DNA of 64,000 nt from positions 24,408,299 to 24,472,298 of the forward strand of contig NC_089314.1 of the NCBI RefSeq assembly GCF_036669915.1. The letters are read 5' to 3'. How positions within the stretch are numbered: position 1 is the stretch's first letter; every line of letters begins with the position of its first letter. This DNA is from Pocillopora verrucosa. Its lineage: Eukaryota; Cnidaria; Anthozoa; Scleractinia; Pocilloporidae. The position numbers and the translations under genes were made by a program. This document shows, piece by piece, positions 1 to 64,000 of the stretch. The notes beneath the pieces are model-generated. The model was not told the origin of the DNA, made no database searches, and saw only the letters and a program-made list of their open reading frames with translations.

Positions 1-948
1 ATTGTACATGTACAGCCAAGGAGAAAAAAAATACTTTATCACCAAGACAAAGTTTGCCAGGCCCACTCCCTCAGCATTGCAGTTCTTTAATCTCTAAGAG
101 TAATTTGCCTCTGACTCTTTCTCACAGAATCACCATTGAATCAAATATAAAAGTCATGAGAATAAAGACAATGATCATCAATTTAACCCTTTACACCCTA
201 AAATCAGTATGTATATTCTCTATACAGCTCTTTATATATTTCCTTAGGTGCTGACAAGGAGAATTTGTTTACCAATCAAAAGCTTCTTTCATTGGTGATC
301 ATTTCCTTTATTCTCATGATCTTAACATGTGATTCAAGGGTGATATTGTAAGGAGAAATTTGATGCAAGTCACTCGTAGGGTTTAACCCTTTAACTCCCA
401 AGATCTCACTTGTAATTCTCCTTACTGTCTGCCAAACAAGTATCATTATGTTTGTTTGGAGAATTTGGTACCGGATCAATTAGTAATCCTATAACTGATA
501 CTTTTCTTAATTCTCATCACTTGTTTACATGATATTGTATAAATATTGTATGGAGAAATTCTGTCTTGGTCACTAACAGGAGTTAAAAGGTTAAAGGGTT
601 AAGAAGCTCCTGATTGTCAAACAAATTATCCCTGTTAGAGCTACATAGGAAATGTAAAAAAACAGTGTGGAAATTATGAATACTTATGTAAGGGTATGAA
701 AGGCTGACAAATGTAAGATTCATGATAAAAAAACCTAAGGAGATATGCAGAGGTACTACAAGAGGTAAACAGTGAGATGAATTGTAGATGTTGCACAAAC
801 AACCCTAGAAGGCTTAAGATTTCATTTTCAAATTATGTAAATCTGAAAAATTTCAATATTTTACATGTTTTCATCTACGGCAGTAAGTGATAACATTATA
901 GTTAATTCTTTAAACGAAAATTTTCTTTCATATTTATTATTTTATTAG
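1..948. other. intron or upstream part of CNOT10, repeat-filled
   Basis: No coding exon is visible before the first CNOT10 exon. The stretch is AT-rich and dominated by MITE-like repeats (separate entry). It is most likely an intron of CNOT10, because the exon at 949 begins after a proper acceptor (T-rich tract then AG) in phase 0 and encodes an internal part of the protein. Confidence 0.5.
183..602. repeat. two MITE-like elements with TTAACCCTTTAACTCC ends
   Basis: The segment 383-602 starts with TTAACCCTTTAACTCC and ends with its near reverse complement (GGAGTTAAAAGGTTAAAGGG), so it has terminal inverted repeats of about 20 bases and no coding capacity. A second, more decayed copy with the same TTAACCCTTTA start lies immediately upstream, from about 183 to 385. 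From general familiarity I believe this word recurs widely in coral genomes; that part is memory, not shown here. Confidence 0.6.
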
Positions 949-3900
949 GCTGATAAAGCTCACAATGTTCTGTCAGTGTTGGAAGCTGTGGTGTTTGGTT
1001 CAAATAAACCAGTTGAGGTACAACCTGTGTAAATGATAACTAAAGCTGTCATACATGTATGTTGTATGTTGGATAGTTTGGTATTATCAACTGAGTTGAT
1101 TACGAAAATTGGCCACCGTAAAGAGTTCCAAAGCCGACGTTTTGAGTGTTTGTCCTTCGTCAGAGCGAATGACAAAGGGCTAATGCTCGAAACGCTTTGA
1201 AATTCTTTACGGTGGCTAACTTACGTTATCAACTCAGTTGATAATATTAAATTACCCTGTTATACTCTCCCACGGACGCAGCACCAAAGTTTCTTTGGAA
1301 ACTTATTCCCATTTATCATAGGGTGCGTGTAGTTGTTTTCGCACAGTTTAGAAGTTCTATTTCTACTTCAATTCTGTACTTTATGTCAGAGGTGATAAAT
1401 GGTAAGGTGCAAAATTTGCTTAGATGCCATCAGGTATGTTTGAAAAATTTTCTATAACTAGACTAAAAAAGAATAGAGAGATCTATAGTGAATAGAATTC
1501 ATAACCATACACTACAATCATTTCATTTTTTGGATCACAATTTTCAGTATTCCTATTTTTGCGAGTAAACTGAATTGTTCTTAGTCATGTTGCGTTGTTG
1601 TTTTGTTAAATAAAACGTAGGATTAGACATTACGTTAAAAGTGTACTTATATTCGGTAACTGTGAAAAACAACTCACTAAAAACTCTGTCGGCTGACTAT
1701 GACTGACAGTCAGTTATCTGTGGGAGATCTGTCGGTAAGTTTGCGTACCAAAATAAAGGTTCTCTATGCCTTGTAGGATGTTCCGACGCGCAGACAGTTG
1801 GCTGTTAGTCACAATTAGCAAAATATTACATTCATAGACATCATCCTCAATGTGCTGTTCATTTTTGTTTAAGTCTCAAATGATTCAAGGTGGTTTGCAA
1901 GTTCAACTTGGACCTGGAAGTCAAACTGGACCACAACCCATTAAGGAAGTTGACGAGTCACTAAAACTGCACATACATCAGGTACCAAAACGTATCACAC
2001 AGACTGAAGGATTGAAAGTATGTCTGATTCCACTTGTTCATTCACTCAAAAGTTAAATTATGATTTTTCTTGCAGCATAAAGCTCGTCTGAATATCCTGC
2101 TAAAATCAATGAAAGCCTGCAAACGCGAAATAAAGACAGTACTTAACGCGAACAATATGGTAAGCACTTTCGGTTCTCATTGCGCATCTACTAAAACAGC
2201 CTTGCAAAGGAAGGAGAACGGCATGATAGAGCCTGAAAGATTGTCACAAATGTGAATCAACTTTTCATTTCTTGCGATTTATGCACTAGGTGGGGTACCC
2301 CTCTTATTACTTGGCCGCTATGACCATGCAGAATCGCCTATCATCGTGTCGTACCAAAGTTTTGATAATTGGAGAATATCTCTTGGGGAATATTACAACG
2401 ATATTCCTCAGTATCGGCCGATGATTAATCTGTCACGCTCGTAGACGAATCTATTGAGTACGAAAATGCTTGAAGGAATATGATCAGGCTGATTCGGTGG
2501 TTAGGTGGGTCAGAGTCATACATTGTACCTTGCACTAAACAAAATATACAAGCTCCTGCATTTAATAGAGTTCACAATGACAACATTCTTTCCGTAGACA
2601 CCTGAAGGACTTTTCCTCAAAAGCAACTTTGAATTCCTGCGTCAGAATTTTCGGAAATCCATCAAGCTGCTCAATAGTGCTCCCAAACCGAACGATCTGA
2701 CGGATCGAGGCCAGTCAGTGAGCACAATGTATTACAACAACTTGGGATGTATTCACTTCCAAATGCACAAGTACAACTTGGCTGCACTCTACTTCAGAAA
2801 GTCTTTACAGGAAAATAACAAAGCCCTTTCCGCGCTTCCTCCTGTTGACAAAAGTATGTTTATTTTTCCGTGTTTATTTCCTTGTTATAAGTCAGGGAGA
2901 AGTGGTTTTTACGGTAATCGAATATACTGTTGTAGTGTAAACAGTTCAGTCACCTTTCTTTGTCAGTCAAAAAGTCGTATACATAGTTTGGTATTTTTGT
3001 AAAGAATACTATTTTAACGAGGTTTTTATTGGAGCGTAGAAGCCAATTTCTTCTGAATGATCGGTGCTGCTGTATGGGGGGTGGGGTGGGGGGGGGGGGG
3101 TCGCTGGAGAGGATGGATAGTTTATAGGCAGGAAATGTACGTGAACATTGTTCGAATAAAACTATTACCTCTGTAGATGCCCCTGTCTCCAGCCGCACCT
3201 TAGTGACCCTTGGTGTTAGCCGCCGTCACGAGATCCTCTATAATTTGGGAATTCAACTGCTGTTTTCTGGCCGACCCGTTGTTGCTTTTGATTGCCTGGT
3301 TGAAGCTGTACAAATATACCACACAAATCCTCGACTGTGGCTTCGACTTGCTGAGTGCTGTATTGTAGCCTTCCAGTTGGTAGGTTACATATTTTGTTAC
3401 CACCAGCCCAAGACTTCATATATTTACTCCGTCATTTGGATAAGAAATAATATTTTAATTTTAAACCGCTTTTTGGATAGGGAATTGTATTCAGCTGCTG
3501 GAGCTATCTTTCAGGAGTTAGTCGCGTTCTCATGGCAGAGCTTACAAAATGGTTAGAGGCTTAAAGTTAGTGTTTTAAAGGCAACTGAACGCACTTGTCC
3601 CAGAGAGAATGAGCTCGAAATTTCCTTGCATCGCACCCCTTTCTGTATTTATCTTTTTGTTTGTTTGTTTGTTTGGTTTTTTTTTTTACACAAGTTAACC
3701 TCTATCTTTTTTCAAAGGTGCCATGGGATAATGACGACTAATTGAACACAGTTTACCATCATTTTCGACCTTATAAATTTTAATTTAAGTTTAAGACCCG
3801 TAGGGTGGAACAGTGCTATATACATATACATATATATATATATATATATATTCTATGATTTATTTTTTTCTCATTGCACAGTCGGACGACTTTAGACAAC

Positions 3901-6900
3901 AGTGCATCAAGAAGAGCGATGTTGTTCAGGATGTTGTGGGTTCAGGTCCTCACCGTAAGATCGTCCTTACCCCTCAAACTGACAAACAGTGCGGTACTGA
4001 GTAAGTGAAACAGTAGCAGTTTAGTTTATTTTAGTCCACATCTCTATTCTAATTTACTTAAACACTCCACTCCCTTCTCAAAGATAAGTGTTAATCTATT
4101 TTTTGAGCCCTCCAATTTCTTCTTTTACAAAAATTGACAAGGGGGAATGTTTCAAGAATTATGACGAAGATTTTAGTTTTTTTTTTCTAGTTTGAAAACT
4201 GGGAAAGAAGAACCCTCTTTCTCTTCTTGAATTTTAAAACAGTAGATGTCAAAGGAGCCACTTAACGGTTGGGGCATCGAAACAACTTAGCCATCATTCA
4301 CCTCCTTTGACCTCATTCTTCGTGAAAACTGCATGTAAACAAATCAGGCAAGGTGCAGAAACAAACATTGCCATCCATGTTGCATTTCCTTTACAGAGAA
4401 AACAGAGGTCAGTCTGCTGCAATGCCAGCCTGTACTCTAGCATTTGCGTCTTTGTGTCTTCAAAATGCTCTGATGCTGTTAAAAAGTGCGGAGGTGACAC
4501 AAGTCCATGAATCAGAGAGTGTGCAGGAGAATCAGGCAGTAAAAGAGGAGGATTCACTTGGCCAGGAAACGGACGCTTCAAGGTATGTAGGACTTGTGTC
4601 ACATGTAGACTTAGTGGTGAATCAGCTCACTGCAGGGTCTCTGTGGCTCAGTGGTGGAGCATCGGTGAGCAGAATTCAATGGTCTGAGGTTCGATTCTTC
4701 ATGGGGACTCTAATTTTACATCGTCCCAAGTTCGTGACAAGACTGAAAGACATATGTCCTTTTGCCAATACCTCTGCCATGATACTTTGGGAACAGTTTT
4801 TGTTACCGTCATGTTTACTGCCTTGCGAATCAGTTCAAATATTTGTATTTACATAATTGTGTCATGTTGCAGTGACAGTGGTGGCTTAAGTCGGTCCTCC
4901 TCAATTCAGAGTGAGACAAGTATCCCAGCTCCCCCCGGGCCACCGGTAAAACTTCGTGAGCTTCCACACTTGAGGTAAGTGTGCACATTAGCAGCAGCAT
5001 GAAGCAGTCCGTGTCTGTCATTGGGTTTAGACACCAAAACAGGAGTTTTAACTTGAGCATATTTTGCTTGGGAATTGATCTGTAAAATATAAAAAAGAGT
5101 AAGACAGTGTTATGTTCCGGGGAATGTTCTTATTACTGGCAAAAGATGATCGAAATAAACTTATAGGTATTCCTTTATCTATGTTATTCCTGTTTGGGTA
5201 GGCTCCAATACCGTTCCAGAACTTTGGCTCATTTCCCGAACAGCGGTTGCTAATGGAGTCACGTGTTTAGAATTCTTATTATACATGTTTTTAACAAGTT
5301 GTGGACGGAATACGAATGCCTGATATCGATTGGGTTCGATTGATTTGAAACGCGAAATATACAGATTGTTAAATTTGAATGTGATTCGAGAAAAAGGTAG
5401 TCACCGTCGGCGAAGCGTTAAAAAAAAAATCGGCACCCAAACTAGACAGCTGCAAAAAAAAAAAAAAAGGGCTAAATTTTTGATCGAGTTGGTTTGAATT
5501 TTCGTTCCAAGTCCCTTGCTAATAAACAACATGGCTCAATTCCTTTGGTGCTTTCTGCAGATGTTGATTGATAATGTTTCGTGTCATTACAGGTGCTCCA
5601 TTCTAGCGTGCAGTTCTTATGTCGCGCTGGGACTGGGTGACAATGTGATGGCCTTAGTTCATGCGCAGAAACTTCTCTCACAATCTAATCTTGTAGGAGC
5701 ACTCAAGTAAGTGGAAATGTAACATAGTTATTATGATAACCATCACAGGAAGATTTTCTTTCCTTTTACTTAGATCTTCATTAATTAAAGATGCTATTTG
5801 TTTGATTGTCTTCTCCCTTATTAAAGGTTTCTCGGCCATTTGTACGCTGCCGAAGCTCTGATCAAACTGAATCGTTTACCGGAAGCTATAATGCATTTGT
5901 CACCTGATAATATCAACAACATTAACATCATTCCGGCCAGTACTACTGCGGAAGGTATTTTGCCTCATCACTTGATATACAAAGTTTGGTTGTACTTTGG
6001 AGGAGTTTCGGGATCAATGTGAGTGTATTAGCAACTGCGGATCTATCCCCCCCCCCCCTCCTTACCCAACATTAACCTTAACTTGTTATCAGCTGACTAT
6101 TGTTGGGTTAGGGGAGGGGTACGTGCGCAGTTGCTTAGGTACTGACATTGATCCGAGTGTTCAATATTTTTTCCATGGTAATTAGTTTCATTTTGCTGAA
6201 ATTTGTGTTGTTTGCCATGTTTTTCGGCCGTCATATTTCCATTTTCTTTCGCAGTTGGATCAGGGGAGAATGTTGATAAGGAAAAGGAAACGACCAAGCC
6301 TCGCGGTAAGAAAAATCCCTTTCCATAAATACCCGCGATTACTACTATCAGTTATCGGCCTGACCCCGGATGTTCGAGGGGTGGATGACGTTCTCCATTA
6401 GATAAATCTCTATCTAACAGATAGCACAGCACGTTTTTGGCAGTAACTGGACAGCCATTTCTGCGTTAGATAGTGTTACTCGCCCTTTGAACAACCAGGC
6501 CCTAATATCTTGTCACTGATGGTTAATAAGGGGATGAAGCAACGGGGAATATTGCATCTTCTTCTGTAAGTCATATATGGCAGTTAACCCCAACTGTTAA
6601 GTTCACTGAGATGTAAGTCTATTTGCTGTTTACCACTCAGTGAATGGTTTAGTTTCCTTGACATTCTAGTAGTACCCATATAAATTTTTGGTTGGATGAA
6701 GGTACTTTGAGAGTGAGGTCGTGGAGTGAAAGCGGGCTAAACGAGGATACTATTAGCTAGGATATTTTAGCTCGCGCGCGCTCGCTTAGTTTGTTCAAAC
6801 TCCTTTGGCGTCGTTTTTTCATTTTAGGCCTTCAAATAATTTTACCTTTCCTCGTCTGTTTATTCAACAGCCTGTGAGAAGATGACTTTTCCAGAGACAT

Positions 6901-8189
6901 TAAATGAAGCCCGTTCCTCGTTCCTTGTTAATCTAGCCGGGGTGTACAGTTTACGGAGCGAGTTTGATAAGGCACGGAAGTGCTTACAACAGGTAATTCA
7001 TGCAAACAATAAAACAAAGTTTTACCAAGAGTTCCCTTAACAAAAGGTAGCCAAGCATTAAAGATGAATACACTCAAAGGCGTCGAGTGCAACTAGTTAG
7101 TTTCACATGCAAGTCTGTGCCAAAAAGATGAAGCATTATAGCCTTTCAGTAAGTCATATATGGCAGTCAGCCTCAACTGTTTAAGCTCATGGAAATGCTT
7201 AGTATTGTATACGAAACGAGAAACCTAAAAAGGGAGTAACTTGGTCTTCGTGAGCTGTGATGTCTAGATACGTCGTATTCATTGTGCCTTGAGTGTAAGG
7301 AGAACCTGGGAGAGAAGAGAAAAAGAAGCAAATCCTTGTGAGTTTATCAAGCTGGTTGTGTGTCCAGTTATGTGGTTGTGGACATGGAGGTCTACACCTT
7401 ATCTTCCTCTCTCCACCCCCCTCCCTCCCTCTCACCTTGTCCCTTAGTTTCCCCCGTCCCGCCTTTCCTCAGGCAAAAACGTAAGTCCATCTTAAACCTT
7501 AGGCAAAGTGGTTGATTTTTTGTCCTTTCATTGTTATTTTGTTGAAAATCTCAAGGATCACCACAGCTTTGTTTCTTCTGTAGGCTTGTTCTCTCGGCTA
7601 TTCTAAAGACTTCTCTGCACGCGTTGTTTTATTGGCCGTGTACATAGAGCTTCAAAGCGGTGAGTGTGTGTTTTCTTTACTTTCTATTGTCAATATTTTC
7701 AAGCCGACCGCAGCGCTCTTTCAGATACGCTTGCGTCCTTATCAGGATGCACAACACATCGGGAAGTCGCAAAAAATAAAAAAAAACTTTAAAGCCTTTA
7801 CATCTGGCTTACGCTTCTGTTAAATTAAAGTAATATACTGATGTAGGTAAGTCAGTAAGAGTTGCGCTAACTTGCGAGCTTCGTATGGCCAATTGACTGA
7901 CGGGAATCGTCATTGCGTCGATAAAATTAGTGCTCTTGAGAGAAATGACGAAACCGTTCAAATTGATTGTAGTAACTGTGATCGGCTGTCACTTCTTGAG
8001 TTTCAAAGAGCAGCCCCAGACTCCTCGGAATACCTCAAAGAGCGCGCGGCTGAATGACACCGTTTTGTTGTCTCTATAGGGAACACCGCTGGTGCACTGC
8101 AAACGATTAAAAAGCATCAGGTACTTCCGTTTAGCAAAGGGTTCAAGGCAGTGAAGAAGACACGTGGAGCTGACGTGTGGAAAACATAA
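949..8189 (+). CDS. CNOT10: CCR4-NOT transcription complex subunit 10 (3' part, 14 exons)
   Basis: CNOT10 is a TPR-repeat scaffold subunit of the CCR4-NOT deadenylase that, with CNOT11, forms a module binding the N-terminal region of CNOT1; it acts in cytoplasmic mRNA decay. Exons: 949-1017, 1874-1981, 2076-2159, 2598-2853, 3177-3379, 3882-4000, 4397-4582, 4873-4974, 5593-5706, 5827-5954, 6255-6305, 6871-6992, 7584-7659, 8080-8189. All junctions are GT-AG with matching phases, giving 575 residues to a TAA stop. Family hallmarks are the TPR segment [20 protein letters not shown] (exon 4), the [12 protein letters not shown] motif (exon 10), a late TPR hairpin in exons 12-13 and the C-terminal ALQTIK segment. 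The N-terminal exons lie left of the window. The acceptor of exon 2 (1874) is the least certain boundary. A polyadenylation signal follows about 105 bases after the stop. Confidence 0.93.
1075..1310. repeat. palindromic dispersed repeat (family copy 1)
   Basis: This intronic repeat begins with TATCAACTGAGTTGAT and carries the inverse TATCAACTCAGTTGATA about 150 bases later. Inside, GGCCACCGTAAAGAGTTCC is echoed in inverse near 1195-1220. The tail (CCACGGACGCAGC, then a TTTCTTTGGAAACT palindrome) is matched by a second, decayed copy at 12722-12865. It is a non-autonomous element without an ORF. Confidence 0.65.
3820..3851. repeat. TA dinucleotide microsatellite
   Basis: An (AT)n run with a few CA interruptions lies in the CNOT10 intron, ending about 30 bases before the acceptor of the exon at 3882. 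Length variation here could touch the branch-point region. Confidence 0.8.
4634..4754 (+). repeat. tRNA-derived SINE in CNOT10 intron
   Basis: The head resembles a tRNA: an A-box-like TGGCTCAGTGGTGGAGC at 4643 and a B-box GGTTCGATTCT at 4688-4698, with GGGTCTC/GGGGACTC ends in acceptor-stem-like positions. A short tRNA-unrelated body follows (CGTCCCAAGTTCGTGACAAG). The spacing and the absence of a cloverleaf anticodon arm argue for a Pol III SINE, not a functional tRNA gene. Confidence 0.7.
6357..6502. repeat. small inverted-repeat MITE in CNOT10 intron
   Basis: The ends are loosely complementary: GGCCTGACCCCGGATGTTCG on the left, and CGCCCTTTGAACAACCAGGC on the right. Internal TAGATAAATCTCTATCTA is itself palindromic. 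This is a degraded copy of a short foldback element. Confidence 0.5.
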
Positions 8190-8294
8190 AGGATCTAACA
8201 CTGTTGCTGGTTGATGCGAAATCTTATGTGAGGATCTTAATCAGTTAACCCCAGTGGTTACCTTTAGTTTGCTCTTGAACAGTCAAATAATAAG

Positions 8295-8300
8295 AATAAA
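8295..8300 (+). promoter_or_regulatory. polyadenylation signal AATAAA for CNOT10
   Basis: A canonical AATAAA lies about 105 bases after the CNOT10 stop codon, with GT-rich sequence in the following bases. It is the first canonical hexamer downstream of the stop. Confidence 0.55.
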
Positions 8301-8501
8301 TAGAATTTCATCGAACGAGCGGGTGTTGTTTACCTTCGAAGCTGCCTTTCCTCGATTTTGTTCGTAACAGTCAAGGTTTATGTTAATCTAGATCCTGTAC
8401 TATTTCGCAATTAGTTACAAGAATAAAGCTCAAACGAAAGTAGATATCAGCGTCTGCTACTGAGAGATTATCATGTTGAAGACCCATGAGCGAATCGAAT
8501 A

Positions 8502-8752
8502 TACACTCGATTGCAAAAACGTTGACACCTTGAAAGCATAAACTGTAACTGTAAACGTAAATCGTCCGAGTATGCTTTGGGCATACTTTTTTTTCCAGCA
8601 ATGTATTTTTTATTGCAAAGAATAAGAATAGTAAATTATTGATTATCATGATGGAAATGAGGTTATTGTTTAAACACTACCCACAAATCCGTCGGGTCTC
8701 ATCGTTCACGGTTTATGCTTTCAAGGTGTCAACGTTTTTGCAATCGAGTGTA
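8502..8752. repeat. 251-bp MITE with 42-bp perfect terminal inverted repeats
   Basis: Bases 8502-8543 are the exact reverse complement of 8711-8752. The ends read TA-CACTCGATTGCAAAAA, so a TA target duplication with CACTCG termini is possible, as in Tc1/mariner-type elements. The 167-bp interior has no ORF. Perfect 42-base arms imply a recent insertion or homogenisation. Confidence 0.85.
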
Positions 8753-9212
8753 GTTGAATGCTGGAAAGAGAGTCAACTGTGTCCCTCTTAGTGTCCAAGA
8801 CACGAGCGGTAAATTGTTGTAATGCTGTATCTTGGCATTGTGGTGATTATTTCAGTTTTTTCCGTATTTATTTTCTCAAGCTCAACAAAGTAATAAGAAC
8901 TGTTGAAGAGGATTTTATCCTCTGATGTAATGGTAACACAGTTTATGTTCTTGGGCTAAAATTACTCTGGACTGGGCCCAAAACATATTTTTGTTGTTTT
9001 GTTCTTAAAAAGTGTTGCGTGTCAAATCCATGGGACCTTCGTCTTTTGCCCCACGACTCCAGGAAGAGGGGCAATTCTCCCAGCCGCTGCATGTAGTGGG
9101 GACTTGAGTTGACCCCAGCGCTTTGTGTAGCTCTTGGCTCGAACTTAAACTTGACCTTACCTCTTACGTTGTTTGTAACCAGTTTTATTTGTATATACCC
9201 CATAGTTCTTTT

Positions 9213-9285
9213 CGTGCACGCTGATTGGCGATTTCAGAAGTGTGTATAATTCACCACTGAGTAGCCGAAGAGACAAACTCGCCCG
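9213..9285 (+). repeat. inverted repeat pair, left copy
   Basis: This ~73-base segment contains CGCTGATTGGCGATTTC and AGCCGAAGAGACAAACTCGC. The segment 11551-11625 is its diverged reverse complement. Two facing copies 2.3 kb apart could be ends of one element or two independent insertions. Confidence 0.5.
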
Positions 9286-11550
9286 TCAAGAGTTAGATTT
9301 CCGAGCATTTTTCGGTGTATTTACAGAAATAAACTAATATTTTGGTTTCAGTGTGGCACATACTAAAACATTATTTCATTCACCTCAGTGTCAGTGAAAA
9401 TGTTTCTTCCACTACGGTGAATAATGGTTAACCATTCTGTATCCTCAGTCATCCTGGTTCCTTTACGGATTGTCCTCAAGTTCTGTTGCCTTTTATACCT
9501 TAAGGAGACATTAATTTTATAGGGTTTAGAATAGTTATTCTGTAAGTCGCAACAAACCACTTAAAACATCCTCCCTCATATAGAAATTGACTAATAATTT
9601 CTTCCCATAGCTGGCCTGTCTCACGGTCATGAGTAACGAGACACGGTGTGTTTTAATCATGTCAAATGATTAACCAATTGGCTCTCAGTAACCTAACACG
9701 TTTTCTCGCTACTGAATCAAGTGAACTGTGTTCGGGTTCATGAAGACTGGGTCTAGTACAGGCGATGCCTCATTGTTAAGCCTCTAGCCTAAAAGCGCGA
9801 GCGAAGAATTCTTGCCTTTGAACTGCGGTTAGTACACAGGAATATTTAGCAACTATAAGATCCTTTACAACTATCTCATTTCCCTTTCTGTATTTACCCT
9901 CTTTTCTCATAGGTTTGGTAATAGATGACCTCATTGTACGTGCTTTTATTTCGCAACATAAGTAAATCGAAGCGTAATTAATAGTCTCCTGTCATTTATA
10001 AAGCAAATAAGGACGTTATTGTATTGATAACAAAATTCAACAAGCAACGAAATTCACGGGCCTTGGAGATTATCAAAACGTTTTCCTCGGAAACATTTAG
10101 AATCACTAGGTCGTCATGTCAGTGAGAAATCTCACAGTATGAGATGAAAAATGGCAAGATAGTGGTCGAAGCCAACCGTTAGACTGTTTTGCGTGTTTCA
10201 AAGAAAGGTGCTTCTACTCATTATTAAAATCACCCCGTGCGAAGTGATATTAGCAAGATATGACGTTCCGTCAGCCAATCAGATCGCACGCTTCTGTTTA
10301 ATCACCTCAGCAATTTTAGGATAAGTTAAAGGCAGGAGGGTGCTAAAATGGAAAGCAGATGCTTCGAGTCTCCACGAGATTGCTAAGGTTCTAGACGACC
10401 AAACAGAAAACCTTTTCACATTTGAAGAAACCACAGGTATTTTTGTCTACGTTTCCCTCGTTATGTCAGAAAAGGTCGAGTGCAATGTTTATGTGTGTGT
10501 TTTACCTTCGTATGATGGATAAGTTGCAGATGCTATAAAGAACTGCAAATATCTTCGTGTTACAAATCTGAACTCTGCATTAATACACCAAAGTTGTTAA
10601 ATGCTGTTTAAGTGGCGAATTCATTTCTCCAGATTCTTACTTCGCGCCAAAAGCTGCTTACAGTAAGTGTTTTGAACCATTGCTGCGAATGAAATAACGA
10701 AGCGAAGGTTCTTCTTTTAAATAAGGCTTTTATATTTATTGTAATTTTCCAACGATCGATTGACAGTTGGAATTATTTCCCTCAGCGATGATCTCATTTC
10801 TTATATGTATTAATTCAAAATTTGCATCTGTGTGTTCAGTATAAATATCGATCACGAATAAATCGACCAAAGCAAGAGTTATGCTGGTAAAATAAGTCGT
10901 TTATTTCTATGGAAATTTGCCTGTAAGTGTGTGTTAAGAACAAATATCACGAATATATTGGCGAAGCTAAGGCGTTTTCCTCGCAAATAAGTCATTTATT
11001 TTTATGGCGTATTCCTACTTGATTAGTTCAAAAGACATCTGAAATCATTTGCCACTGAGATAAATCGTAACTCTCTAATTACTGGCGTTTGATTTTAAGC
11101 TTTCATGGAAGGGCATATTGTCTCATGCAAAAGCTTCAAGCACATGCTGTATTTGCCATGACAAATTTTAATTATCAAACTGAGCAGAACGGCCTAAAAA
11201 GCTGATAAATATTGTTTGCGAGAGTAAACCATCGATTTGAACACCTGCTGAGCAGACCTGTTATGACTAAATTTCTATTTCTTTCTTTTGCAAATGATTT
11301 TTTTTCTCTACTTTTGCTCAAAGAGTAAGTGGAAAGCGGTTTAATTATCGCCAGTCGATATCACTTTTAAGTCTTACATGTGTTGCAACAGTGTCATCTT
11401 ACAAAGTGAATTCGTGCTTGATAAGTTCGCCTATTAAAGATCTTTAAATGACGGGGGACATTTTTGTTCCGGTTAACAATCAAATTAGCAGAAACAGTGC
11501 GTTTAACAAGGATTGGGTGCTAATTTTCAGTTCATTGTTTGCCTGTAATT

Positions 11551-11625
11551 AGGCGCGATTTTGTCTCTTCGGCTGCGCGGAGGTGTATGATACTTGCGAA
11601 TCACTTCCGAAAGAGCCAATCAGCG
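11551..11625 (-). repeat. inverted repeat pair, right copy
   Basis: Read on the minus strand it carries the same order of words as 9213-9285: ACGCTGATTGGCTCTTTC, then CACCTCCGCG, then AGCCGAAGAGACAAAATCGC. Identity looks like roughly 70-75 percent by eye. Confidence 0.5.
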
Positions 11626-12721
11626 TTTGAAAAGCTTTATTTACCTGTGTGGTATTTAGAAAAAAGACTGTTTTTGAACAACGGACCTGAAAGGTAAAGT
11701 CTTTGGGTCAGTGCTCTAACGTGCCGAAAAATTTCGCTTTTCACCTGTAGATTTGTGTATTATCACCTATACAATATAGTAATCCACTTTCATTGTATCT
11801 TACTCTTAGCTTCAATTCAGGTAAAATGAGTGACCAGATCGTTTAATGTAATGTGCATATTTTTCAGGGCTTTCTCGAACTAACAAAGATCGGCTCAAAG
11901 CAAATTGATTTTACCTGTCAATTTTGATTAAGGATGGATTTCTTCCGTATGGTGAGAACTTTTAGTCTAGTAACGGCACGGGTTTTGCCGAAATATTAGC
12001 GAAAACACTCCACGTTTTTTAGCATCTTGATAAACTTTAAATATTTTTTCCCTTATTTAAATTATATCAAAATGATTGGCTATTTTTTCACTTTCAAACG
12101 TTCCACCTAATAGCAGGGATATGCTTCTTTTAATGGCAAATGATTAAATCTTGCATGTGTAATTTCTCGTTCTATCCTCGCTTTTGTTTCTTGTCTACTG
12201 CATACGAGACAGTTAGTGGTCCTAAGCCGTGCCATCTTTATTCGTTAAGTCACACTGGGATTACGAGAGTTAAGTAGTCAAGGGTTTTAAAGAGTTTCGC
12301 TTTACAGTAGTAAGTACGCCACTAAATTCACACACAATGTATGAGATAAGACATACTCCTTTTCGAGGGAGTAAGTACAATCTTCTTTCGAGGCCTGATT
12401 TTTTTTTGTTCAGTCAAGTTTTCACAATGATTTTAATTGTTAACTGTAAGAGACCAATATGTCACCTTTCACTTGACCAGTTAAGAACTAAGATCATGTG
12501 TTTTAATTTACGCTTTGGGTAAGAGAAGCGACAGGTAATGGATATTTTTTTTGAAAACCGATATTAGATAATCTCGTCACTTATTAATCAATGCAAAATG
12601 ACAGATTAATGTTGAATAACCAATCTTGATTTGCAAACTGAAGCTGGGATTGAGTCGGATCGTATAGTGAGTCGTAACGGTCTATATATGGTAAGGTGCC
12701 TGCAAAATTTTAAGGATAATT

Positions 12722-12865
12722 TGGTTTCATCAACTGAGTTGACAAGGTAAATATATTGGCCACCGTCATGTACAAAGTTTCCAAAGCTGACGTTTCGAGC
12801 GTTAGCAGTTGATAAAACAAAATCTTCTTGCATTACTCCCACCGACGCAGCGCTACAGTTTCTTT
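12722..12865. repeat. palindromic dispersed repeat (family copy 2)
   Basis: It repeats the order seen at 1075-1310: TCAACTGAGTTGA, GGCCACCGTCATGTACAAAG, CCAAAGCTGACGTTTCGAGC, then CACCGACGCAGCGC and TTTCTTTAGAAACT. The middle part present in the first copy is shortened. Confidence 0.6.
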
Positions 12866-13680
12866 AGAAACTAACCCCCTTAGAACAAAATTAAGACTTG
12901 GTGGATCTACTTAAAATTTATATCAGATTAAGCTTTTTTTTCATTGAAATGTTCGCGGCATTTTGTTTAAGCGCAAAAATATTTAATAATTAAAATTATA
13001 AATTCTGCCTTTTCTTGCGCATATCACCTTCTGACCCGGGTTGTTCAAAGCTGGGTGAAGATAATCCAAGGTTAGGGTGGAATTTGATTTCAGGTCTAAA
13101 AGCTTTAAAAGAAAATTCAGTTCAAATCTTTTTGCTTGCAATATGCCCCTTGGGTGCTCTAAAAACAATAGAGAAAATGTTCCCTAAGAGGCTTTGGAAA
13201 AAGAAAAAAAACCTGGATTAAAATTTAACCATGGTTAGCGCTAATTTGCTTTCGAAAAAGCAGCTGAACATTTTCTATTTTTCCTGAAAATTAAAAAGGG
13301 ATTCAGTAAGGAATAAAGAGACGTCAGTCTCCGAAATAATTCAACAAAAGTCATTTGTTAATCAAATATTTATCTTATTTTCAAGCAAAACACCTGTTTG
13401 TGAAAGAATATGGAATATGGGTGGGTGTTAATTGAAGCTTTGGAGAGGTTTTATTTTGGGGCTTTTAAAGATTATGTGAAGGACGTTGCCCCTAGGGAAA
13501 CATTGCCTGTAAGGAAACACTTCTTAAGTGCAAACGAATTAGTTCATGTGTCATATGTTAATTTTCTCTTTTCAAGTTTGTTTGTGAATGACAGTTAGGT
13601 TTTTTTTAAATGTTATCTCATTGAGGATTGTAGTTATTTCCCTTTAAGCGTGGTGATCAGTTGACTTGCAATCTGAAATC

Positions 13681-16600
13681 ATGGCGGCTCCTACGACATC
13701 TCTACACGAAGAACTGTTGTCCCGATCGATTTCCTCCACTGCTGGAGAATCATTCCTGTACGCGTTCATTGTATCTGTAGGCACTGTTGGTAACTTTGCA
13801 GTTCTTCTGGTCTTGTACAAAAATCATCGTCTCCGGAACATTCCCGCGTATTTTGTTGTTTCCTTGGCGATATCTGATATCATAATGCTGGATTTGTGCG
13901 CGCCATTTTCAATAGCAGTACTTATGACTGGCGACTGGTTATTTGGAGACCTACTCTGCCAGATTCAAGGTTTCATCGTCATGTTGGTCGCCTGTGCTTC
14001 GTTAGGAACACTTGCTCTAGTTGCGATAAACAGGTAAGAATAAATTCAGTTTTAATTCAATGAATTCAATTTTTGATAAATGAAGTAGAGATTTGGAAAG
14101 AAAGATCTGTTTTGATGAAGAGTGCCAACCTTTGTTTTCAATATTTGTTTGACTTTTTTTATCTTAGCTCTAGTGAATATTTTTTCCAGGCGTATTTTGG
14201 CATTCGTTTATCAACGGCACGCAAGCGCCATTCGCTGATAGAATGGGTAAGGGGAATTGTAATTGCGCTGCATGTATTGTAATGACGAGGACGAGAAACG
14301 GTGTTGTAAAGCAAAGCTACAATCAGGGTAAATTCAAGTTTTCTCCCTTGAGCAAGAGGAAACATTATTTAAAATTACTTATTAGACAAAAGACCAAACC
14401 TAAAATTTAATGTTAGTTTCCGCACCACAATCGATGGCCAATCAGACTCGTGCAGCTCAGTTCCTTGTAGATCATATAAACCAAGATTATCATTCGGCTT
14501 AATTTTGTAAGTATCAACGCTCTATAAGGTCAACTTAACCCGTCGCCTCACTATTCCCTTTTTGTTCGCCGTTGTCTTCTGCGTCCCCCTCTTTTATTGC
14601 ACAGATGCAAAATAATTTGTTTCCTCTCAGTTTATTGAACGAAACTAGAAACAAAATATAGCGCAAGGTAGGATCTGCAAATCGTTTTCAGGAAAAACTC
14701 TTATTAAGCTGTGCCGATGCAGGGTTAAAAAAGAAGAAAAAAATGAATGTCGTTAACAATGATGGCCCTTGTGCTATGTGGCATTGACAATAGTCCTTCC
14801 CGCTGTTAGGATCAGTTGAGTCAAAAGTGTCGTGAGTGCGAATGGATGAAAAATAAATTCAATTTGCTATTTCCAAGGTTGTTAAATGGAAAAGGGAAAC
14901 CTTCCATGCACGATTCCTTTATTACTGGTTTCCTTTGTAAACACTTTATTGGCAAATACAGTGTCATTACATTTATTCGGAACACCCTGTCTTGACAGTT
15001 GGATTCACCCCAATTATTACTTTTTCCTCTTTCAAGAAGACATTTTTTAAACAAAAAAATGGCGTTATCTTTAAAGTGAGGTTATTTAAACCACGGAAGT
15101 CCTATTCACAGAGTTGCAATTCGTTTTATTCAAATATTTTGATTCTGATCCATTTTTTTTCTTTTCGGTGTACCAAACCGGGAAAATTATTATTTGCACT
15201 TGTTTCCCCAAGTCAAGATAAAAATAAGTAAATAAAAAAACTTTGGAACAACATGCGACACGCTTAAATTTCTGGCGAATTATTAATCGTTGCATTCTCA
15301 TTTCATCCGTACTTTTTTAGTGTCATGATGATGATCTATGGTAAAATGTTGGAAGATTCAATTCCATTTGAGTATTTTTTTCCGTTGTCAAAGAAATGCA
15401 ATAACAAAATTCATTAGATGAATAAATTTTTTTTGAACCAAAAAGTAAATACCTCAAATTGGTGTCAGGCTACCAGCCTAATTGAATTGTTACTTGTAAG
15501 TTAAGCGAATTGTATGAGCAGAATTTGAAACAATTTGCTCTAACTTTAAGATGCCGTTTTTTTTCTTAAGGAATTTTTCGGTCACATTTGATTTGACTTG
15601 CATGAGTTGTTTATGCTGAAATTAGGTCGAAAAACCGACCGTCTTAAAATTGACTAAAATGTATAACAACTCACAAATCTGACGGAAAAATCGGTAGCGT
15701 AGTTACTGTGGTTCTTCTTAAATATTTTAGGGACACTTAATCGAACTCATCAAAAAAAGCTTTCATTGCAAGTCACGTTTAACTGAAAATAGTTTTGCAT
15801 CTAGTCGGGGTGGACAGGATAGGGATTCTAAGAGAAAATTACTCCAAAGAATTTCCTTTTATTCCTTGCGTTGAAAGGCGCAGAGCCGATGAAAGAGCGG
15901 GAAAGCACGAGCACTGGGTTCTATTGGTTGGAAAGAAGGCACCGGCCTGCGTTTGCTAAGCTAAATCATCATGTAACTCCTTGAAATTCAATCTATGGTT
16001 CCTCCTCCAGTTTAGAGACGAAACCAGAGATTTCTTGTCAACTCCTTTCCTTGACTCGAGCAGTTTACATTGCGCCTAATATCAGGGAGTTGACGGAATT
16101 AAAATTTTTAATGTCTGCTGATTTTTGGAGGATGCTATATACAACCAGAAATACACAATGTCCAATAAGTATTACAATTTAGAATTGCACTTTATTCATC
16201 TGGATAGAAATAAAATGAATGACTAAACCTCTACCACACTTGATTAGAAGTGATTTGCCGAAACAGATTCATATTTACTGACACCATTTTCCAAAAAGGG
16301 TCCATCTACTGATACCTTTTGGTTTTGTTTCTCAGATATTTTCATATTGTCAAAACCTCACAGTACAGAGTTATCTTCACTCCAAGGAACGCAGTCCTCA
16401 TCATACTCGGTGGATGGGCATCTGCCTTTATCACACCTTTGACTTACACTGCGGCTGGTAAAGATTACGTATTCCAACCTGGAAAGTTCTTTTGTTTCAT
16501 GGAATCGAAGTTCACTTTGCTCGTGCTACCCTTTTACGGTTTTATTGCCATCTCAATGTTAATTCTCATCGTATGCTACCTGAGTGTGTTCAAAGCGTTG

Positions 16601-17062
16601 AAAGCCCATGAGAAAAACGTTTCAAACAATCTTCGGAAAGGAAACACCCGCCAAATAGTAATTTCGTTGGAAGATATCAGGGTCACCAAGATTTTATTTG
16701 CTACTGTGGTAGGCTTCGTCCTGTGCTGGACACCAGTACTGGTGATTGACATTGTCGATGCATTTCTTGGGTCGGAATGGGAGCTAACCCGTGGGACCTA
16801 TTACATGTATACCATATTTGGTATTACAAGTTCCGCCATTAACCCTATAATTTATGGAGTCATGAATCCTTCCTACAGGAAAGCTTATTGCCGGTTATTC
16901 GGATGCCGCCGAGTAGGTCGCGTCGGAGATGTGCCAACTACCCAGGGACCGGAGCTGACGAAACATGAATTGATCCCGCCAGCAAACGACGATTCGTCAA
17001 AGACTTATTCACAGCAGATCCCACGGTCTGTACACCAGGTTCCTTTTTCTGATCAAGAGTGA
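13681..17062 (+). CDS. class A (rhodopsin-like) G protein-coupled receptor, 359 aa, two exons
   Basis: This is a seven-helix cell-surface receptor that would couple a ligand to heterotrimeric G proteins. Exons are 13681-14033 and 16336-17062. The start ATG (MAAPTT) is the first in frame. Landmarks: N38 in TM1, D66 in TM2 (SLAISD), W86 and C93 before TM3, N117-R118-Y119 at the end of TM3, W145 in TM4, CWTP in TM6 and NPIIY in TM7, then a short tail with Cys in LFGCRR, a likely palmitoylation site. The intron splits the Arg codon of the NRY motif (phase 2). The residue where opsins have the retinal-binding Lys is Ile, so it is not an opsin. NRY recalls melatonin receptors, but those usually have NAxxY in TM7, so the ligand is unknown. 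Confidence 0.9.
14034..16335 (+). other. GPCR intron, 2.3 kb
   Basis: Bounded by CAG|GTAAGA and TTTCTCAG|A. It is AT-rich and contains no exon-like open frame. No recognisable element was identified beyond scattered low-complexity T runs. Confidence 0.8.
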
Positions 17063-18208
17063 GAGGGTCATACGAAAGCCCCACTAAGGCAAAATTAAGT
17101 TAAACTTTTATCAAAATGTACAAGACGAGCTGGCGTTTTACAATGCAGCTAAAAAGTTCAAAATAATCAGGGAACTGTGTGGTATGCTGATCAAGCACGA
17201 ACTCCACAAAAATCGAATCCACGGAAATCAGATCAACCATGAAAGTTTTTTGGTCTCTGTTTCGAAAAAGTGAGAGATAAAAACAAACAAACGTACAATC
17301 ATAAGCGAAAAAAAAATGCGAATAAGAAGGGTTTACGGACTAGGCAATTCAAGCCAAGATAAATCATTTAATGTGAAGTAAAGACACGAAACACTAAAAA
17401 AACGGCCCTGATTTATATCACCAAACGTAAACGTCCCCTTTATTATGCATCATAATACTCATATCCTACGATGCGATGTTACAAGTAATGTTTACAGGGG
17501 TTAAAAAGGGGCATTAAGCCCTTACTCGTATGCTTTATTACTTACAAAAGTTAGATATGAAGTACCAAGCTAACAGTACAAGACATGGGTATTAGGCCCT
17601 CTGCATAGCCATGTAACTTGGTTTGGTAAACACATAAAACTGTCGCGGTAAGATTAACTATAATTAACAATTTTGAAGCCACTGACAAATAAGTGCAAGA
17701 TTTAATCGTTAAATACAAAAGTTAACAAGACTTGCAAGGTAACAAAAGTTAGTCTCTAGAATGGACGTCTTTCGAAACGCCCCCACCATCAAGCAGCTTA
17801 ATCTCGCTTTTAATCGTAAATGGCCTCAAAATTCGAAATTCTGTTTTTAATTTCGTACGCAAGGTCACTTGACTTGGAAATACAACGATATTTATCTGAG
17901 AAGGAAAATAATAAAAGCTCTATCGCACGATGATAATTGCTAAATGTGTGAGGTTGAGTTGTGGCCTTGATTTTACTACGCTTTCTAACAACATGCGAAC
18001 CATGAAGTTAATGTTGAGGACCTCTCAGGAAACAAGGATGGTGTTTCAGAAAGTTTAAAAGATTGTGTTATGAGGTTTGATGACAAGATTTCGGTTAAGT
18101 TTGTTATCATTTTTCTGCATTTCGAGATTCGTTAATTTCTGGCTATAAGACCGAGAATTAGCATTTAATTGTATGGCGCAATATGACAAGTGAAAACGAC
18201 CTCAGAAA
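17063..18208. other. intergenic gap between converging genes
   Basis: Holds the 3' untranslated regions of the GPCR (from the left) and the NRF-like gene (from the right). A possible plus-strand AATAAA lies near 17910. No coding potential was seen. Confidence 0.6.
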
Positions 18209-21200
18209 TCAACGATCAAAAATAAGCTTCTCTAACTGCATCATGGGAAATTCCACGCAAACTGACACCACGAAAGCGGCTGCATATGAAATACCGACCA
18301 CTCCAACAAAAGAGATGGACTGCAAAGAAAAGTAACACAACAGTTAGAAACATTGGTCTACGCATAATCATGTGCCTGTAAGGAGAGCTGTCGAGGCAAG
18401 TTTTGTCGAAGGCTGCGATAGATTATTCCTGTAATGAAGTTGAAGCAATGGCAAGAAGTTTGAATGTCGACGATTTTTCTTGTTTGTCGCACTATTCACT
18501 AATAACTCACGCCCTTCGAAGAAGGCGTGAGTTAAAAATTCGGCTTAGTTCTTCTTCAGTCCTAAATTGTCGTTGAGTCAAAAAGCACACTCGTGAGTGC
18601 AACTTTTTCACAAGAAAGCAGGGGAAAAGATTTCCACATCATTCTCGAATTCTTTTCACAAGCCTTTAACTCAGCAAATGTCAAATGGATGTGTTTGACC
18701 CTTCCATTAAAAAACGATAACACTAATGAGCTCAGATTCGTTTCCAACTAATACTAACTAGCTCGTTTACGCGATTAATGTAAGTAAACTATGTTGTTGT
18801 TCTCTTTAATTTCTATAAATTTCTTAAGACAAAATCGACACAACTTACAATGTGGACATCAGAATATGCTTGCACAGTCTCGAACGATCCATAGAGTGCA
18901 ACAATGGCAATTATATGGACAAGGTACGCACAGTAAGTCAGACGGCTTAATGGAATCCAGAATCGAGCTGACAAAATTTGATTCACCAAACCTTCAAAGC
19001 AGACAAGCAAAGACAAGTAAAAACAAATGGATTACAAAAGTCGCCTAATTCTCAAAATGCAAAAACACATAATGTACCTCGTAAAACTGCTGAGATTTCT
19101 CATAACACAAAAACTTACCACCAAATCCGTTTTGACAAGCAAAAATCACCCAGGCTAAGGCCAAGCTCCACGCAAAGCGGGAAAATGTCCCGTATGTGAT
19201 ATTCTCGGCGCGAGAGAAAGGTTCAGGATGGTCTTTTCGTAAAGCTTTGTATTCGCCATAAAGCGTCGACAGAGCGAGGGCAATAGCCACACACCAACCA
19301 GCCATGTTCAGCAAGCGCATGTTGGTCTTACAAGAGAAAACAAGATCTCTAATGATCGCGTTAATTAAAGGCAACTGATAAATCTTCAGAAATATTTCTC
19401 CTCGGCAACACAATAGAAACTGATTCACTTAAAAATCCGTAAATTTAACTCATTAAAAATTCATAATGATAGCAATCTGAAATAAATGTAATTGGAACAA
19501 ATTATACAATGTTAATCTTGTAGCTAATCGTGGGAGCACCTCTCGGAATCATTCACGACATTCAACAGCAATAAACACCAAGCAACGAAAAGAATAGGCA
19601 TCAAAATACAACATAGTACCTTTGAGGGAAGCTTCCAATTCTTTGCGTGAACAAGTAGGTAACCCAACACCATACCAACAAGATATGGTGCAATTCGACA
19701 GTAGGGCTTGACATATGTGAGGGACGAAGAATCAATACCAGCCGCTCTACAACAAAATGATGAACAAGAAACACATAAGCGATTTAATAATCAGGGCTTT
19801 TGCTGCAAAGGTCAGCCTCTTTGATTAAATCGCGTGTTTTGGCTTGTGATAGACGCGCTTTATCTGTTTTCCAGCCATAAACCTGCAAGTTCACACAACT
19901 ATCGTGGCGTGTTGTTAATCTCCAATGCTAAGTTCAGAGTAGGCCCTTTGTTCCAGTGGGGAGAGGTTTTAAGATTTACAATTTACGTGACAAGTTTCTT
20001 GGCTGTCTTTCGGCAGCGATTCACATTCCTTGGTTGGCTTGTTCGAATCACAAGTTCGCTAGCTCGGTGCAAGGACAGATTTTTCATTTAGCTCTGAGAG
20101 CTTTGCCGAAAATTTTCCTGCTTATACAGGGGGTACACTTTTTCCTCGAAAACCTCTCAAAATTCTAGAATAATGCACAGTTTCATAGAAAAGAGATCAA
20201 AATCAAGTTTATCTCTAAATTCTGATTTAGCACCAACTACCTCGAACAACTGGGCCCGGTGAAAACAGTTTCCGTGAGATTAAAATGCCACACCCAAAAA
20301 CCTTCTCAACGATTTAAACCCTGATATTTCGATCCGGCGTTCATCACAGTAACCAGCACGCTGCCTCTTCTCTCAATATGGATTTGCAATTTATTTTTGC
20401 ATATTTTACATAAGGGTAAGTAAGAATGACTTACGCTTCAGCAGTAGCTGCAGGACTTAACTGAACTGCAGCAAGATGATAATGTGCATATAAGATAGCT
20501 GTTGTGATAAAACTGATCCCCATCAACGCAGCAACAATGAGAAGCAGTCCCCGCAAGCGGAATCTAATCACAAAAACACGTCACAGTTAGAAACAACAAA
20601 AATACTCTAGGATGCAAGTTAAGAAAAATGCACGAATTTCCCTATGAGAAAATCTTAGTAGCAATAATTTTTTTTGTGCCAATAATACATTTGCGTCCTT
20701 GGCACAAAAGAAGTGACAGTTATATAAGTACCATTTGTGTACTTTCGTTTCCAGCGTTACATCTTGATACAGCGGTCATGTCAGTCGATCACACAAATAA
20801 TAAAAGGACTCTATATTTCAAAAGTAGAAACTATACGAAATCATTGACTATCCTTAAAGTGAACTATACTTTTCAACACGAAAAAGGTTTAATTCTGTGT
20901 ATTACTAGAACCTCACAGAAACGCTAAAGCGCCACGCAAAAGCAGCAGTTGGGAGCATTACCATACTCAATTCAGGACTAAAATAAATCAAAATTTTATC
21001 TATTGATTGGTCTAAACACATCTTGAAACCGAATATGAGGCTTACAGTTTTCCTAGCATGAAGCTATAGTGCACACTAAGTTTTTGCGAAAATTCAGGCC
21101 ACAACGAAATATATATGTTCTGTCTGGATGGTGCAAGGTTGATACCTAACATTTCTAAAGAAGTAAGATTTTTAGCCTGAATACCTGTATGCCGTGAAGA

Positions 21201-24200
21201 GGATAGCAGGAGAGATGATATAGAACTGCATATCATTAGCTAAGTACCAGGACCAGCCCATACACTGTAAAGAAAACAATGATAGGATCCATACACGTAA
21301 AACTGTCAATAAACAGTCCACAAAAGGCTACACTTCCGTATCTGTCTTAAAACGTGGGAATGGAGTTTGGATATCAGGACTCCGAAATTCTTCCCTCTGC
21401 AAATGTCCCTCAGTCTCAACAGGCATGTTCTTTTTCCAGGCTGATAATAAGTAAAGGTCTCCATTTAAACATACACAACATCTACTATCCTGAACATTAG
21501 TTTTAAGTCATACCGAAATTGAAAATTTAGTGGGATAAAAGTTGTTGATGTAGAGAAGATTCGTCCACCAGTAACTGCCGCAAGTGTTGCCCGCCTGCAA
21601 TGTATACCACATCGGACCCTCGCCCAAGAATGGCGTCATTTTATCGAAAAACAGCAAAACGAACATGTAAGTTGGAGTCAACCTGTAAAGAATTGATGAA
21701 ATAAACTTTTAACGAGATGTCTTCCAGTTCAATACTATTATCACAAAAATAAGAACCTCAACGTAAAAATGTAGAGGTTTTAAAGCGTCACACAATCGAC
21801 TTTCGCCTGAAGGGTCTATCCTCTAGCCAGAGGGTTAATTAGATATTCAGCTGAGTCTTTCAACAAGTAGCACACGTTTGTTTTTAAATTGCCGATTTAT
21901 TATTCCAAACCTAAACTTTAAGGCCCGTGTTCGCACAGCTTTCCGTGCTTTTCCTGTTCTAGATTGATTCATTTGTCGGACGAAGTCTTTTGACATGAAT
22001 AACAGTGATGGTAAAGCAAGCTTAAAATGACAGGAATCGCCAGAAACTACGACGGACACACAGGGTGTGAGTAAGTTTTATCGATTTCACGTGTAAAATG
22101 TTCATATTTCGAAATATTTATTGTCGTAAATCCACCATATTTCGTTCCCCATACTATTCCTTATAACGTGTTCAAATGTTCAACGGTTCCTGACGCTTTC
22201 ATGAATTAATCGTCGGCTTTTTCTCGAGACGTGAGCTTTGTCCGCCTATGTTTTCCAAGAGACAAATTTCAGATATTCGAATTGAATTCCCTCAATGCAT
22301 TTAGAGTAATTACAGGTTCAAGAAGCTGTTTTGACCAACAGCCCTTCACACGCAATGTCAAACTGCACAACTAGAACTGAAGGTACTTGAACTTGTACAG
22401 TACCTTCTACACTCTAAATATTATATTACCGTCCTCTGAATAGAAGTAAAAAAATACAATATCATATCCATGCTTGTACCTCCAGAAACGGTGTAAGTAA
22501 TACATGAAGAGTGGAAGTTCCCCATTTTTCTTTTCCATATTACGAAGTGCCAGATAAGCCACCAAAAGGCCGCTGGTTTCAAAATGAATAAAAGTAGTTA
22601 AGATCATCACTCAATTTGCAAAACTTCCTCTAGAAAATCAAGAAAATAACATCTTTCAGTTGTGTTTTTCAAAATGCTGCTGAATACCATAGATACACTG
22701 ATAAGTAGAGAATAATACATGGGTGCGATAGCTCACGAATGAGAAGTCGAGTTGAACACGAGAAGAGAAATTTCATATTTACAAGCAACCATGTATTATT
22801 TTGTTTATCGTCTAAACTCAAGAGCCTTTTACTGACAAGAAAAGTCGACTTTATTACTGAATGAAAATGAAAGGATCGACAGTCCCCGAATAAAAATCGT
22901 TAAATGCGTTGGCGCACTCAAGATGAAAATTAACAATTGGTTCATACGTCAGCGTGCGTTCATAGAGATATGAAGCACGCGGGAAATTTGGAGAGCACGA
23001 AAGATGCGTAAGAGTTGCTCGAGGCGTAGCCGAGAGCAGCTCTATCTTCTTGAGTGCTCTCCAAACTTCCCAAGTGCTTCATATCTCGATGAACGCACAG
23101 CTGACATATGAACCAATTGTTTTATAACATTTTAAACCCGATGGAAATTTTTTTTCTCGAGGGATTTGTTTGCTGACGTCATGAGCGTGCACAATAGGAA
23201 TATGAAGCACGCTCGCGCTATTGAATTAGATTAGGCAAATTAACTAGCTATGTTATAACATGGGTTGAATCACTACAAAACAAACAATGGGCCTAGTTTA
23301 CATTATACAAATTCTCATTCATTGAATTGGTCCTTATCGACAGAAGAAATCTTTCAGGCACACGGCCAAAATCGGCCTGTGGCAAATCTTCCAGTCTTCG
23401 ATTTTCTTTCTCAGCCGCGAGAAATGCCATTGCCAAAGCCACTGAAAACCGAAAAAAACCACTGAAAAACCGAAATTTACAAGTTGTAACTTTCGGTTTT
23501 TCTTTCCGTATTTTGGTTTTCTTCCCCTTCTAGGAAAGTTTGAACATCACTATCGGTAAGTGACACGGATTTTACGGTGTTTTCGCAGCCATAATCCGAA
23601 AAAAATTCCGACAAAAAACTTTGGATTAAGAATTGCGAAGGCTTTGCCAGACCGAGTGGCGCGAAAAGCGAGTGACGTGTCAGCAGCTGATTGGCGACAT
23701 CAAATACACGTGAAAAAATATCGTATTTTTTTTCACGTGTGTTGTTACGGCTTTTCTCAGAGCTGGAAATCCATGTATAACAACGTTGTTTACATGATAA
23801 AGAGCTAGTACTGATCTGTCGCAAAAAGTGGAGATCACGATACTGGCAGGAAGCTGTCTGGAGTTAGGACCGGTCGTTACTTACCGCCTGGGGAGGGGGG
23901 GGAGGGGGAAGAAGGGGGGAAGGAAAAGGAGGATTTTGGTTGTGTTACAATAAAATTTACCCAGTAGGCTCTGTAGAATTCTCATAATCCCCTTCGTTTG
24001 CAGTTAATGGGCGGTCAATATTTGATGGTACCTCTTTAATACTCTGTTGATGACGACTGATCCCGCTTTGTTCCTCCCGAAAACCATGTGATCCCCCCTT
24101 AAAAAAATCCCCCAACCCCCTCCCCCCTCCGTTACACAATTTCACATAATATGGAGACAAACTTACAAAAATGCGTTTACATTGGATTTTATTCAGGGTT

Positions 24201-27200
24201 TAAGATGACCTCGAAAATGGTTTCAGGACTAAAAGATGCAGAACGTACCTGAGGAAAAAGAAAGTATCCACTGAAAAGGTTGCATTGCCAACCGCTTGGA
24301 ATGTGAACCGATGAATAATGTTCGTAAATAACTTCAAATTACCTACAGCAAATCAGAATAAGAAAATTGATATGGTTAGTTGCAAGACGCTCGTAAATAT
24401 CTCGATGAGACAAGTTGTCCACATTCGTCATAAACCAAGTGATATGAAAAAGAAAAAGGAACAACAGGTGAAGAATTAATATGAGAGAAAAAACTGATCA
24501 AAATAATGATTGAGAAAAACAACTTTTAAATTCGTTTCAGAGATATTTTAGTGCAATCAACACTTGTAATGTAAGTTGTGTGAGAAGTGATGATATTGTA
24601 AGTGTTGCTAGTATTGTAATGTTTGTGGCTCCAATATGGTAGTGTCAGTAGCATTTAGTAGTAACTTAGTGCAACCTAACTTAGCGTTAAAATTTAAAAT
24701 TAAATAGTAGCGGTGGTAGTAGCAGTAGAATTGTGAGTGGGGTTGATACTAAAGTGCAAATAGCTTTAATATTATAGTGCCGATAGCGTTAGTAGCTAAA
24801 TAAAAAGTAAAGTAATGTAGAAACTGTCAGTGTAATTAGTATCTTTACAGAAGACAAAATATAAGCAAAATCAAATACTTACTAATAGATGTTATCATTT
24901 GTACGGAGAAGAGATGTCCTAAGATGACCCACCACATGCTTAGCACTCTCATACCATTAATTGATGTGATGGCACTGGGAGGGACATTGGTATCCATGAT
25001 GCGATTTGTATTTTGGATCCATGAAAAACATAACAAGAATCGCGACACAAAATCTACGGCAAAAAATCAAAGAAATCTTGTTAAGTAATAGAGAGTGCCA
25101 CTTGTCCTATTTTAAAGGCTGCAGTTTGAAGGGGTTCGACTTGAGTATTTCAGCGACTCGCACTGTAAATATCTTAGTGCTGCATAAACATTAGTATGAT
25201 TCTCAGACGGTCTACTATCGCAGTAAATTCGTCGGGGAAATACACCTTGTGACACATTTTGCAAACCCACTACAGAAATTCAAACGGAAGGCGACCACAC
25301 TCTTCTCGGTCAATCTGAAAATTTTCAAATCGTTGATAAGAAAAACATCTGAATTTCCTAAAATTTATGTCTACAATTTTCTTTCTCCTTCCGCGGAAAC
25401 ATTATTCAGTGTTTGGACACATCGGCGTGTTCAATCAGTGAGGTTCACCTTTGAGGATCCTTTCGATATTTGATTTCCATTCTGGTTCGTTGGCGGATTA
25501 TTTTTTTTCAAGCCTTACACATCCTTTATAAACGTCCAGAACTGTCGTGTAAGTGTGGTCTTCGTAGCCTTATGAAACCTTCTATTTAGCATCAGACAAC
25601 GCAGCTCTCAATGGAAAAGATCTTTGTGTGAAAACAAGTAGTTATACGCGATTTCATTGGCCTCTCAAACATAATGGTTCCATGAGGTGAGGAAAGAGAA
25701 TTCCGATGATCCCAAGGTTCTTTAGGCTACGAAACGAAAAGGTGAGGGGGGGAGTGGGCGACTTTGAACAAGTTGGGAAGCAACCCAACCCGCAGATCAA
25801 ACAATTCTCAAAAAAATATCTGTAGCATTTAGAACCCTCAGAGGATGAATTGATACACTACATCCACAGTTGAATAAGCGCAATAAAAGTTCAACGACCA
25901 CAGCACACTGATTTACATAATACCTACTTGGCTTAGCGGGTTCTTGAGGAAGGCTCAACAAAATTGGCCTTGAACTCGAGGACACTGTGGAAGAGTGGAT
26001 TAGATTTGAGCTGTCACTGAAGGTATCATGGTCTGTTGCCATGGAGGCCCCTCTGACCGGCATGAAGCCATCACTTTTGTTGACCGGTGTGGAGTGTGGT
26101 TTCATAAAGCCAATAGCTATGTCCAAGCTGGTTCCAACCAGACAGAGAAGCAAGACTAAGCCAATTAAAATCCTGTGAGGATGAAGAGAATAAAAAAAAT
26201 ACTTACCTACAGGACATCGTGCAAATTCAGAGTCAGGTATGAGTTAGAGTTTCTTGAACCATTGAAAATCAATAGTAATTCGTCTTGTGTAAAAAAAAAA
26301 AAAGGTTCGACAATATTACAGCAGTCTAAGAGAGTTATCAAACCTCTCATGGATTTGTAAATTTAATACATTTGGAAGGACTCAAAATTGAGGTATAACT
26401 CTGCGATGATTTTGAGAAATTTAAATGTAGAACAAAAGCTCAGACTATTGGGAAATTTTTCTATGGCCTTGTGAGTATAGTTTTTAACGTATCGCGCGCG
26501 CTGGCCCAACAACAAATTACTAGTTGGCAGAAAGCATAATTAGCAAAAGGAATTATGTTGCATCCGGTAGATTTGCAGGAGTATTGCACAAATTTGATAG
26601 CAGTGCTATAGCCGTCAGAGGAGGGCCCAAGTATTACGCTATAAATTATCTTAACTGAAAAGATGTGACTCTTTGGGAACAAGGCACACTTTAAAGCGGC
26701 AGTCATCAATAGTGTTACACTGAATATCTTTGTCTCATAATCAGCATATGTACTCACAGCGTTAACTTTACTCCCGTTGTGTATTCCGAAGGTTTATTAC
26801 AGAAAACAGGTTTCTTATGGGATTTATCTCCGATGAAACTAACTGGCTGAGGGTCCAAGCTCACCACCGACTCATTGCCACCTGAAAAGGGGAGTATTTT
26901 GTCGTTAGAGTGTATGTGTTTCTTCAATTAATCTTGTTTTCTACGTCATTAACCCTTTAGGCCTTAATCTTTTCATTCCAAGCAGCATCAATACACTTAC
27001 TTAGGTTCTCTGTACAACTTCATTACACTGTTATATGGACAGCTGATGATGATTTAAATAATAACAAAAAAGTAATAATATTTTGGAAAAATTAAACCAA
27101 ATTCCTAGGACTAACTGAAAAACAAATATTCTATATTCCTTTTCACTTCTTGGCAGTTCATACAATTAAGAACGAGCTCGTGTCGACCCTGGTTTCACTT

Positions 27201-30200
27201 AAGAAAGTGCAAATCCTCACCATTGTTTAGTTGTAGTTGGCTATCGCTTGTTGGGTAAAGAAGAGTATGTAAACACTGATCAAGTGAGAGATGTAGTAGG
27301 CTAATGGTTAGTGCGCTGGACTCCGGTTCAGGACCTGATCAGGTCAATGTGTTGTGCTCTTAGGCAAGACACGTTATTCTCACAGTGCCCCTCCCCCCGA
27401 AGAGTATAAAAAGGATACCGGCGAATCGTAAGGGAAGCCTGCTAAAATGCTGGAGGGTAACCGCGCGACGGACTAACATCCCATCCAGGGGAGAGTAGTG
27501 ATACCTCAAGTCACAAGTTACTTCATGCTAAGGAAACCGAGATAAGTTCGCCTAGGTGGCCAGTTGGCCCGGGTAAAACCTAAACACTGATCACACATCA
27601 GCATTACAGCTGTGGATGTAGTTGGTATTTTGCTATCTCACTACTTCATGTTTTAAACATAACTCAGTCAAAATCTATACGCGGACCTTCATCGAAGGAA
27701 ACGACACTGAACATGTGTTTTTACCTGTAAATATTTCTTGTAGAGCTTTCGTTACATCCTCTTCACTGCATTGTTTTGGCGCACAGACACCCCAATGTAT
27801 GGGCACAGTCTTCGTGAAAAAGGGAAAAAAAACAATCAGAAAAATTAGTACCATAGAAGAATTCTAATAAAACGCTGATGAGGTTGGAAAAAATCTTCTA
27901 GGTTCGCATACAGATGGCTAAATCTCCCAGATTAAAATAAAATTGGACATCATCTTCATGAAAGAGGGGTTCTAAACTAAATTTCAACTCCACCAGGAAA
28001 AGGAGGAGATTGCCTTTGGAAGGAGAGTTATGTTTTTTGTTTGTTTGTTTGTTTTTTAACATTCGAATTATCATTTACAAACTGCATAGACTGCTTGAGA
28101 ATGGGGACTTATCTACCTTCATTATAGCAAAAATATTTTGTTGAAGAATTTTTCGTTGTATCTTTGCAACTCTTTCTTCTTTCCGAGTTTTGATGATGTA
28201 CGTCCATTTAGCAATTTCAGTTCATAGGGAGAAAGTGTAATTCAGTAGCCACAACAACAAAAACAACAAACAGAAGTTGCATCTCTTAAGTATCTTGGAT
28301 CAAACAATCTGTAAACACTTCACCTTATTTAATGAGATGTAAGCTAGGCAATAGTGTGCATCACTGATGGTCTTTGTGCATTCACTGTAGGATCCTAACC
28401 AACCAAAATTTCCCAATAGAAATCCACTTTGAGGTTTACCAAGGGCATCTAGGTCTAAAGAAAAAAAAATCAATTTACACTTCTGTTTACTGGTATCATT
28501 CTCTGATTAGGCGCCACGATTACATCATTGTCTTTGTTCGTGTTTTTTGTTTTTGCTAAGCTTTAGTCTTGGCGTTCTTGTAGTTCTTGTTAATTAGTCT
28601 CATATTGTGTTCTTTCTTCGTTCGATATGTTTGGTTTTATTTTGCATTTGTGTGTTGTGTCTCGGTTGATTATTTTTCGTCAGTTCAGGTTTATTTCTGC
28701 GTTGGTTGAAGACTATTTCAGTCGTAGTGGTTTTTTTTTTCACCGCTTCGATGGCTTTGCTTTTCTTCGCTTTGTGTTTTGCATCGATTAGTCTGGTTTT
28801 GTTTTGTCGATTTAACGAAATTTGCGACTACAATCTGTGTAATCCTTTTCGACGTGATGACCTTTAGTGACGTTTCGAGTTCAGTCTCCTTTACACAGTT
28901 TCTCTGGTCACGTAATACAACAACAACAACTAAGAAAAGCCTTCGAAGTGATAATAATCGTCTGCCAAGGTCCACTCCATCATAGGACGCTTTGATATGA
29001 TGGATTGGTTTCCGGCACTTGCCATATTGACAGACCATCTCACAAAGACAACAATGCGTGACCCTCTCTTATGTGTCCCCGCAAGTAATGTCTTTCTTAC
29101 TGAGTAGCCATTGAAAACATTTGTTTTTTAACACCAAAATGCAATCATGATTTAACAAAATTGAACAATGTTTAACGCATTTTAAAGGCATCGGCGTAAA
29201 ATCAAGACCGCGATAAATTTATGAGCGGATCACCATTGTTTTCATTGAAGTAAAATTGAATAATGTCACGCAACAACCGGTTGAGTATTTCGCCGGAACA
29301 AAAATGAGAATGAAATAACAGAAGAAGATTCCGAGACAAATTTCCTGCATTCCATTTCTTAACTGATACCTTCGTCTGCTTCTGATTACATTGAAGTAGC
29401 CCTGAAATGGAGGGCACGAAATCCTTAATTGGTCGCCTTAAGAATGACGTACGAAATGAAACCCAATCGCTTGGCGATCGCCGATCAACACTAAAGAATT
29501 ATAAATGCCGGGTAAACATGCATTCGTTTGACCTCGAGACTTATGAGTCATGTCTTTTTTTGGCGCAATGCTTCATGATTTGTCAGCAACTTTTTTCCAA
29601 ATTTCATGTTACATTTTAACATATCTATTAATTCACGAGTACCAAGTTTTAAACACGAAAATTCACGATTCCTTCTAATCTAATCGCTTTGATTCTTAAT
29701 TCATGATTCTGCTTCAAACTCCGAGTGCTTACATTTATCTTAACGCCACACAAGTCTTCACAAAAAAAAAATTCATTTTAGAGAAAAAAGCTTCGTTGAG
29801 TGAAGAAAGTTAGGATGCATCTTAGATCCTAAGTTTGATATGGCCTTTGTTCACGTTTTCGTGACATCGGCGACAGGAAGCGGTATTTTTGACTTAGCGA
29901 CTCGTGAAAGCTTAATTTAACTTTTCAGTTCACCGTGCACAAACAAGATGACACAATGGTTGTGCTTTTTTATAAACTTAACACGCTATCCATACTCACA
30001 TTGTGTAAAGTCAGGCTTTGAGGGCAGATTCGTCAGAGTTTCCCTGCATTCCTCGGAAACGTTCAAAGTGAAAGAGATATTTGGAAGTGACTCAAGAGAG
30101 ACACCTAACTTTTTAAAAATCTCATCGTAAGCTGTACGTGTCAGTCTGTAGGATGCCAATGATAGCTTCTGGAATGAGCAAAGCACGAAAAAAACGGCGA

Positions 30201-30234
30201 AGACCTTGAAAGCCACCTTGCAACATTCTGCCAT
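18209..30234 (-). CDS. nose resistant to fluoxetine (NRF-6)-like acyltransferase, 714 aa, 15 exons
   Basis: NRF-6-type proteins combine a secreted N-terminal NRF domain with a multi-pass acyltransferase-3 domain and act in lipid transport or modification; the substrate is unknown. Exons from 5' to 3' on the minus strand: 30000-30234, 28324-28454, 27725-27809, 26758-26881, 25928-26172, 24883-25053, 24249-24342, 22480-22572, 21514-21682, 21185-21264, 20435-20563, 19620-19746, 19119-19326, 18849-18991, 18209-18319. All introns are GT-AG, phases agree throughout, and the total is 2145 bases. A hydrophobic signal sequence starts the protein. The NRF domain shows GKPQSGFLLGNFGWLGSY and the Cys-rich CAPKQCSEEDV. 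The acyltransferase part opens with INGMRVLSMWWVILGH (conserved Arg and His), followed by FTFQAVGNATFSVDTFF, YWWTNLLYINNFYP, YVKPYCRIAPYLVGM and FWIPLSRLTYCAYLVH, ending in LEKLIF. The exon 1 to 2 join is the least certain. Confidence 0.93.
22932..23121. repeat. 190-bp foldback repeat in NRF intron
   Basis: The left arm from AACAATTGGTTCATACGTCA through GGAGAGCAC is nearly the exact reverse complement of the right arm GTGCTCTCC through GACATATGAACCAATTGTT. Arms are about 68 bases and the loop is short and GC-richer (GCTCGAGGCGTAGCCGAGAGC, itself foldback). A related GAATATGAAGCACGCTCGCG word follows at about 23200, so a decayed neighbour copy is likely. Confidence 0.75.
23706..23740. repeat. 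short hairpin in NRF intron
   Basis: ACACGTGAAAAAA at 23706-23718 pairs exactly with TTTTTTCACGTGT at 23728-23740 around a 9-base loop. The E-box-like CACGTG in each arm is coincident with the palindrome; function unknown. Confidence 0.6.
23855..24170. repeat. repeat with G-run left end and C-run right end
   Basis: The left part holds a run of four or more G tracts (GGGGAGGGGGGGGAGGGGG region, 23886-23920). The right part holds the complementary C tracts (CCCCCAACCCCCTCCCCCC region, 24109-24127). Both lie in the same NRF intron. The arrangement matches a dispersed coral repeat I recall in outline; either strand could form a G-quadruplex. Confidence 0.5.
27287..27575 (+). repeat. tRNA-derived SINE in NRF intron
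   Basis: The head has an A-box-like TAGGCTAATGGTTAGTGCG (27297) and a B-box-like GGTTCAGGACC (27325-27335). The body contains the widespread SINE words TTAGGCAAGACACGTTATTC, CGACGGACTAACATCCCATC and CCAGGGGAGAGTAGTGATAC. It lies antisense to the host gene. Confidence 0.75.
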
Positions 30235-31919
30235 TTTGGATCCTCAAGTCACGAGATCTATCTGAATAATATACGTCCGCAATACGTAACCGGCTTCAAA
30301 AATAGCTTGGATGCGTGGATCATCGGAGCGCGTAATGTTTACCTTAGCGTTACAAAGTAACGTTAGTTATAAAAGGAAAAAAAGGGCATTTTCTTTATTT
30401 ATAGATATCTCGTTCGTTGTTCTTGACATTGCCGTTACAGTTTCTATTGAGAAAAATCTCTTAAGAAGGATCCTAAAAAATTATAAAAACATCTATTTAC
30501 TGCGCGAAATCCATGGAATGGAATTCTGGCTTAAAGGAACGTGTTCCTCGTTTGCCTGGAAAGTATTGGAAGGCAACCCGAGCGCAGACTTAACAATTTA
30601 TAGGTTTTCGGCAAAAAGTTGAGAAGTTTGCTGGAGGCTTTACGAAAGTTACATTTAATAACTTTTAATAATAACTCTATATTTAATAAGATAAAAATAT
30701 ACTATAATAGTGACTTTCATACCGTGAGGTCTGGGTTCTAGTTTAAGCTTGTAACGACAACTAAACAAACATGAGGTTGTGAATGGGATTAACCGACTAG
30801 CGACAAAGGGCGAAAAATACTACCGACTACCGACAAAACGAGAAAAAAATTACCGACTACCGACAGAAAAAAAATTAACCGACTACAGGCATGGGCCGAC
30901 ATTATCGATATTTGTTTTCAGAAAGATGAGATCAAAACAGCATTTTGTATTTTTTCTAGTTTACAAAGTAACCACATCAAAGGTAACAATAGAATTTCTT
31001 GTCATCTTCTTACTTTTTGGCCGGAAGAGCGCGGAATCATTTTGCAGAACAATTTCCGGTACTCGAGCCCACGAAACCTCCCGCTGTAATATTTCAACCA
31101 CATTGTTTGTTCATACGGTCCAGCCGTGTCAGCATGAGTGGAATCATAAAAGTGATAGTGAGTTTTTTCCGAAAAGGCGAAGAAGTCGCAATCGAACGCC
31201 ACCGTAGCCGAGTTCTGGTTGACAAAGATAAACACACACAAGAGTATTCGAATTTAAAAAACATCTGACAGAATTTTTGGGATTGAATGAGCAAGCTCTT
31301 CAATTTGGGGTTGGTACTTTCTCGCTGAAGCTCTTTCGCCTGGCAAAATCGTCCACGGGCAAATGCGAGAACTTTGCTTTAGTAACAGATGGGAAGTGGC
31401 AACTAAAACTGCCAAATATAATATCTGACGAAGGCAGCAGTGAGCTCCACGGTAAGTCGTAGAACGCTCTATTAGTCTGAATAGTTTTCAAACATGTCCA
31501 GCGGAGTGTAATGGTTACATCACTGTGGTAGTTCTGTAGTTAAGTTGTAAGATTAAATATTTATGTTGTTCTCTACTCGTTCTATTTTTCCCATTTGCTG
31601 TTTTTCGTGAAAAGAAAATTTGTGTTTTAGAAACGAGCTAACTAATAAAAAAATATCCCTTATAAATAATATTAGTGAGTAAAGTGGTTTAAATATAAGT
31701 TTCCATCTGTATTTCTGTGTAATGAATAACGCAACTTAACAGCAACAGTTTCGCCTGCAAATCGTTGTATTTTATTTCGGTTGTTAGAATACAAAAATTT
31801 TCTAGATTGACAATCTGTTGTTTATCGCATTTATAATTAAAAGAAAATAATACCATATTCTATTGGTTAGTCTCCGTGTTATGTCTTGTTTTCCTTTTAA
31901 ATATCCATTCTACAGCGCT
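30235..31919. other. intergenic, upstream of NRF-like gene; no supported gene
   Basis: Contains the NRF promoter side and then repeat-like DNA. A possible exon at about 31264-31451 (plus, ending in a CACG|GTAAGT donor) translates to an unremarkable sequence (LFRLAKSSTGKCENFALVTD); I do not recognise it and found no partner exon. Confidence 0.5.
30790..30892 (+). repeat. degenerate tandem repeat, ~30-bp unit, three copies
   Basis: Each unit is TACCGACTACCGACA followed by an A-rich spacer (AAACGAGAAAAAAAT or similar). The three copies start near 30790, 30821 and 30853. Confidence 0.65.
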
Positions 31920-32880
31920 CAAATTTGTTCCGATGTTTTATAAGTCCAAGACCAAGCCAATTTTCTTGGCTTGGTCTTGGTTCAAGTGGCTATACGAAGC
32001 AAGAATATTTCTCAGCTCGAACTTGGATATTTGAACATTGGTCTTTCGACATTTGCATATGGTTAAACTGCGGTGTCCCAAGCGATAGTCGTTCATGGTC
32101 TGGAAAAAATTGTCTCGCCCTCGCCACAATGGATTCCATATGGTCCAGCTCTCATCGATGTAAATAAAGGCACAAGCGCCCGCGATATTACAAAACGCCG
32201 GTTGCTTATTACAGCAACTCCATTGCAACACAAACGCTATTAATCCTGAGTGGTGATATTTCTGTGAATCCGGGCCCAGTACAAACAGCGACATCAAGCA
32301 CCCAGAAGTCAAAACAAAAAACAAATTCCAAGCGTTACATGACGAAATGTGATTGCTGTGAGAAGACGATAAAAAGAAATCAAGCAAGCATAACTTGCTG
32401 AGCTTTTATTGGCTCTTTCCACCTGAAATGTTCCGGCCTGATAGCTTCTTCCTCTGGTTATGCATTAACTGTCTGGGATTTACCCTGCCCTTTTACAAGT
32501 GCTCTGACGCGGAAATGTTGGATGATACGCTCGATTTCTCCGCATCTCTTGATCCTGGACTTGATATTCATCCGCTCTGCTCTAACTCAGGCCAGTTAAA
32601 AATAATGCATCTTAATACTCAGTCCATGGTTTCGACATTTAATGAGCTTTTACTCACTGTCAATTCATATCCACTAGACATTGTAGCATTGAGCGAAATC
32701 AGCCCCACCAATATGGCGCAAACATGTGCATGTCACGGCTCCGTTGAAATGGTCTCCTCTTACAATTGCTTTGCTGTCTTCTACTTGGTCCTGGCCGTCT
32801 TGGAAGGGAATAGAATGACCTTAATTCAGAAACCGAGCAAATGAGACCAGTGTGTATGTTTCTGATATCATCCATTGCTG
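31920..32880 (+). pseudogene. CR1/L2-like LINE, 5' part (PHD-like finger and endonuclease start)
   Basis: Fragments in shifting frames give, in order: LSGDISVNPGP (32245 area), typical of CR1/L2-group pol starts; a Cys-rich finger CDCCEKT...SFHLKCSGL (32350-32440); and the start of an APE-type endonuclease, LKIMHLNTQSMVSTFNELLL then PLDIVALSE (32597-32700). Several frame changes and stops make it non-functional. The homology stops near 32880. The C-terminal end of the same endonuclease and the reverse transcriptase resume in the same orientation at about 45336, so this may be the other half of one interrupted LINE. About 120 residues of the endonuclease are absent between the parts, so two separate insertions cannot be excluded. 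Confidence 0.75.
31946..31980. repeat. perfect 15-bp hairpin at the LINE 5' side
   Basis: CCAAGACCAAGCCAA (31946-31960) and TTGGCTTGGTCTTGG (31966-31980) are exact reverse complements around TTTTC. It lies near the beginning of the LINE 5' fragment. Confidence 0.8.
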
Positions 32881-32959
32881 CAAATCGCCGCCATCTTGTA
32901 AATAGGTGTCATATTATCATCCTGAACAACAATGTCCCTACGGCTTACCCTGGGATTTT

Positions 32960-34620
32960 CGTAGATGCACCAAAAATTCAAAAATGGTTTTTTTTCCCCC
33001 TCTAATTCGTTGATTGGCGAGATATTTTAGTGTTCTTTACGCTCAGGTGTGTGAATCCCTTTTTTCCCGCCTTTCCAGGAATTTTTTTCACTTCGAAAAA
33101 AAAAAGTAGGGTCATCAGCAAAAAAACTCTAATCGGCCAGGTTAAGCCGAAAAAATTGCTCTTTCGGTACCCTGGGACTAGAAAAGGAGTTCTAAACACT
33201 CATACGTATTAGACTAACTACCCTGATAAAAAATAATCGATTTTTTTAATTATGACAAAAAAGTCTAGTAGACCTTCATACCAGGGACAGGATCTGGTGC
33301 TCGGAAAGTCACTTTCACTTTTTTTTTAGGGTTGGAGTAAGGGTTAAGTCTATAAATCACAAAGAAAAGAAGGGTATTGGAAAAAAATTCCCCATATTTC
33401 TAATTAAATTTCCCGTGCACTGTCCAAATTTGGTACAAAACGATAAAATTGTCTTTGATTTAAAAATGTTTAAACATTGAACCAGCTTTTTTGATGGCTA
33501 GGGTCAACAACCAAACAAACATCATGTCATTTGCATCATTTATTTTCATTTAAATAACATAAAAATCACGAGACATATACAATAACACTTTAGTGGAAAT
33601 CGTCCTTTTCGGGCTTACTCTTACATTTATTAAGACTTCCTTAATGAAAATAGTGTAGGTTCATCAACAAAAATGACAACTTCTCAGAAATTGCTCATAA
33701 TTTTGTCTAAATTGATTAAAACGTTGTGAAAAACATACAATGTATTGTCCATACGTCCTAAAGTGTTTCTGTGAAATAAATATTTCGTAATATTTAAACT
33801 TACGGCTTAAATTTCACTTCAAAGTAGATAATAACGTCTTATCTTCAAAACATACAACTTTGAGAGAGAAAAAGCCGAAACTAACAACCTCCAGTGTAAT
33901 AACTTTCAAACGTCCTTAACAACAATTGTATAACGTAGTCCACTTCCAAAAATGGTCTCTTTTAGCTAAAATCTGAATTTTTTTACTGATTTTTATTCAA
34001 AGGTGTGCATTTTCGCCCTTCACTGAGTTCAGTCTTTGGAAGTAGGCTCATCAAGAAAAATCAATTTTTTCATTTAATTTAATGTTTTTCGCTTATTGGT
34101 GCAATTTGACAGGTCTAAAATATTAAACGGTGCATATATTCTTCTCCCATATAAAAAAAATTCACGTTACCCTGATATTTTACCTGGTGATATCCATGGG
34201 AAATTCTCTCTAGGGCAGCGAAATGTAGGCAAATCAGCAAAAATGTAGGCCTATTTAGAAACGCTCATATTCTTCTTAAATTAATTTTTAAGCGTTTTCC
34301 TTTACACATAGTAAAGACTAAGAGTTCAATATTCATACCCTTTTGTCTAGACAACTGTAAATTTCAAAGTAACAGTGAAATGTACATTTCAATTTAGACA
34401 AAATCCTTTCAACCAATGCTATATAATTCAGTAATGACTACATGAGGTCACTTCTTCTGCAAGCCTTCAAACCGTGAGTACACGCTTTTTTTGCTCCGTA
34501 ATTTATACTATTTGGCACCCTTAAAACCCTACGCACAGGCAATCTTTTTTTGGGGAAAGAGGTGTAAGGTGCTCGGGTGACTTTCTTGGACATTCTTTCC
34601 CCATTGCAGAGTGAATATCC
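32960..34620 (+). repeat. non-coding module, copy A
   Basis: AT-rich DNA with no supported ORF. Its right part (34420-34620) matches the module at 58560-58750 (ATGAGGTCACTTCTTCTGCA vs ACGAGGTCACCATTTCCACA, then TTTGGCACCCTTAAAACCCT vs TTTAGCACCCTTAGAACACT). Its middle (34180-34230, GGTGATATCCATGGGAAATT) matches 57665-57710. It also carries scattered copies of the GTAGG-n-TCATCAACAA phrase at 33106, 33655, 34042 and 34225. Confidence 0.6.
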
Positions 34621-34943
34621 TCCATGATAAGGGTAACCCTGAAAAAAAAAAAATACTTCTAAATTGTTAGCGTCACGGTAAATTTATGACACCAGTGAAC
34701 TTAACTGAACTCTTGATGATGCCCATCCATTTTAAAGACACCTGACCAAATAAAACACAAATTCTCACAAACTTCTCATAACAGCACCTAACATAAAAGA
34801 CAAAATAAAGAACTCTGAAAATACTTTTTCAACAGCTTTCTAACAACGACTAACATAAAGAATTTAAAAAAGATCTTTTCAAAGATACCATTTAGACCGA
34901 GTTAGACTAAAATAAGACGCACATATCTAATTTGGAAAACGAG

Positions 34944-35061
34944 GTAGGCTCATCAACAACTGCCGTAGGCTCATCAACCACTGCAGTAGACTCATATACA
35001 ACGGCCGTAGGCTCATCAACAAAACGAAGGCTCATCAACAAGGACCCCAGGGTCAACAACG
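34944..35061 (+). repeat. 21-bp tandem array, inner word TCATCAACA
   Basis: Units start at 34944, 34965, 34986 and 35007, exactly 21 bases apart, then decay at 35026 and 35049. The consensus is GTAGGCTCATCAACAACTGC. The 21-base period leaves the frame open as a VGSSTTA heptad, but nothing else suggests coding. Confidence 0.85.
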
Positions 35062-37237
35062 AGGATCATAACCCTAATATTTGTCCCCCACGGTCGACGG
35101 TGCCCACACCTAACCCTGGTACACTTAAACTTACCTAACTTCTTTGGATTTTAAGATATGGCTCTCCGCTTTTGTACTCAGAAATATCGGGAGTTGCTTT
35201 CAATGTGGTGCAAGTTTGGTTGTATTTGGTTACATTAGAAACGAGAACTGACTGTTCGATTTTAGCGATGTGGGCACTTTCAACCAAGTCATGGTTTCCA
35301 ACGAAACATAGCTAAAAAACCCCAATATTTTGCGATCACGTGATTGAAATGATAACTAACTTATCCTCAGATAACCCTGAGATAACCCTGCTATTAAGGA
35401 AACTCGAAAACTTTAGGCCAAAAAAATGCCGTCCAGGTATATGTATAACATTGCACTCAATGTCCTTGCGAAAAAATTTTCGACCTAGAAGACACACTAA
35501 AATTAAGTCACAAATGTAACTCTGCTAACTTTAGAGTTAATCCCTTGAAAAAAATACACACTTATCCTGTGTAGTTGAAATGCTTCTTGTTCAAAAATCA
35601 TGTGATTTGGCCGAAAGCTTTTTGCTATACAACGCGAAATATACCCTAGAAGGTGTGAAAAAGGTCATGTGGGCACCTTCCCCATCTACGTTTTTTGCAT
35701 TTTACTCACTCCACTTTTAACGTGACAATGCGCTTTTTAGACCATGTATTGTTTAATAGCGTGCAAGTAATCACAGAAAGTTAGAAGTCATTAACCTTCT
35801 TTTGCCGCTGGGCTACAAGTGATTAAAGTTTGGGTAATGTGGGCACCTTCAACCAAAATGAATTAAATTTTATTTTTTGTTTTAATTTTTTTTCTCTACG
35901 AAAATGTAACTTTTTAAGACAAACTAAACCGCATTTTAAAGAAACGTCATTCAACAAAATAATAACGGCATTCCAAGCAATTTCTACCTTATTTAGAAAG
36001 TTATAGTGCTTTAAGGAAAAGGTTATTTCACTAGCAGCTAAGATTTTCAATTTTCAAAATAGGCACATTGCAACTGCTATAACTCTTAATGTATACTATA
36101 AAACATTAAGTTATCCTTTGAGGACCAGCAGCAACGGCAGCACAACACGTACAAAAAGTTTTGAATTTGTAGCTCAAAGATCAGTGAAGGTGCAGCCTTA
36201 AAAGGGGTTGGGTTACTATATACATAGGACAATTTTAAGTTAAATTTCAATAAATACAGACAGGTCGCATTGACAGGTTTAATTCTTTTGTGCAAAATAT
36301 TGCATTATGGCTGGTAAATAATCACAGGAGGTTTTAAGGAATTAACCCTCGGCCGTTGCTCAGCAGCTAGCTTTTCAATTTTTCAACATGTGGGCAAATT
36401 CGACCAAAAGAGCAAAGGAATATAAAATTCTTAATTTTGCTGACTCAGCAACAAAATCGCTATCTTTTAAGAACATTAGTCAACAGAACGCACATTTCTA
36501 CGTATTTCTTGCGAAACCTCGTCAAAATTGGCTGTAATGGAAATTTTTTACGAATTTTTTTCATTTACCCTTGGAGAGATATATTTCAGTGCCCACTACA
36601 TGAGGACCCCTTTCTCGGAAGTTTTCCAGCGGTGAGTACACGATTTTTGTGCTCCATGATTTTTACTATTTGGCACCCTTAAAACACTAGGCACAAGCAA
36701 TCTAACTATTGGGAAAGGAGTATAAGGTGCAGGGGTGGATCCAGGGTAGTTTACCTGATTTCCGGAACTCACTCAAATTTTTTCCGACCTAGTTAAATGT
36801 TGATAAAAGTACTTTTGGAAAACACTCTAATTTCCCTTTGGAAACTACTGATACTTTTGTGGAAATCACTAAACGTCTTCCAGAAATAAACCATCTTCCT
36901 GTTTTACAGTTATTTATTAAAGAAAATACGTTTAGAATGACTAATTTCGTTATAATTGCGGTCATGAGGCGTTCGGGAGCGCTCCGGATCACGCGCTGGC
37001 CTTTCGAGCTTCGATTACACCTCGGAAACCGTCGGAAGCCGTCGGAAAATGTTCGTGGAGCCAATCTTTACGCAACCGGTGGGTGTAAGTCCTTGTTATT
37101 TGGTGACAATAACAGGCGGAACACAGTCAAAACCCCTCACGATTGGCTAGCAAAGATTTCGTCATCGGAACTCACTCAAAACACTCTTCTGATTGGCTAG
37201 TTGTGTTTGGAAACTACCTTGGAAACTACTGACAAAG

Positions 37238-37246
37238 TATAAAAGG
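37238..37246 (+). promoter_or_regulatory. TATA box of the hAT transposase
   Basis: TATAAAAGG lies 130 bases upstream of the transposase ATG, followed by a GC-richer initiator area. No other strong TATA motif is closer to the start codon. Confidence 0.6.
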
Positions 37247-37367
37247 GGCAGTTCCTCCCCCAGCGGGTCTCTTTCGTTGCTCCTACAATACAAGTACTTT
37301 TGAACTTGCTCAGGGGTTAACGACGGAATAACAATTTACTGTTAAACGTTTAAAAAATACTAGTGTT

Positions 37368-39653
37368 ATGACTCGCGGAGATCCTGTTTGTCAGAGGGAG
37401 GATTGTTCTCCCTTCGACATTGGCCTAGTTTTCGACGAGATCCACAACTACTCGCCGCATCAGAAGCTGGAGTTCGTCGAAAACGTGTGGAAACCAGGTG
37501 AGCTTTTTGATTTCCCCGTGTCAATGGAAAATGGAAAATCTCGTAAGTTTGTCTCGGGCTGGCTGAAAAGATTTCCATGGCTAGCTTACTCCAAATATTT
37601 CGATGGAGCATTTTGTTTAGCTTGTGTTTGTTTTGGAGTTCAGTGTGGGCGAAACGCTAATAAGTTAGACAAATTATTGAAGTCTCCTCTCACAAATTGG
37701 ACTTCGGCCGCTTCTCGCTTAACCAAACACTCGCTAGGAAATTGTGAAATTCACAATTTTTCTATGACTGCTATGAATGATTTCAAGAGAATGATGCAAA
37801 GAGGAGCTGTCCCAATTGACCAGCAGTTAAATAACATAGTTCAACAGCAAATCGCGAGAAATCGGGAGATTCTAAAGTCCCTTTTCAAAACTATTATTTT
37901 CTGTGGGAAAAACAACATCCCACTCAGGGGGCGGAGAGATGATGATCCCACTAATGCTGCCCTAACCGGTAATTTCCAGGCATTGCTAGAATTCCGGGTA
38001 GACAGTGGTGACCAAACACTGCAGCAACACCTGGACACTGCACCCAGAAATGCCACATACATTTCAAAGACCATTCAGAATGAAATGATAGAAACTGTTG
38101 GTGCTCACATTTTGAATGATCTATCACAGGAAATAAGAAATAGTAAGTATTTTTCAGTTATGGCAGATGAAGCTGCTGACATTTCAAATAAGGAGAATGT
38201 TTCTGTAGTAATAAGATTTCTGGATACAACTAAAACCATCCGAGAAGAATTTATTGGGTATTACATTTGTGAGGAGGGATTAACAGGGGAGGCTATCAAG
38301 GACATTATAACTGCAGCTGTAGCAAACTTAGGATTGACAATGGAAGACTGTCGTGGGCAGTGTTATGATGGTGCAGGCAATATGGCTGGAAGACTAAATG
38401 GAGCCTCCTTATTGATCAGTGCAGAACACGAAAAGGCAACCTATGTCCACTGCATGAACCACAGGCTTAATTTGTGCATAGCAGACACTTGCCAATTGCC
38501 AATTGTCAGGAACATGATGGATATTGTGCGCAAGATTTCTAAATTTTTTAACAACTCTCCCAAGCGTCAACAACATTTAATAGCCAAGATCAGAGAACTA
38601 TTGCCTCGGGCAAACCATACTGTTTTAATTGATGTGTGCCGCACACGATGGATTGAACGGATTGATGGAATGGACCGCATAGTTGAACTTCTCTACCCAG
38701 TCACAGCTACACTTGAAGACATCTCACTTAACAGAAACAGCCCTGGAGACTCAACCTGGAATCCAACAAGCAGACATGATGCTCAGTCCTTAATTAATGC
38801 AATCAACTTTTCCTTTATTGTTTCTCTTGTTATTGTCAAACATATTTTGGGATTAACTAGACCACTCACAGTGAAGCTGCAACAAAAAGCAATGGATCTT
38901 CTAAAAGCTAAAGATGAACTTGCTCTTTTGAAATCAGTCCTTGAAGACATGAGCACTGACATTGATAACAGACATCATAATCTCTACCAGGAAGCAGTGA
39001 CCATTGCAAGACAAGTAGCAGTCCAGCCAGAAATGCCAAGGATAGCCCAGAGACAAATGCATAGAAATAATGCTCCTGCTGCAACTCCTGAGGGGTATTT
39101 CAAGATCAATCTCACTAGAGTTTTTCTTGACCATGTACTCCAGCAGCTCAACACCAGATTCCAGGATGATGTATTTGTTTGCTATAAAGGTATTTCGATT
39201 ATTCCCTCTGTTTTACTAGCTACTGACCCTGCCTGGAAGGCCAATGTTTTGGAATTTTGTAACCATTACAGACAGGACATACCAAATTATGCAGGATTAC
39301 AGGCAGAGCTTTTGTTATGGGAGAGATTGTGGAAGGGGAGGGATAACAGAGGAGATATTATTCCTGACAGTTTGGAGGCTACACTGAAGGATATTGACAA
39401 AGATGCATATGTCAACATCTATTCCATGCTGAAAGTCCTGATCACAATTCCAATTTCATCTGCATCTTGTGAGAGATCCATATCATCCCTTCGGAATCTT
39501 AAGAACTATTTGAGAAATACAATGACCCAGGACAGACTGAATGGATTGGCACTGATGCATGCCCACAGAGACATGGATTTTGACCTTCAACGTATAATAG
39601 ATTTATTTGCTGAGTTACATCCTAGGAGAATGAGAATGGCAAACATTTTGTAA
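37368..39653 (+). CDS. hAT-family transposase with TTF-type zinc finger (ZMYM1-like), 761 aa
   Basis: It excises and reinserts the surrounding hAT element. The N-terminal TTF-like region (SGWLKRFPWLAYSKYFDGAF, CLACVCFG) is followed by a DUF4371-type RNase-H-like domain with ADEAADISNKENVSVVIRF, CYDGAGNMAGRLNGASLL and VHCMNHRLNLCIAD, an RTRWIERIDGM (RW) motif, and a C-terminal hAT dimerisation block ITIPISSASCERSISSLRNL with NYLRNTM. The reading frame is uninterrupted from ATG to TAA within matching inverted repeats, so the copy may be autonomous. Related host genes of the ZMYM/THAP9-like groups exist, but the flanking inverted repeats mark this one as a transposon. Confidence 0.93.
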   Translation: MTRGDPVCQREDCSPFDIGLVFDEIHNYSPHQKLEFVENVWKPGELFDFPVSMENGKSRKFVSGWLKRFPWLAYSKYFDGAFCLACVCFGVQCGRNANKLDKLLKSPLTNWTSAASRLTKHSLGNCEIHNFSMTAMNDFKRMMQRGAVPIDQQLNNIVQQQIARNREILKSLFKTIIFCGKNNIPLRGRRDDDPTNAALTGNFQALLEFRVDSGDQTLQQHLDTAPRNATYISKTIQNEMIETVGAHILNDLSQEIRNSKYFSVMADEAADISNKENVSVVIRFLDTTKTIREEFIGYYICEEGLTGEAIKDIITAAVANLGLTMEDCRGQCYDGAGNMAGRLNGASLLISAEHEKATYVHCMNHRLNLCIADTCQLPIVRNMMDIVRKISKFFNNSPKRQQHLIAKIRELLPRANHTVLIDVCRTRWIERIDGMDRIVELLYPVTATLEDISLNRNSPGDSTWNPTSRHDAQSLINAINFSFIVSLVIVKHILGLTRPLTVKLQQKAMDLLKAKDELALLKSVLEDMSTDIDNRHHNLYQEAVTIARQVAVQPEMPRIAQRQMHRNNAPAATPEGYFKINLTRVFLDHVLQQLNTRFQDDVFVCYKGISIIPSVLLATDPAWKANVLEFCNHYRQDIPNYAGLQAELLLWERLWKGRDNRGDIIPDSLEATLKDIDKDAYVNIYSMLKVLITIPISSASCERSISSLRNLKNYLRNTMTQDRLNGLALMHAHRDMDFDLQRIIDLFAELHPRRMRMANIL

Positions 39654-40051
39654 TATTTTTTTGCACCAGCTGTTTCTAGAGTACTTGTGAGTTATGTTCT
39701 GTCTGGGTTATGGCCTTTAAGTCTCATAATCCTTAAACTGATGGAGAACAGTACAGAAGCTCAAATTGGTGCCTGTATAACTTTTTTCAACTCATTTCAA
39801 GGTTATTTTCTATTTTGTTTTACTTGTGATGATTTTCCATTGACATTGACATTGGGTTTTCATGTTAAGCTTAAATGGTTAACAAACATTTTCACTGAAC
39901 TCAACCAGCTTCACAGCAATTCCCAAGGATGAAGAAAGGCTAGTATTATTTCAAATTATCACTTTACTTCAATTTGTATATCATTTTATGATTCTTATAA
40001 TTTATATTTTTCTAATAATTGTTTTATTTTTTGAATTCCAGCTCCCAACAC

Positions 40052-40268
40052 AGGCTAACCATCCATAAAGCCCTTCTCTCTCTCTCAAATTCTTTTCTGT
40101 GTTGTGCTCCTATAAATGAAATGAATAAAAGCCAGCTCAGGAAATGTTGTTTTTAGTGTTGCTAAACATTTGGATTTATTGAGCCTGGCTTTCATTCATT
40201 TCATTCATTATAGGAGCACAACACAGAAGAAATTTGAGAGAGAGAAGGGCTTTATGGATGGTAAGCCT
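40052..40268. repeat. 217-bp palindromic MITE inside the hAT 3' region
   Basis: Arms of about 88 bases (40052-40140 and 40181-40268) are close reverse complements, e.g. CCATCCATAAAGCCCTTCTC on the left and GAGAAGGGCTTTATGGATGG on the right. The loop is 40 bases. It lies about 400 bases after the transposase stop and would form a strong hairpin in the transcript. Confidence 0.8.
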
Positions 40269-41118
40269 GTGATCCCAAGGATGAAAAAGGCAAGTAGATT
40301 TTTATTATCAATCTTTAAACTATATCATCAATTGTGCTTGTTTTTCTTTTGTTATCAAAAACACTAACACTTGGTTCGTTTTTTTTTCTCCACATCTTGA
40401 TTTTCCTGACTGGGAGGTGATGTTTTCCAGTGTGAAAAGTCTTGGTGATGACTTGGCCTACCTGAAAACACTATATACACTGGTTTGCACAGTAGCTAAA
40501 GGTGGAATATTTGTAGATCAGAGTGTTTCCTGTAGTACTTTCAAGAAAAATAAATGTTTTTTGCCTTTTTGATTACTTGCTTTTTTAGTCTTTTGGGGGC
40601 AATTAAATTTTCTAAAAATGCATGAAATGGCCTTTAGAGAGCTCCAAATTTCAAATTTTCTCGGGGGGGGCATGCCCCCGAACCCCCCTAGCAGGAGTGG
40701 GTCCTCGGGTGGAAACTACTCACTCAAAATCCTGGATCCACCCCTGAGGTGCATGAGAAACTTCCTAGTACATCTTTTCCTGATTACATGCGGTTGCTTC
40801 TGCGCAGGCTTTGGTCAAAGCTTAAGGGTGCAATTTGACCATGCATTATGATGTGGGACCTTGTTATTACAACTTCAGGACCCTGTAGTGATGTTGTCAT
40901 GTTATATTGTGCTTACTACAGTTGTAAGAAACCTTTTAGTGTTGGTTGTGTTAAAATCGCTTCGTTTGTTTATGAGTTATGACGTCATTTGTGTCAAATT
41001 TTCAACTGCTAATATCTTTGCAACATTTTAATTTTATATCAAAAAAATTACACCTTTAGTTCACCTCAATATAAGGCAAAGGCATTGCAAATTTGAAAAA
41101 AAAAACGGTTAAATCCTT

Positions 41119-41396
41119 GCAAAGTTGCCATTTCCACAGACACCATCAAACGATCATTTCTCAAATGCTGCATCACGAACGCACTTGATGGCACTGAAGA
41201 CGACATTCTCTGGGAAGATATGGATGAAAGTGATCCGCTTGCCGACAATGATGGAGTGGAGTCAATTGTAGACGAAGAAGGTGAACTTTTCTATGCTGGT
41301 GAAGAGGAAGTTTCCGTCCTGGATGTGAACGAACAAGAATACCGTGACATTTTTGGTGAAAGTGACATTGATGAAGGTGATTTCAATGGATTTTAA
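41119..41396 (+). pseudogene. pogo/Tigger-like transposase, C-terminal remnant
   Basis: The frame reads TDTIKRSFLKCCITNALDGT then EDDILWEDMDE and a long acidic tail ending EGDFNGF-stop. The TIKRSF-KC-I-NALDGTEDD pattern is the usual C-terminus of Tigger/jerky-type transposases after the DDE domain. The DDE domain and DNA-binding part are missing; upstream is module B. Without a start it cannot be a complete gene; a spliced gene with its other exons lost remains possible. Confidence 0.7.
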
Positions 41397-41962
41397 TTTT
41401 GATCGGACAACAATGAAACTTTGCTGTGTAGCTTTTATCGATTGAAAAGTTCATCACGGAATGTATATTAGTTTCATGTAAATATTTTAATAGTTGTTAA
41501 CAGATTACAACTTGTTTATGATTTTGGTGAACGTGTATACAAGGGTTATGCTTCACTTTACTCGTGTTTCTACATGTAAGGACAGAAACTTGTTCGAAAA
41601 AATTATCTTTAATTAACATTATTTTGTATATAAAATGTTAGCGAATAGACGTTTCAGTTTCTAGTTTGAACATTTTCACGTTCGTGTAGGAATTATTGCA
41701 CAAATAAACTTGACTTTCAGCTGTTGTTGATTTCAAACTTTGCTTTATTTATCCCGGACACCACTCGGCGCTTTGTGTAGTCCCAAGGGAACGTAGAAAC
41801 GCAAGAGAATCAGCGGGTCCCAGTTAATATAGAATCAGTGGGAATGACAACAACCGGGAATAGTATGCATGTTTCGACGGGAAATTCTGTCGCGTTACAA
41901 ACCGCCCAAGCCCATAAGGTCATAATAGTCTACCTAGTAATTACGAGCTGAGTTTATCACGC
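41397..41962. other. gap between pogo remnant and BEL pol; no gag
   Basis: No ORF. It includes an AATAAA at about 41703 that could end the pogo transcript. Where a BEL/Pao element should have gag, protease and a 5' LTR, none is recognisable, so the BEL copy is truncated or internally deleted on its left. Confidence 0.55.
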
Positions 41963-44900
41963 ATGAAAGGTCAGATTAGGAAGCTCAGAAAGGAACCGGA
42001 AATTTTGGAGGAATATAATGAAGTTATCAAGGAACAGTTAACATCGGGGGTTATAGAGAGTGTTACGGAGTTAGAAAGGGCAGATAAAGTTCATTACATT
42101 CCCCACCTTGCAGTCGTACGCAAAGAAGCGAGTACAACTAAGGTTCGTGTCGTGTACGACGCTTCTGCGAAGCTGGGAAAGGGAGGGACTTCCCTCAACG
42201 ATTGTCTGCATGTGGGACCATCGTTAAACCCCTTACTCTTCGACATCTTAGTAAGGTTTAGGGAGAAAAAGGTAGCGTTGGTAGGAGATATTGAGAAGGC
42301 ATTTCTCAATATCGAGGTAGCTGAGAGAGATAGGGATTGTCTTAGGTTTTTGTGGTGCGAGGACATACATAAGCCGGAAAGCAAGATTGTAGTTTATCGC
42401 TTTTGCCGCGTAGTTTTCGGATTGAACACCTCGCCATTTTTGTTGAACGCCACGCTGAGATACCATATCTCGAAGTACAAAGATGAAGACCCCGAATTCG
42501 CAAGGAAGATGCTCGAGGGGTTTTATGTGGACGATCTGGTGACGGGCGAGAAGAACTCGAGCGCCGCGTTCCATTTGTACGAGATGTCAAAACAGCGAAT
42601 GGCAGCTGGAGGCTTTAGACTGCGAAAGTGGATGACAAATGGCAAGGCGTTGAGAGATCGCATCGAACGGAACGAGAGTAACGCAACTAGTGCGCGAAAT
42701 GAAGAAGAGGAGACGTTCGCCAAGGTCACGCTTGGCACGGGAGCCGAAGTAAGTAAGAGATGTCAAAAAGTTTTAGGGCTTTCGTGGGATTGCGGAAAGG
42801 ATTGTATCGAGTGTAGTTTCAAGAAGCTTGCTGACAGGGCGCGAGAAATGAAATTGACTAAGCGCAATTTACTGAGTTTGCTGGCTGGGTTATTCGACCC
42901 CTTAGGAATTATTAGCCCCATGATTGTTTGTATGAAAATTCTTTTCCAAAATCTTTGTTGTGAGAACCGGGGCTGGGACGAGGAGCTTGAGGGAAATTCA
43001 AGTAGAAATTTTCATGAGTGGATTGCGGACCTGTCCAAAATTGAGGGAATTTCGATTAGTAGATGCATCTATGAAAGGCCAAAACAAGAGGTTCTCGAGT
43101 GTGAGCTGCACGGGTTTGGAGACGCGAGCAGTAAGGCTTATTGCGCTGTAGTTTATCTCGTCTACATAACAAATGAAGGAACTTCTGCGAAACTGTTAAC
43201 TTCGAAATCCCGAGTAGCGCCACTGAAGAAGTTGACCATTCCCCACCTAGAGCTCATGCCGGCAAGGATCTTGGCACAACTCATGGACACAGTAAAGCTG
43301 GCCCTAGAATCTCAGCTCAAGGTTAATTGTGTCAGATACTGGTTGGATAGCAGCACAGCGCTTTGTTGGATCCAAAACAGGGGGGAGTGGAAGCAGTTTG
43401 TCAGACATAGAGTGAACGAAATCTTGAAGTTGACGAACAAAGAGCACTGGGGACATTGTCCTGGCGAAGAAAACCCAGCGGATATCAGTTCGCGCGGAGC
43501 CCTTGGATCAAAACTCAGAGACCACAAACTGTGGTGGTGTGGACCGCAGTGGTTAACACAGGGAGAAGAGAAGTGGCCAGCAACTGTAGAAGACATCCGC
43601 ACTCCCGAAAGCGAAGAAGAATTGAAAAAGACGACCAATGTTATGGTTGTGCAAGTTCAGAGACCGCCTACAGTTGCGAACCTTGTAGACATCAATCGTC
43701 ATGGATCGTTAGGGAAACTGCTCAGAGTGACCGCATGGGTGTTGCGTTTCATCAAAAATGCACGTCCAGATCAAGACCAGACAGTCAAAAGAAAGGGAAG
43801 ACTGAAAAGAGAAGAATTGGTTCAGGCCGAAGGCGAATGGTTGAAAGTGGCGCAAGCAGATTTGAGAAGACAAGGAAACTTTCAGCATCTGGTGAGTGAG
43901 TTAGGGTTAGTAGAAAACGATAGAATTCTTAGATGTGTTGGAAGATTGGTTAATTCCGATTTAGAAGTCGACGCGCGCAGAGCAATTATTCTCCCAAGAG
44001 ACCACGCTTACACGACATTGGTGATACGGGACTGTCACGAAAGGGTCTTGCACAGTGGTGTGAGAGCTACGCTTGCAGACATGCGCTCTAGGTATTGGGT
44101 TCCGGAGGGTAGACAATGTGTGAAAAAAGTGTTGCGCAAATGCGTGACCTGCAAGAAACATGAAGGAAGGGCATTTAGCACACCCCAGACTGCAGCACTA
44201 CCAGAATTCAGAGTGAAACAAGTGCCAGCGTTTTCGAAAGTAGGCGTAGATTTTGCGGGACCATTGTATGTCAAGGCAGCAACAGGGGGCGTGCGAAAAG
44301 TTTATATTGCTTTGTTTTCATACTGCGTAACCAGAGCAATCCATTTAGAATTAGTCGAAGATTTGTCAGCCGAGGCATTCAGGCGAGCGCTAAGAAGATT
44401 TGTAGCACGACGTGGAACGCCGACCTTGATTGTATCCGACAACGCGAAAACTTTTCAGGCGACCGAAAAAGCGCTCAATGATTTGTTTTATAATCCAGAG
44501 GTAGCAAGCGAACTAGACAGAAAGAAAGTCGAGTGGCGATTTAACTTAGAGAGAGCACCCTGATGGGGAGGGTTTTTCGAGAGAATAGTTGGGAGCATAA
44601 AAGCGTACCTTAGAAAGGTGTTGGGTAACGCAAGACTAACGTTTGACGAGTTGCTAACCGTGTTAGTAGAGGTAGAGGGAACTCTAAATTCCCGTCCACT
44701 TACGTACGATTATAACGAGGTAGAGCATGAAGTTCTAACACCTTCACACTTAATCTTTGGTAGAAGAATCCAGTCTATGCCAGATGAGATAGCTGAAGAA
44801 CCAGAAGAAAACGAGAGTAGTTGTTCAGAAAGGTTTCGTTATTTGACAGTGAAGTTAGCACATTTTTGGAAGAGATGGAGAAACAAGTATTTAGTCAATT

Positions 44901-45268
44901 TACGTGAGTTTCACAAAGCAAAGGCAGGAAGTGTAGTCAAAGAAGTTCAGACAGGTGATGTAGTGACAGTTTAAGAGGAGAACAAAAAGAGAGGAGAGTG
45001 GAAAATGGCAGTAGTAGAGAGTCTTATTAGAGGAAAAGACAATGTTGTAAGGGGAGCGAACGTAAGAGTCATTGCCAAGGGTAAACCTGTGCGCAATTCT
45101 AGACCGGTTCAAAAATTGTACCCCATCGAAGTAAAAAGTGTCACTCAAGGGAATGACCAAATTGAGCAGAGGGTTCAACATGAAAGAAATACACCTCTTA
45201 GACGCAACCCAAGCAGAGCTGCTGCTTTAGACTCTAAATGGAAAACAAACAATATGCTTGACTCGTAG
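41963..45268 (+). pseudogene. BEL/Pao LTR retrotransposon pol (RT, RNase H, integrase), gag missing
   Basis: One open frame of 866 codons covers reverse transcriptase (VALVGDIEKAFLNI; FYVDDLVTG with the YVDD active site), RNase H (GFGDASSKAYCAVVY) and integrase with the HHCC finger (HERVLHSGV, CVTCKKH) and the catalytic core (VGVDFAGPLYVK, TLIVSDNAKTF). A TGA at 44561 interrupts the W-rich motif after the integrase core. A second in-frame stop (TAA, 44972) follows 136 codons later, after which the same frame runs on to 45268. The first break leaves RT and RNase H intact but truncates integrase. The left side lacks gag and protease. The element is dead as a retrotransposon. Confidence 0.9.
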
Positions 45269-45275
45269 GCGAGTC

Positions 45276-45335
45276 AAGGGGGGAGAGTGTCGAGAACGAT
45301 TTCTTTATAATTAATGATTAATGTTATAAATTGTC
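45276..45335 (+). other. BEL polypurine tract and stub of 3' LTR
   Basis: AAGGGGGGAGAG (45276-45287) immediately precedes TGTCGAGAACG, the expected TG start of an LTR. The LTR-like sequence continues for only about 45 bases before LINE coding sequence begins, so the 3' LTR is cut short. Confidence 0.6.
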
Positions 45336-47690
45336 ACACAAACAGCACGTGGATAAATCAACACATATATCTGGGCACACCTTAGACTTAATGATTACTC
45401 GTTGCTCGGATTCATTTCTTACAGCCAAACCTATGACTGACTACTTGTTTTCAGACCATTTTACTGTTCTTTGCGATCTTGCCTTAAGTAAACCATCTCC
45501 CAAAACTGAGCAAATATCATATAGAAAACTGAAGGCAATCAAGATTGAGGATTTCAAACAAGATCTGTCTACCTCTGGGCTTTGTAATTACAGTCCAGAT
45601 TCGCTTAACAATCTCGTTAAATGCTATAACGATACCTTGTCCCAAGTGCTCGAGAGACATGCTCCACTTCAATCCAAAGTTATACGATCTCGACCTCTGG
45701 TTCCTTGGTTCAATGAAGATATAAAAAATGCTCGCCGTGAAAAACGGAAAGCAGAAAGAAAATGGGGACGCTCTGGCAAACACGACGATATGTTGTCATA
45801 CAAAAAGATCAAGAATACGACAAATCGATTAATTAACGAAGCTCGAAGCCAATACCATCATGACTTCATTAATGATGACAGTTCAAACCAAAAAAAGCTC
45901 TTTGCAGCTGCGAATACTCTTTTGAATCAAAGGAAAAAGAACACTGTGCTACCACCTTGCGATGATAAGCTTGAATTAGCTGATAGGACGGGCTCGTACT
46001 TTGTTCAAAAAATCACTGATATTGGTACAAGACTCGACGTTATGGCTCAAGATCTTTTCACTGACCCGCTTTTAAACTGTACATTGTCACCAACCCCCAA
46101 ATTTAGTAAATTTACAGCACTTTCTGAACTCGAAGTACGGAAACTTATCGAAGGCAGCGCAAAGAAAAGCTGTTCTTTTGATCCGATGCCCACCTCACTG
46201 GTTTTTAGCTGCATTGATGTCCTGCTTCCCGTGACCACAAAAATGATAAATCTATCCCTCGTGGATGGTGTGTTTGCTGATGTCTGGAAATGTGCACTTG
46301 TTAAGCCGTTGCTCAAAAAAGCTGGTCTTGATCCACTTCTTAGTAACTACAGACCTGTTAGTAATTTGCCATACATATCGAGGCTCACCGAAAAGGCGGT
46401 GTATAATCAACTTCATTTACACATGATAGACTGTTTATCCAGAAATGCAATCATCTTACAGAAAAGGACATAGTACCGAAACAGCGCTTCTTCAAGTTGT
46501 TAACGATATCTTAATGAAGATGAATTCACAAGAGGTCACTCTTCTTGTCATGTTGGATCTTAGTGCCGCCTTCGACACTGTTAATCATGATATACTAATC
46601 AAACGTCTACACGAAGAATTAGGTATTGCTGATTCTGCCCTGAGCTGGTTTGAGTCATATCTCCATAACAGGATGCAAAAAGTCGACATCGAGGGATCGA
46701 TATCTAGCCCATTCGATTTAGGCTGCGGAGTTCCTTAAGGGTTGTGTCTTGGACCGATTCTATTTATTGTATATGCATCTAAGCTCTTTAAGATCATTGA
46801 ACACGAGCTTCCTTGTGCTCATTGTTATGCTGATGACACCCAGTTATATCTGAGTTTTAAACCTAATACTACATCTCAAGGCCAAGTCTTGCAAGCAATG
46901 GAGAACTGTATTGAAAAGATCAGGAAGTGGATGATTCATGATAGACTGTTAATTAATGATAGCAAGACTGAACTGATTTTAATAGGCTCCAAACAGCAAT
47001 TATCTAAACTACAGCCAATCAGTATCTCCGTTGGCAACTCGGTAATTAATAATAGCTCCGAGGTTAAAAATCTAGGCTGTTAGTTGGATGCTAACCTAAG
47101 CATGTCTAAGCATATTACAAATATTTGCAAATCTGCATTATTTTATCTTCATAACATTGGAAGCATCAAGAAATATTTACACAAAGACAGTCTCCATACT
47201 TTAGTTCATGCGTTTATAACGAATAGATTAGATTATTGTAACAGTCTTTTGTATGGTGCCTCAAAGGAACTGATAACTAAAGTACAACGTGTACAGAATG
47301 CAGCCGCAAGACTGCTATTGAACGTTGGAAGGTACTCGCATATTACTCCTATTCAATATGAGTTACACTGGCTTCCAATCCAGGCTCGCATTAAATTTAA
47401 AATTCTTCTACTTACTTTTAAAGCGGTTCATAATTTAGCTCCGTAATATATTAACAGCCTTATATCTATTAAATCAAAATCTTCTTATTGTCTTTGATCT
47501 AATGACGGTCTTTACTTAGAGCCCCCTAAGGGTAAGATGCTGAAGACATTTGGAGATCGGTCTTTTCAGGCAGCAGCACCATACTTATGGAACAGACTTC
47601 CTCATGAAATTAGAATGATTAAGTGTTTGGATAAATTTAAAAAAGCTATTAAAACGTTTCTGTTTAATGAAGCTTTTTGTAATCATTAAC
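45336..47690 (+). pseudogene. CR1/L2-like LINE, 3' part (endonuclease end and reverse transcriptase)
   Basis: It starts within the endonuclease C-terminus (HVDKSTHISGHTLDLMITR; SDHFTVLCDL). Reverse transcriptase follows: NYRPVSNLPYISRLTEKAV, then after a frame change near 46450 SSYRKGHSTETALLQVVND, MLDLSAAFDTVNHDIL, and the active site HCYADDTQLYL. The C-terminal region has RLDYCNSLLYG and ITPIQYELHWLP, ending near NEAFCNH-stop. Breaks: frameshift at ~46450 and in-frame stops at 46736, 47081, 47444 and ~47494, several compatible with C-to-T (or G-to-A) decay. The AT-rich end has an (ATT)n tail. Confidence 0.85.
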
Positions 47691-47839
47691 TCAGATATAT
47701 TACATTAAAATAATTTATTCTTATATATTTTTAGCTACCATTACTATTGTAAATTTTATTTAGATATATAAGGTTTTTAATTTTTATTCAGTGTAAAGCA
47801 CTATTGATCTGTACATGTAAATAGGGCTATACAACTAAT

Positions 47840-47866
47840 AAATTATTATTATCATTATTATTATTA
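47840..47866 (+). repeat. (ATT)n tail of the LINE
   Basis: ATTATTATTATC(ATT)n follows about 150 bases after the LINE stop, where CR1/L2-type elements end in short microsatellites. It marks the likely 3' end of the LINE. Confidence 0.65.
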
Positions 47867-47869
47867 CAA

Positions 47870-48240
47870 TGTAACGAAATACTAGACTGATCGTAACGCG
47901 AATAGGAAGATTTCGTGACATGATATTTCACAACGTTGTAAACAAAGTTCAACACTGATTTGCATGCGTACAGTGAACTAAATAAGGGAAAGAAACGTAA
48001 TTGTGAAATTGCAACTAAAATAGGGTATATTACAATACTTTGGGATTGGGAATTTACTGAACTCGTGATTGTGGGAAAATTACTTTATTTCGCAACTAGA
48101 ACTGTAAAACGAAGTAGCACTGAATTGTAAGGGCAGATTGGTTTTAGATCGTTAGAGTGTTAGTATGTTCAGATTGTCAGGCGTGATGGAAGAAAATAAA
48201 CGCGTTTAGAAAACAAAGAAGTATACAGTCCTCTTGATTC
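47870..48240. other. spacer between LINE and recombinase copy 2
   Basis: AT-rich, no ORF or repeat match recognised. The 5' end of recombinase copy 2 is truncated somewhere in its right part. Confidence 0.4.
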
Positions 48241-48244
48241 CGCG

Positions 48245-48712
48245 ACAACTACACTCAGGATTGTGAATGAGTTGTGCCTGGCAATAACAGATTGTCTACA
48301 GAGGAGGGGCCATCCTGCTAGAGAGAGATTTGTACCTGACATCGATGGGCAGGATGTCAGTTCTTCCCTTCTTGAAGAGCTACGCCAAATGGAGCCTTGG
48401 CTAAATAAAGTGGCAAGTTTGCGCAAATTTCAAGAAGAGACGGAAGAGGATTGTATGGCTGATGTTATAAACGATCCGACCTACCATCCTGAGGATGAAG
48501 AAGGGGCACAAGGACGAGGACGATGAGGAGGAGGAGGAGGAGGAAGACGACGAGGACGACGTGGAGCCATCAACATCGGCCAGACGTCCCGTAAAGGTGC
48601 CGTCCTCCAAATCGGGCAAACAGCCAGCAAAAACAGCCAAGAGCCATCAACATCAGTCAGGCGTCCCCTGGAGGACCCTGCCTCACCTGCATCCAAAAGG
48701 ACGAAGACGACA
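48245..48712 (+). pseudogene. tyrosine-recombinase element copy 2: N-terminal remnant
   Basis: TTLRIVNELCLAITDCL, DIDGQDVSSSLLEEL and DPTYHPEDEE align with TTLRIVSQFMMAMCDVI, DTDGQDVCETLNAEI and DPAYSPESSGEE of copy 1 (59930-60190). An acidic run (EDDEEEEEEEDDEDD) and two PSTS-RRP repeats are read in another frame, so at least two frameshifts separate this segment from the main ORF. About 190 N-terminal residues present in copy 1 are missing. Confidence 0.75.
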
Positions 48713-50713
48713 ATGGAAAAAAGCGACACGGACTCTTCCACAAAAAAACGCAGGTCACACCACAAGAAATGCAAGTGTCCTTCCTGTAGTAAAGAAGTGT
48801 TTGACCTCAAACGTCATCTGCGCATGCATGTAAAAAATGAAGACATCGACGAAGTAGATGTTGACAAATCTTTCAGCATTGCTGTCAACACAACCAAACG
48901 TCGAGGTCCCCGAAGACCAGGGAACAGAAAAGGTCTACCACTGAAATGGTGCCCGGTGGAAGATTGTTCCTATGTGACAGCACATTTACGAAAACATCTG
49001 ATGAACAACCACCGCGTAAAAGCTGGCACATATTTTGACAACCTACTGAAAGAGGCTCGACTCTATAAGGGGAAGGAGGAAGTTGACAATTTGCCTCTAG
49101 TAAAGCAAGAGCCAGAAACAAGGTCTCTGCAACAACAACAACCAGTGGACAAAGAGCCAGAAGTGTCAGTGGAAGAAGTAAAGGAAGATCAAGAGGAACC
49201 CTCTTCATACTTGGAAGACGAAGATTATGAAGAAGATCAACTTCAAGAGCAGTACTTCACCTCGGCAAATCCCAAGACCACTCGACACAAGTGGCTAGTG
49301 TTGTTTTATCAATGGTTGAATACGGCTGATGCTGGCCGAAAGAAAGATTGTAATCGGCTTCAACATGCCTCACACATCCGTCTGATGCTTGAAGACCTAC
49401 AGCCTGGTGGGGACGGGATAGATGTCCTATCTGCAGACGAGGGCCAAATAGTGTGGACAGACTGGGTAGATGTGAAGTTGTTGTTGTTGAAGTCTGGGAC
49501 CATCAATGGATACTTAGGAACTTACGAGAAGTTTCTTCAGTTCGTTGTAGAAGATCGAGTGCGTGTAACCGAATATCCTCCAGTCGACCCGGAGGTAAGG
49601 AGGATCTTCATGAATACAATCCCTAAGCTCAAAGGCTGGAGGCGAACAGTCGATTTAGAGGGTAGGGCTGAAACCAATCAACGTCGAATGGACGAATGTA
49701 CATACCGTCTTACCACTGACGATGTGAAGGCATTTCTCTCCTCCCCTATTTGTGTGAATGCCAGGAAGATCTTTGACAAGGCGAACGACAAATACATGTT
49801 GACAGTTAACAAAATGTGTGAGGCGAGGGACTATCTGATAACTATGATAAGCTTGAAGACAGGTACCCGTCCTGGGGCGTTGGAGAATCTGAAACTGCAA
49901 GAGTACTCCCAAGCCAAAGCAGACCCCAACACCAGTCACAAAGTGCTGTTGGTGCCTCAACACAAAAGGCAAAGTGATGGTCCAGCTCCTTTGGCCATCG
50001 ACAAGGAGTTGGAAGGTCTCTTTAACATCTTCCTCTGCGAAATCTATCATCAGTTTCCAGCTCCTAGAGGTCCTACCATTTTTCTTCGAAACGATGGAAC
50101 CTCGTTTCAGTTTGGAACCATCTCAAAACGTCTACCAGAATTCTGGCGGAAGAGTAACATACGCCCAGATATTAGGGTAACAGCTACAAACATCCGGAAA
50201 TGGATTGTGACAGCTTGCAACATGAAGAAGAAAGAAGGTTATCTCAGGGAGGACCTGACCACTGTGGCAGCATCTGCCATGGACATTATCTCGAGTTGCA
50301 CCTTGGCAGTTGAAAACCCAACCACCACAGCCAAAACCACAGACAACAGTGAACAGTCAGTCATGTCTGAGAAAGGAGAAGCACATGACCCTAACACTGA
50401 CTCATGTGAGGTCGTCAGTCCCCCATCAGCAGAAGAAAGGACTTCGCAAGAACCACCCGTGAACAGTCAACAGCCAATGATGTCTGACAAAGGAGACACA
50501 CGTGACCCTAACATTAACTCATGTGGGGTCGTCAGCCCTCCATCAGCAGAAAAAGGGACTTCGCAAGAACCACCGGTGAACAGTCAACAGTCAATGATGT
50601 CTGACAAAGGAGAAACACATGACCCTAACACTGACTCAAGTGAGGTCGTCAGTCCCCCATCAGCAAAAGAAGGGACTGAAAAAAGCACCACTAGGGAAGA
50701 AATTGTCAGTTAA
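48713..50713 (+). CDS. Crypton-like tyrosine recombinase with two C2H2 fingers, copy 2 (catalytic His lost)
   Basis: It would encode a site-specific DNA recombinase of a Crypton-type transposon. Two C2H2 fingers lie near residues 20-42 (CPSC...LKRHLRMH) and 82-105 (CPVEDC...LRKHLMNNH). An acidic region (YEEDQLQEQYF) and a helical DNA-binding core follow, then the tyrosine recombinase domain: R386 (TGTRPGALENL), Lys in PQHKRQSDGPAPL, R495 (NIRKWI) and Y510 (GYLREDL). Compared with copy 1, 18 residues are missing between R495 and Y510, including the CHS motif with the catalytic His, so catalysis is unlikely. The tail holds three 39-residue repeats. The frame is open for 666 codons even though the N-terminal part is frameshifted off. 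Confidence 0.85.
   Translation: MEKSDTDSSTKKRRSHHKKCKCPSCSKEVFDLKRHLRMHVKNEDIDEVDVDKSFSIAVNTTKRRGPRRPGNRKGLPLKWCPVEDCSYVTAHLRKHLMNNHRVKAGTYFDNLLKEARLYKGKEEVDNLPLVKQEPETRSLQQQQPVDKEPEVSVEEVKEDQEEPSSYLEDEDYEEDQLQEQYFTSANPKTTRHKWLVLFYQWLNTADAGRKKDCNRLQHASHIRLMLEDLQPGGDGIDVLSADEGQIVWTDWVDVKLLLLKSGTINGYLGTYEKFLQFVVEDRVRVTEYPPVDPEVRRIFMNTIPKLKGWRRTVDLEGRAETNQRRMDECTYRLTTDDVKAFLSSPICVNARKIFDKANDKYMLTVNKMCEARDYLITMISLKTGTRPGALENLKLQEYSQAKADPNTSHKVLLVPQHKRQSDGPAPLAIDKELEGLFNIFLCEIYHQFPAPRGPTIFLRNDGTSFQFGTISKRLPEFWRKSNIRPDIRVTATNIRKWIVTACNMKKKEGYLREDLTTVAASAMDIISSCTLAVENPTTTAKTTDNSEQSVMSEKGEAHDPNTDSCEVVSPPSAEERTSQEPPVNSQQPMMSDKGDTRDPNINSCGVVSPPSAEKGTSQEPPVNSQQSMMSDKGETHDPNTDSSEVVSPPSAKEGTEKSTTREEIVS
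50350..50690 (+). repeat. 117-bp tandem repeat inside recombinase copy 2, three units
   Basis: ATGTCTGA starts recur at 50363, 50480 and 50597, exactly 117 bases apart, keeping frame (39 residues: MSDKGETHDPNTDS...VVSPPSA...EPPVNSQQ). Copy 1 has no such repeat, so it is a recent private expansion. Confidence 0.9.
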
Positions 50714-51190
50714 TCAAAAAGAGGCAATAGAGGCATTATTTGGAGATCTCATCCAATCCAGCATCCAGATCTTAAGGAGCGATGTAAAAGAGAGGATGAA
50801 AGATAACATTACCCTCAGAACCCTTCTTCCATTTCCCGGCATGGTGAAAAAAGTGGTGGACCGGATCCGTTCTCTGCAACTTTTACAACTTAGGGTTAGA
50901 GAACCAACTGTGCAGCCTCAAGACCTCCCAACCAGCTAACCTCAAGAGGCAACCCAAACAGCCGAATCAGTAGCTTCCAGCTCCTCCATAAGGATGGATT
51001 AGTCTCCAGATGAAACTGATATAATCATGAAGCATTTTGGGCACATAAAGGAGCATCCGAAAAAGAAATTAGTAACCGAGGCATTTCAAACAATTGACGA
51101 GCTGATACCATTGCTGGAGGCAAAAGACTTGCAGCGCTGTTACAACAAAGTAAAGAACACCCTAAACAAATTACGAAAGCAGCAAAAGTG
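50694..51190 (+). pseudogene. tyrosine-recombinase element copy 2: C-terminal remnant
   Basis: In a shifted frame LSVNQKEAIEALFGDLIQSS matches LTEKQKEAIREIFSSAIERG of copy 1. After a stop at 50937 and another near 50999, DIIMKHFGHIKEHPKKKLVT resembles the copy 1 segment around AMEREFRRFRKCPPKQQLRQ (62969-63028). It ends with LNKLRKQQK-stop at 51188. Confidence 0.65.
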
Positions 51191-51435
51191 AATTTTTCAA
51201 AGTGGACCGGATTCTTTAGTATTTGTATTCTTCTAGTATTAGTATTTTCTGAAATTTTGTGCTTTTTCGTCCTCTGCCTTCCACACAGTACAGAAGAGCA
51301 GTGCGTGTGTTGGTCAGTTCTGAGAGTGGCAGAGGCGAAAGTGAAAAACGAGTCATTGAAGTCCTTTAGTGTCTTGCTTTTAATTTTGTGATGTTGTGAC
51401 GTGTAATACTTTCCTCTGGACTCTGCTAGTACTGT

Positions 51436-51508
51436 GTAAGCAATTTGTCAGGGATAAAACATGAGCCGGGGTACCCAACCCCCGGGGATTGCCCCACAAA
51501 TTGCTTAC
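51436..51508 (+). other. conserved hairpin downstream of recombinase copy 2
   Basis: GTAAGCAATTTGT (51436-51448) pairs perfectly with ACAAATTGCTTAC (51496-51508) around a 47-base G/C-rich core that opens CAGGGATAAAACA and closes GGGGATTGCCCC. The same structure with a different stem sequence and the same core length lies 3' of copy 1 (63326-63398). Candidate roles are recombination end, RNA 3' processing signal or structured RNA. Confidence 0.8.
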
Positions 51509-51539
51509 CAGTTTTACCTTTGTCTTGCTCCTCTTCTGC

Positions 51540-51605
51540 CCTCCAGACTTCTTTCTTATCGACCACGTCACCTGATGAAGACTTGCAGAAAAAAATCGAC
51601 CTCAT
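51540..51605 (+). repeat. two-unit tandem repeat
   Basis: ATCGACCACGTCACCTGATG AAGACTTGCAG is followed by ATCGACCTCATCGCCTAATG AAGACTAGCAA about 40 bases on. Confidence 0.6.
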
Positions 51606-51647
51606 CGCCTAATGAAGACTAGCAAAGCACCTCCTCTCACAGTAGTC

Positions 51648-51770
51648 CTACCTTGTCGTGGTTGAGAGGCTTGTGTGCCTTTATGAACCTTAGAGCTCTG
51701 CCTGCCCCTGGTAGGGGAATCTCTCAAGGGGAGAGGCCATACTAAAGGGACTACATAATTTAAAAATTTG
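51648..51770 (+). repeat. dispersed repeat fragment (CTACCTTGTCGTGG type)
   Basis: The order CTACCTTGTCGTGGTTGAGA, GGCTTGTGTGCC, CCCCTGGTAGGGGAATCTCT and CAAGGGGAGAGGCCATAC resembles a repeat I have met in several animal genomes, but I cannot name the family with certainty. No ORF. Confidence 0.4.
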
Positions 51771-52601
51771 ACCCAAAATCGTGGGGTTTTAGTATTTTTC
51801 CATAGTCTTAAAATTTTAATTGCTATTGAAAAAATTATAATAAATTTGTCAGTCCATCCTTCTGACCTCATACTCGGCAGTTAAAAGTAAATTGTCACGT
51901 TCTCGTCGTTGCAATTATAAAAATTTACAATTTTTTGCTGAGTCAGCATAATTCGAAAAACGTGTTTTTGACGGCTGTCAATCAAATTGACAGGCATCAC
52001 TGAGGTAATATAATATACCATAACGTAGAAATCGTCATAGTCTATCACAGTGCTAAGTTTCAGCTTGCTGGCTTCTATTGTGAATTAATTACAATTTTTT
52101 AACTACCCTTATTAGAATACATTTGAGTGAAAACAACATGCAGTCCCCTTTATTATTACTCCATTTTATTTCTTTATTATAATTTACCTTATTACATGAA
52201 ATTTTCGCGACATGTTAATTTCGCGATTTGGAGAGTCGCATATTTCGCGACACCTTATTTTCGCGATTTTGCGAAAATTTTGCATTTTGACTCACTTTAA
52301 TTTCGCGTTTTTGAGTGAGACAATTTATTTCTTTGTCAATGTTATTTTACATGTCCTTGAAAATTTGATCAAACAACTTAATCCACAATGTCCAAATAAA
52401 CAGAAACGCAGCTGATTATGTAAACAGTAACAAGAAAGATGTTCTCACAGCGTCTAGAAGGCACGGTATGTACCTGCCCATGCTTGAATGCAAGTCACGT
52501 TATTACTGGTCAATTGACCTTAATATCCATTACATTAAATATTCCTTTCTGCTAACTCCGAGGAAAAAAATGTTGCCATTTAGTTGCACGACTGATGCCG
52601 T

Positions 52602-53891
52602 TTAATCGTTTGCGTAAATGTCTTGATACGGATCAACAGGGGGTAGCACTTCTTTTCCATTTAAAACATCCTTTATTCCGGCTTTTTCCCATCCTTTCAA
52701 AACATAAACCTTTCCCTCAGTGCTGGTGAAAAAGTTATACAACTCTACCAACCAAGTGGCATGGATTGGTTTAAGGACCGATAGTTTGAGATCAACATCG
52801 ACATCTTCAAAATTGATTCCACTATCCACTTGTTTGTGGACTTCTGCGGAATACCACGTCGCAAACTTGTTCTTGCAAAACTTCTTGGCCTGTCCATTGA
52901 CCATTAGATCCAAGGGTTGAAAAAAATGTGTCATGTTAGCTGGGACAGAAATGACTTCTATATTCAGCGAGGAGAGCTTCGAGCAAACCTTTTGCGTTTT
53001 CTGACCTCTGAAGACATCCCAGATAAGAAGCGCCTTTTGAGATCGTGGAAGGCCAAGTTCCTTGCGTTTCTTTACCATGTAGGGATTGATTACAGAATCT
53101 ATAAGGCCTATTGTTTCTGCCTCGTTTGAATAGTGCTTTGGGTTTTGGCTGACACAAAAGCTCTTGGGAAAACTAAAGTTCCGAGGAAGGCTAGCCTTAG
53201 TTTTACCCTGGTATATAATTTGCAACGGGAGAAATTCGCCAGACAAAGAAATCACAAATGTTAGAGTGATGTTACGCTCATCTGTCAAACCCTTGATTGG
53301 TACAGACTGAGAGTTTGTTGCTGCCATGGTCATTCGACCCACTGATACGTAAGAACTCAGTGTTTGATCAGCATTAAGAATAAGTTCTGGTGGAATATTG
53401 TGTTGCTTGATGCAATTGTCAATGTCCGACAGGTAAGTGAGCTTGCATTCGTCGTAAACTCCTCTTGGAACTGGTGGCTTGGTTGTTGTGCCTGCACGCC
53501 GGGAAAAGTTGCAATGCTTGTAAATAGATTGAGTCCATCCTCGTGTGGGTGTAAATGAGAGGTACTTGTCACGCATTGACAGATTGCTGCTAATCAGTGC
53601 TTTCGCAGCAGCTGAAGCGACGCTGCCGTTCACTACACCACCTCTGGACCTGAGGTTTTTTAAGAATGCGATCAGTTTGCTGTCCAGCTCGAGAAGGAAC
53701 GGTGGTCGCCCACGTTTCTGCGTTTCAAGGGCCGTAACCAGTTGAACGTTTCCTTGTCTTGCTTGTGCAGAAAGTTCCTCTCGAAATGCCTTTTTAAAGG
53801 CACGCACTGTGCTTTCTTTTAAGCCTGGAAATTCTTTAATAAAGCGTTCTAGGGTTTTTTTTGTTTCCATTTTCACTTGCGAACTTCCCAA
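52602..53891 (-). CDS. DDE transposase (pogo/Tc1-mariner-like), 429 aa open frame
   Basis: It is the cut-and-paste transposase of the surrounding element. A helix-turn-helix N-terminal region (KRGRPPFLLELDSKLIAFLK) precedes a DDE_1-type core with NADQT (D175), LLIWDVFRG (D292) and THFFQPLDLMVNG (D328); 35 residues separate the last two Asp (DD35D). The open frame begins with GSSQVKMETKK, which does not look like a natural start. The real N-terminus (LSREEPSPEDSVEVE... GEDRAKIGKFASENG) is in the neighbouring frame at 53836-54162 and meets this one at an A8 run (plus-strand T8 at 53855-53862). It may therefore be a one-base frameshift mutation or a slippage site. Confidence 0.88.
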   Translation of the reverse strand: MGSSQVKMETKKTLERFIKEFPGLKESTVRAFKKAFREELSAQARQGNVQLVTALETQKRGRPPFLLELDSKLIAFLKNLRSRGGVVNGSVASAAAKALISSNLSMRDKYLSFTPTRGWTQSIYKHCNFSRRAGTTTKPPVPRGVYDECKLTYLSDIDNCIKQHNIPPELILNADQTLSSYVSVGRMTMAATNSQSVPIKGLTDERNITLTFVISLSGEFLPLQIIYQGKTKASLPRNFSFPKSFCVSQNPKHYSNEAETIGLIDSVINPYMVKKRKELGLPRSQKALLIWDVFRGQKTQKVCSKLSSLNIEVISVPANMTHFFQPLDLMVNGQAKKFCKNKFATWYSAEVHKQVDSGINFEDVDVDLKLSVLKPIHATWLVELYNFFTSTEGKVYVLKGWEKAGIKDVLNGKEVLPPVDPYQDIYAND

Positions 53892-54162
53892 TTTTTGCGC
53901 GATCCTCGCCGCTGTATTGAAAATATTTTCCCCTTTTTCTCTTAGGATGTTGATTTGGTTGCAAAATCTCGGCGGGTCTTGAAAGGTTTACAAATGCGGC
54001 TGCGGTTTCCCTGTGTTCAACCACTCCTAAATTTGTATCCTCCTGCCTCGGTATATGTGATTCAAGTATTTCTACCTCCACCGAATCTTCAGGCGAAGGT
54101 TCTTCTCTACTGAGAGAGAAGCCGAACTGAAACAAAGACATGTAATGGTAGTAGACGAACAC
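53836..54162 (-). pseudogene. N-terminal part of the DDE transposase in another frame
   Basis: The acidic N-terminal stretch (EDSVEVEILESHIPRQED) and KRKRGKYFQYSGEDRAKIGK lead into ENGNKK, overlapping the main transposase at ETKKTLERF. Both frames share the A8 run, which explains the split. A possible acceptor (TTGTTTCAG) lies near the left boundary, so a further upstream exon is possible. Confidence 0.65.
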
Positions 54163-54411
54163 TCATGTGTAATTTCTACAGAAAACACGTGTAGTTGTAG
54201 AATACTGTAAATGCACATTGATTTCACGTGGTCGGCAGGGATATGTGATCGTCAGCTGTCAAAAAACCGGAAATACCTTAGATGTTTAAACCTTGAACCC
54301 TGCTAGAGTAAGACACTTTGATTTTGGTGATGGCTTCAGTTTCTGGTACTCTCCAATATTCCTTTCCCTGCGGCCTGAGAGGCTTTCACGTTTATAAAGA
54401 GATTTGGAAAC

Positions 54412-55731
54412 CTAAGGTTGGAGACGTTCTTTCCTGCATCCATGTCTTAACCTTACAGTTCCATCAGCAAGTTTCTCTAGAAAAAAAGTTTTATTTTGGC
54501 AGGCTTCTTCGATAGTCATGCCTGCTTTGCTTAAAGGAGATTTAATTTCCATCCCCCATTTTTCGTGAGTATCCTTAATGGTTACAATCCTGTCTATGCT
54601 TGCCCCCAGGTATGGCTTGTCCTTGGACACCAGTAGCCCAATTTCCTCAAAAGTAACATCAATGCCATTCTTTTCCATTTCCCTCATGTAAAGGGTCACT
54701 GCCTTTGCTTCACTTTCGATGCCATATTGAGTAGCATCTGTAGTAAAATTCGAGTAGAGGATTGATTTCAACTTATTTGAAGGTTCCACTTTGTTCTTAG
54801 CTGCTTTTCCAAAGTTTGAAGCTGTCAAAAGAGATTTCCTCTTTTCAAACCAAAGATTGTTTTTGTTTTTGTTTTGTCCTTGAAATGTTCTCTCCGTTTC
54901 ATCTATCTCTTCTTGAGTGATTGTTAAGCTGGAAACATAGGAATCAACCATAGATTTAAAGCGCTTAGTAGCAATATCGTAACTGTCTGTAAAAGGCACA
55001 GACTCTGGTGCCTCGTTTGTCTCTTCAGGGTCTGACTCCTCTACACAGTTTGACTTGATGTCATGGAACAAAAAAAATGAACTGGCAGGGAGACAATTTT
55101 GGAGACTTTCACTTAAAATCTTGAAACTGTTTTCCTCTCTTGTTCGTTGATTGGGTGATCTTGGATCAAATTTTATAACCTTCGACTGAAGACGAATATT
55201 TTTCTTACCAAATCGTATCTTTCTGATTAGTACTTGGTCGAGAGGTTTAGCTGCAACGCTTTGGTTGCGGGGTACAACCCACACAGACAGCCGCGATGTG
55301 CATGACAAAGGCTCGGCATGCCTTTGTAATCCCCTTCTCGTAAAATCTTCAATCGCAAACAACACTCCTCCAACGTGGTTACATTTACCTTTTCCGGATA
55401 AACCAAGTCCAGCCGGACACGTGCATGCCGCTCGCAAAATATCGCTCTGTGGTGAAAGCTCCACAACAACTCTGTAGGGATTTTTTTTCATTGATGGAAC
55501 TACACTGGCTTTCACGTAGGTCTGACCTTGAAAGACTTTGCTTTCCAGCCGTTTCACAGTTCCTTCAAAGAAAAATTGGTATGATTTTAACTTTTTGTAA
55601 TGTGTGCCCTTCAACAAAATATGGCGGTACTTGCGTGTTGACACCACAAGGTAATCGTAGAGCTGAATGAAGTTCAGTTCTGGAAGCTGTCGCAAGTCTG
55701 TTGACCATCCAAGAGCAGAGATTCGTCTCAT
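54412..55731 (-). CDS. SWIM zinc-finger protein with YqaJ-type (lambda exonuclease-like) nuclease, 439 aa, C-terminus truncated
   Basis: The N-terminal half carries a SWIM finger, C103-x-C105 ... C117-x-H119 (ACTCPAGLGLSGKGKCNHV). The C-terminal half has YqaJ/PD-(D/E)xK features: RKSLLTASNFGKAAK, ESEAKAVTLYMREMEK, then GASIDRIV (D380) and WGMEIKSP (E395, K397), which form the D-x14-ExK nuclease centre. The usual end of YqaJ proteins after RLRHG (the Gln/Tyr helix that lines the active site) is missing, so the copy is probably shortened or has a further exon. It lies in the same orientation as, and upstream of, the DDE transposase within shared inverted repeats. Its role in transposition is inferred; DNA end resection or processing is plausible. 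Confidence 0.82.
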   Translation of the reverse strand: MRRISALGWSTDLRQLPELNFIQLYDYLVVSTRKYRHILLKGTHYKKLKSYQFFFEGTVKRLESKVFQGQTYVKASVVPSMKKNPYRVVVELSPQSDILRAACTCPAGLGLSGKGKCNHVGGVLFAIEDFTRRGLQRHAEPLSCTSRLSVWVVPRNQSVAAKPLDQVLIRKIRFGKKNIRLQSKVIKFDPRSPNQRTREENSFKILSESLQNCLPASSFFLFHDIKSNCVEESDPEETNEAPESVPFTDSYDIATKRFKSMVDSYVSSLTITQEEIDETERTFQGQNKNKNNLWFEKRKSLLTASNFGKAAKNKVEPSNKLKSILYSNFTTDATQYGIESEAKAVTLYMREMEKNGIDVTFEEIGLLVSKDKPYLGASIDRIVTIKDTHEKWGMEIKSPLSKAGMTIEEACQNKTFFLEKLADGTVRLRHGCRKERLQP

Positions 55732-56394
55732 TGTTTCGTCATATTTGAAATGGCCACTGTTTTCACCACAGTTTTCAGCAGTTTGCTGGGTATTATCGAC
55801 CGACCACGTCTGTCATAAGCAATGCATACACTTTCAGAACCAGGTCCGCCTTCATTCAGGTCCGCCTTCATTCAGCCGGCATTTTCGGAATTGCTCTTCA
55901 AAATATTCCTCAGATCTTTGATTGTGAGCCTCTGTATATCCTCCAGCGTCAAAATTTCCTTGTCTTTATATTATAAAACCATTTTTTTTAGCGAAGATAT
56001 AACAAACGATGCGAAACAGGTTAGTGAAACAGCTGTGATTTTGCTATGTTTGTATTTCCCGGGTCAACGTTAGCCTCGACATGATGTTTGCGCGGTTACT
56101 ATTCCAAGATGGCGCCGGGAACTGTAAAAAGGCCTATTGGCGAAAGCGAGTCCATTTCGGAAGAACAGCACCCTCACCACTGAGCTACCAGTGCAGGCCA
56201 AGCAAATTCGTGTAAATTTAAGTAGTCTATTCTTTTTTTACCACCATGTTGGATGTAGTTTAAAAAATCATATTTTATTCAACTTAAATGCTAGTAAGCT
56301 GATACTTAACACGTTAATAGAACAAAACCTGTTCCACATTTTCACATATTGAATCTCCTTAGTCACACCTGTCAATTCGATTGACAGCTGTTAG
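55732..56394. other. 5' side of the SWIM/YqaJ gene to element right end
   Basis: Presumed promoter side of the element. At 56135-56205 (minus strand) TAGCTCAGTGGTGAGGGTGC looks like a tRNA-type A-box without a B-box, perhaps a SINE remnant. No ORF is supported. Confidence 0.4.
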
Positions 56395-56524
56395 GGTTAT
56401 ATTTAGTGACCCAAAGTGTTATATTAACTCCTTTTTTTACAAACTGGATACTCAAAGATTATTAGATTATAGATTATAGATTCGCAGCCAGGATAAGACA
56501 TCTTAAAAACTAGAATTAAAACGT

Positions 56525-56641
56525 TCTCTGGCTAAAAATCTAAAGAATATCACCTTTCGGCTGTCGCTCTACATCCTTTGACATGTAAATTCTGCAGAGT
56601 GACAGCCAAAAGCTGATATTCTTTACATTTTTAGCCAGAGA
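56525..56641. repeat. 117-bp foldback MITE
   Basis: The left arm starts TCTCTGGCTAAAAATCTAAA and the right arm ends TTTACATTTTTAGCCAGAGA. Arms of about 45 bases pair with few mismatches around a short loop. No ORF. Confidence 0.8.
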
Positions 56642-57059
56642 TCGAGTTTCTAATACAAACAGAATGTAGGTAAGGGTGCGTTTCTTTCATTTTCTCATAC
56701 AAAGTCTTATAATTTGACTTGATAGTAGTCAGGCATGATTATAAAAATCAAAATAAATTCAGGTTTTAACTTGACGACTTGATATTTGATGTGTTTATAG
56801 CATTATAATAGCCCTATGCACTGCACTTTTCAAAAAGCATGATTAGTCACTGACTCCACAAATATTAGACAAGAACTATTTTAAAAAAACTGGTCAATTT
56901 GCAATTTTTAACTTATTTTGACTAACAAAAAAATTGAAATATTCATTAAAAATATTTCAAGTGTCAATACTTGAAGACCAATCATAGGACATATATCACC
57001 TAAAATTTCAATTCATTCCACCTAGTTTAACAGCTTCCAAGATACCATTATAAAACTTG
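56642..57059. other. AT-rich spacer
   Basis: Nothing recognisable: no ORF, no repeat match seen within the window. Confidence 0.5.
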
Positions 57060-57070
57060 TATTTTTTTAT

Positions 57071-57219
57071 GTGGGCACCCTCGACCACCAATGTGGGCAT
57101 ATTTCACCATGTGGGGAGGTTCGACCTTTGACGTGGGCTTCTTCGACCTTCAATGTGGGCAGATTCGACTCTTTGTGTGGGCGGGTTCAACCTTCGTGTG
57201 GGGAGGTTCGACCAGGAAA
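57071..57219 (+). repeat. ~21-bp tandem array, inner word TTCGACC
   Basis: Units start at 57071, 57093, 57111, 57133, 57154, 57175 and 57197 (spacing 18-22, mostly 21-22). The consensus is GTGGGCAGRTTCGACCTTNAAT. The head GTGGGC matches the arrays at 34944 and 63822, but the inner word differs. Confidence 0.85.
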
Positions 57220-57225
57220 CTAACC

Positions 57226-57258
57226 CTAACCCTAAACCCTAAACCCTAACCCTAAATA
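57226..57258 (+). repeat. telomere-like CCCTAA/CCCTAAA run
   Basis: Five units of ACCCTAA and ACCCTAAA follow directly after the 21-bp array. It is interstitial and too short to be a telomere. Confidence 0.8.
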
Positions 57259-59357
57259 GGTTCCCAGAAGTGTTCTCCTGCCCAAAATCTTCCCTAGACA
57301 ACATAAATTTTTTTCCTAGCAATATTAAGGGTTTTCCTTCTAACTATAGAATGTTTGGTTCTCATCCAACGTTCTGTGTAAGTTTTAGAAGATATGGTTA
57401 AAAGTCTTTTAAGTTATAGTCCTTCAAAGTTTGAAATGAGGGCAGGTCAACAAGATCGGGAGAATCTATGAAGAAAGCGTTATTTTGTCACCAAATTTTG
57501 CCTGCAAAGGTTTTAAACAAGATAAACAATCACCACAGATTACCTTTGGCTAACCCTGGCCAATTAAAAATCTCCAAACTTTGCTCGGGAAAAAATGACG
57601 GCCAGGTATACGCTCTACACATCACCTTGTAAGACTGGTCGAAGAAATTTGGACTATAAGGTAAGGTGATTATCCATGAAAATTATATCTCTCTGTAAAT
57701 GCGAGGGTTAGAGTTGAAATTTACACAGGAAGTAACTATGTAAATTTTGTGTTATCACCGTAAGTTTCATGTTATTTCCACGCGGGAAACTCTTTTTAGA
57801 GTTGCTTTTGTACGGAGGACACTTTTCCAAATATTGTGGGGGCAAAGCTATTCCACATTTTCTGCTTAAGCAGTCGTTTTCTGCAAACATTCTTTAAAAG
57901 TTTTTACATTATTAGAAAGCTCTTTGCATGGGCTTTACATTGGCATTTCTTTAACTCCTAACCCTTGCATTGTTTTGAAGAAATTCTCTGATAAAGAAAG
58001 TAAATGGGGGCAAGAAAGCACTTTTTAGGTTGTCATGTAAAAAAATCATATAAAATCGATATTTTAATATAACATCATTATATCCTGATACAATAAAGAC
58101 AAATAGTAGGAGCAGCTTTTCAGAGGTTTTTGAGTTCTTTAATGGAACAGTCACAGAGATATAGAGGTCTAAATCATGCACAAGTTCAAAGTGCCAGTTT
58201 TGTCATTTTAAGGACATGGTTGACTTAATGAGACCACAACTACCCTTTAACCTTAGTGAAATACAATGAAACTCTATTGAAGTATTATCATATAATGGGA
58301 CTTTAACTTACTTATAATTCGTGATATTCCATCAAGCGTAAAGAAAGATATAGAGACTTCAAGCTCCTTTAATGGAACTCAAATACATTTGCATATTATG
58401 GTCAACTTTAAGAGGCCAAAACTATTCTTCTGCTTTATCAATCTCAACGAAACTTTAACATAAGATGGTACATAAATAGAAATTAAATATACTTGAAATT
58501 TATGTAACTCCAATAAATCTACAAGAAAATATTTAAATTTGAAGATACCATCATGATTTGCATAACATAGTCACTTTTCGTGCATCTGACACGAGGTCAC
58601 CATTTCCACAAGCCTTCGACTGGTAAGTCATGCTTTTTGATGCTTCGTTATTCTTCTTGTTTAGCACCCTTAGAACACTAGGCAGAAGCAATCAAACTAT
58701 TGAAAGAGATGTCTAAGGTGGTCGGGCAGCTTTCTTGAACATTTTCTTGCAATGGAAAACAGTTGCTTCTTCGTAGGCTTTGGTCAAAGTTTAAGGGTGC
58801 ACTCTTGACCATGATGTTGTTGAAGGACCTCGTCACTAGGGCTTGAGGACCTCTTTTTTATATTTTGATGTGATATTATGCTTGTTTATGATGAAAGGAA
58901 CCGTTTGGTGTTACTTGTTTTGAAATCAGTCCCTTTGTTCATTAACTATGACGTCATTTGGTCGGAAACTTTACAACTTAACAACTTTGCAAAGTCTCAG
59001 GCATTTGGCCACTTTAGTATTGATATTTGTTGGCTGGAGGAAGACCTACATGCATGCCACAATTTGTCGCAAACGATAAAATCCTTGCGGAGTTATTAAC
59101 GTTTAAACTTTCTTACAAAATGGCGGACGCAGTTTTTTGGTACCAAGTCCCCTCGGCGCGCGCGCGAAAGTGAGGGTAGACTTTAACTGCATATATCTTC
59201 TAGAGGATATTAAATTTGAATGTGAAATTTACAGGGGTTGTACTATGGCCCACGAGCTACTCTCTCATGTAATAATATTTCATTTTTAACTGGATAGTGG
59301 ATTCTTGAACTTGCATCCGTGGACGATATCATTCAAGCTAGTTTGTATTTATGAAAA

Positions 59358-61010
59358 ATGTCTGCAAAAGGCATTGAAGAAGTTAAGCGTTTGGCCATGA
59401 AAGGACTATCGGGGGATGAAGAGGCCATTAAAGAGCTGGGCCTAGAAAAAGTTCCAGAAGTTACAATCCCAGATTTCAAGGAGATTGACCGTTTCACGGT
59501 TGACAAAATTAAGAATGTGGCAGCCATCTCATTTGTAGTTGGGAAGAAAGTGGGCATTCCCTTACTAGAGGCATCGGCCAAAAACCTGTATGAATTAGTC
59601 AAATTTGTCGAGAAAGACAAACTAAAGACAAATACGAAGCCAGAAATGGATCGCAGTGATGTAGTTAGAAGAATGAGCTACTACTGCAAAGACATTGCAG
59701 CATGGTCGAGGAAAATTGGGGAGGTGGAGGGCGGAAAAGTGCTCCACAAACTTGAATGGTTTTCACAGAGTCTAACTCATTTAGAGATAGGAAACAAGGA
59801 GTCACTTCGGCTTATTGGTCTTAAGAGAATGCCAGCGGTAACAATTGCGCTGATAAAGAAAGTTCCTAACTCAATGACACTCCAATGCTATTATAAGAGG
59901 GCCCATTTGATTGCCTCAACGGCAGAGTATATGGGAAATACCACTCTTCGAATTGTATCACAATTCATGATGGCCATGTGTGATGTGATTGCAAGATCGC
60001 ATCACCCAGAAGAACCAGAGCTCTCGGCAGACACCGACGGCCAAGACGTTTGCGAGACACTAAACGCTGAGATAGAAGACATCATGAGATGGGTAGAGCA
60101 CTTAGCGGAACTAAGAAAGAAGGAAAGGGCTGATAAGGAAGAGGAAGATGACAGTGACCCAGCATATAGTCCAGAATCTTCAGGGGAGGAGAGCGAGGAA
60201 GAAAGTGAAACCAAGGGGGAAAGTGAAAGTGACAGTAAGCAAAGAAGGAAAAAGATGCAGAGGAGAGAAGCAATGGAGATAGACAGCCCAAAACCATCAT
60301 CAGCGGCTTCAGAGGAAAAACCAAAATATCTAGCATATAGAGGACCCTTAGACCTAACCAAGGATACCTTGTTTGCAGATTATCGGGAGGCTGCAAACTG
60401 CTATCTCTCTGCTGCTGAACTAGGTCTAGACTCTGTTGTGAGCAGCAGCACGTTGGCATTAAAATACATCTCTTATGTGGCCAAGACGCAGTTTGATATC
60501 GACCTTTCCAAAAAGCATGACATAAATGCCATAAAACGCACAGAAGTAGAAGACATGATGAATAACATGAGAGATGAATGTACTAAAGAAGGCGCCAAAA
60601 CCAACAAATGTAACGAAACCACCTCTGCTGCTGATGGCGCAAAAAGCTCCAAGGCTAGCCAAAAAGCCTCTAAAGAAGTCACTCCCCGAAAATTCAGTCT
60701 TGCAATTAAACCCCCTACCAAGGATGAAGATGAGGAATCGATATCATCGAGAGATGACGTGGAAAAAGAAGTTCGAGAGGAAGATGAGAAAAGAAGTCAC
60801 CACTCCAAGGTGAGATGCAGAATCCCTGGATGTGGAATGATGGCAGGCGACATCAAGCGTCATCTTAAAGTGCATGTTGGTAAACAGATCGAGGAGGAAG
60901 GCTACAAGGGGGCCAAGACAGGTGAGGGGGAAGAAGGAAGTGGAAACTCCGGGGAGATTACGAAAATGGTGCCTGGTAGACGGCTGCAACACAATCACCA
61001 GCTATCTTAA
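59358..61010 (+). CDS. Crypton-like recombinase element copy 1: N-terminal ORF (550 aa)
   Basis: It starts MSAKGIEEVKRLAMKGLSG. The first ~230 residues have a helical, non-repetitive region I do not recognise, then an acidic stretch (EEEDDSDPAYSPESSGEESE), a second helical region (ANCYLSAAELGLDSVVSSST) and a C2H2 finger (CRIPGCGMMAGDIKRHLKVH). The last ~45 codons are out of frame relative to copy 2: the second finger continues in the frame of the next ORF, which overlaps by 137 bases. I infer that both ORFs belong to one protein broken by a frameshift after the first finger (60880-60905), or joined by frameshifting or a short intron. Copy 2 has both fingers in one frame, which supports a single protein. 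Confidence 0.75.
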   Translation: MSAKGIEEVKRLAMKGLSGDEEAIKELGLEKVPEVTIPDFKEIDRFTVDKIKNVAAISFVVGKKVGIPLLEASAKNLYELVKFVEKDKLKTNTKPEMDRSDVVRRMSYYCKDIAAWSRKIGEVEGGKVLHKLEWFSQSLTHLEIGNKESLRLIGLKRMPAVTIALIKKVPNSMTLQCYYKRAHLIASTAEYMGNTTLRIVSQFMMAMCDVIARSHHPEEPELSADTDGQDVCETLNAEIEDIMRWVEHLAELRKKERADKEEEDDSDPAYSPESSGEESEEESETKGESESDSKQRRKKMQRREAMEIDSPKPSSAASEEKPKYLAYRGPLDLTKDTLFADYREAANCYLSAAELGLDSVVSSSTLALKYISYVAKTQFDIDLSKKHDINAIKRTEVEDMMNNMRDECTKEGAKTNKCNETTSAADGAKSSKASQKASKEVTPRKFSLAIKPPTKDEDEESISSRDDVEKEVREEDEKRSHHSKVRCRIPGCGMMAGDIKRHLKVHVGKQIEEEGYKGAKTGEGEEGSGNSGEITKMVPGRRLQHNHQLS

Positions 61011-62751
61011 TCAGCATCTGGTAAAGGCACACAGGTTAAAGAGCTCCCATACCCAGTATAGGGTCCATCTCAAGGAGGCTAAAAGGTATACTGGTATCCA
61101 AGAGTTAGACTGCCTGCTCACTCTACCATCCAAGGCACCGTCATCCAAGCTGACATCTCCGTCATTCTTAACTGCTCAACCTAATCCACGTGAACACAAA
61201 ACCAACGAAGATGAAGAAATAGAAGAGACCCAAGGAATAGAAGAGACCCAAGAACAAGAACAAGAAGAAGAAGAAGAAGAAGAATGGCATCCAGAGGGAG
61301 AGGTGGAGGAGAGTGACGAAGATTCTGAAGATGCTCCAACCATAAAGATCAGGAAGGAGGAGTATTACTCAGCGACAAAATTTACGAGTTACCGCCACCA
61401 ATGGCTCTCTGGTTTCTTTAAGTACCTGAAGAGCCCATCAGCGGGCTACAAAAAGCTTGAGAATAGACTCCAGCACGTGGGCCAGGTGGAGAAGCTCTTG
61501 GAAACGCTGGACCCCAACGGTAAGGACATCACCATCCTAGGGGAGGAATTTGGAGGTATCGTATGGAACAAATGGGTCAGCCCACACCTTTCTGAGGGAA
61601 CGAAGGCACCAGGTACGTTGGCCTCCTATTTGACCAGTCTGGAAAAGTTTTTCGTTTTCGTCATGTCCGACAAGTACAAAAGAAAGGAAATGCCGCTGCT
61701 GCATGGCAACGATTTTGACGTGTTTAAGGGGACCATCAACGCCCTGAAAGGCTGGCGTGCAACTATCGATAACGAAACCCAGGATGTTCAGCACCGGACC
61801 CATCTCAGAGAGTGCGATACTCTCTTGACGGAAACAGACATCAACCTTCTCTCTCAATCAAAACCCTACATAGATGGTATGAAGGCCATAACTCAGGCCA
61901 AGGCAGGAAAAAGGCTCTCCATACAACAATTTACAAATGCTCGCGATCTTCTTCTGGTAAAACTCGCGCTACTTGTGGCATCTCGACCTGCCCCGCTAGA
62001 GAATGCTCTTCTTGAAGACTACCAAAAAGCGCAGGAGAAGGACGGAAACAGGGTCATGTTAATCCCGAAGCATAAACGATCTAGAGAGGGACCAGCACCA
62101 CTTGGCATGGATAAAGAGCTGCAAGATCTCATGGAGGTCTATGTCAATAAGATCAGACCACACTTTGTTGCAAAAGATGTCAAACACCTCTTCGTTAAGA
62201 GTGACGGCCAATCATTCAACAGAAATACCATTGGAAAAAGATTCTCTGCTTTCTTTGAGAAAAGTGGCGTGAGGACCGACAGACGCGTAAGCCAGACTGC
62301 TGTAAGAAAGTTTGTAACAACGGCAGCGAGAAGGCATGCCCCAGAGGAGATGTCGAATATCCAGAGGGTCTTGTGCCATAGCGAAAGGTCATCTCGCAAC
62401 AGTTATCTTAGGTTGGACTTGACAGAGACGGCCTCACACGCCATGAATATCATAAAGAAAGTCACCTCCAGTGAAACAGAAACTAAAACAAAGAAAGAAA
62501 CTCTTGCTGAAGAACTTCCCGAGAAACAAATAAAGAAAGGTGGTGAGGAGAGTGACCAAAGTGCAGACGTTGATCTTCCTGGGCCAAGCCAACTAGCGTC
62601 TGAAGATGACAAAACCTTCACAAATGTTATCCCACCAACAGTCTCCCCTGGCAAGGTTTCAAGTCTGACAGAAAAACAGAAAGAAGCCATTAGGGAAATC
62701 TTTTCATCTGCCATTGAGAGAGGGGAGAAACAACAAATGAAGGCTGTGTGA
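60874..62751 (+). CDS. Crypton-like tyrosine recombinase, copy 1, catalytic ORF (625 aa)
   Basis: It has a second C2H2 finger (CLVDGCNTITSYLNQHLVKAH), an acidic coiled segment (EETQGIEETQEQEQEEEEEE), a core-binding region (FTSYRHQWLSGFFKYLKS, WNKWVSPHLSEGTKAPGTLA) and a tyrosine recombinase domain with R371 (LVASRPAPLENA), K401 (PKHKRSREGPAPL), R478 (TAVRKFVTT), H502 (VLCHSERSS) and Y511 (NSYLR). The H-to-Y spacing of nine residues is that of active tyrosine recombinases, so the catalytic set looks complete; Thr replaces the first His of the HxxR box, a substitution I cannot evaluate here. The natural start is probably in the upstream ORF. Absence of reverse transcriptase separates it from DIRS elements and favours Crypton. 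Confidence 0.82.
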   Translation: MLVNRSRRKATRGPRQVRGKKEVETPGRLRKWCLVDGCNTITSYLNQHLVKAHRLKSSHTQYRVHLKEAKRYTGIQELDCLLTLPSKAPSSKLTSPSFLTAQPNPREHKTNEDEEIEETQGIEETQEQEQEEEEEEEWHPEGEVEESDEDSEDAPTIKIRKEEYYSATKFTSYRHQWLSGFFKYLKSPSAGYKKLENRLQHVGQVEKLLETLDPNGKDITILGEEFGGIVWNKWVSPHLSEGTKAPGTLASYLTSLEKFFVFVMSDKYKRKEMPLLHGNDFDVFKGTINALKGWRATIDNETQDVQHRTHLRECDTLLTETDINLLSQSKPYIDGMKAITQAKAGKRLSIQQFTNARDLLLVKLALLVASRPAPLENALLEDYQKAQEKDGNRVMLIPKHKRSREGPAPLGMDKELQDLMEVYVNKIRPHFVAKDVKHLFVKSDGQSFNRNTIGKRFSAFFEKSGVRTDRRVSQTAVRKFVTTAARRHAPEEMSNIQRVLCHSERSSRNSYLRLDLTETASHAMNIIKKVTSSETETKTKKETLAEELPEKQIKKGGEESDQSADVDLPGPSQLASEDDKTFTNVIPPTVSPGKVSSLTEKQKEAIREIFSSAIERGEKQQMKAV

Positions 62752-62757
62752 AATTAA

Positions 62758-63069
62758 ATGTCGACCACACTAATCTTAAGGAAAATGACTACTTCTATCT
62801 CAAAGGTAAAACAGGTAACCAACTTCGTCAACTACCTAGTGAGCAAACGACTCTTTGAGGTGGAAGGTTTGCCAACCCAAGCAATTGAAGTTGAAGAATG
62901 GCTTGATGACCAATCATCATCACTAAAATCTGATCAACGGATGCACTGGGATCAACGAGATTCACAAGCGATGGAAAGAGAGTTCCGTAGGTTTCGAAAA
63001 TGTCCACCTAAACAACAACTAAGGCAGATGTTCACGGTGAATGCACGCCTAGCTGCAATCTGTAAATGA
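62758..63069 (+). CDS. small C-terminal ORF of recombinase copy 1 (103 aa)
   Basis: It lies in the same frame as the catalytic ORF, separated by two stop codons. Helical, with KVKQVTNFVNYLVSKRLFEV and REFRRFRKCPPKQQLRQMF; the same region is traceable in copy 2 after its own stops (51026-51085). It may be a separate small protein of the element or a tail cut off by a nonsense change. No known domain recognised. Confidence 0.5.
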   Translation: MSTTLILRKMTTSISKVKQVTNFVNYLVSKRLFEVEGLPTQAIEVEEWLDDQSSSLKSDQRMHWDQRDSQAMEREFRRFRKCPPKQQLRQMFTVNARLAAICK

Positions 63070-63070
63070 A

Positions 63071-63265
63071 GTGTTGCTTCCGTTCCTTTTACTAAGTTAG
63101 TTCAAGCCGTTGCGTGTCTTTGTTCATGTTGCTTCCGTTCCTGTTACTAAGTTAATTCAAGCCATTGCATGTCTGTAAATAAGTCTGTTCATATTGATTC
63201 CGTTCCTATTACTAAGTAAGCTCAAGACGTTGCATTCCTGTAAATAAGTTCGTTCATGTTTCTTT
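63071..63265 (+). repeat. tandem repeat, 55-65-bp units, three copies
   Basis: GTTGCTTCCGTTCCTTTTAC TAAGTTAGTTCAAGCC... recurs at 63073, 63128 and, as ATTGATTCCGTTCC, 63194. A truncated fourth start follows near 63251. It lies between the recombinase gene and the conserved hairpin. Confidence 0.8.
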
Positions 63266-63325
63266 GTCAGACGTTCTCCTGGCAACAATGAGTTGGGCTG
63301 GTTACCCGATGATACCCTCTGGTAT

Positions 63326-63398
63326 TGTGAGAGTTTGTCAGGGATCAAACACAAGCTGGGGTAGCCAATCCCTGGGGAGTGCCCCACAAACTTTCACA
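63326..63398 (+). other. conserved hairpin downstream of recombinase copy 1
   Basis: TGTGAGAGTTTGT (63326-63338) pairs with ACAAACTTTCACA (63386-63398) with one G-T wobble. The 47-base core opens CAGGGATCAAACACAAGC and closes CTGGGGAGTGCCCC. Core length and most core bases equal those at 51449-51495, while seven stem positions changed on both sides. An internal CAGGGAT/ATCCCTG pairing is possible in this copy. Confidence 0.8.
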
Positions 63399-63821
63399 GT
63401 CCCAGGTAATACTCTTGTCGTTTGAAACGGCAAGAGGGGGACCAGGAAACCACTTATCACAACAGTACAACCCAGTCCTCGTGTTATGACTATGGCCAAA
63501 CTTATAAGCGTGCTTACTATGTTAAACTTCATTCAAATAAACTGAAATTTACCGCTCCAGCAGATTGATCCATTGTTAAACAGTGTGCTAGATTTCAAAG
63601 ATACACCATGAAGGGTTCCAAAGTTACAGTGGTCCTTATGACTGGACCTCCCATTACTTGATCATGTTGCCAGTCAATCTGAAACAAAAAGATTAAAGTT
63701 GTCCAATCCAGTTAATAAATTCTCCCTCTAAAAGTACACGTCAAACACAATAACTCCTGCAACTTTCAGCAAATTCGCCCATAATAAAAGAAACCTAAGA
63801 CAAAAAATCCCTCGATCTGAA
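63399..63821. other. 3' flank of recombinase copy 1
   Basis: No ORF. AATAAA-like words occur at 63536 and 63714. Nothing else is recognised before the last array. Confidence 0.4.
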
Positions 63822-64000
63822 GTGGGCAAGACAACACAGAGGGCCAGACAACAACAGGTGAGGGCAGGACAACACCCTATGTGGGCAAGACAACAACGTG
63901 TGAGGGCAAGACAACATTCGGACAACACACAAATGGGGGCAAGACAACCCCAGAGGGCAAGACAACATTTTTGTGGGGGGAAGACAACACACAATGGGGG
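63822..64000 (+). repeat. ~21-bp tandem array, inner word AAGACAACA (runs off the window)
   Basis: The unit consensus is GTGGGCAAGACAACAACGTG. At least eight units are seen, with 18-22-base spacing and a few indels. The head matches the other two arrays; the inner word is private. The array continues beyond the right edge. Confidence 0.85.

What the first reader, a model, noticed from the sequence alone, without database searches (positions are those of the whole stretch)
51436..51508. Covarying hairpin shared by both recombinase elements
Both tyrosine-recombinase copies end with the same 73-base arrangement: 13-base arm, 47-base core, 13-base arm (51436-51508 and 63326-63398). The cores are largely identical (TTTGTCAGGGAT at the left edge, TGCCCCACAAA at the right edge). 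In the stem, seven of 13 pairs differ between the copies, yet all keep pairing (one becomes G-T). Such compensatory change is expected when structure is selected. For a recombinase-mobilised element it could be the cleaved end, as a folded or inverted-repeat recombinase site; alternatively it is a structured RNA 3' end. I know of no described Crypton with such a terminal structure.
Basis: partly seen in the sequence, partly recalled or inferred. Interest (0 to 1): 0.88.

Follow-up and report, generated by a model that had tools for sequence, protein, structure and literature searches.

The report
Cloverleaf RNA in coral recombinase elements
Two very different jumping-gene-like elements of a coral carry, behind their recombinase gene, the same small folded structure, whose stem changed letters while staying paired; it looks like an undescribed RNA structure rather than the place where the element is cut.

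Summary
At 51436-51508 and 63326-63398, 7 of 13 stem pairs differ, all 7 on both sides, and all still pair; 0 of 200,000 simulations with equally many random stem changes kept all 13 pairs. The two recombinases are only about 33% identical, and the hairpin is the only strong same-strand DNA similarity between the elements.

The window lies in a 353-Mb coral genome. I found 11 copies in four unrelated contexts. In three of them the hairpin (P2) is the central arm of a ~176-nt module with a closing stem P0 and hairpins P1 and P3; the C4 copy folds as this cloverleaf (z -5.2). P0, P1 and P3 hold 31 G-U and no A-C cells, which points to RNA of the recombinase-sense strand; P2 is balanced (20 to 19). 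An automatic consensus fold of the module kept P1 and P3 but not P0 and P2.

The hairpin is not the element's end: a second copy of element 2 stays homologous for 602 more bases. Best reading: a cis-acting 3'-UTR RNA structure, not in Rfam; function is inferred. A DNA recombination site is unlikely; an independent small RNA or a self-maintaining inverted repeat are live rivals.

The parts
51436..51508 (+). element 1 hairpin (P2): 13-bp stem, 47-nt core
63326..63398 (+). element 2 hairpin (P2)
63277..63452 (+). conserved ~176-nt structured module of element 2
   Evidence: 9 other places in the genome by DNA search; homology between contexts stops at its edges
63277..63282 (+). P0 closing stem, 5' arm (3' arm 63442-63447)
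   Evidence: not chosen by the consensus fold
63292..63310 (+). P1 hairpin (arms 63292-63297 and 63305-63310)
63412..63436 (+). P3 hairpin (arms 63412-63421 and 63427-63436)
51396..51403 (+). possible closing stem of element 1, pairs with 51564-51571 (8 bp); weak, one sequence only
48713..50713 (+). tyrosine-recombinase ORF of element 1 (lacks the stretch that holds the HS box in its relatives)
59358..61010 (+). N-terminal ORF of element 2, other frame; no Pfam match
60874..62751 (+). tyrosine-recombinase ORF of element 2
   Evidence: Pfam PF00589 at E 0.00017, below its curated cut-off; family profile matches XerA, E 0.0058
57253..64000 (+). element 2; left end 57253, right end beyond the window
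   Evidence: 98.0-99.6% identity to C2:8933831-8940732
57110..57256 (+). 22-bp minisatellite plus telomere-like repeat, taken as the right end of element 1 abutting element 2
   Evidence: inference
63536..63541 (+). AATAAA behind the module
51839..51844 (+). AATAAA behind the element 1 hairpin

Best explanation
The hairpin is the central arm (P2) of a structured RNA module in the 3' untranslated region of two divergent Crypton-like tyrosine-recombinase elements. In element 2, its second copy and the C4 copy the module can form a cloverleaf: P0 closes a junction that carries P1, P2 and P3. Shown by sequence: conserved module limits, compensatory change in the stems, no common open reading frame, position behind the recombinase frame and before an AATAAA. 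Inferred: that it folds in the sense transcript and works in cis, most likely by binding a protein that stabilises, localises or controls translation of the recombinase mRNA. It is not the cleaved end of the element.
For: P2: 9 of 22 pairs with a double change over 10 sequences (8 in the outer stem), 0 of 500 shuffles as high, slid registers far lower. P0, P1 and P3: 96-97% of cells pair; double changes in P0 (1 of 6 pairs) and P1 (2 of 6), none of 10 in P3 by the count, where one P3 pair is T-A, T-G or C-G; with C4's P3 fitted by hand one P3 pair goes from C-G to T-A. G-U 31 to A-C 0 in P0, P1 and P3, on 10 pair columns. The C4 copy folds as the full cloverleaf, z -5.16; element 2 z -3.68; element 1 region z -3.73. 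Homology between contexts is confined to the module. The C2 copy's recombinase frame ends at 8939741 and the module starts at 8940009; AATAAA at 63536. Element 2's module has a stop in each of the six frames.
Against: No transcript data. P2 alone has 20 G-U and 19 A-C cells; all 19 are in the six copies of the C3 cluster and C1, whose lower P2 pairs poorly (67.6% in all). For the whole cloverleaf two of five measures do not beat shuffling (62 and 201 of 500). The consensus fold of the full module replaced both P0 and the outer P2 stem by other pairings: the left P2 arm can pair with the inner CACAAGCT instead, 7 of 7 pairs in 5 of 9 module copies, 6 of 7 in 3, but 5 of 7 in C4 and in element 1, so P2 is favoured by the two most divergent contexts and a switch is possible. 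The consensus fold of the hairpin alone does choose P2. The 2720 copy folds no better than shuffles (z -1.03). Only four independent contexts exist; C4 has no recombinase within 9.7 kb upstream; element 1 lacks clear P1 and P3.
Confidence: 0.47

Rival explanations
1. An independent small structured RNA gene or short mobile unit that recombinase elements picked up.
For: C4:27648953 has the lowest z of the copies folded (-5.16) and no recombinase by tblastn or profile within 9.7 kb upstream and 4.1 kb downstream; the module has sharp limits.
Against: Low copy number: 8 exact-pattern places, 11 copies found in all; 6 of 11 have recombinase sequence nearby, in these 6 the module lies downstream and in the same orientation; no Rfam match at gathering score.
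Confidence: 0.21
2. A long inverted repeat kept paired by mutation itself (template switching or arm-to-arm conversion), without function.
For: The stem pairs that differ between elements 1 and 2 all differ on both sides (7 of 7), as single template-switch events would give; such events are reported to create and maintain RNA hairpins (PMC8794818, title and start of abstract seen in the listing).
Against: It does not explain why the 47-nt core is more conserved than the stem (8 of 47 against 14 of 26 sites changed), nor G-U without A-C in three further stems, nor the conserved neighbouring sequence.
Confidence: 0.14
3. A DNA site for the recombinase: the cleaved end, a folded single-stranded site, or an accessory binding site.
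For: 13-bp arms match the 11-13-bp inverted repeats of recombinase sites (PMC3212892, passage); arms would co-vary with a diverging recombinase.
Against: At least 602 bases of element 2 lie beyond it; the spacer is 47 bases instead of 6-8; the arms vary while the core is conserved; G-U bias in P0, P1 and P3. An internal accessory site is not excluded.
Confidence: 0.1
4. Coding sequence or an ordinary unrelated repeat.
For: A Pocillopora damicornis hypothetical protein (P0102) matches a translation of the C4 module.
Against: Element 2's module has stops in all six frames and copies differ by 1-2-base indels; low copy number; place behind recombinases in 6 of 11 copies.
Confidence: 0.03

Closest known systems
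Cryptons of animals (CryptonA), as described in PMC3212892
   Same: Recombinase without reverse transcriptase in the element; low copy number here; reported from cnidarians
   Different: That paper reports no terminal repeats and no C-terminal domain in animal Cryptons (passages); here the proteins carry a zinc-finger-like N-terminal part, a C-terminal extension and a structured 3' module
Integron attC and other folded recombinase sites (recalled)
   Same: Hairpin near a tyrosine recombinase
   Different: Internal position, conserved core with variable arms, G-U bias in neighbouring stems
omega-RNA of TnpB/Fanzor transposons (recalled)
   Same: Structured RNA at the 3' side of a mobile element's gene
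   Different: No TnpB/Fanzor match in Pfam for the five window proteins scanned
Hammerhead and other ribozymes of retroelements (recalled)
   Same: Structured RNA carried by mobile elements
   Different: No ribozyme family matches either module region at permissive E-values

Membership tests
Crypton | Tyrosine-recombinase domain with catalytic residues | tested here: met
   PF00589 in 4 of 14 family members, best E 1.7e-8; XerA by profile, E 0.0058; over 29 proteins R357 and K401 invariant, R478 and H502 in at least 90%. The catalytic Tyr is seen by eye in element 2 but is not among the 90% columns; the His that usually precedes the second Arg (recalled) is not kept
Crypton | No reverse transcriptase in the element | tested here: met
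   ORFs of at least 120 aa within 57253-64000 are the N-terminal ORF, the recombinase and one antisense ORF; the first two have no RT domain, the antisense one was not scanned
Crypton | Short direct repeats at both ends, no terminal inverted repeats | tested here: inconclusive
   Left end seen; right end of element 2 withheld
Crypton | Groups with Cryptons in a recombinase tree | not tested
   No named reference set was used
Folded or inverted-repeat recombinase end | Lies at the element's boundary | tested here: not met
   Homology runs at least 602 bases past the hairpin
Structured RNA | Compensatory change in stems | tested here: met
   for P2, P0, P1; few independent lineages, and prefers other pairings for P0 and P2
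Structured RNA | Transcribed and folded | not testable with these tools
   no transcript data
Known Rfam family | Match to a covariance model | tested here: not met
   (element 2 region: only sub-threshold matches, DLEU2_6 E 0.17 and eiav_FSE E 0.88)

The most novel reading that the evidence does not exclude
The module is an RNA that takes part in transposition itself: a transcript-borne cloverleaf, perhaps a switch between the two pairings of the left P2 arm, that the recombinase or its zinc-finger-like part binds, so that a DNA-only tyrosine-recombinase element depends on its own RNA for target choice, circle handling or timing.
Probability: 0.06. Interest if true: 0.92.

Novelty: new variant of a known kind. 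Interest (0 to 1): 0.6.

Why it matters
Animal Cryptons are little studied, and PMC3212892 found no terminal repeats in them (passage). A conserved RNA structure that is kept while two thirds of the recombinase residues differ would be a new functional part of these elements, a handle for finding them, and a testable hint that RNA matters to DNA-only recombinase elements. It also matches no family of Rfam 15.

Tried and rejected
Rfam, at gathering and permissive thresholds: no family. DNA cleaved-end reading: contradicted by the C2 copy. Coding sequence: rejected. A pseudoknot between the P1/P2 junction and the P2 apex pairs 53 of 60 cells, but 2669 of 5000 shuffles do as well: not supported. 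Loop-loop pairing P1 with P2: 6 of 6 pairs in 5 of 9 copies (1.4% of random loop pairs offer such a match), broken in 4 of 9 including C4: undecided. Apical helix of P2: broken at one pair in 5 of 10 copies. Hairpin behind more distant recombinases: 10 loci of 2 kb were fetched; 7 are free of masked letters and show nothing comparable, 3 (L040, L042, L046) are 60-86% masked (best match 16.1 bits against 81-97 for ten true copies, the truncated 2693 copy scoring 29.1). For the long-frame families 2 kb may not reach far past the stop. One pattern match in a bacterial MAG, 18.1 bits: taken as chance, not followed. A marginal 18.4-bit match at L004:519-600 was not followed. Viral contigs and phages: no match. 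Row d2693 is truncated on the left and was left out of alignments A5 and A6; element 1 was left out of A6; the 2769 copy was left out of P3, and C4's P3 was cut to the 8 pairs that fit.

Full report
OBSERVATION. The two 73-base stretches are where the finding says and have the described layout. Between the two copies 7 of 13 stem pairs differ, 7 of 7 by change on both sides, and all pair. 14 of 26 stem sites but 8 of 47 core sites differ. Random placement of 14 changes never kept all 13 pairs in 200,000 trials. The recombinase ORFs match each other at about 33% amino-acid identity by tblastn; at the DNA level the only strong same-strand match between the two element regions is 51426-51500 against 63319-63390, 80%.

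SOURCE. The window is C3:24408299-24472298 of a 353-Mb, 52-contig genome. Named protein matches include two Pocillopora damicornis entries at 98% (55% of the query) and 99% (23% of the query) identity, so it is taken to be a Pocillopora-type coral; this is inference.

COPIES. DNA searches with the element 1 hairpin, the element 2 module, the element 1 3' region and the C4 module and an exact core pattern (8 places; reversed control pattern 0) give 11 copies: element 1; element 2; C2:8940009; C4:27648953; C1:158939; and C3 at 2681677, 2693850 (partial), 2720605, 2738617, 2766073, 2769464. The C3 cluster and C1 are segmental or tandem duplicates of one another (C1 and the 2720 copy are 97.8% identical over 7.4 kb), so there are four unrelated contexts. 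The counts are lower bounds. By tblastn and by a profile of 29 family proteins, 6 of 11 copies have recombinase sequence close by, upstream and in the same orientation (element 1, element 2, C2, and decayed pieces at 2681, 2693 and 2738); 5 of 11 have none within the 7.4-10.8 kb examined upstream. Four of these five share flanks with the recombinase-bearing cluster copies. C4 is alone; ORFs upstream of it resemble death-effector-domain proteins (recognised by eye, not searched).

THE MODULE. Between contexts, homology ends at the edges of a ~176-nt stretch: C2 (element 2 type) against cluster copies from -65 to +113 at most, C4 against C2 from -80 to +125 relative to the core. In element 2 this is 63277-63452. 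Its minimum-energy fold has a closing stem P0, hairpins P1 and P3, and P2, the reported hairpin. C4 folds the same way, with a longer P2, z -5.16. Element 1 has P2 and a possible 8-bp closing stem in a similar place, but no clear P1 or P3.

COVARIATION. On 10 hairpin sequences, 85.0% of 220 cells pair, 9 of 22 pairs have a double change (8 of them in the 13-bp outer stem), and 0 of 500 shuffles reach any of the five measures; slid registers give 35-62% paired. C4's lower stem is out of register in that alignment. An alternative inner fold scores alike (85.4% of 219 cells), so the inner part is not resolved. On the 9-sequence module, 89.3% of 298 cells pair; covariation score, paired percentage and double-change cells exceed nearly all shuffles (0, 1 and 2 of 500), but the number of double-change pairs (62 of 500) and of pair types (201 of 500) do not. 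P0, P1 and P3 hold 31 G-U and 0 A-C cells (6 other mismatches) on 10 pair columns; P2 holds 20 G-U and 19 A-C, all 19 in the six cluster and C1 copies. Over one representative of each context it is 12 G-U to 3 A-C. RNAalifold on the hairpin alone keeps the inner 7 pairs of the outer P2 stem. On the whole module it keeps P1 and P3 but replaces P0 and the outer P2 stem: the left P2 arm pairs with the inner CACAAGCT instead. That helix has 7 of 7 pairs in 5 of 9 module copies and 6 of 7 in 3, but 5 of 7 in C4 and in element 1, the two most divergent contexts, where P2 is complete. The 2720 copy as a whole folds no better than shuffles. So P1, P3 and, by elements 1, 2 and C4, the P2 stem are well supported, P0 fairly, the interior not, and a switch between two pairings of the left P2 arm is possible.

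POSITION. The C2 copy of element 2 has an open frame of 1002 aa, running to 8939741; the module begins at 8940009. AATAAA follows at 63536 in element 2 and 51839 in element 1. Homology of element 2 and C2 starts at 57253 and runs to the last base of the window, so the hairpin is internal; the next stretch is withheld. Directly left of 57253 lie a 22-bp minisatellite and a telomere-like repeat that resemble the 21-bp minisatellite of element 2's right part; I infer that element 1 ends there and the two elements abut head to tail, element 1 being interrupted by another transposon (inverted repeats 51971-52106 and 56255-56391).

SPECIFICITY. Of 10 more distant recombinase loci fetched (2 kb each), 7 are unmasked and the hairpin model finds nothing comparable in them; 3 are mostly masked. 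Rfam has no match. Viral contigs and phages have none.

MECHANISM. The best-supported reading is a structured RNA in the 3' UTR of the recombinase transcript that acts in cis. Structure and strand rest on sequence comparison; transcription, protein binding and effect are inference. A DNA recombination end is contradicted by the internal position. Template switching can produce two-sided stem changes (PMC8794818, title and abstract start seen) but does not explain the conserved core. The solitary C4 copy keeps an independent small RNA possible.

PRINT. In the listings for Crypton with hairpin, coral, cnidaria, RNA structure and Pocillopora no title or abstract start mentions such a structure; a search for covariation with transposon terms returned no paper. 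I saw passages of PMC3212892 and PMC4157794 and read no paper in whole. The library lacks most subscription papers; Repbase was not available.

Noticed in passing
57110-57256 and 57253: Elements 1 and 2 seem to abut head to tail; element 2 starts directly behind a minisatellite and telomere-like (AACCCTA)n repeat that looks like the right end of element 1.
   Followed up: partly
63326-63398, cols 78-84 with 97-103 of A6: The left P2 arm has a second possible partner, the inner CACAAGCT, paired 7 of 7 in 5 of 9 module copies: a possible switch.
   Followed up: partly
48713-50713: Element 1's recombinase lacks the segment holding the HS box that the close relative P0003 keeps, so this copy is probably inactive.
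   Followed up: partly
51590-51624: Short stretch shared 94% with 5 other genome places; around these lie CTGATGA...GAAAC motifs like hammerhead ribozymes of Penelope-like elements (recalled); Rfam gave no hit in the window here.
   Followed up: partly
51971-56391: Nested transposon with ~136-bp inverted repeats; a YqaJ ORF and a DDE_1 ORF lie inside.
   Followed up: no
50345-50695: Three 117-nt in-frame tandem repeats in the element 1 recombinase C-terminal part.
   Followed up: no
63066-63250: Three 65-nt repeats between the element 2 coding region and the module; the C2 copy is longer here.
   Followed up: no
L017 / L024 9640-9860: Solitary, best-folding module copy at C4:27648953, ~2 kb behind an ORF resembling death-effector-domain proteins.
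   Followed up: partly
56522-56644: 52-nt inverted repeat with 19-nt spacer, MITE-like.
   Followed up: no
L022/L023 and L006/L007: C1 around 153-160 kb and C3 around 2.72 Mb share 7.4 kb at 97.8% identity.
   Followed up: no
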